Source: Bacteroidaceae bacterium (GTDB taxonomy: Bacteria > Bacteroidota > Bacteroidia > Bacteroidales > Bacteroidaceae). From it: a stretch of DNA of 64,000 bases. Location of the stretch: assembly GCA_017428785.1 (NCBI GenBank), contig JAFRQD010000067.1, positions 34,868 to 98,867 on the forward strand, written 5' to 3'. Each line of letters opens with the position of its first letter. The first letter of the stretch is position 1. Made by a program: the position numbers and the translations under genes. Positions 1-64,000 of the stretch are shown in pieces. Below the pieces are notes generated by a model. The model ran no database searches, was not told the origin of the DNA, and saw only the letters and a program-made list of their open reading frames with translations.

Positions 1-1
1 C

Positions 2-1846
2 CTTCTTGACCTCGACCTGAATCAGGAAATGAAGGTGATGGAGGCAGGGTCCTTTGTGGAACCTTTGCTCGACCACGGCTTCTTCCTGCTTGCCGGCACG
101 CCTAAGGAAGGTCAGTCGCTCGACGAAGTGAAAGACCTCCTGCTTGCAGAAATAGAGAAACTGAAGGCGGGCGACTTCGACGACGACTTGCTCCTAGCCG
201 CTCTCAACAACAAGAAACTCGACGAACTGCGCAGTCTCGACCACAATCAGGCTCGCACGAGCAAGATGCTCGACGCCTTCATCAACGGCATCGACTGGCA
301 GCAACAGGTCGGCCAGATGGACCGCCTCGCAAAGATAACAAAGGAGGAAGTCGTCGCCTTTGCCAATCGCTTCTTTACCGAAGGCTATGTGACTGTCTAT
401 AAGCGGCAGGGCGAGGACACCACGCAGAAGAAGATAGACAAGCCCGCCATCACGCCCATTCCCACGAACCGCGACCTCGTAAGTCAGTTCGTGAAGGACA
501 TTCAGGAGGCAAAGGTCGACCCAATCGAGCCCCTGTTCCTCGACTTCGAGAAGGACCTCTCGTTCTTCAAAACGCAGAAAGGCTTGCCCGTCATCTACAA
601 GCAGAACACCGAAAACGGCCTCTTCGAGCTGCAGTTCCGCTACGAGTTCGGGCAGGAGGACGACAATCGCTACGATGTGGCAGCCAGCTACATCGACTAC
701 CTTGGCACCGACAAGCTCTCTGCTGCTCAGGTCAAGCAACAGTTCTACAAGATGGCCTGCAACTACGCCATCAGCGTGAATGCAGATGCCATTACCATCG
801 GTCTGAGCGGCCTCGCCGAGTACATGCCCGATGCGCTCGCCCTGCTCGAAGATCTGCTCCATAATGCCAAAGTTGACCAGAACGCCTACGAGCAGATGGT
901 TGGTCTCATCCTGAAGAACCGACAGGACCAGAAGGCAGAGCAGCGCAGCTGCTTCACCATGCTCGGTCAGTATGGGATGTATGGTCCTCACAACGCCCTC
1001 CGCGACAACATGACGGCCCAGCAATTGCAGGAAACCAATCCTCAGGAACTGCTCGACCTCCTGAAGAATATTTCCCAGTACGAGCACCAAGTCCTCTATT
1101 ACGGTCCTATCTTGAAGGAAAAGCTGGATGGCTGCGTGTCCGACCTGCATCCCACCGTTAGCGACCTCAAGCCCGTGCCCGAGGGCGAGCCATACAAGTT
1201 GCAACTGGCCACAACTCCGGAAGTCCTCATCGCACCCTACGATGCCAAGAACATCTATATGCGCATGTATTATAACGAGGGGAAAGAGACCAACATCGAG
1301 GAGCACGCCGTCATCGAGGTCTTCAACGAATACTTTGGCGGAGGCATGAACGGCGTAGTCTTCCAGGAGTTGCGCGAGGCTCGCGGACTGGCCTATAATG
1401 CTATGGCATACTATCTTACCCCTGCCAAGAAGGGGCAGCCCGAGTACTTCCTCACACACATCATCACCCAGAATGACAAGATGATGGATTGCGTCAACCA
1501 GTTCCGTGAAATCATCGACAAGATGCCCGAGAACGAAGGCGCCTTCCAGATTGCCAAGGATGCCCTGACGAAGCAGATTGCCAGCCGTCGCACCACAAAA
1601 TTCGGCGTCATTCAGGCCTATATCTCTGCCAAGCGACAAGGTTTCGACTTCGATATCGACAAGAAGATTTACGAGGACTTGCAAGGCCTCGGCCTTAAGG
1701 ATATTGCCGATTTCGAGAAGAAGTTCATGGCTCAGAAGACGGGCCGCTATTTCATCCTCGGCAACGAGAAGGAACTCGACATGGCTGCCCTCGGCCAGAT
1801 AGGGCCAATCCGACGCGTCTCGCTTGAGGAAGTCTTCGGATATTAA
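2..1846 (+). CDS. M16 family zinc metallopeptidase (insulinase/pitrilysin-like), 3' part
   Basis: The frame is open from base 2, so the gene starts upstream of the window; the ATG at 29 is an internal Met. About 614 residues are visible. The segment with FGGGMNGVVFQELRE and GLAYNA is typical of the second half of M16 peptidases, where the C-terminal domains form the closed substrate chamber. The HxxEH zinc motif expected in the first domain is not in the visible part and should lie upstream. M16 peptidases of this size in Bacteroidales are usually exported and degrade peptides; localisation cannot be judged here because the N-terminus is missing. A strong hairpin terminator follows directly. 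Family is confident, substrate is unknown. Confidence 0.88.
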   Translation, partial: LLDLDLNQEMKVMEAGSFVEPLLDHGFFLLAGTPKEGQSLDEVKDLLLAEIEKLKAGDFDDDLLLAALNNKKLDELRSLDHNQARTSKMLDAFINGIDWQQQVGQMDRLAKITKEEVVAFANRFFTEGYVTVYKRQGEDTTQKKIDKPAITPIPTNRDLVSQFVKDIQEAKVDPIEPLFLDFEKDLSFFKTQKGLPVIYKQNTENGLFELQFRYEFGQEDDNRYDVAASYIDYLGTDKLSAAQVKQQFYKMACNYAISVNADAITIGLSGLAEYMPDALALLEDLLHNAKVDQNAYEQMVGLILKNRQDQKAEQRSCFTMLGQYGMYGPHNALRDNMTAQQLQETNPQELLDLLKNISQYEHQVLYYGPILKEKLDGCVSDLHPTVSDLKPVPEGEPYKLQLATTPEVLIAPYDAKNIYMRMYYNEGKETNIEEHAVIEVFNEYFGGGMNGVVFQELREARGLAYNAMAYYLTPAKKGQPEYFLTHIITQNDKMMDCVNQFREIIDKMPENEGAFQIAKDALTKQIASRRTTKFGVIQAYISAKRQGFDFDIDKKIYEDLQGLGLKDIADFEKKFMAQKTGRYFILGNEKELDMAALGQIGPIRRVSLEEVFGY

Positions 1847-1863
1847 GCCTGCTCATCGATAAG

Positions 1864-1901
1864 ACAATAGCCTGAGGTTCATGCCCCAGGCTATTGTTTT
1901 T
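1864..1901 (+). terminator. Rho-independent terminator of the M16 peptidase gene
   Basis: An 11-bp perfect stem (acaatagcctg with caggctattgt), a 12-nt loop and a following T run lie 18 bases after the stop codon. Confidence 0.85.
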
Positions 1902-1969
1902 TATCACACCGAGAAGGGAAAAGACTCACAGCCGCATCGGAATGCTTGTTCTTGCCATTCTTGCTTTTT

Positions 1970-2053
1970 GATTCGCAGGTTGCGCTTGTCGATTCGCAGG
2001 TTGCGTATGTTGGTATGCAACTTGTGTCTCTTAATTCGCAACTTGCGTTCTAA
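1970..2053 (+). repeat. Array of four 21-bp degenerate units (family C)
   Basis: Four back-to-back units start at 1970, 1991, 2012 and 2033. Each has the core (a/t)tcgca(g/a)(g/c)ttgcg. The period is exactly 21 bp. Related four-unit arrays lie at 45656-45739 and, inverted, at 50430-50514. The small ORF over it has no start context and reads only repeated R/L-rich residues. Confidence 0.85.
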
Positions 2054-2064
2054 CAATATAACAT

Positions 2065-2144
2065 AGCGTGCTTAGTTTGCCAACATGGCACGTTAAGTTT
2101 GCCAACATGGCACGTTAAGTTTGCCAACTAAGCGTGCTTAGTTT
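2065..2144 (+). repeat. Array of about 22-bp units, AT-rich form (family A/D)
   Basis: Two identical 22-bp units at 2085-2106 and 2107-2128 (core cacgttaagtttgccaac) are flanked by variant units with gcgtgcttagtttgcc at 2065-2084 and 2129-2144. The last unit overlaps the stop codon of the minus-strand gene that follows. Together with the family C array it forms a composite that recurs inverted at 50.3-50.5 kb. Confidence 0.85.
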
Positions 2145-2523
2145 ATCTGTTAGGGGCAGGACGTGAACCTGTCTTCTTGAATTTCTTGTCCCAGATGAGA
2201 ATCCAGCTGCCTTTGCGGCTGGTAATCGTTTCAGCCGAGACAGACAAAACTTCTCCAACGTTGCTAATGCTCTGCGACGCTGTGACTCTTCCCTTTACAT
2301 CAAAGATGCGATAGAAGCCCGAGCTCTTCCCGACGAAGAACGTGCTTCCCCAGCCAACCACTTCGCCCACGCTGCTGCGGGCAAATCCTTTAATCTGCTT
2401 TCCCTTCGCATCATAAAGCCGATACCAATTCCCGTCCGACTCGATATAGGATATCTCCTGTGCCGCTGCAATTCCCGCAAACAGCAAAGCTATGAGTGCC
2501 AGCGAAATACGTCCTCTCTTCAT
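2143..2523 (-). CDS. Small secreted protein of unknown function
   Basis: This 126-residue protein has a clear signal peptide (hydrophobic residues 6-20, cleavage after AAAQ). The mature part contains two or three similar strands: W-Y-R-L-Y-D-A-K-G-K, then F-Y-R-I-F-D-V-K-G-R, then W-I-L-I-W-D-K-K. This suggests a small repeated beta-blade fold with a V-G-E-V motif between blades. It starts 11 bases after the GH3 stop and is probably the last gene of the fmt-GH3 transcript. Its stop lies inside a repeat array. I do not recognise a function; small KSG-like secreted proteins of this shape are common in Bacteroidales. Confidence 0.7.
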   Translation of the reverse strand: MKRGRISLALIALLFAGIAAAQEISYIESDGNWYRLYDAKGKQIKGFARSSVGEVVGWGSTFFVGKSSGFYRIFDVKGRVTASQSISNVGEVLSVSAETITSRKGSWILIWDKKFKKTGSRPAPNR

Positions 2524-2534
2524 ACAGTAAGGTT

Positions 2535-4754
2535 TTATTGTAAAGTGAACTTTACCTTGCAGGTCAGGCGGTCGCTGGCGTCGCCTGCTTGAGCAACGAA
2601 CTGGCCTGGCTCAGCTTTCCAGTCGTCGCTTGCTTCGTCCCAGAAGGAGAGGGCTCGCTTGTCGGTCTTGAGTGTGACGGTCTTTGTCTCGCCGGGCTTG
2701 AGGCTGACTTTCTGGAAAGCCTTCAGCTCCTTGACTGGTCGGTCAACGCTGCATTTCGAGTCGGTTATGTAGAGCTGCACCACATCGCTACCCTCCATGC
2801 TTCCTGTGTTCGTGACATCAACGGTAAAGGTCATGTTGCCGTCCGTCGTGACTGCGTTCACTGCTTTCAGGTTGCTGACCTTGAAGGTCGTGTAGCTCAG
2901 GCCATGACCAAAGGCGAAGGCGGGCTTCAGCTTCTGCTTGTCCGTCCAGCGATAGCCTACATAGATGCCTTCCTTGTACTCCTCGTCGATTATCTTCTTT
3001 CCCTCGCGCCAGATACCAGGAAAGGCAGCCTCACCAAAACTATGAGCGCCGACCTGACTCAGGTTCTCGTACCATGTGAAGGGCAGATGGCCGCTCGGAT
3101 TGGTGTTGCCAAGCAGAACGTCGGCCAGTCCGATGCCTGCCTCGCTGCCCAGGAACCAGCCCTGCACGATGGCGGGAACTTGCTTGCGCCAAGGCATGCA
3201 GACGGCGTTGCCGCTGATGTTGACGTAGATGGTGTTCTTGTTGACGGCAGCAATGGCCGTGATGAGTTTGTCCTGACCGTATGGCAGCTCCATCGACTTG
3301 CGGTCGTGCCCCTCGCAATCCTGATAGTCGCTCTTGTTCAGGCCGCCGAAGATGATGACGTAATCTGCCGTCTTAGCCTTCTCTACTGCCTCTGCGATAA
3401 GGACTTCAGGAGTCCGGTCGTCCTTGAGGTTCTGTCCCGTGGAGACACCATTGTAGTTGCCACCCACATCTCCGACATAGCCGCGGGCAAAGTCAACGTT
3501 GCCAATGCCTTTCAGACGCATCTTCAGACCTTCGAGCGGACTGATTTCGTGCTGTGCTTTCAAGGAACTTGAGCCGCCGCCAACCGTCATCATCTTGATG
3601 GCGTTCTCGCCCACGACCAGAATCTTCTTGCCTTGCGGCTTGATGGGCAGGATGTTGCCTTCGTTCTGCAGGAGGACAATGCCCTCAGCGGCAACCTTCT
3701 GAGCCACTTCATAATGACTCTCGCTGCAAAGGAAACCGTATGGCCTCTGCTTGTTCATCGTGGTGCGGAAGAAGAGACGAAGCACGCGGCGCACCTTCTC
3801 GTCGAGTTCCTTCGTGGTGTACTTGCCTTCCACAATGGCCTTCTGGTATTGCTTCGAGAGGTAATACATGTCGTAAGCATTCGTGGCGCCCATCGTCAGG
3901 CCGTCTGTCCAAGTTCCGAACTCCATGTCGAGCCCGTTCCGTACGGCTTGGTCGAAGTCGTGTGCGCCGCCCCAGTCGCTGACGAGCACGCCGTCGAAGC
4001 CCCAATCCTTCTTCAGTATCTTATTGAGCGTGTACTGGTTGTGGCAGTTGTGTTCGTCCTTATAAAGGTTGTAAGCGCCCATCACACCCCACGCCTTTCC
4101 TTCCTTCACCGCAGCCTCGAAGCCCGGCAGGTAGATTTCGTGCAAGGCTCTGTCGCTCACAATCACATTGACTTGATGGCGATACTCCTCGTCGTTATTG
4201 AGGCAATAGTGCTTCACGCAACTGGCCACGCCGACGCTTTGCAAGCCTTGAACATAAGGAACTACCATGCGAGAGGTCAGGTAAGGGTCCTCACCCATGT
4301 ACTCGAAGTTGCGGCCTCCGAGAGGTGTGCGATAGATGTTGATGCCAGGGGCCAATATCATGCCTTTTCCGCGATATAGCCCTTCTTCGCCCAAGGCGTG
4401 GCCGTAAGCACGGGAAACTTCAGGGTTCCATGATGCTGCCAGACAGGTGAGGGCAGGGAAAGCCACACAAGAGTCGTTGCTCTGCCCGGCCTGCTCCCAT
4501 TCGTCCCAAAGCACATCAGGCCGAACGCCATGAGGTCCGTCGTCGGTCCAAAAGTCAGGAATGCCGAGACGCTTCACGCCGGCACTCGAGAACTTGCTCT
4601 GCGCGTGAATGACACCAATCTTCTCGGCAAGCGTCATGCGCTTGAGGGCATCTTCTACACGAGCCTCAATGTCTTTGGTCGGGTCGAGGTAAACGGGAAC
4701 TTGTGCTTGCAAGAGAGAGGCAAAAGCAAAAAGGAGGAGGGTTATCTTCTTCAT
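2535..4754 (-). CDS. Glycoside hydrolase family 3 (beta-glucosidase or beta-xylosidase type)
   Basis: The 739-residue enzyme has a signal peptide of about 18 residues, so it is periplasmic or outer-surface. The TIM-barrel domain comes first, then the alpha/beta sandwich domain, then a fibronectin-III-like C-terminal domain from about residue 640. Asp260 in VSDWGGAHD matches the GH3 catalytic nucleophile. NFEYMGEDPYL and KHYCLNNDEE are usual GH3 substrate-binding segments. Members hydrolyse terminal beta-linked glucose or xylose from oligosaccharides; substrate cannot be fixed from sequence alone. It begins 7 bases after fmt on the same strand, an odd partner that suggests read-through rather than shared function. 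Confidence 0.93.
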   Translation of the reverse strand: MKKITLLLFAFASLLQAQVPVYLDPTKDIEARVEDALKRMTLAEKIGVIHAQSKFSSAGVKRLGIPDFWTDDGPHGVRPDVLWDEWEQAGQSNDSCVAFPALTCLAASWNPEVSRAYGHALGEEGLYRGKGMILAPGINIYRTPLGGRNFEYMGEDPYLTSRMVVPYVQGLQSVGVASCVKHYCLNNDEEYRHQVNVIVSDRALHEIYLPGFEAAVKEGKAWGVMGAYNLYKDEHNCHNQYTLNKILKKDWGFDGVLVSDWGGAHDFDQAVRNGLDMEFGTWTDGLTMGATNAYDMYYLSKQYQKAIVEGKYTTKELDEKVRRVLRLFFRTTMNKQRPYGFLCSESHYEVAQKVAAEGIVLLQNEGNILPIKPQGKKILVVGENAIKMMTVGGGSSSLKAQHEISPLEGLKMRLKGIGNVDFARGYVGDVGGNYNGVSTGQNLKDDRTPEVLIAEAVEKAKTADYVIIFGGLNKSDYQDCEGHDRKSMELPYGQDKLITAIAAVNKNTIYVNISGNAVCMPWRKQVPAIVQGWFLGSEAGIGLADVLLGNTNPSGHLPFTWYENLSQVGAHSFGEAAFPGIWREGKKIIDEEYKEGIYVGYRWTDKQKLKPAFAFGHGLSYTTFKVSNLKAVNAVTTDGNMTFTVDVTNTGSMEGSDVVQLYITDSKCSVDRPVKELKAFQKVSLKPGETKTVTLKTDKRALSFWDEASDDWKAEPGQFVAQAGDASDRLTCKVKFTLQ

Positions 4755-4761
4755 AACATTA

Positions 4762-5739
4762 TTAATATATATTGGTAATCTTTGTTCCTCTTAAAAGGTC
4801 AGCCACAGGCATGCGCTTCTTGCCAGCAAGCTGCACTTCGTCGAGGGAGAGTGAGCCTCCAGGCAAGGATACTTGCAAAGGGCCAGAGCCTTTAGAGGCT
4901 TTATAGACCTTCATTTCGGTCTCTTTGCCGTTTGCGATGACTTGCGTCCAAGCGGCAGGGTAGGGACTGAGGCCACGGATGAAGTTGTATGCGCTCTCGA
5001 GCGTGTGTTCTTTCCAACGGATTTGGCAAGTGTCCTTGAATATCTTTGGGGCAGGGCGCAACGGCTCGTCCGTCATGAACTGACTTTGGTCGGTGGCTTT
5101 TGCCTCTCCGCTTTCGATGAGCCGCACCGTCTTGATGACGAGCTCAGCCCCTTGCATCATGAGTTTGTCGTGCACGTCTTCGGCACAATCGTCCTCGGCA
5201 ATGGGAATCCTTTCCTGCAGGATGATGCGTCCCGTATCAATCTGTTCGTCGAGGAAGAACGTCGTAATGCCTGTCTCTTTGTCGCCATTGATGATGGCCC
5301 AATTGATGGGAGCAGCGCCTCGATACTGGGGAAGCAAGGCAGCGTGCAGGTTGAAGGTGCCGAGAGGCGGCAGGCTCCACACCACTTCGGGCAGCATTCG
5401 GAAGGCCACGACTATCTGCAGGTCGGGTTTCAAGGCCTTGAGCTCTTCGAGGAAAGCCTCGTCGCGCAGCTTCTCGGGCTGCAGGACGGGGATGCCTCTC
5501 TCGAGGGCAAACTTCTTGACGGGGCTGCTTTGCAGGACATCGTGATGCCTGCCGATGGCTTTGTCGGGCATCGTGACGACGCCTACCACATCGCAGCCTT
5601 CCTCGATGAGCCGCTTGAGCGACTGCACCGCGAAGTCGGGCGTGCCCATGAAGACGATGCGGACCCCCTCTAACTCCCCCTTTATGGGGAGAACCTGTAG
5701 AGGGGGAGTTTGGGATTGGGGGCTAAAGTTCTTTGACAT
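4762..5739 (-). CDS. fmt: Methionyl-tRNA formyltransferase with a repeat-derived N-terminus
   Basis: Fmt formylates the initiator Met-tRNA. The core RIVFMGTPDFA and the NLHAALLPQYRGAAPINWAI segment (formyl-THF binding) are typical, followed by the C-terminal OB-like domain. The only ATG that keeps the first beta strand is at 5739, 17 bases inside the end of the upstream DUF1080 gene. Starting there adds about 26 residues before RIVF, and most are encoded by a palindromic intergenic-type repeat (5664-5706). A start at the GTPDF Met (5652) would delete the conserved strand. So the repeat seems to have been taken into the gene, or a non-ATG start is used. Product is confident; start is not. Confidence 0.9.
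   Translation of the reverse strand: MSKNFSPQSQTPPLQVLPIKGELEGVRIVFMGTPDFAVQSLKRLIEEGCDVVGVVTMPDKAIGRHHDVLQSSPVKKFALERGIPVLQPEKLRDEAFLEELKALKPDLQIVVAFRMLPEVVWSLPPLGTFNLHAALLPQYRGAAPINWAIINGDKETGITTFFLDEQIDTGRIILQERIPIAEDDCAEDVHDKLMMQGAELVIKTVRLIESGEAKATDQSQFMTDEPLRPAPKIFKDTCQIRWKEHTLESAYNFIRGLSPYPAAWTQVIANGKETEMKVYKASKGSGPLQVSLPGGSLSLDEVQLAGKKRMPVADLLRGTKITNIY
5662..5722. repeat. Hairpin repeat (family E) inside the fmt 5' coding region
   Basis: ccccctcta at 5664-5672 pairs with tagaggggg at 5698-5706, with ctccccc and ggggag inside. It resembles the G/C-run hairpin elements between other genes in the window (for example 25548-25676 and 42965-43036). Confidence 0.75.
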
Positions 5740-6721
5740 AGATGTTCCTGAAGTAGCAGCGGCTGCCGTGGGCCTGCATCTCTATCTGTTCCTTGGGGAA
5801 GATGGGCTGCTTGCGGTCCCAATAGTTCTCGAGGACGACGTCGTCAACCACTTTGACGCCATTGAGCCAAACCGTCACCTTTTCGCCCTTCATGATGATG
5901 CGGAAGGTGTTCCATTCGCCCAGCTTGTTGTCTTCCACGCTGGTCGGTTTGCTGGGGTTCTTCTGATTGTTGTAGAGACCGCCAGAGCCAACCTGAGCGC
6001 CGACATTCGTGCGACGTATGTCCCATATCTGGACTTGTGGTGCACCACGCAGATAGACGCCAGCATCAGGCTCCTTGCCGTTCGGGTCGAGGCGCCAGTC
6101 TACGAGCAGTTCGAAGTCGGCATAGTCCTTCACCGTGCAGATGTTGTCCCATCCGTGACCGATGTAGACGAGTTCTCCGTTCTCTACGATCCAGTCTTTC
6201 TTCATCAGTTCGTCGGCTTTCTTCTGTGCTTCGGCCAGTTCGCTGCTGCTCATCTTGCCACGCTTGATGGGGTTCTCGACGAGGCCTTTCCAGCCATCGA
6301 GGTCTTTTCCGTTGAAGAGGCAGACGAAGCCCTCTTCGTTTTGATTGGCATTGTTGAGCCAAATCCGGGCATCTCTCCTTTGGCCCGCCTTGAGCAAGGG
6401 AAGGATGTAGGTGAGAGTCTGGCGCGTCTCCTTTCCATTGTATTCGGGGTGATTGGAAAGAATTGTCCAGATGGTTTGAGCTGCAGGATAGGCCAGATAC
6501 TCGTCCTTCAAAAGGGAAGTGGCATAGGCGAGGGCCTGATATGTTCCTGTGTTTGCCATCAACTTGAGAGCCGCCTCCTGTTGTTTTTGGTCTCTGGTCT
6601 GCTCAATGATGTGACGCAAGGCAATGACCTGATTCTCCGGCGTCAGGACCTGTGCTCGCATGTGGGAGAAGGAGCAAGGGGCGAGGAGCAGGAGAAATGA
6701 AATGATAAGTTTTGATTTCAT
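5723..6721 (-). CDS. DUF1080 (3-keto-disaccharide hydrolase domain) secreted protein
   Basis: The 332-residue protein has a signal peptide (residues 1-24). Residues 25-140 look helical and repeat-like. The DUF1080 jelly-roll starts at about residue 145 with FVCLFNGKDLDGWKG, the hallmark of this family, and ends with HGSRCYFRNIYVKEL. Related proteins bind or cleave oxidised disaccharides, and the domain is often found near ThuA proteins, one of which is at 60.9 kb. The stop overlaps the fmt start by 17 bases. The DNA for the hydrophobic signal core (about 6670-6700) resembles the 'ggagcaaggagcagg' repeat words in hisH. Substrate unknown. Confidence 0.85.
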   Translation of the reverse strand: MKSKLIISFLLLLAPCSFSHMRAQVLTPENQVIALRHIIEQTRDQKQQEAALKLMANTGTYQALAYATSLLKDEYLAYPAAQTIWTILSNHPEYNGKETRQTLTYILPLLKAGQRRDARIWLNNANQNEEGFVCLFNGKDLDGWKGLVENPIKRGKMSSSELAEAQKKADELMKKDWIVENGELVYIGHGWDNICTVKDYADFELLVDWRLDPNGKEPDAGVYLRGAPQVQIWDIRRTNVGAQVGSGGLYNNQKNPSKPTSVEDNKLGEWNTFRIIMKGEKVTVWLNGVKVVDDVVLENYWDRKQPIFPKEQIEMQAHGSRCYFRNIYVKEL

Positions 6722-6746
6722 AGTTTTAGAGTTAAGAGTAAAAAAA

Positions 6747-6774
6747 GCCCCTTCCCTTTAGGGGAGGGGTTAGG
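6747..6774. repeat. Short hairpin repeat (family E) between mce and the DUF1080 gene
   Basis: agccccttccctttaggggaggggt forms a compact palindrome. It belongs to the same G/C-run class as other family E copies. Confidence 0.65.
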
Positions 6775-6782
6775 CCAAATGA

Positions 6783-7187
6783 TTATTCTTCGCAAAGTTC
6801 AGTCAGAATGCTGCATGTGCTCTTCGGATGCAGGAAGGCGATGTGGAGGCCGTCTGCACCTTTGCGTGGAGCCTTGTCGATGAGGCGGATGCCCTTGCTG
6901 TCGCACATGGCGAGCGCTTCGCTCACACCGTCTTCAACCTTGAAGGCAACGTGATGAACGCCCTTGCCGCCATTGTCGAGGAACTTCTGGACGGTGCTCT
7001 CGGGGCATGTGGGCTCCAGGAGCTCGAGTTTCACTTCGCCGACTTTGAGGAAGGCGGTCTTTACTTTTTGGTCTTCTACAACTTCTGTTTTGTAAACCTC
7101 CAGTCCGAGAACGTCCTGGAAATAGGGCAGAACTTCGTCGATGCTCTGTACGGCGATGCCCAGATGCTCAATACGTGAAATCTTCAT
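6783..7187 (-). CDS. mce: Methylmalonyl-CoA epimerase
   Basis: This 134-residue glyoxalase-fold enzyme interconverts (R)- and (S)-methylmalonyl-CoA in the succinate-to-propionate route. The N-terminal IEHLGIAV holds the first metal-binding His, and GVHHVAFKV holds the next. The chosen ATG (7187) matches the usual family start just before the first strand; a longer frame upstream would add unsupported residues. A canonical promoter lies at 7240-7270. Its partner decarboxylase is encoded 34 kb away at 41.4-45.5 kb, so the pathway genes are split. Confidence 0.92.
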   Translation of the reverse strand: MKISRIEHLGIAVQSIDEVLPYFQDVLGLEVYKTEVVEDQKVKTAFLKVGEVKLELLEPTCPESTVQKFLDNGGKGVHHVAFKVEDGVSEALAMCDSKGIRLIDKAPRKGADGLHIAFLHPKSTCSILTELCEE

Positions 7188-7239
7188 GATGTGTTTGTTT
7201 ATTAGTTTGAAGTTTATTGGTTTATTTATAAAACTTGCG

Positions 7240-7270
7240 CAAAGATACAAAAACTTGCGAAAATCACAAA
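7240..7270 (-). promoter_or_regulatory. Bacteroidetes promoter of mce
   Basis: On the minus strand TTTG (7267-7270) is followed by 19 bp and TATCTTTG (7240-7247), an exact match to the -33/-7 consensus. The leader is about 50 nt. Confidence 0.8.
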
Positions 7271-7376
7271 GGGAAAACCCAATTTTCTTTAGTTTTAGGG
7301 GCGAAAAAGCGGTCTTGCCAAGGTTGTCTTGCTTGGGCTGATATGGAATGGATTCAACTGCCTGCAGCGGTGCCTG

Positions 7377-7484
7377 AAAACGCCGCCTGCGGAATTGCCC
7401 AACGCCGCACGCGGAAATGCCAATCGCCGCACGCGGAAATGACCAACGCCGCAGGCGGCGTTTTGGGTCGCCGCAGGCGGTTCT
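7377..7484. repeat. GC-rich array of about 22-bp units (family A)
   Basis: Four units share the core aacgccgcacgcggaaatgcc with variants. The outer units are inverted relative to each other (aaaacgccgcctgcgg at the left, ccgcaggcggcgtttt at the right), so the array is bounded by inverted repeats. A further ccgcaggcgg follows. It fills the gap between dnaG and the mce promoter. Confidence 0.85.
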
Positions 7485-7507
7485 TTAATCTGTTGTGTTT
7501 GAGGTGG

Positions 7508-9574
7508 TTACTTTAGCACGACTCTGTCGCCGCACGCTTTTGCGAATTCCTTGGCAAGCAAAGTCTTTTGTCTGTATTCCTCCAAGAGACCACGAGACTT
7601 CTCTTTGTCCGCTTTTACCTCGCTTCGCTTCATCTGTTCGATGATGTCCTTCAGCTCCTGCTGAACGACACCGAGCTTGTAGCTGGCCACTAGGCGTGGA
7701 ACCACTTCTTCGAGATGCAAATCGGAAGGTTTTGCTTCTTCTCCCTCCTGTTCTCTCTCCGTGTCTGTCCCCTCTTCTGGGGTTTTGAGGGTTTGCTCAT
7801 CGAACAGCCTGCTCAGTTCCACAGAGTCGGGACCCAACTTGAGGGCAAGTGCGCGAATGTCGGGATCGGGATGACTGATGAAGTACTGCTCTGCGTGGAA
7901 GTTGGGTTTGTGTGCGTTCTCAATAGCCTCTTGGAGCAGCGTCCGGCAAAGGCTCGATTGCAGGGGAATGTTGTCGTCCTGCAGGCTGTAGGAAATGTAC
8001 TCGGCCACAGAGAGCGGCACATCCTTTCCGTTGCTATCCTCTATGTAGCACATTATCTTCTCCCCGTGACGGATGAGCACTTGAGCCAGAGAGGCTTCAG
8101 AGTTTCCCAGAAGCCCTCTGCTGTTTCCCTCTCCGATGGGAGTGCTTGTCTCCTCCGCTTTTGGGGAGATTGGAGTGGAGGCTGTTCTTTGCTCTCGCTC
8201 CAGCTCTTTCTGTTTCTCCTCACGCAATTTCCCCATCTGGGTGCGAACGGCTGCATCGATGAGCCGCTCGGGCATGTTCAGCTGCTGGGCTGCGTGGCGG
8301 ATGTAGATGGTGCGCTTTATCTCGTCGGGAATGACGGCAATGCTCTCCGCCACATTGTGGATGAGTCGCTCCTGCGCATCTGGGGCGTTGCGCTTGTCTT
8401 CTTCGATATGCGAGGCTTTGTAGGTGATGAAGTCCACCTGATTGTCCTGCAAATACTGCTGATATTCTGTGGCAGTATGCTTCCTGGCAAAGCTGTCGGG
8501 GTCTTCTCCGTCCGGCAATAAAAGCAGCTTGACGTTCATCCCCTCGGCCAAAAGCATATCTATGCCGCGTTCGCTGGCGTGGATACCGGCATCGTCACCA
8601 TCGAAGATAACGGTAATGTTGTTGGTGATGCGGTGGATGAGATGAATCTGCTCGGGTGTGAGGGCCGTTCCGGAGGATGCCACAACATTCTCCACACCTT
8701 GCTGATGCATGGCCATCACGTCGGTGTAGCCCTCCACAAGGTAGCAGAGGTCGGCCTTGCGGATGGCTTGACGCGCCTGGAAGAGGCCGAAGAGCTCCTT
8801 CCTCTTGCTATAGACAATGCTTTCGGGGGAGTTGAGATACTTGACGGCAACGCCTTTTGTGGCAGCATCGAGCACGCGGCCTCCGAAGCCTGCCACACGG
8901 CCGCTGGCGGTGAAGATTGGCCAAATCACACGTCCGTAGAAGCGGTCTCGCAAGTCGCCCTTCTCTTTCTTGATGCTCAAACCTGTGCCGATGCTCAGTC
9001 GCGGCTCCATCTCGTTGGCATTATTCACAAGGTAGCGCTCCTGATAGCCTTCCTTCAAGGCGTCCGCAGAAAGGGATACCTTGCGGCTGTCTGGACAGAA
9101 ACCCACCTGGAACTTCTCCAGGATGTCGTCTCTGAAGCCGCGATTTCGGAAATAGGCAAGGCCGATGGCTTTCCCGTCGGGCGTCTCCCATAGCTGGTGC
9201 TTGAACCAGTCGCGTGCCCATTCGTTGAGGATGAGCATGCTCTCGCGGTCGCCTCTCGATTGAATCTCCTCGGGCGTCAACTCCTTCTCCTCAATCTTGA
9301 TGCCGTACTTCTTTGCCAGATAACGCAGGGCATCGGGGTAGGAGAGCTGTTCGTGCTTCATGATAAACCCGACAGGACTGCCGCCTTCGCCGCAAGCAAA
9401 GCACTTGCAATAGTTGCGGGCCGGCGATACCATGAACGAAGGTGTGCGGTCGTCGTGGAAAGGGCAAAGCCCCTTCAGGTTGGAGCCGGCGCGCTTCAAC
9501 GTTACGAAGTCGGAGACAACGTCCACGATGTTCGCTGCATCAAGTATCTTGTCGACAGTTATGCGGTCAATCAT
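7508..9574 (-). CDS. dnaG: DNA primase
   Basis: DnaG makes RNA primers at the replication fork. The 688-residue protein has an N-terminal CHC2 zinc finger (C37, H40, C58, C61), a primase core, and a Toprim domain with VEGYTDVMAMHQQG and the DGDDAG metal site. The C-terminal third, from about residue 430, is low-complexity and then helical, matching the helicase-interacting region. It is the last gene of a minus-strand run rplY-pth-pepT-hslR-dnaG, 53 bases after hslR. A family A array lies just after the stop. Confidence 0.96.
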   Translation of the reverse strand: MIDRITVDKILDAANIVDVVSDFVTLKRAGSNLKGLCPFHDDRTPSFMVSPARNYCKCFACGEGGSPVGFIMKHEQLSYPDALRYLAKKYGIKIEEKELTPEEIQSRGDRESMLILNEWARDWFKHQLWETPDGKAIGLAYFRNRGFRDDILEKFQVGFCPDSRKVSLSADALKEGYQERYLVNNANEMEPRLSIGTGLSIKKEKGDLRDRFYGRVIWPIFTASGRVAGFGGRVLDAATKGVAVKYLNSPESIVYSKRKELFGLFQARQAIRKADLCYLVEGYTDVMAMHQQGVENVVASSGTALTPEQIHLIHRITNNITVIFDGDDAGIHASERGIDMLLAEGMNVKLLLLPDGEDPDSFARKHTATEYQQYLQDNQVDFITYKASHIEEDKRNAPDAQERLIHNVAESIAVIPDEIKRTIYIRHAAQQLNMPERLIDAAVRTQMGKLREEKQKELEREQRTASTPISPKAEETSTPIGEGNSRGLLGNSEASLAQVLIRHGEKIMCYIEDSNGKDVPLSVAEYISYSLQDDNIPLQSSLCRTLLQEAIENAHKPNFHAEQYFISHPDPDIRALALKLGPDSVELSRLFDEQTLKTPEEGTDTEREQEGEEAKPSDLHLEEVVPRLVASYKLGVVQQELKDIIEQMKRSEVKADKEKSRGLLEEYRQKTLLAKEFAKACGDRVVLK

Positions 9575-9592
9575 GTTTCCTCCTTGGTTATG

Positions 9593-9604
9593 ACGTTATA
9601 ACGT
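9593..9604. repeat. Short palindrome in the hslR-dnaG gap
   Basis: acgttataacgt is a perfect 12-bp palindrome, followed by further gttacgttattccgttatt words. It may be a local regulatory site or one more word-repeat spacer. Confidence 0.35.
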
Positions 9605-9627
9605 TACGTTATTCCGTTATTACGAAA

Positions 9628-10062
9628 CTATTCTTCATCTCCATCCTCCATATCGAACTCAAAGTCGCCGAAGAACTCTGGCACTTCGTTCTGAAAGTCT
9701 TCCAGGCTGCGGCGGTCTTTCTTCGTCGGCCGGCCTGTGCCTTTGGCTCTGCCAACAAAGCCACTTATCTTGCTCATCTCGAGGAGTTCGTACTGGTCGG
9801 GCGTCGTGATGTTCTCAAGAACCTCGGGAATGAGCTTGGCTCCGACGCGCCTCTCGATGGGTTGGAGCACTCGGAAGCTGTATGTGATTGGCGGTTTGCG
9901 CACGCTGACCACGTCGCCCGCCTTAATCATCCGGCTGGCTTTAAGTGGCACGCCGCCCATGCTCACTTGCCCTTTCTTGCAAGCAGCGGCAGCGATGGTA
10001 CGCGTTTTGAAGATGCGCGCCGCCCAAAGCCATTTGTCTATCCGAGCCTCAGTGTTTGCCAT
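9628..10062 (-). CDS. hslR: S4-domain RNA-binding protein, Hsp15-like
   Basis: The 144-residue protein has an N-terminal S4 domain, RIDKWLWAARIFKTRTIA, typical of Hsp15. In E. coli Hsp15 binds free 50S subunits carrying a stalled nascent chain. A basic stretch (residues 105-120, GRAKGTGRPTKKDRR) and an acidic tail (DFEFDMEDGDEE) follow. The start overlaps the pepT stop by one base (TAATG), which suggests translational coupling. Confidence 0.88.
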   Translation of the reverse strand: MANTEARIDKWLWAARIFKTRTIAAAACKKGQVSMGGVPLKASRMIKAGDVVSVRKPPITYSFRVLQPIERRVGAKLIPEVLENITTPDQYELLEMSKISGFVGRAKGTGRPTKKDRRSLEDFQNEVPEFFGDFEFDMEDGDEE

Positions 10063-11288
10063 TATTGTTCAGCAGCTATTCTGCAGATGTTCACGACGGT
10101 CATCATGGCCTTCTCCATGCTTTGGATGGGCACGAACTCGTGGCGTCCGTGGAAGTTGAGGCCGCCTGCGAAAATGTTGGGGCAGGGGAGGCCTTTGAAG
10201 CTGAGCTGAGCGCCGTCTGTACCGCCTCGGATGGGCACGACGTTGCAGAAGCCACAAGCCTCTTCGATGGCTTTCTTGGCGATGTCTGTCACCTGCGGCT
10301 TGTCCTGCAGCTGGCTCAACATATTATAATATTGGTCCTTCACTTCTGCCGTTACTGTGCCCTGGCCGTACTTGGCGTTCAGCTTCTCTGCAATATCAAG
10401 CACCACTTGCTTGCGGCGCTTGAAGATGTCGCTGTTGTGGTCGCGAATGATGTAGGAAAGCTGAGCCTCTTCCACGCTGCCGCTCATGCCTGTGAGATGA
10501 TAGAAGCCGTCGTAACCTTCTGTTGTCTCAGGCCGCTCATTCTCAGGCAATAGGCTTTCAAACTCTGAAGCTATGATGCAAGCATTCTTCATCTTGCCCT
10601 TGGCGTAGCCCGGATGCACATTGCAGCCCTTGATGAGTATCTTAGCGCTGGCCGCATTGAAGTTCTCGTATTCCAGTTCGCCCACCTCGCTGCCGTCCAT
10701 CGTGTAGGCCCATTCGCAGCCGAACTTCTCGACATTGAAGAGGTGTGCTCCTGCGCCAATCTCTTCGTCGGGATTGAAGGCGACGCGAATCTTGCCGTGC
10801 TTGATTTCGGGATGCGCCATCAGGTAGGTCATGGCGGTCACTATCTCGGCGATGCCTGCTTTGTCGTCTGCACCAAGAAGCGTGTGGCCGTCGGTAACGA
10901 TGAGGTCCTCGCCGATGTGCTCCTTTAGCTCAGGGAACTGGCTGACAGTCGTCACGATGTTGTGTTCCTTGCAGAGCACGATGTCCTGTCCGTCGTAGTG
11001 CTCGATGATGCGGGGCTTGATGTCTTTGCCGCTGCAGTCGGGGCTTGTGTCCATGTGGGCGATGAAGCCGATTGTGGGCACCTGCTTGTCGGTGTTGGCA
11101 GGCAGGGTGGCATATACATAGCCGTGCTCGTCCATCTCCACTTCCGTGAGGCCTAGTTCCTTGAGTTCGTCACGCAGATACTTTGCCAAAGCCAGTTGCT
11201 TTTCTGTGCTTGGGCATTGTGCTTCGTTCTCTTCGCTGCTTTGCGTGTCGAAGCTTACATAACGGAGAAATCTTTCAACTAATTCCAT
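10062..11288 (-). CDS. pepT: Peptidase T (tripeptide aminopeptidase)
   Basis: This 408-residue cytosolic M20 metallopeptidase removes the N-terminal residue from tripeptides. The metal ligands are visible: H78 and D80 in [18 protein letters not shown], and the catalytic Glu pair in NPDEEIGAG. Length and motifs match the PepT subfamily. It lies 6 bases after pth and is coupled to hslR. Confidence 0.95.
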
Positions 11289-11294
11289 AACTCC

Positions 11295-11858
11295 TTATTT
11301 ATTATTGTAATTACACATTGCGAACTGCATGCCGCTCAGGGCGAAAGCTTTGATGGCTTCACATGCTGTGAGGGCCTTCTCGTCCACGATTTGTTCCTCT
11401 TCTGGCGTGAACTTGCTGAGGACGAAGTCCACCTGATAGCCTTGCGGGAAGTCGTTGCCTATGCCGAAGCGGAGGCGGTTGTAGCCTTGTCCTCCCAGTG
11501 TCTGGGCTATGTGCTTCAAGCCGTTGTGACCTCCGTCGCTTCCGTTTTGCCTGAGGCGGATGGTGCCGAGGGGAAGGCTGAGGTCGTCCACAATAACTAA
11601 CATGTTCTCTACGGGAATCTTTTCCTGCAGGAGCCAGTAGCGAACGGCATTGCCAGAGAGGTTCATGTAGGTGGACGGCTTGAGCAGCACCAGCTCTGCG
11701 TTCTTCACTCGCATGTGGCCTATGAAACCGTACCTTTTGTCCTCAAAAGCAGTATTGGACGCCTTAGCTAGGGCGTCCAATACTCTGAATCCGATATTGT
11801 GGCGGGTACCTTCGTACTCAGGGCCGATGTTACCCAACCCTACAATGAGGTATTTCAT
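11295..11858 (-). CDS. pth: Peptidyl-tRNA hydrolase
   Basis: Pth releases peptide from prematurely dropped peptidyl-tRNA. The 187-residue protein has N10, catalytic H20 (GTRHNIGF), N66 in YMNLSGNA and the Asp in [11 protein letters not shown]. It starts 5 bases after rplY. rplY-pth is a very common bacterial pair. Confidence 0.96.
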
Positions 11859-11863
11859 TTAGT

Positions 11864-12478
11864 TTATTCTGCAGCGGCATCAGAACCATCCTCTGTCTTA
11901 GAGGCTGCGCTCATTGCGCTTCTTGTCATCTTAACCTGGCAGACAACGACACTTGGACTTGTCACGATTTCGAGACCCTCGAACTTAAGGTCGGCCACCT
12001 TGATGGTCTTGCCGAGGCCGAGGTTTGTGACGTCGATGTTGAGATATTCGGGAATGACTGTATAGGGGGCACGAACCTTGAGCTTGCGTACATTAGCAGA
12101 GAGCTTACCACCGGCTTTCACACCTTCTGCCAGGCCGTTCAACTTGATGGGCACTTCCATCACGATGGGCTTGGTCTCTGTGATTTCATAGAAGTCGATG
12201 TGCAGCAGCTTGTCTGTCACGGGGTGGAACTGAAGCTCTTTCATGATAGCCTTGTACTCCTTATCGTCGATAGTGAGGTTCACACTGTAGATGTCGGGAG
12301 AATAGACGAGCTTGCGGAGCTCTTCCTGAGTGGCGCAGAAACTCAGAGCAACGGGCTTGCCGTCCTTCTTTGCTTCTCCATAGAGGTTACAGGGAACTGC
12401 ACCGGCTCTGCGGATGTCACGTGTTGATTTCTTGCCTGTCTCTTTGCGGACAGTACCTTTTACGTTAATACTTTTCAT
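11864..12478 (-). CDS. rplY: Ribosomal protein bL25, Ctc-type
   Basis: The 204-residue protein is the long CTC form. The N-terminal 5S-rRNA-binding bL25 domain (residues 1-90, with the RRAGAVPCNLYG segment) is followed by the beta-rich TL5-type domain and a short acidic/Ala tail. It is the first gene of the rplY-pth-pepT-hslR-dnaG run and has its own canonical promoter. Confidence 0.95.
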   Translation of the reverse strand: MKSINVKGTVRKETGKKSTRDIRRAGAVPCNLYGEAKKDGKPVALSFCATQEELRKLVYSPDIYSVNLTIDDKEYKAIMKELQFHPVTDKLLHIDFYEITETKPIVMEVPIKLNGLAEGVKAGGKLSANVRKLKVRAPYTVIPEYLNIDVTNLGLGKTIKVADLKFEGLEIVTSPSVVVCQVKMTRSAMSAASKTEDGSDAAAE

Positions 12479-12557
12479 TGTCTTGAATGTTGTTTGTGTT
12501 ACTATAAATTAAGTTCTTTGATGCTTAATTCGCCATCACACGGCCAAAAAGCGGGTG

Positions 12558-12588
12558 CAAAGATACAACATTATTTTTATATGCGCAA
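12558..12588 (-). promoter_or_regulatory. Promoter of the rplY operon
   Basis: On the minus strand TTG (12586-12588), 20 bp, then TATCTTTG (12558-12565). The leader is about 75 nt. Confidence 0.8.
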
Positions 12589-12626
12589 GTTTTGTGTCGA
12601 GAAATAGTTTGTTTTAGAGAAAAAGG

Positions 12627-15119
12627 TTATTCTGCCTTTACCATATAGGTGCGTCCCGCTTGGGTTTCTATGTCATACTCATAGACTTTCTTTATGGGAA
12701 TGAGTTGCATGTCGCCTTTCAGTTCGGGAGATTTCAGCGGTTCCTTTATGCGGGCTTCTTGCAGCAGGGGATTGGGGCAGTTGCCTGTGGCTGATTGAAG
12801 TCCTTTGCCTTTCAGGGGGACGTATGAACGCAGCCGAAGCACTCCGCCGATTGTGGAGCGAATGGCTGCTTGTTTGAGATGCCCGTTTTCCCACAGCTCA
12901 TCGACGATGAAGCCACCTCTTGCACGCAGTCCCTTCACTTCGCCCTTGTCCCAGGCGTCGGGTAGGGCGGGAAGCAGATGCACCGCACCGTCGTGGCTTT
13001 GCAGGAGCATCTCGCAAATGCCTGCAGCCACACCGAAGTTGCCGTCAATCTGGAATGGCGGATGGGCATCGAAAAGGTTCGGGTAAGTGCGTCCGAAGGG
13101 ATACTCTCTTGCTTTCGAGTCGTCGGGAAGCAGATGGAGCATGTTCTTTATTATTTTGAAGGCGTGATTGCCGTCGAGCATACGTGCCCAGAAGTTTGTC
13201 TTCCATCCCAGGCTCCAGCCCGTAGCCATATCGCCTCGCTGGTTTAGTGTGTTGGCTGCGGCGGTGAAGAGTTCGGGATGCGTGTATGGAGAGATTTGGT
13301 TAGATGGATAGAGGCCGTACAAATGCGAGATGTGCCTGTGCTCGTCCTTCGGGTCGTCTCCGTCGATGAGCCACTCTTGCAGCTGTTCGTATCGTCCGAT
13401 CTGCATGGGCGGGAGTTTGGAAAGTGCGGCGTTGAGGTTTGAGAGTTGCGAGTCGTCCTTTCCTAAGGCTTTTGCGGCTTGAAGGGCTTGCGAGAGAACG
13501 TCGAAGACTATCTGGTTGTCCATAGTGGAACCTGCCGTCACATTGGTGTTCTTACCTTGAGGTCCGTGTTCGGGAGAGACGGTGGGAACGGTCATCATCC
13601 ATCCTGCGGCCTGCTTCACTTCGCCCGAGGCTGGATATTCCTGCATGTAGCTTACCAGGAAGTCTGCTGCCCCCTTCATCACGGGGTAGTATTGCTTGAG
13701 GAATTCCTTGTCGCCGGTGAAGAGATAGTGTTGCCAGAGGTGAGTGGTGAGCCATGCGCCGCCAGTGATGAACATGCCCCAGGGAGTGCCGTCGACAGGC
13801 CCTGCTATACGCCACAGGTCGGTGTTGTGATGCGCCACCCATCCGTCGCAGCCATACATTTCCTTGGCAGTCTTCTTGCCCGTCTCGCTGAGGTCTTTCA
13901 CCATGCTGAAGAGGGGTTCTTGTGTCTCTGCGATATTGCCTACGAGGGCTGGCCAATAGTTCATCTCGGCATTGATGTTGATGGTGTATTTCGAATCCCA
14001 GGGAGCGTCTTTCTTGTCGTTCCATACGCCTTGCAGGTTGGCTGGCTGACCTCCTGGTTGACTCGATGAGATGAGGAGATAGCGGCCATATTGCATCATG
14101 AGCGACACCATATCGAGGTCGCTTGCGTTCGTCTCGAAGGCTTTCAGGCGCTCGTCCGTTGGCAGGCTGGACGGGGCGGCCTTTGATAGAATGAGGGAAA
14201 CGCGGTCGTATTGCTCGCGATACTTGGCGATATGGCGTTTCAGCAATTGCTTGTACGGCATTCCCTGCAATGCCTCGAGCGCCTTATTGTTCTTTTCTGA
14301 GGCGTTTCCGCTTATGTCATGATAATTGACGAAATTGGTTGCGGCCACGATGAAGAGGGTTGCCGTCGTGGCGTCTGTCACATCGAGGCCTTCACTTCGC
14401 CAGATCACTTTGCCGTCTGTCTCGACCATCACCTTGCATTCTGCCTTCAGTCCGGCCTTGATGCCTTCTTGGTCCAAACCTTCCACGACGGCCGAGAGCG
14501 CGCTGACTTGTCCGTTACCGCCTGTGGCAACTGCGCTGATGACTTTCGAGGGAAGTTGGCTTGTGAAGTCGATGCCGAACGAGAGCGCTGCTTTCTTTCC
14601 GGCATTCAGGCGGCAGACGATGACATTGTCGGCCATCGAGGCGAAGACGGTGCGCTCGTACCTTACATTATTATATATATAGGAGGTTGTAGAGAGAGCG
14701 TCCGAGAGACTCAGTTCCCGCCGGTAGTCGGTTGCATTCTTGTGCCCAAGATTGAGTTTGATGCTGCCGAGAGGCAGGAAGCGCATGCCGTGGGGACCCT
14801 TCACGAAGTAGCGGTCCAGCAGCTTCTCTGCTTCGCGTTCCTTGCCTTCATAGATGAGGCGACGCACTTCGGGCAGTTTTTCAAGCGACTCGTGGCTGTT
14901 GTTGTCGTAGGGCGAACCGCTCCAGAATGTCTCTTCGTTGAGTTGAATCTCCTCCGTATCGGTGCCTCCGTACACCATCGCGCCCATGTGGGAATTGCCG
15001 ATAGGCACGGCCTCAAGCCAATGAGAAGCAGGCCGGTCGTACCACAGCTTATGCTGCTGTGCCATTAAGGCAACGGAGAAAACGAGGAAACATGCCGCTA
15101 AGATAAAACCCTTCTTCAT
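12627..15119 (-). CDS. Glycoside hydrolase family 95 (alpha-L-fucosidase type)
   Basis: The 830-residue secreted enzyme has a signal peptide of about 21 residues. The start at 15119 gives a normal signal peptide; the longer frame runs upstream through the promoter and is rejected. The N-terminal domain begins with [18 protein letters not shown], the GH95 opening. The (alpha/alpha)6 barrel contains [11 protein letters not shown] near residue 380 and [10 protein letters not shown] and [16 protein letters not shown] later, all typical. GH95 members are inverting 1,2-alpha-L-fucosidases; some act on L-galactose. It is a single gene with its own promoter. Confidence 0.93.
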
Positions 15120-15172
15120 ATTTGTTCTGCTTTTTGATTGTTCACCTTTTCTTTTTTCGCTTCTTGACCCTG

Positions 15173-15202
15173 CAAAGTTACGATTTTTTTCCTTATTTGC
15201 AA
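15173..15202 (-). promoter_or_regulatory. Promoter of the GH95 gene
   Basis: On the minus strand TTG (15200-15202), 19 bp, TAACTTTG (15173-15180). Confidence 0.78.
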
Positions 15203-15370
15203 CTGTTTGGCGACAACAAATGTTGCTTTTGTGTTGCCTGTGCGATGGCTTTCCTGCTTGGGGCAATTCCATTTCGGCATCGATGGCCAGTCGGGGAGCG
15301 AACGGACGGATTGCTGGCGAACAGACGCATAAAGCCGATGAATGACTGGTTATTCGGCTGTGAATGGACT

Positions 15371-15727
15371 GAAAAAATCTTTACATAAAATGGTGTCGGA
15401 AAGTGGGGTGTTTGGTGGCGAGGCAGGCGTCGGAGGCCAACGCCGCCTGTGATGTTTGCCAACGCCGCACGCGATGTTTGGAATTTCCCCGTGCTAAATT
15501 GCCCAACGCCGCAGGCGGAATTTGGCGAAAATACACGCGGAATTTATCCATATCACATCTCGTGATTGTACTTTCTTTGCCCTCTTCGTCAAAAGACCTC
15601 TTCGCAAACCCCCGATATTACTGGGAAACGCGATTTAAGCCCTTATTTTGCCTTCGGGGTAGCAAAGTGCCTCAGAAGGAAAAATAAGCCGTCAGAGAGC
15701 GACTCACTTGGAAATATCTTGACAAAC
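15371..15727 (-). repeat. 356-bp non-coding element, copy 1 (inverted)
   Basis: This copy is the reverse of those at 27.4, 36.4 and 62.0 kb. It is 357 bp, bounded by related direct repeats (gaaaaaatctttacataaaa at 15371-15390 and ggaaatatcttgacaaac at 15710-15727, as read on plus). Its internal order is the same: a conserved block with taagggcttaaatcg-like sequence (here cgatttaagccctta) 66 bp from one end, a ggcaaagaaagta block, then an array of about 22-bp units. No coding frame is conserved between copies. Confidence 0.85.
15428..15550. repeat. Array of about 22-bp units within element copy 1
   Basis: About five degenerate units alternate gccgcacgcg or gccgcaggcgg cores with tttgcc/attgcc linkers. 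This is the family A array of the element. Confidence 0.8.
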
Positions 15728-15852
15728 GCGCCATGTTTCAATCGGACTTTCCGAAGCCGCCGCAGATGTCCGCCATCCGTCAAATTAGTTGGCATAAATG
15801 CTGGGAACTGGTAAGATTGTGCTTTTTTAAGTTTCCTTAAGACTTCTTTTGC

Positions 15853-15882
15853 TTGCAGTATGGCTTTTTCTCCGTATCTTTG
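15853..15882 (+). promoter_or_regulatory. Promoter of the OmpH-like gene
   Basis: TTG (15853-15855), 19 bp, TATCTTTG (15875-15882). The ATG is at 15911, giving a leader of about 22 nt. Confidence 0.78.
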
Positions 15883-15910
15883 CAGTCAAATAATTATGTA
15901 ATACAACATT

Positions 15911-16537
15911 ATGAAGAAGTATTTTACTTTTATGGCCTTTGCGGCTGCTACTGTGTTCTTCGCTGCTTGCGGCACAAAAGAAGAAGAGGAAACAACTAAG
16001 GAAGCACCTAAACAGGAAGAGACGGTCGGTCTCAAGATTGCTTATGTGGAACTGGATACGCTGATGAGCCAGTACCAGCTCTACAAGGACTATAGCGAGG
16101 TGCTGACCCGCAAAGGCAACAACATCCAGAAGACGCTTGCCCAGAAGCAGCGTGCGCTCGAGAATCATGCTGCCTCCGTTCAGAAGAAATACGAGAGCAA
16201 CGAGTTCACCACCCGTGATGAAGTGGAGCGTGCTCAAGCTTCAATCGAGAAGGAACAGCGGGACCTTGCAGAGCTGGCTGACCGTCTGCAGAGTGAGTTC
16301 GCGATGGAGCAGGCTCGCATCAACGAGGAGGCTCGCGACAGCATCCAGTCTTTCCTGAAGCGTTACAACAAGTCGAAGAAGTATGATTACGTGATGGTAA
16401 AGGCCGGAGACAACCTTTTGATTGCAAATCCCAAGTACAACATCACAAACGACATCGTTAAAGGATTGAATAAGCGATACAAGATTAAACCCGAAGTGGC
16501 TGAGCAAATTAAGGCCTCCGAAGAGAAGAAAGATTAA
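15911..16537 (+). CDS. OmpH/Skp-like lipoprotein
   Basis: The 208-residue protein has a lipoprotein signal with Cys20 after FFAA. The mature part (residues 40-170) is a long charged coiled coil beginning IAYVELDTLMSQY, the signature start of the OmpH/Skp family of periplasmic chaperones for outer-membrane proteins. A lipid anchor differs from the soluble Skp of Proteobacteria but is common in Bacteroidetes. The C-terminal NPKYNITNDIVKGLN is also typical. Confidence 0.88.
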   Translation: MKKYFTFMAFAAATVFFAACGTKEEEETTKEAPKQEETVGLKIAYVELDTLMSQYQLYKDYSEVLTRKGNNIQKTLAQKQRALENHAASVQKKYESNEFTTRDEVERAQASIEKEQRDLAELADRLQSEFAMEQARINEEARDSIQSFLKRYNKSKKYDYVMVKAGDNLLIANPKYNITNDIVKGLNKRYKIKPEVAEQIKASEEKKD

Positions 16538-16578
16538 AGTATTGGTTGAAAAATTGTTGATAACTTCTTGCCGAAAAG

Positions 16579-16610
16579 TTTGCGGCTCTCGCAGGAAAGT
16601 CGTACCTTTG
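16579..16610 (+). promoter_or_regulatory. Promoter that implies a leaderless mRNA
   Basis: TTTG (16579-16582), 20 bp, TACCTTTG (16603-16610). The ATG of the next gene is at 16616, only 5 bases after the -7 element, so transcription should start at or within a few bases of the start codon. Confidence 0.75.
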
Positions 16611-16615
16611 TCGGC

Positions 16616-17632
16616 ATGATAGAACTTTCAACACATATTGAATATCTGCTCCTCCATCAGTCGCAAGTGAGCGTTCCGCAGCTTGGAACCTTCACCAGCA
16701 AGGAGATGAGCAGCCGTCGCATCGATGAGGAAGGCATCTTCCTGCCTCCTTATAGAACCGTAACCTTCAAGTGGAACGAACAGGAAGAGGGCGAAGACTT
16801 CGTCGGCTCGTTCTCGAAGTTGCACAACCTTAATCGTCATGACGCGCGCATGATGTGTGTCCAGTATGTCGACGAGCTTGTCCAGATGCTCGAAGAAGAG
16901 GGCACTCTCTCATTCGGCAGTATGGGCTTTCTGCTGCGTGACCAGGAAAATGGCGAGATAAGCTTCATCCCTCAGCAATCAGGCATCGCTTCGCCTGCCT
17001 TCTACGGTCTTGATGCTGTTCCCTTTGCCAAGCTGAGTCATGAGATTCGCCAGCAAAGAGCAAAGAGACTGGCTGCCAAGAAGGTGAAGCTGACCAGCAT
17101 TCAGGCCGACCACGACACGATAACAATCCGCATCAACCGCAAGGCCTTCAACTATGCAAGTGCCGTTGCGGCATCTGTTGTGCTCTTCTTCGCCGTTACA
17201 TCGCCCTTCGGAAAATCCATCACCAGCGGCGTCAGTCAGCAGGCCGAGATGTTCTTCGCCTCGAAGTTTATGGCTTCATCCGATATCTCAAAAGTGGAAG
17301 ATGCAGCCGCCCAGCCGGAAACGACTCCGACAGCTCCCGTACAAAGCGAGAATGGTGCAATGGCCAATGGCCAATGGTCAATGAGTTACGCCATCGTACT
17401 TGCGAGTGCTATCAGCGAGACACGCGCCCTCAACTATGCCAAGGAACTTCAGGAACAGGGCTACGATGCCCGTGCTTGCAAAGTGGGCAATATGGTTCGC
17501 GTCATCATTCCTGCCTATGAGTCGGAAGACGAAGCCTACGAGAAAATCAACCAGTGCAAGGCCGATTGCCGCGACTTCGCCCAAGCTTGGCCCCTCCAGC
17601 TGAAAGGCAATGTGACACCCATCGAGCCTTAA
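16616..17632 (+). CDS. HU-CCDC81 and SPOR domain protein (cell envelope/division)
   Basis: The 338-residue protein begins MIELSTHIEYLLLHQ, typical of Bacteroidetes HU-CCDC81 proteins. Two HU-like domains (about 1-70 and 75-150) precede a basic segment, a transmembrane helix near residues 178-198, a low-complexity linker and a C-terminal SPOR domain (about 255-335, SYAIVLASAISETRALNYAKEL), which in known cases binds denuded septal peptidoglycan. The start at 16616 is fixed by the promoter. The linker at 17348-17384 is coded by short repeated words (aatggccaatggccaatgg), like intergenic word repeats elsewhere. Confidence 0.85.
   Translation: MIELSTHIEYLLLHQSQVSVPQLGTFTSKEMSSRRIDEEGIFLPPYRTVTFKWNEQEEGEDFVGSFSKLHNLNRHDARMMCVQYVDELVQMLEEEGTLSFGSMGFLLRDQENGEISFIPQQSGIASPAFYGLDAVPFAKLSHEIRQQRAKRLAAKKVKLTSIQADHDTITIRINRKAFNYASAVAASVVLFFAVTSPFGKSITSGVSQQAEMFFASKFMASSDISKVEDAAAQPETTPTAPVQSENGAMANGQWSMSYAIVLASAISETRALNYAKELQEQGYDARACKVGNMVRVIIPAYESEDEAYEKINQCKADCRDFAQAWPLQLKGNVTPIEP
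17348..17384 (+). repeat. In-frame word repeat in the SPOR protein linker
   Basis: Tandem ggccaatg/ggtcaatg words encode NGAMANGQWSM just before the SPOR domain. Confidence 0.65.
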
Positions 17633-17668
17633 CCTTTCATCTCTTTAACCTTTAAATTTTTCAACTTA

Positions 17669-18211
17669 ATGAAGAAGGTTCGTTGCCCCAAATGCAACAG
17701 CTACACGATATTCGACGAGACGCGCTACCAACCAGGCCAACGTCTCGTCTTCGTTTGCAGCCAGTGCAACAAGCAGTTCGCGATAAAGACTCCCTCTAAC
17801 TCTCCCAAAGGGGAGAAAGCAGGCGAGCTTTCCGCGAAGGAAGCCCTCCCTTTAAGGGAGGGTTTGGGAGGGTCTTTAGGGTCCATCATCGTCGTTGAGA
17901 ACGCCTTCCACTATCGTCAGGAGATTCCGCTTGAGATGGGCGACAATGTCTTCGGGCGCTACGTTCACGGCACCAACATCAACAAACCCATCGAGACTGT
18001 TGACCCAAGTGTTGACACCCGCCATTGCATCATTCGCGTGCAGCGAGGCAAAGACGGCCAGTTGCAGTACATCCTTCGTGATGCACCTTCCGGAACTGGC
18101 ACTTTCTACATGAACGAAATCCTTCGCGACCAGGACCGCATCCGCCTCCAAGACGGCTCCATCATCACAATAGGAGCAACGACGCTCATCCTTAAGCTTG
18201 AAGAGGAATGA
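17669..18211 (+). CDS. Zinc-ribbon plus FHA-domain protein with an in-frame repeat insert
   Basis: The 180-residue protein starts with a zinc ribbon (CPKC at 5-8, CSQC near 31-34), related to the MJ0042/zf-ribbon type. It ends with an FHA domain (about 80-180) that keeps the phosphothreonine-binding hallmarks: FGRY, DTRHCIIRV and GTGTFYMNE. Residues about 41-70 (17787-17881) are encoded by a hairpin repeat of the intergenic family E and read SNSPKGEKAGELSAKE and onward, not conserved sequence. The gene lies 36 bases after the SPOR gene and overlaps the next start by 4 bases. Confidence 0.87.
   Translation: MKKVRCPKCNSYTIFDETRYQPGQRLVFVCSQCNKQFAIKTPSNSPKGEKAGELSAKEALPLREGLGGSLGSIIVVENAFHYRQEIPLEMGDNVFGRYVHGTNINKPIETVDPSVDTRHCIIRVQRGKDGQLQYILRDAPSGTGTFYMNEILRDQDRIRLQDGSIITIGATTLILKLEEE
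17787..17881. repeat. Family E hairpin repeat captured in the FHA gene
   Basis: The ends read aaagactccctct and gggagggtcttt. The interior holds two hairpins (ctctcccaaaggggag; ccctccctttaagggaggg). It is open in the FHA frame for about 31 codons. Confidence 0.82.
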
Positions 18212-19029
18212 TTCGCTTTTTGGCTTCCGACCTCGATGGCACTTTGCTCACCACAGAGAAGGCCATCACCCCTTATTCTCGGCAGACGCTTTTAGAGGCA
18301 CAGGAACGCGGACTTACCATTATTCTTGCCAGCGGACGTCCCCTCTACAGCATCCTTCCCTTTGCCGAGCAGCTTGAATTGCAGAAGCATGGGGGCTTCA
18401 TCATATCCTTCAACGGGAGCCTTGTCTGGGATTGCGCCGAAGGAAAAGCCCTCACGGAACAGGCCATTCCCCTTGCCCTCATTCCCGAACTTGTGGCGGC
18501 TGTGGGGAGCGACTTCCGCATTCATGGCTATAAAGGCAACAGCATCGTCATTCAGGGCAAGCCCGACGAGCGTTCCAACTATATCTCCAAAGCTAACAAG
18601 ATGTCATTGATAGAGACGAGCGACTTCGTCCAGACCATCACAGAACCTCAGCACAAATGCCTCGTTACAGGTGCGCCTCGCAAGCTCTGGCACTTGGAGA
18701 AGCGACTGAGCAAGAAGTTCGAGACGAGCTTCAGCCTTTGTCGCAGCGAAAGCTTCCTGCTCGAAATCATGCCCAAAGGAATCGACAAAGCCGAAGCTCT
18801 TAGCCTGCTTCTCAAAAAGCTTAAGGGTAAGCCGGACGAGTTGCTCTGTTGTGGCGATGGCTATAACGACTTGAACATGATGCGCCTTGCAGGTGTTTCC
18901 TGTGCTCCAAGCAACGCCAAGCGGCCTGTCAAGCAGGCAGCGACCTTTATTACAGACAGCAATGACCGCGATGGCGTTGCCCATGCCGTAGAACGCTTTG
19001 TCAGTTCAGCGCCAGCACAGCGTAGTTGA
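18208..19029 (+). CDS. HAD-superfamily (Cof-type) phosphatase
   Basis: The 273-residue cytosolic hydrolase has HAD motif I at D8-L-D10-G-T and motif IV in CCGDGYNDLNMM. The large cap and LASGRPLYS place it in the Cof/YbiV group (IIB), which dephosphorylate sugar phosphates or nucleotides. It overlaps the FHA gene (ATGA). Its last 29 bases overlap the convergent minus-strand gene. Confidence 0.9.
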   Translation: MIRFLASDLDGTLLTTEKAITPYSRQTLLEAQERGLTIILASGRPLYSILPFAEQLELQKHGGFIISFNGSLVWDCAEGKALTEQAIPLALIPELVAAVGSDFRIHGYKGNSIVIQGKPDERSNYISKANKMSLIETSDFVQTITEPQHKCLVTGAPRKLWHLEKRLSKKFETSFSLCRSESFLLEIMPKGIDKAEALSLLLKKLKGKPDELLCCGDGYNDLNMMRLAGVSCAPSNAKRPVKQAATFITDSNDRDGVAHAVERFVSSAPAQRS

Positions 19030-19411
19030 TGCCGTCGCATTGGACGGATGTGCAGGCTGCTGTGTCTTCCTCTTCGGCGACCTGCTTGTTTCTCTCCGTT
19101 ACTTGCGGGGCAGGCTTGGTTACTACTTTCACTTTCTCCACGACCTGCGTTATATATAAGGTGTCGCGAACGGGCCGCTCAATGCAGACCGTGTCGGTGT
19201 TCTGCACATAGCGTATCTCTGGTTCGCCCGTGGCAAGGAGGTGCATCGACATGCCGAGGACGATGCCTGCAACAGCAGCTGCAGGTGCGGCAAACCAGCC
19301 CCAATAGGTTCGCTTCTGTGCGAGTGGAGTGTCGGGAACATGTAGTGCTTGGTTGTCGCGAGCAGCAAGCCGTTGTGCCGACTCACGAAGTCTGTCTTCA
19401 AACTGTATCAT
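19001..19411 (-). CDS. One-helix membrane protein, possible anti-sigma factor
   Basis: The 136-residue protein has a cytosolic-length N-terminus of about 37 residues, one transmembrane helix (about 38-60, FAAPAAAVAGIVLGMSM) and a periplasmic tail rich in Val/Lys/Glu with two Cys near the end. The start overlaps the ECF sigma stop by 4 bases (ATGA). By position and topology it could be the anti-sigma partner, but no zinc anti-sigma or FecR motif is seen. It overlaps the HAD gene by 29 bases at the 3' end. Confidence 0.6.
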   Translation of the reverse strand: MIQFEDRLRESAQRLAARDNQALHVPDTPLAQKRTYWGWFAAPAAAVAGIVLGMSMHLLATGEPEIRYVQNTDTVCIERPVRDTLYITQVVEKVKVVTKPAPQVTERNKQVAEEEDTAACTSVQCDGINYAVLALN

Positions 19412-19983
19412 GTTGGGTTAAGCTTTTGCTTGAGTGTTTGTGTTAATGCGTGAAGGCGCGACTTGATGGTGCCTTCGGGAACAGCCATCACCTCGGCTAT
19501 CTGCGGCACGGTCAGCTCTTCTTCGAACCTGAGCGAGAAGAGCAAGCGTCCTTCCGGCGGCAACTTCTCCAATTCCCTTTGCAAGGCGAGGTCGAAGGCA
19601 CGGCTGTCTATCTGCTCGACGATATGCGCGTCGGCTGCCACTTCCTGTTGCTTGCTGGAGTACAGCTCGTACTGCTTCCGAATCTCGTCGTGTCTGTAAT
19701 GGTTGCGCAGCAGGTTGAAGCTGATGGTGAAGAGCCAGGTGCGGAAGCCTGTGCCGCCGAACTTGTTGCGCGACGTCCATAGGCGAAGGAAGGCATCCTG
19801 CACGAGGTCGGCAGCCTGGGCTTCATCCTTGCCGACTTGCCGGAAGAAGAATCCCATGAGCCGCCGCGCATGGCGACGATAAAGCTCGCTGTAGGCTCTA
19901 TCGTCGTCCTTGCTGCTCACCATCGTCATCAGCTCGTCGTCCGTAAGCGAGGCGAGTGGCTTATGAAACAAATGGATGCTCAT
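19408..19983 (-). CDS. ECF sigma-70 family RNA polymerase sigma factor
   Basis: The 191-residue protein has sigma region 2 (DLVQDAFLRLWTSRNKF, TWLFTISFNLLRNHYR) and region 4 (LPPEGRLLFSLRFEEELTVPQ with a following helix-turn-helix). The start at 19983 lies 1 base after the upstream gene's stop; a longer frame would overlap that gene by about 60 bases. The order secreted protein, sigma factor, membrane protein suggests one cell-envelope signalling unit. The target promoters are unknown. Confidence 0.9.
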   Translation of the reverse strand: MSIHLFHKPLASLTDDELMTMVSSKDDDRAYSELYRRHARRLMGFFFRQVGKDEAQAADLVQDAFLRLWTSRNKFGGTGFRTWLFTISFNLLRNHYRHDEIRKQYELYSSKQQEVAADAHIVEQIDSRAFDLALQRELEKLPPEGRLLFSLRFEEELTVPQIAEVMAVPEGTIKSRLHALTQTLKQKLNPT

Positions 19984-19984
19984 A

Positions 19985-21193
19985 CTATTGCTTGACTTCT
20001 TTCTCGAAGTCTTCCATGTAGGCCTTCTTTGTCTGCTCGTCCGCAAAGATGCGGCTACGCTCCACGGTTAGACGAAGGATGTCATGCAAGCGGTCGGCCT
20101 GCTCTATTTCTCCCTTCTTTCTGAACTTCGACACAAGGTGAGAGAGGAGTGTCACGTGGTTCAGGTCGAGCTGCTGACTCGTTACCCACGAGTCATAGAC
20201 AAGGTCAGGCTCTGCCAGGTACTCCAGATGATAGACCTCCCTGACGTTGTGCATGGCGACGGCGAAGTTGTCATACTTCCTGGGGCTGTACTTGAGCAGA
20301 AGTCCTTCGTTGTAGATGCTGTCCTTGTCGAGACAGGTTTGCGAAAGGATGTCGGTCGAGAAGTACGTCGGGCGCTTGCTCTCCTTAATCAGGTACATGA
20401 TGATGTCCGCCTCGAAGTGCTTGTACCAGTCCTCGCCAAACTGGTTCCCATAGTCCTGTATGTCGAAGCTTTTGGGCTTGATGCCAAGCTTGCGGAAGAG
20501 CGCCTGCAGGTAGTTGGGGGAGTGAAGGTAGGAGATGGGAATGACGGTGACGTCCGTCCTTTCCTCCAAGGCCTCCTGCATCATCTTCATCGGGCCAAGC
20601 AGGACGTCGCCGTTGGCAAAGTACAAAGCCTCGGGTTGCATACTCCGCAGCATGTTCATGTTATAGTGCATGATGCGGGCAGGGTAGTACTTCATGCGGT
20701 ACGCTTGGCGGAATAGCTCGCCGACCTTCTGGTTCTCGGGGTCGATGCTCCAGAGGCGGCAAGCAAGGTAGTTGACGTCTTCGGCACAGACCTCTTCGGG
20801 CATCAGTTCGATGGCACGGTAGATATTGTCGCCCCGTATGGCAGCCGAGTCGGAGCGCAGGCAGTATCGTCCCTTGCAGAGGTTCAGCGCGTAGCTGTCG
20901 GGGATGGCCTTCTCCATCTTCTGAATGATGGCTGCCGACGGAGATTTGTCCTCGTCGCCATAGCCCGTAGTGAACATCTCGTGATAGTTCGTCGCTCGGA
21001 ACAGGTTCCGCCAAGCCCATTCGTCCTTCGGGTTGGCATCCACCTTCTTCTGCCACGCCTCAATCTGCCGGACATACCATTCCGATTCCGGCTCGTGGCT
21101 TGTACTAATGATTGACTCTATGGTCTCTGCCTTCTGCGCTGAGGCAAAAGCACAGAAAACAAGTGCTGCTGCAATAATGATTGTCCTTTTCAT
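19985..21193 (-). CDS. Secreted protein of unknown function, TPR-like
   Basis: The 402-residue protein has a signal peptide (cleaved after AFASA). The mature part is helical; residues 45-70 (WYVRQIEAWQKKVDANPKDEWAW) look like a TPR. The middle (EALYFANGDVLLGPMKMMQ, VTVIPISYLHSPNYLQALFRK) and PTYFSTDI resemble the periplasmic domain of Bacteroidetes DUF2723 membrane proteins. It is first in a unit with an ECF sigma factor, so it may act in sensing. No enzyme motif seen. Confidence 0.6.
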   Translation of the reverse strand: MKRTIIIAAALVFCAFASAQKAETIESIISTSHEPESEWYVRQIEAWQKKVDANPKDEWAWRNLFRATNYHEMFTTGYGDEDKSPSAAIIQKMEKAIPDSYALNLCKGRYCLRSDSAAIRGDNIYRAIELMPEEVCAEDVNYLACRLWSIDPENQKVGELFRQAYRMKYYPARIMHYNMNMLRSMQPEALYFANGDVLLGPMKMMQEALEERTDVTVIPISYLHSPNYLQALFRKLGIKPKSFDIQDYGNQFGEDWYKHFEADIIMYLIKESKRPTYFSTDILSQTCLDKDSIYNEGLLLKYSPRKYDNFAVAMHNVREVYHLEYLAEPDLVYDSWVTSQQLDLNHVTLLSHLVSKFRKKGEIEQADRLHDILRLTVERSRIFADEQTKKAYMEDFEKEVKQ

Positions 21194-21310
21194 CTTTTAA
21201 TTTTCAATATTCAATTTTCAATATTCAATTTTCAAAGGCCTTCATTATTGCAAACCCGCGAAGCCGCTAAGCGTTCACGGGAAAAAGGTGAAAAGGTGAA
21301 AAAGAGAAAA
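21192..21310 (+). repeat. Word repeats upstream of the secreted TPR-like gene
   Basis: At 21195-21235 the phrase 'ttttcaatattcaa' repeats about three times. At 21280-21310 'aaaggtgaaaaggtg' words follow. No gene is seen in the gap to greA. Confidence 0.6.
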
Positions 21311-21321
21311 GGAATCGTGCC

Positions 21322-21786
21322 TCACCGCGTGACGCTTTCGACGCGGAGTTTCAGGGTGCCGACAGGAACGCGGACTTCCACCACGTCGCCTTCGTTCTTT
21401 CCCAAGAGTGCCTGTGCGATGGGCGATTTGATGGAGAGCTTGCCCTCGCTCATGTTCGCTTCGTGCGGGCTGACAATCGTGTAGGTCATCTTCGTGTTGT
21501 TGCCGAGGTTGACCATCTCCACCTTGTTCAGCAGACCGATGCCGTCGCTGCGAAGCTTCGATGTGTCTATCACCCTGGCAAACTCCAAGACGCGTTGCAG
21601 GAAGCGAATCCTTCCGAGCAGTTTGCCTTGTTCGCGCTTGGCGGCATGATACTCGAAGTTCTCGCTGAGGTCGCCCTTGTCGCGAGCCTCCGAGATGGCG
21701 TCCTTCACGCGTGGCAACTCCACCGTTTCAAGCTGGTGCAACTCGGCTACAATCTTGTCGTAGCCCTCTTGTGACATGTATTCCAT
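21322..21786 (-). CDS. greA: Transcription elongation factor GreA
   Basis: GreA rescues backtracked RNA polymerase by stimulating transcript cleavage. The 154-residue protein has the N-terminal coiled coil with the acidic tip region (SEARDKGDLSENFEYHAAKR) and the C-terminal FKBP-like domain. The start at 21786 (MEYMSQEGY) is the usual family start. The longer frame would run into the terminator hairpin. Confidence 0.95.
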   Translation of the reverse strand: MEYMSQEGYDKIVAELHQLETVELPRVKDAISEARDKGDLSENFEYHAAKREQGKLLGRIRFLQRVLEFARVIDTSKLRSDGIGLLNKVEMVNLGNNTKMTYTIVSPHEANMSEGKLSIKSPIAQALLGKNEGDVVEVRVPVGTLKLRVESVTR

Positions 21787-21795
21787 ATTATCATA

Positions 21796-21828
21796 GAAAC
21801 CGCCTACGCTTCTCACGCAGGCGGTTTC
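21796..21828. terminator. Hairpin between aqpZ and greA
   Basis: gaaaccgcct (21796-21805) pairs with aggcggtttc (21819-21828) around a 13-nt loop. It lies just after the aqpZ stop on the minus strand and just before greA. Confidence 0.75.
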
Positions 21829-21853
21829 TTATATTATATAAATAATGTATGTG

Positions 21854-22528
21854 TTACTTTTCGCAAGGCTCAACAATCTTCCAGAGACAAGCTGCAACGA
21901 GGGCACCTACGAAGGGACCTACGATGAAGATCCAGAGGTTAGCGAGGGCATCGCCAGCGGCAAAGATAGCCGGACCGATGGAACGGGCGGGGTTCACGCT
22001 TGTGCCGGTGAAGTAGATGCCTACCAGGTGGATGAGAATCAGCGACAGACCGATAGCCAGACCAGCGAAGTTGTTGGTAGCGCCGTTTGTCTTGTGCGTA
22101 GAACCAAGCACAACGAGCACAAAGAGGGCAGTCAGGATAATCTCAGCAGCAAGAGCTACGCACCAGCATCCGTTGCAACCAGCGCCGATGCCGTTAGTGC
22201 CCAGTCCTGAGCCGGGATAGAGATAGAACAGAGCAGCACCGGCAATGATGGCACCGATGACTTGTCCGCACATGTAGCCGAAGCAGTCCTTCACGCTGAT
22301 GCGACCCGTCACGAGGCAACCGAGCGTGATGGCAGGATTGATGTGGCAACCGGAAATGCCGCCGATGGTGTAAGCCATAGCAACTACAGAGAGACCAAAG
22401 GCAATGGCTGTGCCTACAACAGCAGCGATGCCGCCTTCGGGAGTTCCACAACCGAGACTCACGGCTGCACCGCAGCCCAGAAATGTCAGTACAAACGTAC
22501 CGAGGCATTCAGCAATGTACTTTTTCAT
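21854..22528 (-). CDS. aqpZ: Aquaporin / glycerol facilitator (MIP family)
   Basis: The 224-residue integral membrane channel has six predicted helices and both pore motifs: HINPAITLG (first NPA) and SVNPARSIGPA (second NPA). The pattern after the second NPA and the overall length fit the water-selective AqpZ type better than GlpF, though this is inference. It has its own promoter and a downstream hairpin. Confidence 0.9.
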   Translation of the reverse strand: MKKYIAECLGTFVLTFLGCGAAVSLGCGTPEGGIAAVVGTAIAFGLSVVAMAYTIGGISGCHINPAITLGCLVTGRISVKDCFGYMCGQVIGAIIAGAALFYLYPGSGLGTNGIGAGCNGCWCVALAAEIILTALFVLVVLGSTHKTNGATNNFAGLAIGLSLILIHLVGIYFTGTSVNPARSIGPAIFAAGDALANLWIFIVGPFVGALVAACLWKIVEPCEK

Positions 22529-22613
22529 AATAGCTAAGTTTGTTTGTGTCTGCCTTGCGACAGACGTGTTAGAAATAATAGTGTGAATAACTCATTTATC
22601 GTGTTTGCTGTTG

Positions 22614-22645
22614 CAAATTTAGCAATTATCTTTCAAATAACGCAA
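22614..22645 (-). promoter_or_regulatory. Probable promoter of aqpZ
   Basis: On the minus strand TTG (22643-22645), 21 bp, TAAATTTG (22614-22621). The leader is about 80 nt. Confidence 0.6.
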
Positions 22646-22817
22646 GTAAATCGTGCCTTTTTTTGTTTTATGCCGCCAAATCTTTATGCATTCTTGCCAA
22701 TAGCCGCTTGCATTTTGCAGTAAGAACGATTGAATTTTGCTTGACATTTCCTTACTTTTACTGGGGAGAAGAATTGTATGTTCAGCGACGGGTTTCCAGA
22801 CGCCCTGTGGAGGGATT

Positions 22818-22910
22818 GCAAACGCCGGCTGCGGAGATTGCAATCGCCGCACGCGGAAATGGGCAACGCCGCACGCGGAAATGCCAATCGCCGCAGCCGG
22901 CGTTTTGGGG
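22818..22910. repeat. GC-rich array of about 22-bp units (family A)
   Basis: Four units: aaacgccggctgcggagattgc, then two with cgccgcacgcggaaatg, then cgccgcagccggcgtttt. The outer two units are inverted with respect to each other, as at 7.4 and 54.5 kb. Confidence 0.85.
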
Positions 22911-22993
22911 TATAGGCAAGCGCCTGTAACAGAACCGGTTGCAGAATGCTGATGAGGCTCTCCCGAAATCACCTGGACTGGCGGATACAAAAA

Positions 22994-23028
22994 CAGCTGC
23001 CTCCCTAAAATATAACGAGAAGCAGCTG
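22994..23028 (-). terminator. Terminator after the DUF5606 gene
   Basis: A 7-bp stem (gcagctg/cagctgc) is followed on the minus strand by a run of five T. It lies 53 bases after the DUF5606 stop and would end the nusB-to-DUF5606 transcript. Confidence 0.6.
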
Positions 23029-23080
23029 CCAAAATCTTTACATTCTGGTCGTATGAACGGAGGCAGGAGCAGTTGGGATT

Positions 23081-23521
23081 TTAATCTTTGCGGTCGTCGA
23101 TATTGTTTCCCTGCGTTTCTTTCAATACTTCATCAAAGTCGTCCAAACCGTTGCCAACAAGGATATTATACCATTGGATGAGCTTCTTGATGTCGGCTGG
23201 GTAGATGCGGTCGCGGTCGCAGTTGGGAAGAACTTCAGTCAGAAAAGCATAAAGCTCTTCTTTCGAAGCTGTGCGATAGTCGATAGCTGTAGGCTTACCG
23301 TCTTCCTTCTTCTTGATGTTGTTCAACACCTCGCGCAAAGGCACTTCCTTCTCGTCGGTATACATAGCGATGTCGGCCAAAGAGATGATCTTGTCTGCAG
23401 CGAATGCAGGGAAGCGTTTCTTCTGCGCGTCGATGGTTTCTACTATGAGGCTGTTGTTGCCTCTTGATACGAGTTTGTAGAGCCCGGGCTTGCCGGAGAT
23501 AGCTAAGATTGTTTTAAGCAT
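23081..23521 (-). CDS. DUF5606 family protein
   Basis: The 146-residue cytosolic protein starts MLKTILAISGKPGLYKLV, the conserved opening of DUF5606, a Bacteroidetes family with no established function. Highly charged; the C-terminus is acidic. It is the last gene of the nusB-yajC-ybbR-coaE group, separated from coaE by a family E hairpin repeat. Confidence 0.85.
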   Translation of the reverse strand: MLKTILAISGKPGLYKLVSRGNNSLIVETIDAQKKRFPAFAADKIISLADIAMYTDEKEVPLREVLNNIKKKEDGKPTAIDYRTASKEELYAFLTEVLPNCDRDRIYPADIKKLIQWYNILVGNGLDDFDEVLKETQGNNIDDRKD

Positions 23522-23526
23522 AATAT

Positions 23527-23600
23527 AGACCCTCTCCCTAACCCTCGCTCTTTAGTGCGAGGGAACTGCGTTGCAGAGCCTTGGGCAGTTAGTTATAGTA
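23527..23600. repeat. Family E repeat between coaE and the DUF5606 gene
   Basis: gaccctctccctaaccctcgctctttagtgcgaggg, then ggaactgcgttgcag and cttgggcagtt. The right part is nearly identical to the copy at 25548-25676. Confidence 0.8.
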
Positions 23601-23607
23601 TTATTTG

Positions 23608-24207
23608 TTATTTTTCAAATTGCCTCTCTCCATCGTGGTGAAGGAGGAGGGCTAATTGTTCCTGTATTTCCTTTTCTGTCGCCGTTTTGTTGTCGATGAT
23701 GAAGTCGGCTTGACTTCGGTGAATCTCAGGCTGTTGCATCTTCATCCTCGCCCGAATCTGTTCTTCGTTGGCAGAGTCGCGACGCATCGCCCTCTGAAGG
23801 CGGATGTCTTCCGGGGCATCAACGAAGAGGACTTTGTCGACATGGTTGTTGAAGCCGCTCTCGAAAAGGATGGCACTTTCGAGGGCAACAATGGGCTTTC
23901 CCTGTTCCTTAGCCCAAAACGCGAAGTCCTTCAGTACCGCCGGATGGATGATGGCATTGACCTGGCTGGCGTGTTCGGGATTGGAAAAGAGGTAATCGGC
24001 CAGGAGCTGCTTGTTGAGCTTCTCTCCTTCAAACACATCGCCCCCGATGAGCGCGACGAGCTGTTGGCGAATCTCCTGGCTTTCTGCGGTCAGCCGCTTG
24101 GCTTCCTTGTCGCAATCATAGACGGGAATGCCGAACTCTCTCTGCAAGAGAGCAGAGACATAGCTCTTTCCGCTACCGATGCCGCCTGTTATGCCGATTG
24201 TCTTCAA
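23608..24207 (-). CDS. coaE: Dephospho-CoA kinase
   Basis: CoaE catalyses the last step of coenzyme A synthesis, phosphorylating the 3'-OH of dephospho-CoA. The 199-residue protein has the P-loop GGIGSGKS (residues 8-15), YDCDKEAKRL, and the lid and CoA-binding region DAPEDIRLQRAMRRD. It lies 19 bases after the YbbR gene. Confidence 0.95.
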   Translation of the reverse strand: MKTIGITGGIGSGKSYVSALLQREFGIPVYDCDKEAKRLTAESQEIRQQLVALIGGDVFEGEKLNKQLLADYLFSNPEHASQVNAIIHPAVLKDFAFWAKEQGKPIVALESAILFESGFNNHVDKVLFVDAPEDIRLQRAMRRDSANEEQIRARMKMQQPEIHRSQADFIIDNKTATEKEIQEQLALLLHHDGERQFEK

Positions 24208-24226
24208 TGCCTGTCTTCTTTAATTG

Positions 24227-25237
24227 TCAATTATCGACGCCTTCCGCCACCTGCTCGATGAGATAATCCACTTCCTTGGGAGAGATTCTGGCATTCGAGA
24301 CGCCTGCCGGCATAGACTTCAAGTGCAACGAGAGCTTGCTGCTTTCCGTGTTCTCCAACAGCTCCTCGTAAGTCGTGGCAAGCACAAAGTCTTCCGGACG
24401 AATCTTGTCATACCTTCCGGACTCCACCTTGAATGTGACATTGACTTGTGCAGGGAAGGTTCGGAGCTTCTTCTCAGCCGGGAAATTCAATCCGATGACC
24501 GGCACTTTGATTGTCTTCTCTGTGTAGTAACCCACGCCAACCTTTATGTTGACCCGTTCGGGCTCATATTTCACGAGCTTCTGTTTGCGAAGCGCAACCT
24601 GATAGTTGCCTGCTCCGCTCAGTTCCTCCAGGTCGAATGCCTCGGAGTAAACGACTTGCATCGTGTCCAGTATGGCTTTGGGAGCAAAGACCTTGACCGA
24701 TTCCGGCTCGACAAGAATGCTTTGGATGTAGTTTTGCCTGGAGGCTTTGAGCGTTCCTGCCAACTTGACGGGCAGAGTCTTCGAGAGGCCGTGATTGTAG
24801 GAAAAGCGAAGCGTGTCGGGCCTGATGGCCTGTATTTTTGTGGAAACCACGAGATGCCGTCTTATGAGGCGTTGGATCTCATCGGAAGAGATATAGACCT
24901 CCGCATCGGCCTTGCCGGTGTTGTATTTCGTGAAGTCAACCTTAATGCGTTTGGGGCGGAAGATGTTGGAGATGCTCTGCCGTGCAAGGATGAGCCCCCT
25001 GTCGTGAAGGGTGACGCTTATCGAGGAGGGAAGGGAATCGATGATGACTACATCTTCGGGCACATTCTCGAGTCTCACCTTGATGGGCACTTCTTTCTCA
25101 AGCGTTTCGTTGAGGGCTTGCAAGAGCCAGAAACTGAAGGAAACGGCAAGGAAGAAGCAAAAGACGAGCACTTCGTGACTTCTTGTCCCGAACAACTTGT
25201 CCCGCCATTTGTTGAAACTTCGCCCGATTCTCGACAT
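24227..25237 (-). CDS. YbbR-like domain protein (CdaR-related)
   Basis: The 336-residue protein has a short cytosolic N-terminus, one transmembrane helix (about 24-42) and an extracytoplasmic region with YbbR-like beta domains (VPIKVRLENVPEDVV, LPSSISVTLHDRG). In Firmicutes CdaR regulates a di-adenylate cyclase; no CdaA homologue is visible here, so that role is not assumed. The gene sits between yajC and coaE with gaps of 3 and 19 bases. Confidence 0.8.
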   Translation of the reverse strand: MSRIGRSFNKWRDKLFGTRSHEVLVFCFFLAVSFSFWLLQALNETLEKEVPIKVRLENVPEDVVIIDSLPSSISVTLHDRGLILARQSISNIFRPKRIKVDFTKYNTGKADAEVYISSDEIQRLIRRHLVVSTKIQAIRPDTLRFSYNHGLSKTLPVKLAGTLKASRQNYIQSILVEPESVKVFAPKAILDTMQVVYSEAFDLEELSGAGNYQVALRKQKLVKYEPERVNIKVGVGYYTEKTIKVPVIGLNFPAEKKLRTFPAQVNVTFKVESGRYDKIRPEDFVLATTYEELLENTESSKLSLHLKSMPAGVSNARISPKEVDYLIEQVAEGVDN

Positions 25238-25240
25238 TTC

Positions 25241-25540
25241 TTATTGTGCGGTTGATTGCGGAGAGGCAAAGACGCTGCCTTTATCTACTTTGATGTAGAT
25301 GCCGTTGGCAATCTCCACTTTGAGCGTGTTGTCTGCTTCGTCGATATCCTTCACCGTTCCGTAGATGCCGCCGGCAGTAACGATTTGCGAGCCTTTGGTG
25401 ATGCTGTTGCGGAAGTTCTGAATCTCTTTCTGCCTCTTCTGTTGAGGACGAATCATAAAGAGCCACATGATGGCGAAGATGATGACCATCATGAAAAGGA
25501 ACGACATGTTGCCGCCTTGAGCTTGAAGTAGTGTGAGCAT
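25241..25540 (-). CDS. yajC: Preprotein translocase subunit YajC
   Basis: The 99-residue protein has a short N-terminus, one transmembrane helix (about 12-30) ending in FMIRPQQKRQKE, the YajC signature, and a small cytosolic domain. YajC binds SecDF and assists export. The start at 25540 keeps the usual short periplasmic lead. Confidence 0.93.
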   Translation of the reverse strand: MLTLLQAQGGNMSFLFMMVIIFAIMWLFMIRPQQKRQKEIQNFRNSITKGSQIVTAGGIYGTVKDIDEADNTLKVEIANGIYIKVDKGSVFASPQSTAQ

Positions 25541-25547
25541 AATGCGA

Positions 25548-25676
25548 ACCCTCTCCCTAACCCTTCAGACCCTCTCGAAACCTCTCCCTTGGGGGCGAGG
25601 CATTGTCGTCTCTCCCCATAAAGGGGGACGGGAAGGGCTGTAGGGAACTGCGTTGCAGGGTCTTGGGCAGTTTGTT
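25548..25676. repeat. Family E repeat between nusB and yajC
   Basis: aaccctctccctaaccct and gaccctctcgaaacctctccc, then ctccccataaaggggg, ending agggaactgcgttgcagggtcttgg. It shares both ends with the copy at 23527-23600, with a longer interior. Confidence 0.8.
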
Positions 25677-25688
25677 ATGTTAATAGAA

Positions 25689-26639
25689 TTAGATGTCTTC
25701 GGTTGCGTTGGTGTTTTCTTTCACGAGTTTCCCTTCCTCTATCAGTTTCTTGGCGATGGCGTCGAGGGTAGCGTTGATGTATTTGTCGCTCTTCGGGGTG
25801 CTGTACATTTTGGCGATGTCGACATATTCGTTGATGCTGACACTCAAGGGAATGTTGGGGAAGGTCGTTATCTCAGCCAGTCCAAGTTGCAGGATGATGC
25901 GGTCCATGAGCGCGATGCGCTTGAAGTCCCACTTGCGGGTGCTTTCGCTGACGAGCCCGTTGATGTATTCCTGACCCACTATGGCCCGATAGAGGAGTTT
26001 TGTGGCAAAGTCGCGATCGGAGTCGCTCTTGTATTCGGGCATTAGCGGCTGGACCGAATTGCTGTTTTCCGTGAAGCGGTTGATGGTCTTCAGGACAAAG
26101 GTGTCGACGATAGCCTTGTCGTCGTTCCAATAGACATTCTTGTCTTCCAGGAGGTCGGAGAGCTCTTCGTTGTTGCAGATGAGGTTCCGGTAGATGAGTC
26201 GCCATATCTCGCGGTCCTCCATGAAGCTCGAGGTCTCGCTTGCCATATAGTCCTTGTAGAAGTCGCTCTCCTCCACCTTATTATATAGGCCGCGCACGAA
26301 GGTCTCGTGGTCGGCCCAGCTGAGCTCATGTTCCGAGCAGTAGTCCCGGAGCTGACGGTTCGATTCGAGTTGGATGATGAAGCGGTTGTCCACGAACTTA
26401 TGGCTCCAGCTGGCTCCGTCCTTCAGTTTCTTGCTGCGTTTTTCGTGCACTTCGAGCATGCGGACCGACATGCGGCTGACCTCGACCATGAGCAGCAAAA
26501 GATAGTTGTAGAGGTCGTAAGCCTTGTCCAGGCTCAGCAGCAGTTCCTTCTCTGCCACATCAGGGTTGTGCGTACCTTTCTGCAGATAGGAATAGAGCAC
26601 CTGCACAAGCTTGATTCGTATCAATTCACGGTTTATCAT
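25689..26639 (-). CDS. nusB: Transcription antitermination factor NusB (long Bacteroidetes form)
   Basis: The 316-residue protein is over twice the length of E. coli NusB. The NusB fold is in the C-terminal half (about 180-300; ILQLGLAEITTFPNIPLSVSINEYVDIAKMYSTPKSDKYIN is read across it in pieces), and the N-terminal part is a charged helical region typical of the phylum. NusB with S10 acts in rRNA antitermination. It heads the yajC-ybbR-coaE group. Confidence 0.9.
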   Translation of the reverse strand: MINRELIRIKLVQVLYSYLQKGTHNPDVAEKELLLSLDKAYDLYNYLLLLMVEVSRMSVRMLEVHEKRSKKLKDGASWSHKFVDNRFIIQLESNRQLRDYCSEHELSWADHETFVRGLYNKVEESDFYKDYMASETSSFMEDREIWRLIYRNLICNNEELSDLLEDKNVYWNDDKAIVDTFVLKTINRFTENSNSVQPLMPEYKSDSDRDFATKLLYRAIVGQEYINGLVSESTRKWDFKRIALMDRIILQLGLAEITTFPNIPLSVSINEYVDIAKMYSTPKSDKYINATLDAIAKKLIEEGKLVKENTNATEDI

Positions 26640-26644
26640 AGAGC

Positions 26645-26700
26645 GCTATTAGAGTTGAGAGTTTAGAGTTGAGAGTTTAGAGTTAACGCGTTTCCTTGTC
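26645..26700 (+). repeat. Word repeat upstream of nusB
   Basis: gagttgagagtttagagttgagag followed by ccttgtcaactcc. It is the same type as the spacers before the mmd biotin and beta-subunit genes at 43.4 and 44.2 kb. Confidence 0.65.
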
Positions 26701-26731
26701 AACTCCTTCGCTCGGGGGCTTAATTTGGCGG

Positions 26732-26739
26732 CAAAGTTA
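26732..26739 (-). promoter_or_regulatory. Probable -7 element for nusB
   Basis: TAACTTTG on the minus strand. No convincing -33 element was seen. Confidence 0.45.
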
Positions 26740-26804
26740 CGAAAAAAAAATGAATAGAATGAAAAAATGAAAGAACGAAATGCTTATAATTCATAAATAT
26801 TTTG

Positions 26805-26812
26805 TACTTTTG
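26805..26812 (+). promoter_or_regulatory. Probable -7 element for the PUR-like gene
   Basis: TACTTTTG lies 28 bases before the ATG. The -33 element is not clear. Confidence 0.5.
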
Positions 26813-26840
26813 CCAAGCAAAAGCATTTGAAGCAAAGAAA

Positions 26841-27182
26841 ATGACAACAGACAATAAGCAACAGACAGCAGAGGGGCGAGACAGCGAAATCCTCTTCTCG
26901 CGTACCGTGAAGGCCGGTCAGCGCATTTACTACATCGACGTGAAGCGCAACAGGAAAGACGAATTGTACCTAAGCATCACAGAAAGCAAGAAGATGCTGA
27001 GCGGTCCTCAGGAAATGCCGCAAGTCAGTTACGAAAAGCACAAGATATTCCTTTTCCGCGAAGACTTTGGCAAGTTCGAGGAAGCCCTTCGCGATGCCTT
27101 CGGTTTTGTCAGCTCCGAAGGCGGGGATGTTCCCGAAAGCGGGGAGGACGGCGATGCCATCAAGCTCGATTTGGAGTTCTGA
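26841..27182 (+). CDS. PUR-alpha-like DNA/RNA-binding protein (DUF3276)
   Basis: The 113-residue protein has a single PUR repeat: ILFSRTVKAGQRIYYIDVKRNRKDE followed by YLSITESKKM and a helix, IFLFREDFGKFEEALRDAF. In Bacteroidetes and Borrelia such proteins dimerise into a PUR domain and bind single-stranded nucleic acid. The start at 26841 lies just downstream of the -7 element. The C-terminus is acidic. It is transcribed alone. Confidence 0.88.
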   Translation: MTTDNKQQTAEGRDSEILFSRTVKAGQRIYYIDVKRNRKDELYLSITESKKMLSGPQEMPQVSYEKHKIFLFREDFGKFEEALRDAFGFVSSEGGDVPESGEDGDAIKLDLEF

Positions 27183-27371
27183 GGGGGAGGCGAACCTTTT
27201 TGCGAGCGGCTCCCCTGAGGCCGGATTTTCAGTCCGACGGGGAGCGGTATAAGCATTTGCAAAGCGATCAAGGGAAGGCGGGACCGGCAATCCCCATTCT
27301 TGCTGTTGCCCGATAGCATATCCTGCAGAACTTGCTGCAGGCGTGCGATTTCCTTTTTCTCCTATGTCTGA

Positions 27372-27726
27372 TTTGTAAACATTTTTCCTGGAGGCGTCTT
27401 CTCTGACGGCCTGTTTTTACTTCTGTGGCACTTTTCTACCCCAAACGAAAATAAGGGCTTAAATCGAATTTCCGGTGACAGTCAATCGGTTGCGAAAGGG
27501 CATTTTGAGTCGCAGGGCAAAGAAAGTACAGGCGTGGCATGCGAAGATGATAAACACTGCATGGTTTTGGGCTAAATACCACGTGGGGCGTTGGCAATCC
27601 TCGCATGGGGTAATTGCAAACTTCACGTGCGGCGTTGGCCAACTTCACGTGCGGCGTTTGTCGTCGCCCCACGCCACGATGTCAGATTCTTCATTTTCCG
27701 CTCCATTTTATGTAAAGGATTTTTCC
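27372..27726 (+). repeat. 356-bp non-coding element, copy 2 (reference)
   Basis: The element is 355 bp. It is bounded by tttgtaaacatttttcc (27372-27388) and the related ttttatgtaaaggattttt (27706 on). Conserved inside are a block from 27425 (gtggcacttttctacccc, then ataagggcttaaatcgaa), a gcagggcaaagaaagtac block at about 27515, and the 22-bp unit array. No conserved frame. The rest of the 785-bp gap up to hisH holds no recognisable gene. Confidence 0.88.
27578..27672. repeat. Array of about 22-bp units within element copy 2
   Basis: Four units: the last two both read aacttcacgtgcggcgtt, the first two are diverged (accacgtggggcgttggcaa; tcgcatggggtaattgcaaa). Confidence 0.85.
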
Positions 27727-27929
27727 ATTCCGTCCGATGCCTCGAAAGTAAAGTCCGGGCATTCAAAGAGCAAAAAGCCCATGGCGTAAGTCTTTTTGAT
27801 GCACGGAGCAGGCTGTGTTGCGAAACCTTCTTCCCCGTTATCATCGCTTTTATTTTACGCAGAACCCCTTTTTTCGGCGATTAAGCAGACTTTTCGCGGC
27901 ATTCGTTTCCTTATTAAATATAAAATATG

Positions 27930-27937
27930 TATCTTTG
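27930..27937 (+). promoter_or_regulatory. Probable -7 element of the his operon
   Basis: TATCTTTG, 30 bases before the hisH ATG. No clear -33 match; no leader peptide or attenuator was seen. Confidence 0.55.
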
Positions 27938-27967
27938 TCGCCCGAAACGAATACGCGGGTACGCATT

Positions 27968-28837
27968 ATGAAGGTCGCAGTAGTCAAATACAATGCCGGA
28001 AACATCTTTTCCGTCGTCCATGCTCTGAAGCGTATGGGCGTAGAACCCTTGCTGACGGATTCCCCCATAGAGTTGCGAAGCGCCGACCGTGTGATTTTCC
28101 CGGGTCAAGGCGAGGCGAGCAACGCGATGCGCTACCTTCGCGAGCACGGACTGGACGAGGTGATTCGTTCCCTCACGCAGCCCGTCCTGGGCATTTGCAT
28201 CGGACAGCAACTGATGTGCCGTCATTCGGAAGAGGGCGATACCGACTGCCTGGGCATCTTCGACGCGGAAGTAAAACGATTCGTCCCTCAGAAGCATGAG
28301 GACAAGATACCCCACATGGGATGGAACTGCCTCACGTTTAATATAGAGGGGCATGGGGCAAGGAGCAAGGAGCAGGAGAATACCTTAGAGGAGCAAGGGG
28401 CAAGGAGCAAGGAGCAGGAGAATACCTTAGAGGGGCATGGGGCATGGAGCAAGGAGCAGGAGAATACCTTAGAGGAGCATGGAGCATGGAGCAAGGAGCA
28501 GGAGAATACCTTAGAGGGGCATGGAGCAAGGAGCAAGGAGCAGGAGAATACCTTAGAGGGGCATGGAGCATGGAGCAAGGAGCAGGAGAACAGCAATCCT
28601 CTTGCCCCCTGCACCTTGCCCCTTGCCCCATTATTCCGAGGGTTGGAGGGGGCTCCCTTCGTCTACTTCGTCCACAGTTTCTATGTGCCGGTATGCGAGC
28701 ACACGGCTGCCGTCGCAGAATACATTCACCCGTTTAGCGCGGCCATGCAGAAGGGCAACTTCTATGCCACACAGTTCCATCCCGAGAAGAGTGGGGCGGT
28801 GGGGCAGCAGATTCTCCGTAATTTCCTCGAACTATGA
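27968..28837 (+). CDS. hisH: Imidazole glycerol phosphate synthase, glutaminase subunit, with a 14-residue repeat insert
   Basis: HisH releases ammonia from glutamine and passes it to HisF. The 289-residue protein is about 90 residues longer than usual (near 200). The triad is intact: C77 in GICIGQQ, H271 and E273 in FHPEK. The extra length is at residues 127-208: six in-frame copies of a 14-residue repeat containing ARSKEQENTLE or AWSKEQENTLE, from a 42-bp DNA repeat, between MGWN and FRGLEG...YFVHSFY. The start at 27968 is the conserved MKVAVVKYNAGN. It overlaps hisA by 4 bases. Confidence 0.93.
   Translation: MKVAVVKYNAGNIFSVVHALKRMGVEPLLTDSPIELRSADRVIFPGQGEASNAMRYLREHGLDEVIRSLTQPVLGICIGQQLMCRHSEEGDTDCLGIFDAEVKRFVPQKHEDKIPHMGWNCLTFNIEGHGARSKEQENTLEEQGARSKEQENTLEGHGAWSKEQENTLEEHGAWSKEQENTLEGHGARSKEQENTLEGHGAWSKEQENSNPLAPCTLPLAPLFRGLEGAPFVYFVHSFYVPVCEHTAAVAEYIHPFSAAMQKGNFYATQFHPEKSGAVGQQILRNFLEL
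28346..28630 (+). repeat. 42-bp minisatellite inside hisH, with an inverted tail
   Basis: Five full units begin at 28346, 28388, 28430, 28472 and 28514, and a sixth partial unit at 28556. Each contains ggagcaaggagcaggagaat. After the last unit, cttgccccctgcaccttgcc (28600-28620) is the rough reverse complement of the unit, so the block could fold back on itself. All units preserve the frame. Confidence 0.93.
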
Positions 28838-29550
28838 TTGAGCTGGTTCCTGCAATAGACATCATCGAAGGCAAGTGCGTTCGCTTGACCAAGGGCGACT
28901 ACGACACGAAGAAGGTCTATGGCGACCCGCTCGAAATGGCCCGTCAGTTTGAGGATTTGGGCATGCGCCGCCTGCATGTCGTCGACCTTGATGGTGCCAA
29001 GAGCAAGCATGTGGTCAACCTCGCCGCCCTTCGTAACATCACGACGCAAACGGGGCTCATCGTTGACTTCGGCGGAGGCATTAAGAGCGATGACGACCTC
29101 GAAAAGGCTTTCGAGGCCGGAGCCTCAATGGTGACGGTCGGGAGCCTTGCAGTGACCGAGCCGGAGCGCTATCTTCGTTGGCTCGAAAAGTATGGGGCAG
29201 AACGACTCGTCCTCGGTGCAGACGTGAGGGACGGGAAGGTCTCCATCAACGGATGGAAGGAGGATTCCGACATCGGGCTCGAGGATTTCCTCTCTCGCTA
29301 TATGTCGGCTGGCACGAAGAACGTGCTGTGCACGGAAATCAGCCGCGACGGCACGCTGGCCGGACCAGCCATCGAACTCTACCAGAGCATCATGCGCCGC
29401 TATCCGGAGTGCCATCTGATTGCCAGCGGAGGCGTGGGCAGCACAGAAGATATCGTGGCGCTCGACCAGGCAGGCATCCCAGCAGTCGTCTTCGGCAAAG
29501 CATTCTACGAAGGAAAGATTGACCTGAAATCCCTGCTCAAGGAAAGATAA
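28834..29550 (+). CDS. hisA: HisA, ProFAR isomerase
   Basis: HisA opens the ribose ring of ProFAR (Amadori rearrangement), step four of histidine synthesis. The 238-residue (beta/alpha)8 enzyme has the catalytic Asp in LVPAIDIIEGKCVRL, LHVVDLDGA, and the second Asp in the GADVRDG segment. Its ATG overlaps the hisH stop (ATGA). Confidence 0.96.
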   Translation: MIELVPAIDIIEGKCVRLTKGDYDTKKVYGDPLEMARQFEDLGMRRLHVVDLDGAKSKHVVNLAALRNITTQTGLIVDFGGGIKSDDDLEKAFEAGASMVTVGSLAVTEPERYLRWLEKYGAERLVLGADVRDGKVSINGWKEDSDIGLEDFLSRYMSAGTKNVLCTEISRDGTLAGPAIELYQSIMRRYPECHLIASGGVGSTEDIVALDQAGIPAVVFGKAFYEGKIDLKSLLKER

Positions 29551-29588
29551 ATCGTAAATAGTAAATCGTCAAACAGTAAATTGATTCG

Positions 29589-30344
29589 GTGTTAGCAAAA
29601 CGCATCATACCATGTCTCGATGTCAAAGACGGCCAGACCGTCAAAGGCACGAACTTCCTGCAACTCAGGCAGGCTGGCGACCCCGTGGAACTCGGCAAGA
29701 TATACAGCCAGCAAGGGGCGGACGAACTCGTCTTCCTCGACATAACCGCCAGCCACGAAGGCCGCAAGACCTTCACGGATATGGTGCAGAAAGTGGCAGC
29801 CGAGATAGACATCCCGTTCACCGTAGGCGGCGGAATCAGCGAACTGGCCGATGTGGACCGGATGCTCTCGGCTGGGGCCGACAAGATAAGCATCAACAGC
29901 GCCGCCCTTCGCAGGCCGCAACTCATCGACGAAATCGTCAGTCGCTTCGGCAGCCAGGTCTGCGTCGTCGCCATCGATGCACAGCTGAAGGACGGAACAT
30001 GGACATGTTTCCTCAACGGCGGACGCATCCCTACCGACCGGAACCTCTTCGATTGGGCAAGGGAGGTGAACGACAGAGGCGCTGGAGAAATCCTGTTCAC
30101 CAGCATGAACCACGATGGCGTGAAGCAAGGATTTGCCTGCGACGCGCTCGCTCGACTCTCATCGGAACTGACCATTCCCGTCATTGCGAGTGGCGGCGCA
30201 GGACGCATGGAGGACTTCCGCGACGTCTTTGCCCAAGGACATGCCGACGCCGCACTTGCCGCCAGCGTGTTCCATTTCGGACAAATCAGCATACCGGAAC
30301 TCAAGGAATATTTAAGAAAAGAGAATATTAACGTCAGAATATAA
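29589..30344 (+). CDS. hisF: Imidazole glycerol phosphate synthase, cyclase subunit
   Basis: HisF forms the imidazole ring together with HisH. The 251-residue protein keeps the catalytic Asp in [16 protein letters not shown] and the later one in [15 protein letters not shown] regions. The start is GTG at 29589. The 38-bp spacer from hisA is made of 'gtaaatagtaaatcg' words. The stop overlaps hisIE by one base (TAATG). Confidence 0.95.
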
Positions 30345-30958
30345 TGAAGATAGACTTCGATAAATGCGGCGGCCTGGTGCCCGCCATCATACAAGATGCC
30401 ACAACGAAAGTGGTGCTTATGCTCGGATATATGAACGAAGAAGCGTTGAAGAAGACCCAAGACACTGGGCTCGTAACCTTCTTCAGCCGCTCCCGCGGGT
30501 GCCTTTGGACAAAGGGCGAGACAAGCGGCAACTGCTTGCATCTTGTCGATATCAAGGTCGATTGCGACAACGATACGCTCCTCATTCAAGCCAATCCCGA
30601 CGGACCGACCTGCCACACAGGCACAGATACCTGCTGGGGCGAAGAGAACAAGCCCAATCCGCTGCTCTTCCTGTCCGAACTCAACGACTTCATAGAGAAG
30701 CGCCACGAGGAGATGCCCGAAGGCAGCTACACCACATCGCTCTTCAAGGACGGCTTGAACCGCATGGCACAAAAGGTGGGAGAGGAAGCTCTGGAACTCG
30801 TCATCGAAGCCACCAACGGCACCAACGACCGCCTCATCTACGAGGGCTCCGATATGCTCTACCACCTCATCGTACTGCTCACCAGCAAAGGCCTCCGCAT
30901 CGAGGATATGGCAAAGGAACTCATCGAACGCCATAATCCCGGTTGGAAGAAGCATTAA
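30344..30958 (+). CDS. hisIE: Bifunctional phosphoribosyl-AMP cyclohydrolase / phosphoribosyl-ATP pyrophosphatase
   Basis: The 204-residue fusion carries HisI (1-115; SRGCLWTKGETSGN and the zinc-ligand region GPTCHTGTDTCW) and HisE (about 125-204; YTTSLFKDGLNRMAQKVGEE). It performs steps two and three of histidine synthesis. It closes the hisH-hisA-hisF-hisIE group; hisG, hisD, hisC and hisB are not in this window. Confidence 0.95.
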   Translation: MKIDFDKCGGLVPAIIQDATTKVVLMLGYMNEEALKKTQDTGLVTFFSRSRGCLWTKGETSGNCLHLVDIKVDCDNDTLLIQANPDGPTCHTGTDTCWGEENKPNPLLFLSELNDFIEKRHEEMPEGSYTTSLFKDGLNRMAQKVGEEALELVIEATNGTNDRLIYEGSDMLYHLIVLLTSKGLRIEDMAKELIERHNPGWKKH

Positions 30959-31023
30959 GATGAATGAAAGGACGGTGGCCGATGTCCTCAATAACAGATA
31001 ACTAATAACCTCTCAACAGAAAG

Positions 31024-31695
31024 ATGATTCTTAATTACAAAGACGTCGATATCTATCAGGACGAGCATCTTGTTCTGGGCAAAGTGAACTTCTCTGTAGA
31101 AGAAGGCGAGATGGTGTATCTCACAGGTCCTGTAGGCAGCGGAAAGTCGTCGCTGCTAAAAACTATCTATGGCGAACTGCCCGTTGAAGGTGGCAAAGCG
31201 GAAGTGCTCGGCTTCAATATGAGTCGATTCAAGACAAAGCAACAACCCGCTCTCAGACGTCAGATGGGCATCGTCTTCCAGGACTTCCAACTGCTTCGCG
31301 ACAGAACGGTTCATCGCAACCTCGACTTCGTTCTCCGCTCTACAGGATGGAAGAAAAAGGCAGACCGCGAGAAACGCATCGTCGAAGTTCTGGAGATGGT
31401 AAAGCTTGCCGACAAGAAAGACAAGTTCATCTACGAACTTTCCGGTGGCGAGCAGCAGCGAATCGGCATAGCACGAGCCATCCTAAACAACCCGAAGGTC
31501 ATCCTTGCAGACGAGCCGACCGGCAATCTCGATGCAGAGAACGGCGAGCTCATCTTGGCTCTTCTCGACGAGATACGTCGGCAGAATAATACCGCAATTA
31601 TCCTCAGCACACACAACATGCAATGGCCTGAGTTCTTCCCCGGAAGCGTTTATCGTTGTGAGGATGCAAAACTAGATAAAGATTATAAAGAATAA
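31024..31695 (+). CDS. ftsE: Cell-division ABC ATPase FtsE
   Basis: The 223-residue ABC ATPase has Walker A GPVGSGKS (35-42), signature [14 protein letters not shown] and Walker [13 protein letters not shown]. The sequence around [17 protein letters not shown] fits FtsE, which with FtsX controls septal peptidoglycan hydrolases. No ftsX lies beside it. It is 4 bases before the aspartate kinase and seems to lead a long plus-strand run. Confidence 0.86.
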
Positions 31696-31699
31696 GAAT

Positions 31700-33016
31700 A
31701 TGAAAGTACTGAAGTTTGGTGGCACATCTGTTGGCTCACCCCAGAGAATGCAAGAAGTCTCGAAGCTCATCACAGAAGATGGAGAAACAAAGTTCGTAGT
31801 CCTTTCTGCGATGTCCGGCACCACAAACACATTGGTGGAAATCTCCGATTACCTCTACAAGAAGAATCCCGAAGGAGCCAACACCATCATGAATCAGCTC
31901 GAACAGGCTTATGCCGGGCATATCGAAAAGCTCTATAAAACAGAGGAAGCCAAGCAGAAGACGATGAGGTTCCTGCATGATGAGTTCGACTATCTGCGCT
32001 CCTTTACAAAGGTTCACTTCACATCCTTCGAGGAAAAGGTCATCTTGGCACAAGGCGAGATAATCAGCACCAATATGGTCACTAATTACCTGCAGGAGTG
32101 CGGCATCAAGACGTTGCTCATTAATGCCCTCGACATCATTCGTACTGACAAGAATGGCGAGCCGGACATGAACTACATCAAGGAAAAGATATCGAAGGTG
32201 CTGGAGGCTAATCCTGACTATCAGATTTATTTGACACAAGGCTTTATCTGTCGCAATGCTTATGGGGAGATAGACAACTTGCTTCGAGGAGGCAGCGACT
32301 ACAGTGCATGCCTTGTCGGTGCGGCTATTCAGGCAGAAGAGATTCAGATATGGACAGACATCGACGGCATGCACAACAACGACCCTCGCTTCGTGGAACA
32401 TACGGAGCCAGTCCGCCAGCTCTACTTCGAGGAAGCTGCGGAGCTTGCTTACTTCGGTGCCAAGATATTGCATCCCACATGTATTCAGCCGGCAAAGTTC
32501 GCTCGTGTCCCTGTACGCCTTCTCAATACGATGGATCCCAATGCTCCGGGAACTATCATCAACAACGAGTTCCAGCGTGGCACGATTAAGGCTGTTGCGG
32601 CTCGCGACAACAACATCTGTATCCAGATAAACAGCAGCCGAATGCTCTTGGCTTACGGTTTCCTTCGCAAGGTCTTTGAAATCTTCGAGACCTACAAGAC
32701 CAGTATCGACATGATATGCACCAGTGAGGTCGGCGTGAGCGTTACCATCGACAATCGCAATCACCTGACGGATATTGTCAATGAACTGAAGAAGTATGGT
32801 ACGGTTAGTGTGGAGGAGGATATGTGCATCATCTGTGTTGTGGGCGACTTGGAAAGTGGTAATGTCGGCCTCGAGACAAAGGCTTGCCAAGCACTCAAGG
32901 ACATTCCGGTTCGTATGATTAGTTATGGCGGCTCCTCTCACAACATCTCCTTTGTTGTGAAGGCAGAGGACAAGAAGCGCACGCTCCAGGCTCTCAGCGA
33001 CACATTATTTAAATAA
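31700..33016 (+). CDS. lysC: Aspartate kinase (monofunctional)
   Basis: Aspartokinase phosphorylates aspartate, the entry to lysine, threonine and methionine synthesis. The 438-residue protein starts with KFGGTSVG (5-12), has RGGSDYSACLVGAAI and DIDGMHNNDPR for substrate and nucleotide binding, and two C-terminal ACT domains from about residue 300, which usually bind lysine or threonine for feedback control. It is followed by lysA, which suggests a lysine-directed isozyme. No riboswitch was noticed upstream. Confidence 0.93.
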   Translation: MKVLKFGGTSVGSPQRMQEVSKLITEDGETKFVVLSAMSGTTNTLVEISDYLYKKNPEGANTIMNQLEQAYAGHIEKLYKTEEAKQKTMRFLHDEFDYLRSFTKVHFTSFEEKVILAQGEIISTNMVTNYLQECGIKTLLINALDIIRTDKNGEPDMNYIKEKISKVLEANPDYQIYLTQGFICRNAYGEIDNLLRGGSDYSACLVGAAIQAEEIQIWTDIDGMHNNDPRFVEHTEPVRQLYFEEAAELAYFGAKILHPTCIQPAKFARVPVRLLNTMDPNAPGTIINNEFQRGTIKAVAARDNNICIQINSSRMLLAYGFLRKVFEIFETYKTSIDMICTSEVGVSVTIDNRNHLTDIVNELKKYGTVSVEEDMCIICVVGDLESGNVGLETKACQALKDIPVRMISYGGSSHNISFVVKAEDKKRTLQALSDTLFK

Positions 33017-33021
33017 ATAAA

Positions 33022-34182
33022 ATGGCAAGAAGATTGTTACAGGACATGAAGGAGCGCTTCGAACGACTTCGGACGCCTTTCTATTATTACGATACAGCGT
33101 TGCTTGCCGAGACCCTTGCAGCTATCAAGAGCGAGACGGACAAGCACGAAGGCTGGCATTTGCATTATGCCGTGAAAGCTTGCGCCACTCCTCAGGTGCT
33201 TCGGCTGATACAGCAAGCAGGTTTTGGCTGTGATTGCGTGAGTGGCGGAGAGATAAAGGTTTGCCTGGAGAACGGCTTCCCTGCAGACGAGATCGTCTTT
33301 GCCGGAGTAGGTAAAGCCGACTGGGAGATAGAGCTGGCTCTCGAAGCAGGCATCCAGTACTTCAATGTCGAGAGCATCCCTGAACTGGAAGTCATTGCAG
33401 AGATTGCCAAGAGAATGAATAAGGTGGCAGATGTCAGCTTCCGCATCAATCCTGATGTCGGGGCGCATACACATGCCAACATCACTACAGGCCTTGCCGA
33501 GAACAAGTTCGGCATTTCCGTGGACGACATGATTCATGTCATCCGTATTGCTGAGCAGTTGCCGAGCATCCACTTCGTCGGGCTCCATTTCCATATAGGA
33601 AGCCAGATTCTTCAGATGGACGACTTCGAAGCGCTTTGTCATCGCATTAACGACTTACAAGTCCTGCTCGAGGCCGAAGGCATTTCTGTGAAGAACATCA
33701 ATGTTGGAGGTGGCTTAGGAATCGACTACGAAAATCCTGACGAGCATCCTGTCCCTGACTTCAAAGCCTACTTCGAGACATACGCCAAGCACCTGCAACT
33801 GCGTCCCGGCCAGCATCTTCACTTCGAGCTCGGCAGAGCAGTCGTCGGCCAATGCGGTTCGCTCATCACACGCTGCCTTTATGTCAAGCAGGCGAAGGAA
33901 AGACAGTTCGTCATCGTTGATGCAGGCATGACCGAGTTGCTTCGCCCAGCTCTTTATGGAGCGCTGCATAAAGTGCAGAACATAAGCAGCTTGTCAACGC
34001 CGCAGACTTACGATGTGGTTGGTCCTATCTGCGAGAGCAGCGACATCTTCGCAAAGGATTGTCTGTTGCCGGAAACCAAGCGAGGCGACCTCATCGCCAT
34101 CCGATCTGCTGGAGCCTATGGCGAGACGATGGCCAGCCAATACAACTGCAGGGAACTGCCGAAAGCTTATACAGGTGAGTAA
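33022..34182 (+). CDS. lysA: Diaminopimelate decarboxylase
   Basis: LysA makes lysine from meso-diaminopimelate. The 386-residue PLP enzyme has the PLP lysine in HYAVKACATP (K52), HFHIGSQI, NVGGGLGIDY and the C-terminal CESSDIFAKD cysteine motif at the dimer active site. It lies 5 bases after the aspartate kinase. Confidence 0.95.
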   Translation: MARRLLQDMKERFERLRTPFYYYDTALLAETLAAIKSETDKHEGWHLHYAVKACATPQVLRLIQQAGFGCDCVSGGEIKVCLENGFPADEIVFAGVGKADWEIELALEAGIQYFNVESIPELEVIAEIAKRMNKVADVSFRINPDVGAHTHANITTGLAENKFGISVDDMIHVIRIAEQLPSIHFVGLHFHIGSQILQMDDFEALCHRINDLQVLLEAEGISVKNINVGGGLGIDYENPDEHPVPDFKAYFETYAKHLQLRPGQHLHFELGRAVVGQCGSLITRCLYVKQAKERQFVIVDAGMTELLRPALYGALHKVQNISSLSTPQTYDVVGPICESSDIFAKDCLLPETKRGDLIAIRSAGAYGETMASQYNCRELPKAYTGE

Positions 34183-34183
34183 A

Positions 34184-34711
34184 ATGCAAAGCGTGAGTAT
34201 CATTGTCACTTGCGAGGAGCAAGAGCAGCAGCTCAGAAGTCTGCTTCCTCAGTTGCTTTCCCTTCAATACGGAGGAGAGTATGAGGTGATTGTGGTCGAT
34301 AAGCTGCACGACAAAGACCTTGAAGAGTGGCTCGAGGACATGGAGGCAGGCTGTCCGTATCTCAGCCATACCTTTTGCTCCACCACAACACGAGGCATTG
34401 ATATCCACAAACTTGCGCTTACCCTTGGAGCCAAAGCTGCCAATTACGAGTGGCTTGTCATCTTGCCTGTCGATGTGAAACTGCAGAGCGAGGATTGGCT
34501 TAAGGAGCTCATGAGCCATCGCAACGAAGAGGCAGAGGCTGTGGTAGTCCTTACCGACCGCAAGCGTCGGATGAACCGCCTTTCGTCCTATCTCTTCCGG
34601 CGTCGGTTCTCCTTGTTCCGCCCCATGTCTTCCATCATTCTCTGTCGCCGGAACAGTCTGCTTCAGGGCAAGGCCGTCAAACTCACAAGTAAAGATATTG
34701 TTAAATTGTAA
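34184..34711 (+). CDS. Short GT2-like glycosyltransferase-fold protein
   Basis: The 175-residue protein begins SVSIIVTCEEQEQQL, like the first strand of GT-A family 2 glycosyltransferases, followed by EVIVVDKL and WLVILPVDVKLQ, which is the position of the DxD region (here PVDVK, so not a clear DxD). It lacks the C-terminal half of a full GT2 enzyme. The start at 34184 is one base after the lysA stop. It may be a reduced or non-catalytic member. Confidence 0.6.
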   Translation: MQSVSIIVTCEEQEQQLRSLLPQLLSLQYGGEYEVIVVDKLHDKDLEEWLEDMEAGCPYLSHTFCSTTTRGIDIHKLALTLGAKAANYEWLVILPVDVKLQSEDWLKELMSHRNEEAEAVVVLTDRKRRMNRLSSYLFRRRFSLFRPMSSIILCRRNSLLQGKAVKLTSKDIVKL

Positions 34712-34717
34712 ATAGAG

Positions 34718-34748
34718 AACACCCCGCCCCTCTGTAGGGGGAGCAAAT
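34718..34748. repeat. Short family E-like hairpin before the DedA gene
   Basis: cccgcccctctgtagggggag is a small G/C-run palindrome in a 49-bp gap. Confidence 0.45.
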
Positions 34749-34760
34749 AGCGAAACTGTA

Positions 34761-35384
34761 ATGCAATCCATTCCTTTCATAGCCTGGTGCCTCGAGCACT
34801 TGAACTACTGGGTCATCACGCTTCTGATGGCCATCGAGAGCAGCTTCATCCCTTTCCCCAGCGAAGTGGTAGTGCCGCCGGCAGCCTATATGGCAGCCAC
34901 TACTGGCGAACTCAATGTCTTCCTTGTCGTGCTTTGTGCCACACTCGGAGCCATCATCGGAGCCTTGGTGAACTATGGGTTGGCTCGTTATCTCGGGCGG
35001 CCGCTTGTGTATCGTTTCGCAGAGAGCAGGATAGGACACATGTGTTTGATTGACAGCGCGAAGGTGGAGAATGCAGAGCGCTACTTCGACGAGCACGGGG
35101 CGGTTGGCACTTTCTTCGGGCGTCTGGTTCCTGCCGTTCGTCAGCTCATCAGCATCCCTGCGGGTTTGGCGCGAATGGGGTTAGGACGCTTCATCCTCTA
35201 CACCACGCTTGGAGCCGGCCTTTGGAACTCGATTCTTGCTGGAATGGGTTGGTACATCGGTCATTACTATAGCGGTCAGCTCGAAGAGAAAGTCGCCCAG
35301 TACAGTGGAGAACTGAAGATAGCGATGCTGGTTCTCGGCGTGGCTGTCGTCCTCTACCTCGTATATAAAGGTGTGAAAAAATAA
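34761..35384 (+). CDS. DedA-family membrane protein
   Basis: The 207-residue protein has four to five predicted membrane segments and the DedA core: IESSFIPFPSEVV with the membrane-embedded acidic residue, and FFGRLVPAVRQLISIPAG with the key arginines. Recent work on the family links it to undecaprenyl phosphate or phospholipid flipping; the specific lipid is not predictable here. Confidence 0.92.
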   Translation: MQSIPFIAWCLEHLNYWVITLLMAIESSFIPFPSEVVVPPAAYMAATTGELNVFLVVLCATLGAIIGALVNYGLARYLGRPLVYRFAESRIGHMCLIDSAKVENAERYFDEHGAVGTFFGRLVPAVRQLISIPAGLARMGLGRFILYTTLGAGLWNSILAGMGWYIGHYYSGQLEEKVAQYSGELKIAMLVLGVAVVLYLVYKGVKK

Positions 35385-35401
35385 ATTCAGCTATAACAAC
35401 C

Positions 35402-36313
35402 ATGAAAAAGCTAAAACTAATCCTTTGTCTTCTGATTGCCTGCCTGCCCTTATGTGCGCAGAGTGATGGCATTACATTGCGCATGATGACCTACAACATC
35501 CGTCATGGTGCAGGGATGGACGATGTGGTGGACCTCGAGAGACAGGCTAAGGTGATTCAAAGCAGTCAGCCCGATGTGGTAGGCCTGCAAGAGGTGGATT
35601 ACATTGTTCCGCGTTCGGGACGTGTTGACGAGACAGCCTATTTTGCCGATTATCTCGGTATGTACGGCACATTCGGCCCCGCCATTCCCCTCAGCGGCGG
35701 CAAGTATGGCGTTGCTATCCTCAGCAAGGAGAAGCCTTTGTCTGTCAGCAACACGCCTCTGCCCGGCAAGGAGAAGAGGACGCTGCTCGTCTGCGAGTTC
35801 CAGAACTATGTATTCGCATGCACACATCTCGACCTTGAGGAGCCGAACCGCCTGGCCTCGCTGGACATCATCATTGCGGAAGCCTCTCGTTGGAGCAAGC
35901 CTTTCTTCATTTGTGGCGACTGGAACGACAAACCAAACTCAACCCTCATCACTACGATGAAGAAGGACGACATGTTCGTCTTCCTGAACCGTCTGACAAA
36001 CAGCAGTTCGTCATATACATTCCCAGCTCAGAATCCGAACCGCGTCATCGACTACATCGCCTCCTACGGCAATGTGGTGCGTTCTATAAATTTGCGCAAG
36101 GTGATAGCAAATTCCGTTTCGTCCGACCATCGCCCCGTGCTGGTAAGCGTCGTGATAGACGACATGACGGGAATAGTCTCTCCCGTCGGGGAGAGCGAAG
36201 AGGAGTCGGCCTGTTACGACCTCTACGGCCGGAAATGCCCAATGAACAACGGTCGATGTTCAATGCCCCGCGGCATCTACATCGTAAACGGGAAGAAGAA
36301 AGTGGTCAGGTGA
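35402..36313 (+). CDS. Secreted endonuclease/exonuclease/phosphatase (EEP) family protein with type IX-like tail
   Basis: The 303-residue protein has a signal peptide (residues 1-19). The EEP fold is clear: MTYNIRHG, the metal Glu in VVGLQEVD, CTHLDL, CGDWND and SSDHRPVLV. The last 45 residues (CYDLYGRKCPMNN to RGIYIVNGKKKVVR) match short type IX secretion C-terminal domains, so it may reach the outer membrane or medium. A run coded by aatgaacaacggtcgatgttcaatg lies inside the tail. Substrate could be nucleic acid or a phospho-ester. Confidence 0.86.
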   Translation: MKKLKLILCLLIACLPLCAQSDGITLRMMTYNIRHGAGMDDVVDLERQAKVIQSSQPDVVGLQEVDYIVPRSGRVDETAYFADYLGMYGTFGPAIPLSGGKYGVAILSKEKPLSVSNTPLPGKEKRTLLVCEFQNYVFACTHLDLEEPNRLASLDIIIAEASRWSKPFFICGDWNDKPNSTLITTMKKDDMFVFLNRLTNSSSSYTFPAQNPNRVIDYIASYGNVVRSINLRKVIANSVSSDHRPVLVSVVIDDMTGIVSPVGESEEESACYDLYGRKCPMNNGRCSMPRGIYIVNGKKKVVR

Positions 36314-36386
36314 GCGGAAGGAGCATGTGCGCCTCTGTGGCAAAAATCAGAGCGTCACATTTTGCCATCCTTTGGTCAGCAAGGCG

Positions 36387-36743
36387 AATTTGTAAAGATA
36401 ATTCCAGGCGAGACGCTTTCTGAGCGCTTGTTTTTGCTCTTGTGGCACTTTGCTACCCCAAAGGCAAAATAAGGGCTTAAATCGAGTTTCCCTCTATAAT
36501 AAAGGGTTTGCAGAGAGGCGTTTTGAAGCGCAGGGCAAAGAAAGTACAAACCAAGTGCTTTGTGTGGATAAATTCCGCGTGGAATTTCGCCAAATTCCGC
36601 CTGCGGCGATGGGGAACTTCGCGTGCGGAATTTGTCATCGCCGCGTGTGGCGTTGCCCAACTTCGCGTGCGGCGTTTGATTCTTAGCCATGCAGAGTTTC
36701 CGATTACACCGTTTTTCGTCACTTTTTTTGTCAAGGATTTTCC
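36387..36743 (+). repeat. 356-bp non-coding element, copy 3
   Basis: 357 bp, with aatttgtaaagataattcc at the left and ttttgtcaaggattttcc at the right. The tacccc block is 67 bp from the left end and the gcagggcaaagaaagtac block and 22-bp array follow in the same order as copy 2. It fills most of the gap between the EEP gene and the DUF1295 gene. Confidence 0.88.
36570..36682. repeat. Array of about 22-bp units within element copy 3
   Basis: Five degenerate units, including aacttcgcgtgcggaatt and aacttcgcgtgcggcgtt. Confidence 0.82.
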
Positions 36744-36807
36744 GAAAACATAACAGCCCCCAAATGTCTATTCCAAACATGCGAGATGTGCATTTGTGAT
36801 TTAATAA

Positions 36808-36839
36808 TTTTGATTATTGAATGAAAATCTGTAACTTTG
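36808..36839 (+). promoter_or_regulatory. Promoter of the DUF1295 gene
   Basis: TTTTG (36808-36812), 19 bp, TAACTTTG (36832-36839). The first in-frame ATG after it is at 36851, so the leader is only about 6-10 nt. Confidence 0.78.
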
Positions 36840-36850
36840 CATTGCCTAAA

Positions 36851-37630
36851 ATGCAAGGAATGATGTCAGAGGGACTCTTTTACTACCTTATTTATGGCAT
36901 GCTGGTGCTGGCTATAGTGGTCTTCGTCAGCCTTTACTTCGTGACGGCTGGTTATGGTCAGTTTCGCACGAAGCAGTGGGGCTTGAGCATCAATAACAAG
37001 CTGGGTTGGATTCTCATGGAGGTACCTGTTTTCATTGTTATGCTTGCGATATGGAGCCTTTCGCCCTTGAAGTGGCACTTGCCGCAGCTGGCTCTGTTCT
37101 GCCTCTTCGAGTTGCACTATTTCCAGCGCAGTCTCGTCTTCCCGTTCCTGCTGAAAGGGCAGAGCCGGATGCCAGTCGTCATCATGCTCATGGGCATCGT
37201 TTTCAATCTCATCAACGGGCTGATTCAGGGCGGAGGACTCTATTGGTTTCCCAACCCCGACTTCGAGCAAGGCGTTTCCTACTTGCTTCGTCCGAATGCC
37301 ATTGCAGGCATCTTACTCTTCTTCATAGGGATGGCCATCAATCTCCACTCGGACCATGTCGTCCGTCATCTTCGCAAGCCGGGCGACACGAAGCATTATC
37401 TGCCCTCCAAAGGCATGTATCGCTATGTGACTTCGGCTAACTATCTGGGCGAAATCATAGAGTGGACCGGTTTTGCCATCGCGGCAGCAACCTTGGCGGC
37501 CTGGGTGTTTCCGATCTGGACGGCAGCCAATCTCGTGCCTCGCGCCCACGCTATATATAATAGGTATAAGGAGGAGTTTGGCGAAGAAGCCTTAGGAAAG
37601 CGAAAACGCATCATTCCTTTCGTTTATTGA
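36851..37630 (+). CDS. DUF1295 / steroid 5-alpha-reductase-like membrane protein
   Basis: The 259-residue protein has about six transmembrane helices and a C-terminal signature of 3-oxo-5-alpha-steroid 4-dehydrogenase-like proteins: SANYLGEIIEWTGFA and HAIYNRYKEEFGE, with FELHYFQRSLVFP earlier. Such proteins reduce steroid or enoyl double bonds with NADPH. The start is set after the promoter; an upstream ATG at 36821 precedes the -7 element. OYE and SDR genes follow, so a small reductive group acting on a shared substrate is possible (inference). Confidence 0.82.
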   Translation: MQGMMSEGLFYYLIYGMLVLAIVVFVSLYFVTAGYGQFRTKQWGLSINNKLGWILMEVPVFIVMLAIWSLSPLKWHLPQLALFCLFELHYFQRSLVFPFLLKGQSRMPVVIMLMGIVFNLINGLIQGGGLYWFPNPDFEQGVSYLLRPNAIAGILLFFIGMAINLHSDHVVRHLRKPGDTKHYLPSKGMYRYVTSANYLGEIIEWTGFAIAAATLAAWVFPIWTAANLVPRAHAIYNRYKEEFGEEALGKRKRIIPFVY

Positions 37631-37677
37631 CAAATGATAAGTGAACATTGAGAGTTGAGGCCATCAGGTGCTTTCAC

Positions 37678-37712
37678 AACTATGAACTATGGACTATGGA
37701 CTGTGAACTAAA
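37678..37712 (+). repeat. 'ctatggactatgg' word repeat at the OYE gene start
   Basis: actatgaactatggactatg and gactgtgaacta words span the start codon region of the OYE gene; the same words recur at 49258-49400 and 55268-55315. Confidence 0.7.
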
Positions 37713-38952
37713 TAAAATATTCGAGCCGGCACACATCGGGCCGCTGACATTGAGGAACCGCACCATCAGGAGTGCGGCTTTCGAGAGCATGTGTCCCGGG
37801 CACGAACCCAGCGAGATGCTCTACGACTACCACACCAGCGTGGCTCGGGGCGGCGTGGGAATGACGACTGTGGCCTATGCCGCCGTGACGGAAAGCGGCT
37901 TGAGTTTTGACCGCCAGCTTGTGATGAAAAAAGAGATTGTGCCTGGTCTGCGCCGCCTCACCGACGGCATCCACAAGGAAGGTGCAGCGGCGGGCATCCA
38001 GTTGGGGCATTGCGGCAACATGAGCCACAAAGCCATCTGCGGCTGCATTCCCGTGGGGGCTTCCACGGGTTTCAATCTCTACAGCCCTACCATCGTGCGC
38101 GGATTGCGTCGGGACGAGCTGCCGGAGCTGGCAATGAAGTTCGGCGAGGCTGTCAACTTGGCTCGCGAAGCAGGCTTTGACGAGGTGGAAATACATTGCG
38201 GACACGGTTATCTGATTGACCAGTTCCTCAACCCTTACTTCAATCATCGCAAGGACGACTATGGTGGTTCGCTTGAGAACAGGATGCGTTTCATGACGCT
38301 TTGTGTGGAGGCAGCCATGAAGGCGGCAAGGGACGACATTGCCGTCGTCTGCAAGATGAACATGCGGGACGGGCTGAAGAACGGCGTTTCGTTGGAGGAG
38401 CACAGCATCCCCGTTGCCCGTCGCCTGCAGGAGCTTGGCGTGCATGCCCTCGTATTGAGCGGCGGACTGGTGAGCGCCACACCGATGTATGTCATGCGAG
38501 GCGAACTGCCTTTGCAGACGATGACGCACTACATGGACAAGCCCTGGCTCAAATACAGCATCCGAAGTTGCAAATCGCTCGTCAGGAACATCATGACAAA
38601 GCCAGTCCCTTACAAGGAAGCCTTCTTCCTTGAAGATGCCCTGAAGTTCCGTGAGGCAATGCCCGACATGAAGTTCATCTATGTCGGAGGCTTGGTGTGT
38701 GGCGACAAGATAAACGAGGTGTTGGGGCACGGCTTTGAGGCTGTGCAGATGGCTCGCAGCCTCCTCAACGAGCCCGACTTCGTGAACCGGCTCAAGGAAG
38801 ACCCCCATCATCGTTGTGGCTGCAAGCATAGCAACTACTGCATCGGCAGGATGTACACGCTTGAGATGGCTTGCCATCAGCATCTTCGCGAGCAACTTCC
38901 GCAAGATTTGGTGAAAGAAATAGAACGCATAGAGAGGGAGCAGAACCTATGA
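37696..38952 (+). CDS. Old Yellow Enzyme family NAD(P)H:flavin oxidoreductase
   Basis: The 418-residue FMN (beta/alpha)8 enzyme has the usual segments: LTLRNRTIRSA, QLGHCGN, EIHCGHGYLIDQFLNP and YGGSLENRMRF. It reduces activated C=C bonds. The C-terminus has Cys/His (HRCGCKHSNYC), which may bind a metal, but the spacing is not that of the 2,4-dienoyl-CoA reductase Fe-S motif. The chosen ATG at 37696 is inside a word repeat that supplies the first residues; no other ATG fits well. The stop overlaps the SDR start by 4 bases. Confidence 0.85.
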   Translation: MDCELNKIFEPAHIGPLTLRNRTIRSAAFESMCPGHEPSEMLYDYHTSVARGGVGMTTVAYAAVTESGLSFDRQLVMKKEIVPGLRRLTDGIHKEGAAAGIQLGHCGNMSHKAICGCIPVGASTGFNLYSPTIVRGLRRDELPELAMKFGEAVNLAREAGFDEVEIHCGHGYLIDQFLNPYFNHRKDDYGGSLENRMRFMTLCVEAAMKAARDDIAVVCKMNMRDGLKNGVSLEEHSIPVARRLQELGVHALVLSGGLVSATPMYVMRGELPLQTMTHYMDKPWLKYSIRSCKSLVRNIMTKPVPYKEAFFLEDALKFREAMPDMKFIYVGGLVCGDKINEVLGHGFEAVQMARSLLNEPDFVNRLKEDPHHRCGCKHSNYCIGRMYTLEMACHQHLREQLPQDLVKEIERIEREQNL

Positions 38953-39788
38953 AGCTGGCGATTATAACAGGCGCAGCCACAGGCATGGGCTTCGAGGAAG
39001 CGAAGGCTGTGGCTGGCAAAGGCTTTCATACAATTATGGCTTGCCACCATCCTGAAACGGCGGAAGAGAAGCGGCAGGAAATTGTCAAGACCACGGGCAA
39101 CGAGCATGTAGAGGTCGTGGGCATAGACCTTGCCGACCTCAGTTCCGTTCGTCGTTTCGCGGACGAGATAAAGGCTCGTTTCCAGCACCTAGACCTCCTG
39201 ATGAATAATGCCGGGACACTCGAAACGGGACTCCACATCACACAAGACAACATGGAGCGAACCGTGCAGGTCAACTATGTAGGTCCTTACCTACTTACCC
39301 GCCTCTTGCTGCCGTTGATGGGAGAGGGAAGTCGCATCGTGAATATGGTATCGTTGACTTATAGGGTAGGGCGCTTGGACTTTCCCGACTTCTTCCGCCG
39401 TGGCAGAAAGGGAAGCTTCTGGCGTATCCCCATCTACAGCAATTCGAAGCTGGCGCTGACACTCTTCACCTTCGAACTTGCAGAACGTCTCAGGAACAAA
39501 GGCATCACGGTCAATGCTGCCGACCCAGGCATCGTCTCGACCGACATCATCCGCATGCACAACTTCATCGACCCGCTGACCGACATCTTCTTCCGTCCCT
39601 TCATCCGTACTCCCCGACAAGGAGCCGACACAGCTATCCGCCTCTTATTGGACGAGGACAAAGCAACACAGACAGGCACCTTCAACCGTTCGAACCGCAT
39701 CATCGACATTGGCGACAAGTTCCTTCATCACAAACAGATGCACAAGCTATGGGAGAAGACCGATGCCATCGTCAGCAAATACCTCTAA
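38949..39788 (+). CDS. Short-chain dehydrogenase/reductase
   Basis: The 279-residue classical SDR has TGAATGMG (7-14) for the cofactor, NNAG, and the catalytic YSNSK after the conserved Ser. The start at 38949 overlaps the OYE stop (ATGA), so the two are likely made together. Sequence resembles retinol dehydrogenase-like SDRs. Substrate unknown. Confidence 0.9.
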   Translation: MKLAIITGAATGMGFEEAKAVAGKGFHTIMACHHPETAEEKRQEIVKTTGNEHVEVVGIDLADLSSVRRFADEIKARFQHLDLLMNNAGTLETGLHITQDNMERTVQVNYVGPYLLTRLLLPLMGEGSRIVNMVSLTYRVGRLDFPDFFRRGRKGSFWRIPIYSNSKLALTLFTFELAERLRNKGITVNAADPGIVSTDIIRMHNFIDPLTDIFFRPFIRTPRQGADTAIRLLLDEDKATQTGTFNRSNRIIDIGDKFLHHKQMHKLWEKTDAIVSKYL

Positions 39789-39836
39789 AGACTCAAAGAT
39801 ATTGCCTGAATAATAAACCTTATAATACATATTACT

Positions 39837-40802
39837 ATGAAATTGAGAATGTTTTTCCTTGTCTTGTTTCTGGTGGGAGCCGTGACGGGTCATGCTCGAA
39901 AAGAAGATAACAGGACCTTGAATCTGCTTTATTGGAACATACAGAACGGTATGTGGGACGGCCAGACCGACGACTACAAGCGCTTTACAGATTGGGTCTC
40001 CGCACAACAACCTGATATATGCGTGTGGTGCGAGGCGCAGAAGTTGTACGTGACGAACTCCGACAAGAGCGAGAAGGAAACGGAGGAAGAGTGCTTGGCA
40101 AGATGGCGCAGGTTGGCTCAGCGTTATGGTCACAGCTATGTCTATCTGAGTGCTCATCCCGACAACTACCCGCAACTCATCACCTCGCGCTATCCGATGG
40201 AGGCCGAGAAGCTTATCACGGGAAATGCCGATACAATAGTATGTCATGGTGCATCGTGGTACAAAGTCAGGCTCGGGAAGAAACATAAGACTCTCAACCT
40301 TGTGACGCTCCACACTTGGCCTATGGCGTATGGGTACAGAGTGCCGGCAGATAAGCGTGAAGAAAGCAAAGCCAAGGGCGAAGGCGAAATCTTCCGAAGC
40401 AAGGAGATGGAACTCATCTGCAAGAATACCATATTGTCCCACAGCAACGCTAAGCGCGAGTTTTGGGCGATGATGGGTGACTTCAATTCTGTCTCGCGTG
40501 TAGATAACGCGGCCTATCAGTACCCGGACAGCTCGACGAAGTTTCTGGTGCACGATTACATCTGCAGCAAAACGCCCTACATCGACCTCATCAAGAGCCT
40601 TTATCCGCAAGAGTTCATCGGCTCAACAGGCAGCAATCGCCGTATTGACTTCATTTACGTCACTCCGGCATTACAGAAGAAAGTGAATGGAGCCGCAATT
40701 CTGAAAGACAGCTACACAACCCCCGTACGCAATCCGCAGAACATCTCAAACTTCTGGCACCCTTCCGACCACTTGCCCATACTGATGAAGTTTAAGATGT
40801 AG
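39837..40802 (+). CDS. Secreted EEP-family protein (second)
   Basis: The 321-residue protein has a signal peptide (residues 1-20) and EEP motifs: LLYWNIQNG, CVWCEAQ in place of the Glu region, WAMMGDFNSVSR and FWHPSDHLPILM. It differs from the gene at 35.4 kb and has no type IX tail. Possible sugar-phosphate, nucleic-acid or phospholipid esterase. Confidence 0.82.
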   Translation: MKLRMFFLVLFLVGAVTGHARKEDNRTLNLLYWNIQNGMWDGQTDDYKRFTDWVSAQQPDICVWCEAQKLYVTNSDKSEKETEEECLARWRRLAQRYGHSYVYLSAHPDNYPQLITSRYPMEAEKLITGNADTIVCHGASWYKVRLGKKHKTLNLVTLHTWPMAYGYRVPADKREESKAKGEGEIFRSKEMELICKNTILSHSNAKREFWAMMGDFNSVSRVDNAAYQYPDSSTKFLVHDYICSKTPYIDLIKSLYPQEFIGSTGSNRRIDFIYVTPALQKKVNGAAILKDSYTTPVRNPQNISNFWHPSDHLPILMKFKM

Positions 40803-40850
40803 GCGAGGCTAAATGCCAAACTGGGCGTGCCTAGTTGGCCAACATCACAT
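40803..40850. repeat. Two 22-bp-type units upstream of a gene remnant
   Basis: gcgaggctaaatgccaaactg and ggcgtgcctagttggccaac resemble the AT-rich units at 2.1 kb (gcgtgcttagtttgccaac). Confidence 0.6.
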
Positions 40851-41128
40851 GTCTGTCAATAGAGCCTCCCTCCATTTCGTACGACACCTTCACCGACAGC
40901 CACTATCAGGGAGCAAACCTCTATGTCCCGTATGGCTGCGAGAATGTTTACAGGTGGACGGATGTCTGGGAGCAATTCTTTGATGTCTTCGAGCTGCCAG
41001 ACGGCATAATAGATGTTAACGCTGATGATAACGATAACATTACTATTTATGACCTATCAGGTCGAAAGTCAGCTGTGCTTCATAAAGGCATCAACATCGT
41101 AAACGGGAAGAAAGTTTTAATAAGATAA
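40835..41128 (+). pseudogene. 3' remnant of a BspA-like LRR protein with type IX tail
   Basis: The frame reads the end of a BspA (LRR_5) domain: PPSISYDTFTDSHYQGANLYVPYGC and VYRWTDVWEQFF, then a type IX-like C-terminal tail (ITIYDLSGRKS to INIVNGKKVLIR). There is no ATG, signal peptide or upstream LRR; only a TTG inside the 22-bp-type repeat. So the 5' part is missing and the repeat lies at the break. Confidence 0.75.
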
Positions 41129-41161
41129 GAGAATAAGACAATAAGAAATGTAGATAATAAG

Positions 41162-41203
41162 AACAAGTCCCCTCAACTCATTAGTCGGCGGGGCTTGTTT
41201 TCG
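41162..41203 (+). terminator. Terminator upstream of the mmd operon
   Basis: aacaag-t-cccc pairs with ggggcttgtt (one bulge), followed by a T run. Confidence 0.75.
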
Positions 41204-41277
41204 TATATAATAATATATAATGTGTGAATTTAGAGAAAATTCTTCTTTCTTCTTTCTTCATTCTTAATTCTTTTTTG

Positions 41278-41285
41278 TACCTTTG
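41278..41285 (+). promoter_or_regulatory. Probable -7 element of the mmd operon
   Basis: TACCTTTG, about 98 bases before the mmdA ATG. The -33 is not clear in the T/C-rich upstream sequence. Confidence 0.6.
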
Positions 41286-41382
41286 TGCGCGAAATTCTAA
41301 AGCTCTCCTGATTTTTCCCCGTAGGGAAGGACATAAATAGCAAAATAGAAAACAATAAATCTTTAAATAGTAAATCACAAAG

Positions 41383-42954
41383 ATGAGTACACAAACAGAA
41401 AAGATTAAGGAGCTTATGGAGCTCCGCGCCAAAGCTCGCGTGGGTGGAGGCGAAAAGGCTATCGAGAAGCAGCACGAGAAAGGCAAGTTCACGGCTCGCG
41501 AACGCATCAACCTCCTGCTCGACGAAGGTAGCTTCGAGGAAATGGACATGTTCGTGAAGCATCGTTGCACGAACTTCGGTATGGAGAAGAAGCAGTATCT
41601 GGGCGACGGCGTCGTGACAGGTAGCGGCACAATTGGTGGTCGCCTGGTTTATGTCTTTGCTCAGGACTTCACCGTTTCCGCTGGTTCTCTCTCCGAGATG
41701 CTGGCAAGCAAGATTTGCAAGGTGATGGACATCGCCATGAAGGTTGGCGCTCCCGTCATTGGTCTTAACGACTCAGGTGGTGCTCGCTTGCAGGAAGGCA
41801 TCAACGCTCTCGCAGGTTATGCCGAAATCTTCCAGCGCAACATCATGTCTTCAGGCGTGATTCCTCAGATTAGCGCCATCATGGGTCCGTGTGCCGGTGG
41901 TGCAGTTTACAGCCCCGCATTGACTGACTTCACCTTCATGGTAGAGGGCAGCAGCTATATGTTCCTGACAGGTCCTGGTCCTGTGAAGGCAGTTCTGGGC
42001 GAAGTCGTTACCCAAGAGCAGCTTGGTGGCGCAAGCGTTCATGCTACAAAGAGTGGTGTGACACACTTCACAGCAAAGAACGAGGAAGAGTGCATCGCTA
42101 TGATTAAGCAACTCTTCTCTTACATTCCTCAGAACAACCTCGAGAAGACTCCTCGCGTAGAATGCACAGACCCCATCGACCGTATGGAGGATTACCTGAA
42201 CGACATCATTCCCGACAATCCCAACATGCCTTACGATATGTATCAGGTGATTGCTGGTATCGTGGATAATGGCGAGTTCTTCGAGGTACAACCTAACTTT
42301 GCAAAGAACATCATCGTAGGTTTCGCTCGCTTCAACGGCCAGAGTGTTGGCATCGTAGCCAACCAGCCCAAGCAGCTTGCAGGTGTGCTCGATTGCAACT
42401 CAAGCCGCAAGGGTGCTCGCTTCGTGCGTTTCTGCGACGCCTTCAACATTCCTATCGTAACGCTTGTTGACGTTCCTGGCTTCCTGCCCGGCACAGGTCA
42501 GGAGTACAACGCCGTCATCCTGCATGGTGCAAAGTTGCTCTATGCTTACGGAGAGGCCACGATTCCCAAAGTGACAGTTACCCTGCGCAAGAGCTACGGC
42601 GGCAGCCACATTGTGATGAGCTGTAAGCAGCTTCGTGGCGACCTGAACTATGCTTGGCCCTCAAGCGAGATTGCTGTGATGGGTGCCAGCGGTGCTGCAA
42701 GTGTGCTCTATGCAAAGGAAGCAAAGGCTCTCAAGGACGAGGGTAAGGTGGAAGAGGCAAAGGCTTATATGGCAGAGAAGCAGAAGGAGTACGAAGACCT
42801 CTTCGCAAATCCCTATCAGGCTGCCAAGTATGGCTACATCGACGATGTAATCGAGCCTCGCAACACTCGCTTCCGCATCATTCGCGCTTTGGCTCAGCTC
42901 GAGAACAAGAAACTCACTAATCCTGCCAAGAAGCACGGAAATATTCCTCTGTAG
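41383..42954 (+). CDS. mmdA: Methylmalonyl-CoA decarboxylase alpha subunit (carboxyltransferase)
   Basis: The 523-residue carboxyltransferase has the acyl-CoA-binding halves typical of this family: [52 protein letters not shown] and [15 protein letters not shown]. It moves CO2 from methylmalonyl-CoA to biotin on the carrier subunit. It could also be described as a propionyl-CoA carboxylase beta chain, but the delta, biotin and membrane beta subunits that follow support the Na+-pumping decarboxylase. Codon use looks like a well-expressed gene. Confidence 0.93.
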
Positions 42955-42964
42955 TTAAAGAACG

Positions 42965-43036
42965 AAAGACCCTCTAAATCTCCCTTCAGGGAGACTTTTC
43001 TCCTCCCCTTTAAGGGGAGGCTGGGTAGGGTCTTCA
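42965..43036. repeat. Family E hairpin repeat between mmdA and mmdD
   Basis: The ends are inverted (aaagaccct at 42965-42973, agggtctt at 43027-43034). The inside has ctcccttcagggag and cctcccctttaaggggagg hairpins. 70 bp in length. Confidence 0.88.
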
Positions 43037-43050
43037 AAATAGAATATAAT

Positions 43051-43383
43051 ATGCAATTACTATCAATATCAGATCCGCAGATATGGCTTTTAGCAGGCAT
43101 CTCCGTTTTGGTGGTGTTCACTATCCTGCTTATCTTGGTACTCATCTTGGGCATCTTTACTGCAATTGCAAAGAAGACAACAGCGAAGGTAAAGACCGTG
43201 AAGAGCACCATCGAGACCAGTTTGGAGGCTAAGTCCTTCGAGAAAGCCAGCGATGAGGATAAGGCAGCAGTTGCGATGGCTCTCTATCTCTACTTCAACG
43301 AGAGAGACAATCGCGAAAGCCGTGTCCTGACTATCGTTCCATATCCTTCCGCTTGGGGCGCAACGCTGAACCCAAGACTTTAA
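43051..43383 (+). CDS. OadG/MmdD-like small membrane subunit
   Basis: The 110-residue protein has one transmembrane helix (about 12-36) and a charged cytosolic tail, as in OadG/MmdD, which holds the decarboxylase complex together. Position between alpha and biotin subunits supports this. The C-terminus (SRVLTIVPYPSAWGATLNPRL) is typical of Bacteroidetes versions. Confidence 0.85.
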   Translation: MQLLSISDPQIWLLAGISVLVVFTILLILVLILGIFTAIAKKTTAKVKTVKSTIETSLEAKSFEKASDEDKAAVAMALYLYFNERDNRESRVLTIVPYPSAWGATLNPRL

Positions 43384-43385
43384 AT

Positions 43386-43450
43386 AGTTAAGAATTAAGA
43401 GTTAAGAGTTAAGAATTGACTCGTCAACTCGTTTACTTGTCAACTAATAA
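43386..43450 (+). repeat. Word repeat before the biotin-carrier gene
   Basis: taagaattaagagttaagag words, then actcgtcaactcg and acttgtcaac. Nearly the same spacer occurs at 44172-44245. Confidence 0.78.
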
Positions 43451-43456
43451 AAACAA

Positions 43457-44167
43457 ATGAAAGAATTCAAGTTTAAGATAGGTGGTCAGGATTATGCTGC
43501 CACCGTAGAAGACCTCAAGGACGGACAGATGAAGGTTACCGTCAATGGTCAGACCTATCAGGTAGAAGTTCCCCAGACAAAGGCTCAAGGTCCTCGTGTA
43601 GCAATGGCTCCCGCAACACCAGAAGCTCAGACAAGCGGCACAAAGAATGTCAATAGCGAACTTCCCGGCACAGTTACGAAGATTAATGTTACCGACGGCC
43701 AGCGCGTTAAGCGTGGCGATGTTCTGCTCGTTCTCGAGGCTATGAAGATGGCCAACGACATTGTGAGCGAAGTGGATGGAACCGTTAAGCGTGTTGCTGT
43801 CACTCAGGGACAAAGTGTCAATCAGGGCGACTTGCTCGTTGAGATGGTTGCCGACTTCGTTGCAGCTAAGGCCGAGGTCACTCCGAAGCCCGCTCCCGCA
43901 GCTCCCGCTCCTGTAGAAAAGAAGGCAGCTCCCGCTCCTGCAGCTCCTGCTGGTGCAAAGACTGTAACCGCTCCTCTTCCAGGCACCATCACAAAGGTGA
44001 CAGTCAAGGTGGGCGATACCGTCAATGCTGGCGACACAGTCCTCTTGATGGAGGCTATGAAGATGGAGAACAACATCACAGCTGAGTTCGGCGGTACTGT
44101 CAAGGCCATCCTCGTAGAGACAGGCAATCAGGTACAAAGCGGACAAGCACTCGTTGAGCTGGACTAA
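43457..44167 (+). CDS. Biotin carrier subunit with two biotinyl domains
   Basis: The 236-residue protein has two lipoyl/biotinyl domains. Each has the biotin site EAMKM: K97 (LVLEAMKMAND) and K202 (LLMEAMKMENN). They are joined by an Ala/Pro-rich linker (about 130-165). The N-terminal 40 residues are the usual short beta lead. Typical decarboxylase or carboxylase carriers have one such domain. It would shuttle CO2 between MmdA and the membrane beta subunit. Confidence 0.92.
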   Translation: MKEFKFKIGGQDYAATVEDLKDGQMKVTVNGQTYQVEVPQTKAQGPRVAMAPATPEAQTSGTKNVNSELPGTVTKINVTDGQRVKRGDVLLVLEAMKMANDIVSEVDGTVKRVAVTQGQSVNQGDLLVEMVADFVAAKAEVTPKPAPAAPAPVEKKAAPAPAAPAGAKTVTAPLPGTITKVTVKVGDTVNAGDTVLLMEAMKMENNITAEFGGTVKAILVETGNQVQSGQALVELD

Positions 44168-44171
44168 TATA

Positions 44172-44245
44172 ATAAAGAATTAAGAATTAAGAGTTAAGAG
44201 TTAAGAATTAAGAATTAACTTGTCAACTCGTTAACTTGTCAACCA
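44172..44245 (+). repeat. Word repeat before the beta-subunit gene
   Basis: aagaattaagaattaagagt words followed by acttgtcaactcg and ttaacttgtcaacc; paired with the copy at 43386. Confidence 0.78.
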
Positions 44246-44251
44246 AACAAT

Positions 44252-45526
44252 ATGAAAAAGTATATTAGTTTGCTCCTGCTTCTCCTCGTTGCAACGCCTC
44301 TTTTGGCTGCTGACTTCAACTTGGAAGAGGGTGTGAGCAAGTTCATCAACGAGATGGGCTTCGTCACTTTCTTCGTGCAGGAAGAGGGCTGGAAGAATGC
44401 CGTCATGATTCTCATCGGTTGCTTCTTGCTCTATCTCGCCATCAAGAAAGAGTATGAGCCCCTTCTGCTTCTGCCCATTGCCTTTGGCATGATTCTGAGC
44501 AACCTGCCCGGCGCAGGTCTCTTCGACTCCGACATGTGGAACAATGAGTTCCTGAATGCCAATAGCCCTTACTATCATAGCTACGGCCACATCATGCGCG
44601 AAGGCGGACTGCTCGATATCCTCTATATCGGCGTGAAGGCAGGCGTCTATCCTTGCCTCATCTTCCTTGGTGTAGGTGCAATGACAGACTTCGGTCCGCT
44701 GATCGCCAACCCCAAGAGCCTCCTGCTTGGTGCTGCCGCACAGCTTGGCATCTTCGCTACCTTCCTCGTAACGCAGATTGACGTCTTCGGCTTCTCTGTA
44801 GCACAGTCCGCTTCCATCGGTATCATCGGTGGCGCAGATGGTCCTACCGCTATCTTTTTGACGTCTAAGCTTGCCCCTGAACTGCTTGGTCCCATTGCTG
44901 TGGCTGCTTATAGCTATATGGCTTTGGTGCCCGTCATTCAGCCTCCCATCATGCGTGCCCTCACTACCGAGAAGGAGCGCAAGATTCGCATGAGCCAGCT
45001 TCGCACAGTCAGCAAGAAGGAGAAGATTATCTTCCCAATTGTGGTTGCTATCGTGGTGAGCTTGATTGTTCCCTCTGCAGGCACGCTTATCGGCTGCTTG
45101 ATGCTCGGCAACCTCTTCAAGGAGAGTGGAGTAGTGGAGCGCCTCAGCAAGGCTGCACAGAACGAGTTGAACAACATCGTGGTCATCATGCTGGGTACAA
45201 CTGTTGGCGCCACAGCTACGGCCAGTGCCTTCCTCAACTTCCAGACCATCACCATCCTTTGCGTTGGCATCGTTGCCTTCGGTATTGGTAGCGCAGGTGG
45301 TGTTTTGATGGCAAAGATTATGAACCTCTTCCTGAAGGAGAAGATTAATCCCCTCATCGGTAGTGCAGGCGTTAGTGCTGTTCCTATGGCAGCTCGCGTG
45401 AGCCAGACCGAAGGCCAGAAGGCTGATCCGCGCAACTTCCTTCTGATGCACGCCATGGGCCCCAACGTGGCTGGCGTCATCGGTAGTGCCGTTGCAGCAG
45501 GCATTCTGCTCAGCTTCTGCAGTTAA
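44252..45526 (+). CDS. mmdB: Na+-translocating decarboxylase beta subunit
   Basis: The 424-residue protein begins with a hydrophobic, signal-like segment and continues with about 9-10 membrane helices. Conserved segments include [14 protein letters not shown] and [14 protein letters not shown], both known to line the Na+/carboxybiotin site in OadB/MmdB. It decarboxylates carboxybiotin and drives Na+ export. It ends the mmdA-D-C-B operon, with a terminator right after. Confidence 0.93.
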
Positions 45527-45553
45527 AATCATAAAGTGTCTTACGACAAACAT

Positions 45554-45592
45554 AAGGCTGGCAGTCCATTCAGGGCTGCCAGCCTTTCTTTT
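45554..45592 (+). terminator. Terminator of the mmd operon
   Basis: An 11-bp perfect stem (aaggctggcag/ctgccagcctt), 11-nt loop, then tcttttc. Confidence 0.85.
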
Positions 45593-45655
45593 CGTTACAC
45601 GCTGAAATACAGAAAGAAACGGCCTGGCTTCTTTCTTTTTCTTTGCTTGATTTTT

Positions 45656-45739
45656 AAAACGCAGGCTGTGTTTCTACAGACGCAAGCTGCGTATGTTCGG
45701 TCGGAAGTTGTGTATCTGCATACGCAGGCTGCGTCTCAA
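45656..45739 (+). repeat. Array of four 21-bp units (family C)
   Basis: Units start at 45656, 45677, 45698 and 45719 with cores cgcaggctgtgt, cgcaagctgcgt, cggaagttgtgt, cgcaggctgcgt. Same 21-bp period and four-unit count as at 2.0 kb. Confidence 0.85.
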
Positions 45740-45821
45740 GATTCTGGTTCGGCAGAAAGGGGAATTCCTGTGCCTCGAGAGTCTTTTTTAGTGTGCGACG
45801 ATACAAATTAACCGCATTTCT

Positions 45822-45852
45822 TTTGCGTTTTGCTCACTTATTCGTAAATTTG
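45822..45852 (+). promoter_or_regulatory. Promoter of the phosphodiester glycosidase chimera
   Basis: TTTG (45822-45825), 19 bp, TAAATTTG (45845-45852). ATG at 45880. Confidence 0.78.
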
Positions 45853-45879
45853 CATACGCAAATCTAATTATTCTTACCC

Positions 45880-50238
<4,359 letters not shown>

Positions 50239-50257
50239 GAGACATCGGAGACCGGCA

Positions 50258-50290
50258 AAGCCCCTGCGCCGCAAAACGCGGGGGCTTATA
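50258..50290 (+). terminator. Probable terminator after the chimera gene
   Basis: aagcccctgcg pairs with cgcgggggctt (one G-U), loop 8 nt; the T run is poor. Confidence 0.5.
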
Positions 50291-50311
50291 GTTCGTCAGC
50301 ACGACATTGCA

Positions 50312-50414
50312 GCCATGTTGCCAAACTAACCACGTTATGTTTGCGATTTAACCATGTGTAATTTGCAAACTATCCACGCGATGTTTGCGATTTCCCCGTT
50401 TGGCGTTTGCGATT
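50312..50414. repeat. 22-bp unit array (family A/D), inverted partner of the one at 2.1 kb
   Basis: Four to five units such as accacgttatgtttgcga, accatgtgtaatttgcaa, tccacgcgatgtttgcga. On the minus strand its end reads cgtggttagtttggcaacatg, close to cgtgcttagtttgccaacatg at 2.07 kb. Confidence 0.82.
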
Positions 50415-50429
50415 TCCCTGTGAGTTGTT

Positions 50430-50514
50430 GTTGAGCCGCAAGTTGCATACCGACAGCCGCAAATTGTGAATCTGCATTTGCAGCCTGCGTTTCTGCATTT
50501 GTAACCTGCGTATT
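50430..50514 (-). repeat. Array of four 21-bp units (family C), inverted
   Basis: On the minus strand units read aatacgcaggttacaaatgc, aaacgcaggctgcaaatgc, then ttcacaatttgcggctg and gtatgcaacttgcggctc. It is next to a family A/D array in the same relative order as at 2.0 kb. The rest of the gap to 50786 holds attcttaattcttcattc words and a promoter; no gene seen. Confidence 0.82.
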
Positions 50515-50758
50515 GATTTGCCGAAGACCGGAGAAGGTTTGTTCTTTTGCCAGCGAGCATAAAGCCAGGCAGCGGCGATTATAATCAGCTGTGCAAGGAA
50601 AGAATAAACGTGCTTTTCTCTCGCTATAATTCTTCATTGACTTTCCCTTCGGCCGTCGAGCGTTGCTTCTTCATTCATAATTCTCCATTCTTCATTGATT
50701 TCATCGAGCTAAAGCATCTTCATTCTTAATTCTTCATTCTTAATTCTTAATTTATTTG

Positions 50759-50766
50759 TATCTTTG
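50759..50766 (+). promoter_or_regulatory. -7 element of the GH67-esterase gene
   Basis: TATCTTTG, 20 bases before the ATG; no clear -33 in the attcttaa-word region. Confidence 0.55.
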
Positions 50767-50786
50767 CAACGAAAAATAACTCAGGC

Positions 50787-53700
50787 ATGATGAGGCGCTT
50801 ATGTTTGTTCTTGCTGCTCCTGGCGGCTGTGATGCCCGCTGCGGCCGAGCCGGGCAAAGCCTTCCGGCTGCGGCTGATGAACCATTGGGACAATCCCGAC
50901 GGGACAGTGGAGCGCGGCTATGCCGGCCGTTCGCTCTGGAAATGGGAGGAGATTCCTGCCGACCCACGGAAGCGCCTGCCGCGACATCTTCTGAGGCGCT
51001 ACGAGGAGTACGGGCGCCGAGGGCGCGACTATGGCATCAACGGCACCGTGCTCAACAATGTGAATGCCAAGCCCTTGATGCTGCAGACGGATATGCTGCG
51101 GCGAGTGGCTCGCATTGCCGATGTGCTGCGACCTTACGGCGTCAGGGTATATCTTTCCGTCAATTTCGCCTCGCCAAAAGCCTTGGGCGAACTCGCGACC
51201 GCCGACCCGAGGGACAAGCAGGTGCAGGCGTGGTGGCAGAGGAAGGCGGACGAGATATACGGCATGATTCCCGATTTCGGAGGCTTCCTCGTAAAGGCGA
51301 ACAGCGAGGGAGAACCCGGCCCTGCCGACTACGGGCGCAGTCATGCCGAGGGAGCGAACATGCTGGCCGCCGCTCTTGCTGGGCATGGGGGCGTCGTGAT
51401 ATGGCGGGCTTTTGTCTATGCGCCTACGGGCGACGACCGCGCCAGTCAGGCTTACAGCGAGTTCGTGCCTCTCGACGGGCAATTTGCCGACAACGTAATC
51501 CTGCAGATAAAGAACGGCCCCATCGACTTCCAGCCTCGTGAACCTGTTTCGCCTCTCTTTTTTGCGATGAAAAAGACGCGGATGATGGCCGAACTTCAAA
51601 TCACGCAGGAGTACACCGGGCACAGCATCCATACTTGTTTCCTGGTCCCCATGTGGCACGACTTCTTCATGCAGCTGGCGTCTGCGGGCGTGCAGCTGGA
51701 AGGTGTGTCTGGCGTGGCGAACACGGGCGATGCGGAGAACTGGACGGCCAACCCGCTTGCTTTGGCCAATTGGTATGGCTTCGGACGCCTGGCTTGCGAC
51801 CCTGCGGCCAGTCCTCGCCACATAGCAGAGGACTTCCTGCGGGATAACTATTCAAACGACATGCGATTCGTGAGCCCCGTCGCCGACCTCCTCATGCGGA
51901 GCCACGAGGCGCTGGTGGACTACATGATGCCGATGGGGCTCCATCACATCTTTGCCGCCGACCATCACTACGGTCCGGAGCCTTGGTGCGAACGAGCCGG
52001 ATGGCGTGAGGACTGGCTGCCGCGTTACTATCATCGGGCGGACTCGATTGGCATCGGCTTCAACCGCAGCGATCATGCTGAGCCGTGCGTCAAAGAGGCG
52101 CACGGGTCGAACAATGTGGCGCAATATCCCGAGCCCTTGCGTACATTATATAATAATATAGAATCCTGCCCCGAATCGCTTCTGCTTTGGTTCCATCATG
52201 TGGCATGGTCCTATCGGCTGAACGACGGGCATACGCTTTGGGAGCATCTTTGCCGACATTATGACCACGGCGTGAAGGAGGCGCAGGACTTTGTGCGCAT
52301 CTGGCAGGAGGTCAAGCCATACGTTGACCGTGAGCGCTACGAAGCGCAATTATGGCGACTGCAGCGTCAGGCCGATGATGCGCAATGGTGGCGCGATGCC
52401 TGCCTCCTCTATTTCCAAACCTTCTCGCGGATGCCGTTGCCCGCGGGCTCCCTGCCGACAGTCTTTACGCTCCCCGAGTTGCAAGCCTTCCGTTTGAAGA
52501 TGGACAACTACAGCGCTCCTGCCCCGCAAGCCTTGCCCCAAGTGCGGCGGCTCAGATTGCCCCGTTTCTTCGGCGACGGCATGGTGCTGCAGAGAGAGGC
52601 TCGCATCCCTGTGTGGGGCTGGGCGGCACCTGGAAGCAAGGTCAATGTGGAACTGAACAGTCATCGCGCCACAGCAACGGCTGACGAGGACGGCAAGTGG
52701 GAAGTCCTGTTGCCGAAGATGAAGGCTGGCGGCCCGTACGTGCTGACGGTCGGCAACCTCGTGATACACGACGTGCTCATTGGCGACGTCTTCCTTTGCA
52801 GCGGCCAGTCGAATATGGAACTTCCTATTCGGCGCTGCATGGACAGCGTGGCCGCCATGGTTCGGGACTATGCCAATCCGCTCATTCGCTACCTGAAGAT
52901 ACCACATCAATACAACTATCTCCATCCCGACGACGATATGAATGCCCGTCCGTGGCAAGACATAACGCCCGATAACTGCGGCGAGGTGAGTGCCCTCTGC
53001 TACTTCATGGCACGCGAGCTGCAGGAGCGATACCACGTGCCGATAGGCATCATCAACAGCGCCGTTGGCGGGACACAAATACAGGCCTGGATGCCACGAG
53101 AGACGCTCGAGGCGTTCGACGACTTCGCCCAGGAGTTCCATCAGCCCCGCCACTGCCAGATGAATTGGGCAGACTCGGTAAGTCGAGTGGAACAGCGTGC
53201 CGCAGCCGGATGGGACCTGCAGACGAATGCGTGCGACAGCGTGCTCCGACGATGGAACAGCCCTGGCTACGACTTCGCTTCGTGGCAGCGCATCGGAATG
53301 TTCGACGACTGGAGCCGCGGACGCAACGGCTCGTATTGGTTCCGCACCATCGCCAACGTGCCCGCTGCCCTTGCCGGACATCCTGCACGCCTTCGCTTCG
53401 GCGCCATGAAAGATGCTGACTCCATCTTCATCAACGGACGCTGCATCGGCAACACCACCTACGAATATCCGCCGCGCATCTACAGCGTGCCGGCAGGTCT
53501 CTTGCGTGAAGGGGAGAACGACATCGTCGTCCATCTGATTTCCCAAAACGGCAAGCCGCATTTCACGCCAGGCAAACGCTATCAGCTGGAGATAGGCAAT
53601 CACATCATCCCCCTTCCCGACACGCTGCAGATGGCAGTGGGATGCACACGTCCAGAGCGCCCCCGCTGCACATACCTCGTGGATTGCCCTGCAGCCCTCT

Positions 53701-54386
53701 ACAACGCCATGATAGCCCCCTTGCGGCAGTTCCCCTTCCGCGGCATCGTCTGGTATCAGGGCGAGTCGAACATCGACGCACCACAGCGCTATGCCGACTA
53801 CCTCACGGCGTTGGCCTCGTCGTGGCGGCAGCAGTTTAAGCACGACATACCCCTCGTGATTGTCCAATTGCCAGCCTACATGGTGCATCACGCTTTACCT
53901 CTCGATACAGGCTGGTCGCGCATCCGCCACGAGCAATATCTCGCAGCGCAGCGCATACCGAAGGCGGCTCTCGTCCCTCTGATTGACACCGGCGAGGCCA
54001 ACGACATTCACCCGCAGGACAAACACATCGCGGGGCATCGCGTTGCCCTGCAGATGAGGCGTCTGGCCTACGGCGAACATCTGCCGGCTGCCGGTGGGCC
54101 GCTACCTTCCACGGCACGCATACGAGACGGAAAGATTCTGCTCCGCTTCAAGAAAGAAAGCAGCAAGCTTGCTGCCCGAACCGCCCTGGAAGGATTCAGC
54201 ATCTGCGTTGACGGCACCTACCAATTGGCGACGGCTCACATTGCAGGACCGCATGCCATCATTGTTGACCAGCCAGCCGACAAAACGGCTACTGCCATCC
54301 GCTATGCTTGGGACGACTTCCCGCATCCGTCCCTCTTTAACACCGACGGCCTGCCTGCACCTCAATTTGAAATCGAGGTGAAGTGA
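50787..54386 (+). CDS. Fused GH67 alpha-glucuronidase and SGNH (SIAE/SASA-type) acetylesterase
   Basis: The 1199-residue protein has a signal peptide (1-21). Residues 25-590 are the GH67 catalytic and C-terminal regions (LMNHWDNPDGTVERGYAGRS, LVKANSEGEPGP). E174, D247 and E275 align with the general acid and the two carboxylates of characterised GH67 enzymes, with matching spacings of 73 and 28. The usual GH67 N-terminal domain is missing. Residues about 600-1199 are a sialate-O-acetylesterase-like module with GQSNM (S675) and DIHPQDK (D1073, H1075). Together they could remove 4-O-methylglucuronic acid and acetyl groups from xylan. Confidence 0.9.
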   Translation: MMRRLCLFLLLLAAVMPAAAEPGKAFRLRLMNHWDNPDGTVERGYAGRSLWKWEEIPADPRKRLPRHLLRRYEEYGRRGRDYGINGTVLNNVNAKPLMLQTDMLRRVARIADVLRPYGVRVYLSVNFASPKALGELATADPRDKQVQAWWQRKADEIYGMIPDFGGFLVKANSEGEPGPADYGRSHAEGANMLAAALAGHGGVVIWRAFVYAPTGDDRASQAYSEFVPLDGQFADNVILQIKNGPIDFQPREPVSPLFFAMKKTRMMAELQITQEYTGHSIHTCFLVPMWHDFFMQLASAGVQLEGVSGVANTGDAENWTANPLALANWYGFGRLACDPAASPRHIAEDFLRDNYSNDMRFVSPVADLLMRSHEALVDYMMPMGLHHIFAADHHYGPEPWCERAGWREDWLPRYYHRADSIGIGFNRSDHAEPCVKEAHGSNNVAQYPEPLRTLYNNIESCPESLLLWFHHVAWSYRLNDGHTLWEHLCRHYDHGVKEAQDFVRIWQEVKPYVDRERYEAQLWRLQRQADDAQWWRDACLLYFQTFSRMPLPAGSLPTVFTLPELQAFRLKMDNYSAPAPQALPQVRRLRLPRFFGDGMVLQREARIPVWGWAAPGSKVNVELNSHRATATADEDGKWEVLLPKMKAGGPYVLTVGNLVIHDVLIGDVFLCSGQSNMELPIRRCMDSVAAMVRDYANPLIRYLKIPHQYNYLHPDDDMNARPWQDITPDNCGEVSALCYFMARELQERYHVPIGIINSAVGGTQIQAWMPRETLEAFDDFAQEFHQPRHCQMNWADSVSRVEQRAAAGWDLQTNACDSVLRRWNSPGYDFASWQRIGMFDDWSRGRNGSYWFRTIANVPAALAGHPARLRFGAMKDADSIFINGRCIGNTTYEYPPRIYSVPAGLLREGENDIVVHLISQNGKPHFTPGKRYQLEIGNHIIPLPDTLQMAVGCTRPERPRCTYLVDCPAALYNAMIAPLRQFPFRGIVWYQGESNIDAPQRYADYLTALASSWRQQFKHDIPLVIVQLPAYMVHHALPLDTGWSRIRHEQYLAAQRIPKAALVPLIDTGEANDIHPQDKHIAGHRVALQMRRLAYGEHLPAAGGPLPSTARIRDGKILLRFKKESSKLAARTALEGFSICVDGTYQLATAHIAGPHAIIVDQPADKTATAIRYAWDDFPHPSLFNTDGLPAPQFEIEVK

Positions 54387-54496
54387 AAATCCGGAAGGCG
54401 GTCGATATAAGTAGTCATCCCGCCTCCTTCGTGTATTTTGTCTAATCCTCTGATTATCGGTATGATAAGAGGGATGTGGAAAGGCGGCTGGCGACG

Positions 54497-54588
54497 CCCC
54501 AAAACGCCGCGTGCGGCGATGCCCAACGCCGCAGCCGGGGATTGCCAACGCCGCACGCGGAAATTGCCATCGCCGCAGCCGGCGTTTT
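54497..54588. repeat. GC-rich array of about 22-bp units (family A)
   Basis: Four units with outer inverted ends (ccccaaaacgccgcgtgcgg; ccgcagccggcgtttt). Same design as at 7.4 and 22.8 kb. The rest of the 333-bp gap holds only a promoter. Confidence 0.85.
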
Positions 54589-54677
54589 CAATGCCCTCAA
54601 GAGGGGGGCAAAATGGCAAAAGTTTCTCTTTGGTATTCTTTTTTGGAGCGAATGCGTTGCGCTTTGCAAAAAAATCG

Positions 54678-54685
54678 TATCTTTG
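54678..54685 (+). promoter_or_regulatory. -7 element of the small CTD protein gene
   Basis: TATCTTTG, 34 bases before the ATG; a TTG at 54657-54659 may be the -33 (18 bp). Confidence 0.5.
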
Positions 54686-54719
54686 CAAAAAAAAGATGCG
54701 TATTAGTTAATTTAAGGCA

Positions 54720-55268
54720 ATGAGAAAGTTACTTTTTATGGCGACCTTCTTCCTTGGCGCTCTTTCGGGGCAGGCTCAGGAAAAGGTCATGAACGTCCAA
54801 AAGGCCGACGGCACGACTACTCAGATCCGTGTGGCCGAACTGAAGCAAATCAGTTTCCTGACCGTGGACGAAGGCGGCCAGGGGCTCCAAGTGAAAACAG
54901 TAGGCGGCGAGACGGCCACCGTTCTCTTTGAGACAAATCCTGTGGTGACCGTCACCAGCGGCAGGCTCACCATAAAGCCGGATACTGGAACCTCCCTGCA
55001 GTTTGAAATCTCGGAAATCGAAGAAATATTGTTCAACACCGCCACAGGCATCAGCGAGATGAAAGGCTTTGCCTGCGTGCTGCAGGACGGCTGTGTATTG
55101 CTTCGTGGCATCCCCGATGGCGTCAAGCCTCTCGTTTACTCCATCGACGGACGCAATGTAGCCATTCCGTCCTCCTCCGGAGGCGAGTTGCGGCTGAACC
55201 GCGCAACGTTGGGCGATGGCATCTTCATCGTCAAGGTAGGCACGTTCGTTTCCAAGATAAGGTTTTAA
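54720..55268 (+). CDS. Small secreted protein with a type IX-like tail, function unknown
   Basis: The 182-residue protein has a signal peptide (1-19) and begins the mature part with MNVQKADGTTTQIRVAELKQISF, a motif often seen at the N-terminus of secreted Prevotella proteins; a second similar segment (LQFEISEIEEILFN) follows. The last 40 residues (PLVYSIDGRNV to IFIVKVGTFVSKIRF) resemble a type IX C-terminal domain. The short KADG segment also begins the next gene product in diverged form (NGALLRTDVNEIERITF). Confidence 0.7.
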   Translation: MRKLLFMATFFLGALSGQAQEKVMNVQKADGTTTQIRVAELKQISFLTVDEGGQGLQVKTVGGETATVLFETNPVVTVTSGRLTIKPDTGTSLQFEISEIEEILFNTATGISEMKGFACVLQDGCVLLRGIPDGVKPLVYSIDGRNVAIPSSSGGELRLNRATLGDGIFIVKVGTFVSKIRF

Positions 55269-55315
55269 GGACAACGGACAATAGACAACAGACTATGGAC
55301 TATGCATTATGGACT
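55268..55315 (+). repeat. Word repeat before the GxGYxYP gene
   Basis: ggacaacggacaatagacaa, then agactatggactatg and attatggac: the same words as in the chimera linker. Confidence 0.75.
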
Positions 55316-55336
55316 TTAAATAATGACTTTTGCAAG

Positions 55337-57499
55337 ATGAAAAAGATATTCCTACTGGCTTTCGCCCTGCTGGGAGCTGTGCAACTGATGGCTCAGCAGC
55401 CCGCCACGATGCTTACGAAGCTCACTAATGGCGCCCTCCTCCGTACAGATGTGAACGAGATAGAAAGGATAACATTTGCCGACACGACGTATAACCTCAA
55501 TGTCAACAAGAACCGCATCCTCGAGGCCGATGAGCTCTGTTGGCCCGAAGACCGGTTGCTGCCCTTCTTCCTCCCGCCCGCTTCTACAATATATACGCTG
55601 AATATGAACGATGCCTCGCTCAGCGATGAGGAACGCATCATGTTCAGCACGCTGCAGGGCATCGTCAACCGCACCCGTCCGCGCATCCTCCTCTATAACC
55701 ACAACGAGGAACCGCTTGATACCTGGCCTACGGCACACGGCATCTCGAACTCCACCTTTGTCATCTCCCCGAAATCGCCCTACAGCCTTGTAAAGCGCTA
55801 CAAAAGCGAAATAAATGGCCTGGTGCTATACAGCACCGAGAAGAGCAAGCATTATTCCAACCTCGCCGTCACCATAGCAGGGCTTGACCGCCTGCTTCCC
55901 GTGACCGCAGAGATACAGGCAAAGCTTGTGGCGAACGGCATGGATTTCCCCGTCGTCACCGACCTCACATCGCTCAACTATACCACGCCCTTGGCGATTT
56001 ACAGATACCTCCTCAGAAACTACTGGAGCCGATGCAATCATCGTCTTCTCATCAGCGAACGCCCGGGCATTCCTTATGTTCACGACATCGCTGCGGCCTG
56101 CGGCTCGGCATGCATTTGGCTCGACCCACGTGTTGCGAACGAACAAACCTTGCTCGGCAGTATGCTCAAGGACATGACGCCTGGCCGCGATATTGTCCTG
56201 GGTTGGTTTCCGGAAGAACGCTCCGGCGTGGGCGCTGCCACCAGCTATGGCTTGTCCGTCGTGCCTGCCGACTTCTTCGAGAACACCACCATCTATACGG
56301 CCGTCAACAAAAATATAAAGATAAAGCCCGTGCCCAAGCGTCCGAAGCTGGAAAACAAGGTATATGCTGCCGTCTATATCAGCGACGGCGACAATATTCA
56401 GTACTGCCAGCATGCTATGGCCAAGATATTTGAACAGAACGGTCGCGGCCAGATGGCCATGAACTGGACCATCAGCCCAGCCCTTGCCGACATTTCGCCT
56501 TCCATGCTTAACTACTATTACAACAAGGCGACTGCCAATGACTGTTTCGTCAGCGGTCCCTCAGGCCTCGGCTATGCCATGCCTTTCAATGGGTTAGGCA
56601 AAGGCAGCGGCGAATACTTCACATCGTCGGGCTCAATCCTAACTCCATACACCAAGCTAACCCAACGCTACATTGAGAAGGCCGGCCTCCGCGTCATTAC
56701 GATATGGGATAACATCAGCGCCGAACAGCGCAAAGCATACGCCGAAAACTGCCCCTACCTCTACGGACTCACCATCAACGACTATGAGAGACAGACCGGC
56801 AGACTTGCTTATGCCGTACAGTCCGGTTGGCTGCCCATCGCACCTCAGTTCCCTTGCTATCGCGGCAGCGTGGACGAGATGGCAGAGTTCTTCAACCGCG
56901 ATATCAAGAACTTCAAAGGAACCTCGCCAATGTTCGTTACAGGACAGGCAGATGTTTGGAACTTAGGCCCCGACAAACTCGTCGCACTAAAAGACAAGCT
57001 CGACAAACTTTCGCCAGGCAACGTCAATATCGTCCGTGCCGACCATTGGTTCAGCTATTACAACGAGGCACACCATTTGCCGTTCAACCTCACCCTGTTG
57101 CAGGATATGTCGATTACCTCGTCACCGGTCAAGACGTTTGTCAACTATGCTGCCAACGGCTCGCCTTCCGATGGCTATATGTGGATTTCCAAAACCAAAG
57201 ACGAACCAGCCTGGGTGCAGATGGACTTCAAGGAACCTTTCCGGATTAGTCGCTATGTGGTGCGACATGCCGAGGCAGGCGGATTGGAACCCCAACTCAA
57301 CAGCCGCGACTTCACGGTTGAGACCAGCCTCGACGGCGAAACATGGACTGTGGTTGGCAGCTACACCAACAACATCGCCCCTGTGAACGATGCCAGCATC
57401 GCTCCAGTTGAAGCGCAATATGTACGGGTCAGCGTCACCAAAGGTGGTACCGACGGCTTCGTCCGCATCGGCGATATCGAGGTTTATGGCGCACATTAA
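55337..57499 (+). CDS. GxGYxYP-family secreted protein with C-terminal F5/8 type C (CBM32-like) domain
   Basis: The 720-residue protein has a signal peptide (1-20) and a short KADG-like lead (20-45). The middle is a GxGYxYP-family protein (putative glycan-active fold), with SGPSGLGYAMPF as the name motif. From about residue 575 is a discoidin/CBM32-like domain (WVQMDFKEPFRISRYVVRHA). The start at 55337 is chosen for the signal peptide; an upstream Met lies in a word repeat. A strong terminator follows. Enzyme activity unproven for the family. Confidence 0.82.
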   Translation: MKKIFLLAFALLGAVQLMAQQPATMLTKLTNGALLRTDVNEIERITFADTTYNLNVNKNRILEADELCWPEDRLLPFFLPPASTIYTLNMNDASLSDEERIMFSTLQGIVNRTRPRILLYNHNEEPLDTWPTAHGISNSTFVISPKSPYSLVKRYKSEINGLVLYSTEKSKHYSNLAVTIAGLDRLLPVTAEIQAKLVANGMDFPVVTDLTSLNYTTPLAIYRYLLRNYWSRCNHRLLISERPGIPYVHDIAAACGSACIWLDPRVANEQTLLGSMLKDMTPGRDIVLGWFPEERSGVGAATSYGLSVVPADFFENTTIYTAVNKNIKIKPVPKRPKLENKVYAAVYISDGDNIQYCQHAMAKIFEQNGRGQMAMNWTISPALADISPSMLNYYYNKATANDCFVSGPSGLGYAMPFNGLGKGSGEYFTSSGSILTPYTKLTQRYIEKAGLRVITIWDNISAEQRKAYAENCPYLYGLTINDYERQTGRLAYAVQSGWLPIAPQFPCYRGSVDEMAEFFNRDIKNFKGTSPMFVTGQADVWNLGPDKLVALKDKLDKLSPGNVNIVRADHWFSYYNEAHHLPFNLTLLQDMSITSSPVKTFVNYAANGSPSDGYMWISKTKDEPAWVQMDFKEPFRISRYVVRHAEAGGLEPQLNSRDFTVETSLDGETWTVVGSYTNNIAPVNDASIAPVEAQYVRVSVTKGGTDGFVRIGDIEVYGAH

Positions 57500-57549
57500 T
57501 GTGCAGCAGAATATCTGTTCTGTTGACGTTCGTTTTCGATAACCTTACA

Positions 57550-57592
57550 AAAATGGGAGGCTTTTTTTGCTTCCCATTTTCTTTCTTATTTT
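57550..57592 (+). terminator. Terminator of the GxGYxYP gene
   Basis: A 12-bp stem with one G-U pair (aaaatgggaggc/gcttcccatttt), 7-T loop, then a T-rich tail. Confidence 0.8.
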
Positions 57593-57599
57593 TTTTTCG

Positions 57600-57607
57600 T
57601 ATCTTTG
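57600..57607 (+). promoter_or_regulatory. -7 element of the PaaI-to-ThuA operon
   Basis: TATCTTTG, 28 bases before the ATG. No good -33 in the T-rich sequence. Confidence 0.55.
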
Positions 57608-57635
57608 CAAAGAATTATCCGTGTAAGCATCAATA

Positions 57636-58046
57636 ATGAATAGAATTCAAGAGCTAAAAGACTTCTTTCTTCACGACGAGTTCGCTCGGCAGAACGGGAT
57701 AGAGATAGTTGAGATAGGTGAGGGCTATGCCCGTACACAAGTACAGATCGAGCCTCGCCATCTGAATGCAGGCGGCTATGTCCAGGGAGGTGTGCTTTTC
57801 ACTCTTGCAGATTTGGCTTTTGCTGCAGCGACAAACAGCCACGGTACTTTGACGGTAACATCCACAGCCAACATTACCTTTGTCCGTGGAGCCAAATCAG
57901 GTGTCATATCTGCTCAGGCCCAAGAACTGGTCAACCACCATCATCTGCCTTTCTGCGAGGTGCGCATTACAGATGAAGCCGGCACGCTTCTTGCCATCTT
58001 TACTGCCAGCGGATATCGTAAGGAGGAAAAGTTAAAGGATAAATAG
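57636..58046 (+). CDS. PaaI-family hotdog thioesterase
   Basis: The 136-residue hotdog-fold protein has RHLNAGGYVQGGVLFTLADLAFAAATNS, the PaaI-type active-site helix with a polar residue at the catalytic position. It likely hydrolyses acyl-CoA esters. It starts what looks like a six-gene operon. Confidence 0.9.
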   Translation: MNRIQELKDFFLHDEFARQNGIEIVEIGEGYARTQVQIEPRHLNAGGYVQGGVLFTLADLAFAAATNSHGTLTVTSTANITFVRGAKSGVISAQAQELVNHHHLPFCEVRITDEAGTLLAIFTASGYRKEEKLKDK

Positions 58047-58062
58047 TTAAAGAGTTAATGAT

Positions 58063-59328
58063 ATGCTAAAGCGTTCAATCACAAAGATTCTATGGCTGCT
58101 CTTCTTCGCGGCCTTTCCATTTGTTGCCCAAGCACAGCAACTGAAACATGTGCGCCCGGAGAAGGTGGGCATGGATTCTCAGAAACTGCTCAGAGCAGAC
58201 TCGATTATTGAGGACGCCATCAAGCAGGGAGACATCCCGGGAGCCGTGCTGGCTGTAGTGCGACACGACAAGATTGCCTACCTGAAAGCCTACGGAAACC
58301 GTCAAGTATGGCCTGTGGTGCGTCCGATGACCACGAACACAATCTTCGACATGGCTTCGTGCAGCAAGGCAATGTCCACAGCTATTTCCGCTCTCATTCT
58401 TTGCGAAGAGGGGAAGTTCCGGATGCTGGATGCTGTGAATCGTTATGTTCCGCGTTTCGAGAACTGGAAAGACGAGTCGGGCGAGACGACGACTATTCGC
58501 ATCCATCATCTGATGACGCACACCTCAGGCTTGCCAGCTTACTACTCTCCCGACCCCAATGCCACGCCCGATCCCGATGCCTGTATCGAGCATATCGCTC
58601 ACATGAAACGTGGCTTCGAACCAGGCAATGGCTTCCGTTATAGCTGCCTGAACTTCATCACCCTGCAGCGCATCATCGAGAAAACCAGCGGGATGTCTCT
58701 ACGCGACTTCTCGCGCCAGCACATCTTCGCTCCTTTGGGCATGAACCATACTGACTACATTCCTTGCGCTCCCGGTGCCGATGGCGTCTGGCACAATACC
58801 GACCAACCTTGCTGGGCAGCCTTGATGCCTAAGGGCGAAGACTGGCGAAGCATCGTGGCTCCAACGACAAAACAAGGAGCCGACAGTGTGCTTTGCGGTA
58901 TGGTGCACGATCCTTTGGCACGCATCATGAATGGTGGCATCAGCGGCAACGCAGGGCTGTTCAGTTCGGCCGAAGATATTGCCATCCTTTGTGCCATGAT
59001 TCAGAATGAAGGCACTTGGAACGGGAAGCGCATCATGAGCAAGCAGACGGCTCGCCTGCTTCGAACAGTCCCCCGTTTTGCAGAACGCTTCGGTCGCACT
59101 TATGGCTGGGATTGTTATAGCGACTATGCTTCGTGCAATGGCGACCTCTTCTCTCCGCAAACCATTTGCCACACGGGCTTTACGGGTACAGGCATCGTGA
59201 TTGACCCCGAGCTGGACTGCAGCGTTATCCTGCTTACCAACTCCGTCCATCCCGATGAGGGCGGAGCTACGGTTCGTCTGCGCTCTGTCGTAAGCAATGC
59301 AGTTGCGTCAAGTATTACAGACCGATAG
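58063..59328 (+). CDS. Secreted serine hydrolase (beta-lactamase/DD-peptidase fold)
   Basis: The 421-residue protein has a signal peptide (about 1-24). The SxxK motif is S99-C-S-K102 in FDMASCSKAMST, and FRYSCLN provides the Tyr. It belongs to the class C-like esterase/beta-lactamase group. Function could be esterase, D-aminopeptidase or peptidoglycan-related; resistance is not implied. Confidence 0.87.
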   Translation: MLKRSITKILWLLFFAAFPFVAQAQQLKHVRPEKVGMDSQKLLRADSIIEDAIKQGDIPGAVLAVVRHDKIAYLKAYGNRQVWPVVRPMTTNTIFDMASCSKAMSTAISALILCEEGKFRMLDAVNRYVPRFENWKDESGETTTIRIHHLMTHTSGLPAYYSPDPNATPDPDACIEHIAHMKRGFEPGNGFRYSCLNFITLQRIIEKTSGMSLRDFSRQHIFAPLGMNHTDYIPCAPGADGVWHNTDQPCWAALMPKGEDWRSIVAPTTKQGADSVLCGMVHDPLARIMNGGISGNAGLFSSAEDIAILCAMIQNEGTWNGKRIMSKQTARLLRTVPRFAERFGRTYGWDCYSDYASCNGDLFSPQTICHTGFTGTGIVIDPELDCSVILLTNSVHPDEGGATVRLRSVVSNAVASSITDR

Positions 59329-59364
59329 GCACAATCTCATCAGCTTCATCCAAAGAATAAAGAT

Positions 59365-59982
59365 ATGAAACAAAACACCTATTTAATTATCCTGGCAAGC
59401 ATCATTTGCCTTTTATCTTGTAAGACAAACAAAATGAGTACGATTTATGATTACGCAGCCCTCTCGAACAAGGGCAAAGAAGTGAGCTTTTCTGACTACA
59501 AGGGCAAAGTCCTTCTTATTGTCAACACCGCATCGAAGTGCGGCTTCACTCCCCAATACGATGGACTGGAAGCCCTTTATCAGAAGTATAAAGACAAGGG
59601 ACTTGTCATCATCGGCTTCCCTTGCGATCAGTTTGGCCATCAGGAACCTGGTACCGACGAGCAGATTGAGGAGTTCTGCCGCCTGAATCATGGCGTTACC
59701 TTTCCCTTAATGTCTAAGATAGAGGTAAATGGCGAGAATGCGCATCCCATCTACAAATGGCTGGAAAGTAAGGCTGGTTTTGCCGGCTTCGCTCCTGAGC
59801 ATCCGCTCTCCAAGCTGCTCGATGAAATGCTTTCCAAAGCAGATCCCGACTATGCTTCGAAGCCCGAGATCAAGTGGAACTTCACTAAGTTCCTCATCAA
59901 TCGAAAGGGCGAAGTGGTGGGACGTTTCGAGCCAACGGTAGAGCCGAGTGCCTTAGAGAAACCAATAGAAGAACAACTTTAG
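59365..59982 (+). CDS. Lipoprotein glutathione-peroxidase-family peroxidase
   Basis: The 205-residue protein has a lipobox (Cys19 in CLLSC). The peroxidase core is intact with a Cys rather than Sec: [12 protein letters not shown] (C59), [12 protein letters not shown] and WNFTKFL. In bacteria such enzymes normally use thioredoxin. A lipid anchor means it acts at the periplasmic face; the thioredoxin-like protein two genes downstream is a candidate partner. Confidence 0.9.
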
Positions 59983-60005
59983 AACATACAATTAAATCAA
60001 CGGAT

Positions 60006-60386
60006 ATGAAAGCTATCAGCACAAAGAACGCACCTGCAGCCATCGGGCCTTACAGTCAGGCTATTCGAGTTGGTAATCTTGTGTTCTCTTCAGGGCAGAT
60101 TCCCATTGATCCCGCTACCGGAGCCTTTGCAAAAGGTGGTATTAAGGAGCAAACCCGTCAGTCTCTCAGCAATGTGAAAGCCATTCTTGATGAGATAGGA
60201 CTCTCGATGAGTGATGTGGTGAAGACGACTGTCTTCCTGGCAGACATGAACGACTTTGCGGACATGAACAGCATCTATGCCGAGTTCTTCTCCGAGCCTT
60301 ATCCTGCCCGCTCAGCCGTAGCAGTAAAGGCTTTGCCGAAAGGTGCTTTAGTTGAAATCGAGGTGGTGGCAGAAGTGAAGTCATGA
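60006..60386 (+). CDS. ridA: RidA family enamine/imine deaminase
   Basis: The 126-residue protein has the RidA trimer core: [21 protein letters not shown] and the conserved Arg in [20 protein letters not shown]. It hydrolyses reactive 2-aminoacrylate. Overlaps the next start by 4 bases. Confidence 0.95.
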
Positions 60387-60898
60387 AAAGGATAGCCTTA
60401 GCGTTACTGGCCCTTTTGCTGGTCGTTTCGCTTAATGCCCAGACCGCTCTGAAGAAGGTTTATAACGAAGACATCAACCCTCTTGAACAGATAGATAAGG
60501 CGCTTGTCAAGGCAAAGGCTGATGGCAAGTTTGTGGTCTGTCAAGTAGGAGGCAACTGGTGCCCGTGGTGCCTTCGGTTTGCTGACTTCATCACAAACGA
60601 CACCACCATCAGCAAGCTCATTGACGAGAACTTCGAGTATATTCATGTGAACTATAATCCTCGAAAGTCAGAAAGCGAAGAGAAGCAAGCACAAGCCGCA
60701 GCCTTGATGAAACGCCTGAACAATTGTGGACGTTTCGGCTTCCCTGTCTTCGTTATCCTTGATGAAGAGGGTAGGGTGATACACATTCAGGACTCCAGTT
60801 TCTTGGAGGAAGGACAAGGCTACAATCAGGAGAAAGTGCTGCGCTTCTTCAGGAACTGGACACCCAAAATAATAAAAGGTGAAAAAGTAAAAAGGTGA
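60383..60898 (+). CDS. Secreted thioredoxin-like protein (CPWC)
   Basis: The 171-residue protein has a signal peptide (1-20) and a thioredoxin fold with [11 protein letters not shown] (C60, C63), as in thioredoxin_7/DUF255-like secreted proteins. It starts inside the ridA stop (ATGA). Likely a periplasmic disulfide reductase. Confidence 0.85.
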
Positions 60899-60919
60899 AA
60901 AGGTATAAAGTTGAATAAT

Positions 60920-61834
60920 ATGAAGACGATTAGGTATTTTCTTTTGATGGGGGCTTTGCTGCTCTCGGCCGTTTCCTGCATAAATGCTCGTAAGCCTATT
61001 CGTGGTGTCATCATCACAGGGCAGAACAACCACAACTGGCCTGTAAGCCATCAGGCTCTCAAGATGACGCTCGAGAGTTCGGGGCTTTTCAGTCTCGACA
61101 TAGCGGTTTCTCCCAAGCAAGGAGCGGACATGAAGGACTTCGCTGTGGATTTCAGCAAGTACAAACTCGTGGTGCTTGACTACAACGGCGACAACTGGTC
61201 GGCCGACATGAATGCCGCTTTCATGGACTTCGTCCGTGGCGGCGGCGGAGTGGTGGTTTATCATGCTGCCGACAATGCCTTTACGGACTGGCGCGAGTAC
61301 AACGAGATGATAGCCCTTGGCGGCTGGGGAGGAAGAAACGAGGCATCAGGGCCTTATTTCTATTGGAAAGACGGAGCCTTGCAGGCAGACAATTCTCCCG
61401 GTAACGGCGGCTCTCATGGCAATAGGCACGAGTTCGTCCTCAATTGTCGCGCCGACTCGCACCCCATCACCAAGGGTCTTCCTGCACGATGGAAACATGC
61501 CAGCGATGAGCTCTACGACAGAATGAGAGGGCCGGGAGGCATCAAGGACTTGCTCTATACAGCCTATTCCTCCCCAGAGCAAAGAGGCTCGGGGCGCGAA
61601 GAACCGCTCATCTTCACCCTGAAGCATGGCAAGGGAAGAGTTTTCCACATCATGCTTGGGCATTGCGGAGAAAGCCTGACAGACAATCCTGCCATGCAAT
61701 GCGCCGGTTTCCAGACACTTCTGCTGCGAGGCGCAGAATGGTGCGCAACGGGAAAAGTGAAGCAACCCGTCCCGAAGGACTTCCCAACAGAAGACAAGGT
61801 ATCTCTCCGCCCCAACTATCGCCCCACGCGATAA
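60920..61834 (+). CDS. ThuA domain protein, probable lipoprotein
   Basis: The 304-residue protein has a lipoprotein-like signal (Cys20). The ThuA (trehalose-utilisation, glutamine-amidotransferase-like) fold shows VIITGQNNHNW, LDYNGDNW, GGGVVVYHAADNAF and VFHIMLGHCGES. ThuA proteins often go with DUF1080 proteins in keto-sugar metabolism; a DUF1080 gene is at 5.7 kb. The start is the ATG at 60920. Confidence 0.85.
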   Translation: MKTIRYFLLMGALLLSAVSCINARKPIRGVIITGQNNHNWPVSHQALKMTLESSGLFSLDIAVSPKQGADMKDFAVDFSKYKLVVLDYNGDNWSADMNAAFMDFVRGGGGVVVYHAADNAFTDWREYNEMIALGGWGGRNEASGPYFYWKDGALQADNSPGNGGSHGNRHEFVLNCRADSHPITKGLPARWKHASDELYDRMRGPGGIKDLLYTAYSSPEQRGSGREEPLIFTLKHGKGRVFHIMLGHCGESLTDNPAMQCAGFQTLLLRGAEWCATGKVKQPVPKDFPTEDKVSLRPNYRPTR

Positions 61835-61842
61835 AAATCTCC

Positions 61843-61940
61843 TTAGACACTCCCTTCCCATTCCTTAGAAGGGAGGAGAGCTCAGCATCCCAACTCCCCT
61901 CCCATTAAGGGAGGGGAAGAGCGAAGCGAGGGGTGGGGTA
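61843..61940. repeat. Family E repeats after the ThuA gene
   Basis: actcccttcccattcctt agaagggagg, then ctcccctcccattaagggaggggaag. Followed by aagaattaagaattaaaa words to 61980. Confidence 0.75.
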
Positions 61941-62008
61941 AACAGAAAGAATTAAGAATTAAAAAAGAAGAATTAAGAATTGTCTTCACCCCCACCTCGG
62001 CCTTCGGC

Positions 62009-62365
62009 TTTTGTAAACATTTTTCCTACTCCGACGCTCTCTGGCGCATTATTTTTGTTTCGGTGGCACTTTCCTACCCTAAATGCGAGAAATGCGCTTA
62101 AATCGAATTTCCCGTGACGTTCAATTGGTTACAAAAGGATATTTTGAGCCACAAAGCAAAGAAAGTGTCGGTCAAACACAAACAGCTGTTAAATCCCGCA
62201 TGAATTTTGGCCAATTTTCACATGTGGCATTAGGCAACTTCACATGAGGTAATTGCAAACTCCACGTGTGATGTTGCCCAACTTCACGTGTGGCGTTGCC
62301 CGATGCCCCACGCCCCGACACCAAATATCCCCTATTCTGTTGCATCTTTTTGTAAAAATATTTCC
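62009..62365 (+). repeat. 356-bp non-coding element, copy 4
   Basis: 357 bp, bounded by ttttgtaaacatttttcc and ttttttgtaaaaatatttcc. The taccct block is 66 bp in, then gcaaagaaagt and the 22-bp array. More diverged than copies 2 and 3. Confidence 0.86.
62212..62310. repeat. Array of about 22-bp units within element copy 4
   Basis: Four to five units: ttttcacatgtggcattaggc, aacttcacatgaggtaattgc, aactccacgtgtgatgttgcc, aacttcacgtgtggcgttgcc. Confidence 0.82.
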
Positions 62366-62417
62366 TGCTGTCCGATGGGAAATAATTAAGAAGGGTGTAA
62401 AAAGCCTAAAAGGCTTA

Positions 62418-62515
62418 ACTCCCCTCCCATTCCTTGAAGGGCAATTGCCCGTTAGCAGCGGAGCAATTGGGGGGAGCTCTGCTCGACGGAGGGCAAGGGG
62501 CAGGGGTGGGGTAGG
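62418..62515. repeat. Family E repeat
   Basis: ctcccctcccattccttgaagg, then ggcaattgcccg and gaggggtgggg-like end. No gene seen from 61835 to 62859 apart from repeats, a terminator and a promoter. Confidence 0.7.
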
Positions 62516-62642
62516 AATGAAGCCTGTTTGTTCGGGCGGATTTTTAATCCGACCGCATTTAATATAGGCATTTGTAATGCGACAGCAAAAACAATGACGC
62601 CCGAGAAACATACATCCCTGTACTCTATACAGGCTTATATAC

Positions 62643-62678
62643 AAAACCTCTCAATGTCAGTCGCTTGAGAGGTTTTTT
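62643..62678 (+). terminator. Orphan Rho-independent terminator
   Basis: A 12-bp stem (aaaacctctcaa/ttgagaggtttt) with 10-nt loop and T run. No gene lies directly upstream on the plus strand, so it may end the ThuA operon or a small RNA. Confidence 0.7.
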
Positions 62679-62710
62679 CGTATCAATGGCTAAAATAATT
62701 TACTGATTTC

Positions 62711-62741
62711 TTTGCGGTATAGCAAAAAACTCGTATTTTTG
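62711..62741 (+). promoter_or_regulatory. Promoter of the BspA-like gene
   Basis: TTTG (62711-62714), 19 bp, TATTTTTG (62734-62741). Leader of about 110 nt. Confidence 0.7.
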
Positions 62742-62859
62742 TGGCAGCATTCCGCATAGAATACAAACTTATTTGCTCAATCTCTCTGCCATACGTTACA
62801 TCTAACGAGATTAAAGAGCAAACCAAAGAATGATAATATTAATCTTCAAATATAACATT

Positions 62860-63810
62860 ATGAAACAAAAATCATTACTCTTTCTGTTGCTTGCCATGTT
62901 GACAAGCACAACCCTACATGCTCTCCCGATTTACGAATTTGAGAAAGACGGCATTTATTATCGCTCAATAGGGAATAATGAGGTTGAGGTAACTACAGAT
63001 GCTGATTTCCAAGAAATATGGGATGTTGGAGAGGGGGAGGAGCCTAACCCGTCGTATGGAGGTAGTTATTCCGGTGTGATTTATATCCCTGATTCAATTT
63101 CTTATTTCGGAACCACTTACTATGTGACAAGAATTGGTAATTGGGCCTTTTATGATACCAGGGTAACTTCTGTTATAATACCAGAAAGTGTGACAAGCAT
63201 CGGCAACTATGCCTTTATGTGGTGCGAACGTCTGTCATCCATCGACATTCCCAACAGCGTGACAAGCATCGGTAACGATGTCTTTTATTTTTGCGGTAGT
63301 CTAACCTCAATTACCTTCCCCGAGAACGTAACAAGTATCGGTTCCAATCTTTTTGGTTTTTGCTCCGAGTTAACATCTATAAATGTTTTACCAGATAATC
63401 CGTATTATGATTCTCGTGATAACTGCAATGCCATTGTCGAAACAGCAACAAATACGCTGATTTCTGGTTGCATGAGTACAATCATTCCAGAGAGTGTGAC
63501 TTGTATAGGTGACTCTGCCTTCTTTTATTGTACCGGTCTAACTTCTATCACAATCCCGGAGAAAGTGACAAGCATTGGCAACGGGGCCTTCGCAGGCTGC
63601 AAAATTACCTCCATCAACATCCCCGATGGCATGACTAGTATTGGCGAGTGGGCCTTTTGTCAATGCATGCGTCTGACTTCCATCAACTTCCCCAACAGCG
63701 TGACCAGCATCGGCGAAGGTGCCTTTTCGGAATGCAGCGGCTTGGAATCTATTACTATTCCAGAAAGCATTACTAGCATTAGTGATTGGACCTTTCATAG
63801 TTGTATTTAG
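62860..63810 (+). CDS. BspA-like leucine-rich-repeat protein, apparently cut short
   Basis: The 316-residue protein has a signal peptide (1-21) and about eight LRR_5 repeats of about 23 residues (ITIPESVTSIGNYAF types). The last reads ESITSISDWTFHSCI and stops at TAG, mid-repeat, with no C-terminal type IX tail as in other secreted LRR proteins. So it is probably truncated. AT content is higher than its neighbours. BspA-like proteins in oral and gut bacteria bind host proteins or other bacteria. Confidence 0.8.
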   Translation: MKQKSLLFLLLAMLTSTTLHALPIYEFEKDGIYYRSIGNNEVEVTTDADFQEIWDVGEGEEPNPSYGGSYSGVIYIPDSISYFGTTYYVTRIGNWAFYDTRVTSVIIPESVTSIGNYAFMWCERLSSIDIPNSVTSIGNDVFYFCGSLTSITFPENVTSIGSNLFGFCSELTSINVLPDNPYYDSRDNCNAIVETATNTLISGCMSTIIPESVTCIGDSAFFYCTGLTSITIPEKVTSIGNGAFAGCKITSINIPDGMTSIGEWAFCQCMRLTSINFPNSVTSIGEGAFSECSGLESITIPESITSISDWTFHSCI

Positions 63811-63902
63811 AGACCTCAAAACAACTACAAACAATGAAAAACATATAGAGATAAATCTTTGTATATCAAATACTTTTAGATTTTAACACTTCGGACTTGC
63901 TT

Positions 63903-63934
63903 TTTGGTGGTTCTCAAAAATCCGCTTACCTTTG
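63903..63934 (+). promoter_or_regulatory. Promoter pointing out of the window
   Basis: TTTG (63903-63906), 20 bp, TACCTTTG (63927-63934). The region 63811-64000 has no complete gene; the transcribed gene should lie beyond the end. Confidence 0.65.
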
Positions 63935-64000
63935 CAACGCATTTCTACCGCGGAGAATTTTGAGGGCTTTTATTTTGCCATCTCGTGGACAGGGTTGACA

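What the first reader, a model, noticed from the sequence alone, without database searches (positions are those of the whole stretch)
27372..27726. A 356-bp non-coding element with direct terminal repeats, four copies in 47 kb
Copies lie at 15371-15727 (inverted), 27372-27726, 36387-36743 and 62009-62365, with lengths 357, 355, 357, 357. All have a related 18-20 bp sequence (type TTTTGTAAAnATTTTTCC) as direct repeats at both ends, a conserved block (taccccaaa, then taagggcttaaatcga) 65-67 bp from one end, a gcaaagaaagta block, and an array of about 22-bp units. The constant length and order, despite base divergence, mean the element is maintained as a unit. It codes for no conserved protein. 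Direct rather than inverted ends do not fit a classical MITE; it could be a non-autonomous mobile element, an RNA gene, or a chromosome-organising site.
Basis: seen in the sequence. Interest (0 to 1): 0.82.

Follow-up and report, generated by a model that had tools for sequence, protein, structure and literature searches.

The report
Fixed-length intergenic repeat family, ~355 bp
Some rumen Bacteroidales carry dozens of non-coding DNA blocks, nearly all about 355 bases long and bounded by the same short sequence in the same direction, which have multiplied in some species, have stayed in the same gene gaps in others, and hold a 22-base repeat whose letters differ from species to species.

Summary
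The window's draft genome (2.98 Mb) holds at least 50 copies; 42 of 47 full ones are 353-359 bp and four about one 22-bp unit longer. In a congener (G113, RUG12173) 20 of 40 matches were fetched; 17 of 19 measured read 354-356 bp, with a different 22-bp unit. Both ends are one motif, TTTGTAAAGATTTTTC, in direct orientation. No protein, Rfam family or extended RNA fold was found. A tree suggests separate expansions in G000 and G113; yet six of seven element loci found in the close pair G155/G156 share gene gap and orientation with a G000 copy. Five orthologous pairs differ by 353 substitutions but one internal gap column in 1,776 positions. Best reading: a non-autonomous, rarely spreading element kept as a fixed-geometry protein-binding block. 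Mover and binding protein are unknown. It is a new variant of the composite intergenic repeats (closest: BrickBuilt of Porphyromonas gingivalis), with direct ends, near-constant length and a species-specific array.

The parts
27372..27726 (+). element copy given in the finding (355 bp)
15371..15727 (-). element copy (357 bp)
36387..36743 (+). element copy (357 bp)
62009..62365 (+). element copy (357 bp)
27372..27387 (+). left end motif E (27.1 bits)
27709..27724 (+). right end motif E, same orientation (21.0 bits)
27425..27441 (+). core block GTGGCACTTTTCTACCC
27457..27467 (+). core block GCTTAAATCGA
27517..27528 (+). core block GCAAAGAAAGTA
27577..27661 (+). array of about four 22-bp units, limits by eye (the last two AACTTCACGTGCGGCGTT)
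   Evidence: lag-22 stretch 27595-27660
15372..15387 (-). E at right end of the inverted copy
15711..15726 (-). E at left end of the inverted copy
36389..36404 (+). E, left end
36727..36742 (+). E, right end
62010..62025 (+). E, left end
62349..62364 (+). E, right end

Best explanation
A family of non-coding, non-autonomous repeat elements of about 355 bp. Shown: sharp ends made of one motif E in direct orientation; near-constant length; position between called genes; very different copy sets in congeners; the same gene gap and orientation in several species; conserved columns changing more slowly in place than variable ones (two loci); a 22-bp array whose unit differs between species while its period does not. 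Inferred: E is the recognition site of a recombinase or transposase supplied in trans, because E also bounds other families with unrelated interiors. Inferred: after insertion the copy is kept because it is a platform of fixed geometry for proteins (two E sites, core sites, about four dyad sites two helical turns apart), so substitutions between sites are tolerated and length changes are not. Inferred: the array follows the changing specificity of one unknown dimeric DNA-binding protein, or is homogenised by conversion between copies.
For: At least 50 copies, 42 of 47 full ones 353-359 bp. G113: 20 of 40 matches fetched; of 19 measured, 17 read 354-356 bp, two read 362 and 366 because the script took an earlier TGT in the flank as the start, and one more had no right end by the script's pattern. 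Head tree: a 16-copy G113 clade (support 0.83) and G000 clades of 12, 8 and 8 (supports 0.0, 0.19, 0.91), with intermixed subfamilies. None of the 20 G113 loci has a flank match of 100 bp or more near a fetched G000 copy. Same gap and orientation as a G000 copy: 6 of 7 loci of the pair G155/G156 and 5 of 7 of G158. In-place constraint: two G156/G155 pairs differ at 24 of 287 conserved and 29 of 117 variable columns, p 3e-5. Length: 353 substitutions, 1 internal gap column in 1,776 positions over five orthologous pairs. E pairs in direct orientation, scores 10.7-25 bits, also lie around other interiors with arrays: L098, L100, L102, L105, L108, L109. No coding frame, no extended RNA fold.
Against: No mobilising enzyme and no autonomous relative was found; the only Y1 transposase gene found in the draft genome is flanked by another repeat. 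No filled/empty pair with alignable intergenic DNA was obtained, so the insertion junction is not shown. The in-place test rests on two loci. Conversion between copies could mimic constraint. No indel rate of alignable neutral DNA was measured, so the length constraint has no numerical control. No protein was shown to bind. One orthologous copy (L041) is degenerate: 20 and 2 gap columns against two relatives. Several species lack the element at a given site. At shared sites some copies are no closer to each other than to copies elsewhere, which fits re-insertion or fast change as well as plain descent.
Confidence: 0.5

Rival explanations
1. Purely selfish MITE-like element: moved in trans, no host function; sameness of length reflects what the mover accepts, and in-place sameness reflects youth or conversion.
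For: Lineage-specific clades, subfamilies, sharp ends, mostly unrelated flanks, E shared by families with other interiors.
Against: Present at the same sites and orientation across species whose flanking genes differ by roughly 7-25%, with length kept while much of the sequence changes; conserved columns change more slowly in place.
Confidence: 0.25
2. Chromosomal architecture element: a nucleoid or supercoiling site (REP/BIME-like) with an array bound by a nucleoid protein.
For: Between genes in any arrangement, many copies, dyad arrays at two helical turns; the gap of copy L029 carries 22-bp arrays of unrelated sequence in five species where the element was not found.
Against: Spacing along contigs uneven by eye, no relation to GC skew; other gaps do not show array persistence (gap 041: 0 of 4, gap 107: 1 of 7 species without the element); 18 of 24 congeners had no match to one copy, in a search that is weak for diverged copies.
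Confidence: 0.15
3. Transcribed RNA gene or RNA-level regulator.
For: Two neighbouring array units can pair (10 pairs, 7 with both-side changes); the consensus energies are -10.1 (53 copies) and -5.5 kcal/mol (41 G000 copies), the latter below column-shuffled controls (mean -0.13, sd 0.30); in G113 an inverted repeat at about 163-181 covaries (17 cells changed on both sides, 0 of 500 shuffles as high).
Against: No Rfam match; the predicted pairs lie in the array, the conserved head does not fold; 19 G113 copies fold to 0.0 on the forward and -1.2 kcal/mol on the reverse strand; dyad DNA sites would give the same covariation.
Confidence: 0.07
4. Transcription terminator or insulator at gene ends.
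For: In some copies the left E supplies or abuts the stop codon of the upstream gene, read by eye (L164, L177, L162, L168, L074).
Against: All four arrangements of neighbours occur (15 -/-, 11 +/-, 9 +/+, 8 -/+, 7 with one side uncalled, of 50).
Confidence: 0.08

Closest known systems
BrickBuilt MITE of Porphyromonas gingivalis (PMC4596501; abstract, section 5 and passages read)
   Same: Intergenic; a composite of leader, short tandem repeat (23 nt) and tail; 19 copies in strain ATCC 33277; non-coding. P. gingivalis is also of the Bacteroidales (recalled).
   Different: BrickBuilt has inverted ends (GAGACCTTTGCA type) and very variable length (84-991 nt, 1-22.8 repeats); here ends are direct, length is near constant and the array has about four units. 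The two sequences were not aligned.
REP / BIME with RAYT transposases (starts of abstracts in the listings; rest recalled)
   Same: Intergenic, many copies, short palindromic units that differ between species (species-specificity recalled).
   Different: REP units are tied to a RAYT gene; here the single Y1 transposase gene found (L212) is flanked by another repeat and no element match was found in its 3.3-kb locus. REP clusters have no fixed total length (recalled).
Classical MITE (definition in passages of PMC4596501 and recalled)
   Same: Short, non-coding, dispersed, shared ends.
   Different: MITEs have inverted ends and often target duplications; the ends here are direct and no duplication was seen.
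IS200/IS605-derived palindrome-associated elements (recalled)
   Same: Type B relatives show, by eye, a hairpin at the left end and in some cases at the right.
   Different: Type A ends show no hairpin by eye; no link to the genome's Y1 gene.

Membership tests
Classical MITE | terminal inverted repeats | tested here: not met
   E is in direct orientation at both ends of all four window copies and in the consensus of 40 copies
Classical MITE | target-site duplication outside the ends | tested here: inconclusive
   none apparent in the flanks; no alignable empty site was obtained
Classical MITE | autonomous parent with the same ends | tested here: inconclusive
   no longer E-bounded element noticed by eye among the end-motif positions of a draft genome at 84% completeness
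BrickBuilt | tandem short repeat between leader and tail, intergenic | tested here: met
   22-bp array inside the element, between called genes; the unit is 22 and not 23 nt
BrickBuilt | inverted ends, variable repeat number | tested here: not met
   direct ends; 42 of 47 full copies 353-359 bp
REP/BIME with RAYT | repeat flanks a Y1 (RAYT) gene of the same genome | tested here: not met
   one PF01797 gene; the profile finds no element or array in its locus, another repeat flanks it; the genome is a draft
Structured non-coding RNA | conserved fold with compensatory changes over most of its length | tested here: not met
   only array units pair, plus one dyad in G113
Structured non-coding RNA | transcription | not testable with these tools
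   no RNA-seq
IS200/IS605-type non-autonomous element | hairpin at both ends | not tested
   ends of types A and B were judged by eye only
Integrase-mobilised element with attL/attR | integrase acting on the end repeats | not testable with these tools
   no enzyme identified; integrase genes were not searched

The most novel reading that the evidence does not exclude
A chromosome-wide system in which one DNA-binding protein (or complex) recognises a 22-bp dyad site whose letters are replaced across the genome as species diverge, while the period is kept; the 355-bp element is its fixed-geometry docking block and E the boundary signal by which such blocks are copied. At one gap (that of copy L029) ten species carry 22-bp arrays: five inside the element, five of unrelated sequence without it; two other gaps tested do not show this.
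Probability: 0.2. Interest if true: 0.85.

Novelty: new variant of a known kind. Interest (0 to 1): 0.6.

Why it matters
Short composite repeats fill bacterial intergenic DNA, and it is rarely clear whether they are junk or kept. Here near-constant length with free substitution, retention at orthologous gaps and lineage-specific bursts occur in one family, so the question can be tested directly by strain comparison and pull-down. The change of the array's letters between related species, with the period kept at 22, resembles co-evolution of a binding protein with its sites and would give a natural series for studying it.

Tried and rejected
Coding: in the best 35-codon window 40% of 53 copies have a stop (70% in shuffled copies, so related sequences do run freer of stops) and conservation has no 3-base period (1.18, 1.14, 1.08 bits). 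In G113 the best window has a stop in 14% of 14 copies, without a shuffled control, so coding is less firmly excluded there. RNA gene: see rivals. RAYT as mover: the Y1 gene's surroundings hold another repeat. Viral or plasmid origin: 0 exact matches of one core pattern in viral contigs, no blastn match of one copy in plasmids or phages at E 1e-5. Strand polarity: none. Cassette exchange between E sites with E left behind: no E seen by eye in five species without the element at the gap of L029. General persistence of arrays at element sites: true at that gap, not at gaps 041 and 107. L066/L042 was not counted as orthologous because the matching gene lies about 3.8 kb away. A donor for the fast-changing stretch was sought among held loci only; none was found. 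Of 139 genomes searched only a few were followed.

Literature: the six searches listed no paper that, by title and start of abstract, describes this element; that is a statement about those searches only.

Full report
What was checked. A search of the window's own genome (G000, 2,981,395 bases in 71 contigs, completeness 84%) gave 41 matches, the tool scoring only 40 of 235 candidates. With regions fetched around these and around further end or core motif matches, a profile search kept 50 copies of at least 120 bits starting at the left end; 47 are full by the script's rule, 42 of them 353-359 bp, four 375-380 bp and one 347 bp, measured on the aligned stretch. Rows below 120 bits or starting later than profile position 10 (type B relatives, solo arrays) were dropped from this count. 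Not every candidate place was fetched, so 50 is a lower bound.

Anatomy. Left end TTTGTAAAnATTTTTCC, right end ATTTTTGTAAAGGATTTTTCC, same orientation; conserved head with GACGGCTTnTTTTTG, GTGGCACTTTnCTACCC, GCTTAAATCGA, GTTTGCGAAG, GCAAAGAAAGTACAA; a variable stretch; about four units of 22 bp; a tail. A matrix for the end motif E, built from G000 copies (the window's included), has eight matches above 20 bits in the window, the eight ends; the next best scores 15.2. Each 22-bp unit is roughly a dyad around CGTG, read by eye: AACTTCGCGTGCGGCGTT in G000, GATACTCCGTGGAGTATC in G113, AACTTAACGTGTTAAGTT and similar in G155/G156.

Relatives. An exact core pattern found 31 loci in other MAGs named Bacteroidaceae, Prevotellaceae or Bacteroidales, several titled as ruminant gut samples. 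By the profile, 18 start with E (type A), 12 are a related type B with the same core and an array but other ends, the left one a hairpin by eye, and one (L081) was below the listed score. Type B also occurs in G000 (7 loci). Other G000 loci have two E sites in direct orientation, 272-358 bp apart, around different interiors that also hold an array: L098, L100, L102, L105, L108, L109. In one search, 6 of 24 congeners and 0 of 16 genomes of other families had a match to one copy; in four of the six (G008, G012, G013, G024) the matches are short and mostly to the array. Copies in G113 matched another copy only weakly (best 2.9e-17), so diverged copies can be missed.

Spread. The tree of 91 heads has a clade of 16 G113 copies and several clades of G000 copies, with supports between 0.0 and 0.92, and intermixed subfamilies; four of the 91 are the same copy reached twice (L219/L074, L222/L176, L228/L054, L051/L177). 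None of the 20 G113 loci has a flank match of 100 bp or more within 1.2 kb of a fetched G000 copy. This fits lineage-specific expansion.

Retention. Seven type A loci were found in the close pair G155/G156 (L162, L174, L164, L165, L173, L273, L170). Six lie in the same gene gap as a G000 copy: five with both flanks matched (G000 loci L040, L029, L085, L034, L041) and one with one flank (L107); all six have the same orientation. Of seven in G158, five do so, again with the same orientation (G000 loci L029, L040, L026, L027, L107); one of these, L197, matches the profile only from position 67. The G000 set was chosen for holding elements, so the count asks only how many foreign copies have a G000 partner. 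At shared sites some copies are nearest neighbours across species (L170/L265/L266; L177/L184), others are as distant as copies elsewhere; mean head distance is 0.33 for 18 same-site pairs and 0.37 for 47 different-site pairs.

Evolution in place. The flanks of two copies shared by G155 and G156 differ at 125 of 3,999 positions, the head at 23 of 300, the variable stretch (151-205) at 34 of 110, the array at 23 of 190, the tail at 12 of 109, with no gap inside either element. The flanks are mostly coding, so the neutral rate is higher than 3%; the variable stretch still looks several-fold above the intergenic flank by eye. Columns conserved among G000 copies differ at 24 of 287, variable ones at 29 of 117 (p 3e-5). 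In all, seven orthologous pairs were aligned this way; five (with L216/L026, L173/L085, L170/L265) give 353 substitutions and one internal gap column in 1,776 positions. The two pairs with L041, whose right end is degenerate, gave 20 and 2 gap columns and are left out of that sum.

What it is not. No frame is open in most copies; no Rfam match. RNAalifold gives -10.1 kcal/mol for 53 sequences with one helix between two array units; for 41 G000 copies -5.5 against -0.13 in column shuffles, again with the pairs in the array; pair statistics show pairing excess mainly in the array. In G113 a dyad near 163-181 covaries, which fits a DNA dyad as well as an RNA hairpin, and G000 copies show little of it. 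Elements lie on either strand relative to GC skew (26 of 50 positive). The nearest called ORFs (80 codons or more; one side uncalled in 7 of 50) end outside the element or overlap it by at most 10 bp; because element bases were masked by stops there, that script could not have shown an ORF running through the element or two halves of one broken gene.

The 22-bp period. Among short-period arrays (identity 0.70) lag 22 or 44 makes up 8 of 13 in the window, 53 of 58 in the element-selected G000 loci, 24 of 29 in 31 named foreign loci, 9 of 13 in G113 loci and 3 of 8 in one region of 29 relatives; shuffled controls gave none. At the gap of L029 the element is present in G000, G156, G158, G159 and (left flank only) G162; five other species have at that place arrays of unrelated letters with best lag 22 (local identity 0.70-1.00, 0 of 100 shuffles as high). 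For G157, G161 and G164 only the left gene anchors the place. The same does not hold elsewhere: at gap 041, 0 of 4 species without the element have an array (in one the gap is 5 bp); at gap 107, 1 of 7.

Reading. Shared ends with different interiors point to ends as recognition sites for copying; near-constant length and slower change of blocks point to a fixed-geometry binding block; the array's species-specific letters point to a changing binding protein or to homogenisation. None of these proteins is known. The only Y1 transposase gene found in G000 is flanked by another repeat family, so position does not make it a candidate. Integrase and other transposase genes were not searched.

Compared with what is known. 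BrickBuilt is the nearest in build, but has inverted ends and variable length (PMC4596501: abstract, section 5 and passages read; passages of PMC5771137). REP/BIME and MITE comparisons are partly recalled. Six paper searches listed no description of this element.

Noticed in passing
window 2063-2128, 7393-7458, 22818-22883, 50323-50410, 54518-54583: Solo arrays of 22-bp (or 44-bp lag) units without the element's head, outside the four copies.
   Followed up: partly
L212 (G000:C56:71986-72324): Single Y1 (RAYT-like) transposase gene flanked by a REP-like repeat (CCCAGGGC..GCCCTGGGCTGACATCT); a related motif ending CCGGACAGCAATA lies just left of several element copies.
   Followed up: partly
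window 28344-28590: Tandem repeat of 42 bp, 5.9 copies, 95% matches.
   Followed up: no
window about 22673-23045: A weak E-like direct pair about 355 bp apart around a solo array, seen by eye; only the right one scored (11.1 bits).
   Followed up: no
L178, L195 (G155): G155 contigs end in or near places where G156 carries an element, as expected for repeats in draft assemblies.
   Followed up: no
L172/L173 against L085: G155 has about 3.84 kb, with genes and a solo array, where G156 and G000 have the element.
   Followed up: partly
window 62830-63810: BspA-type leucine-rich repeat protein next to the fourth copy.
   Followed up: no
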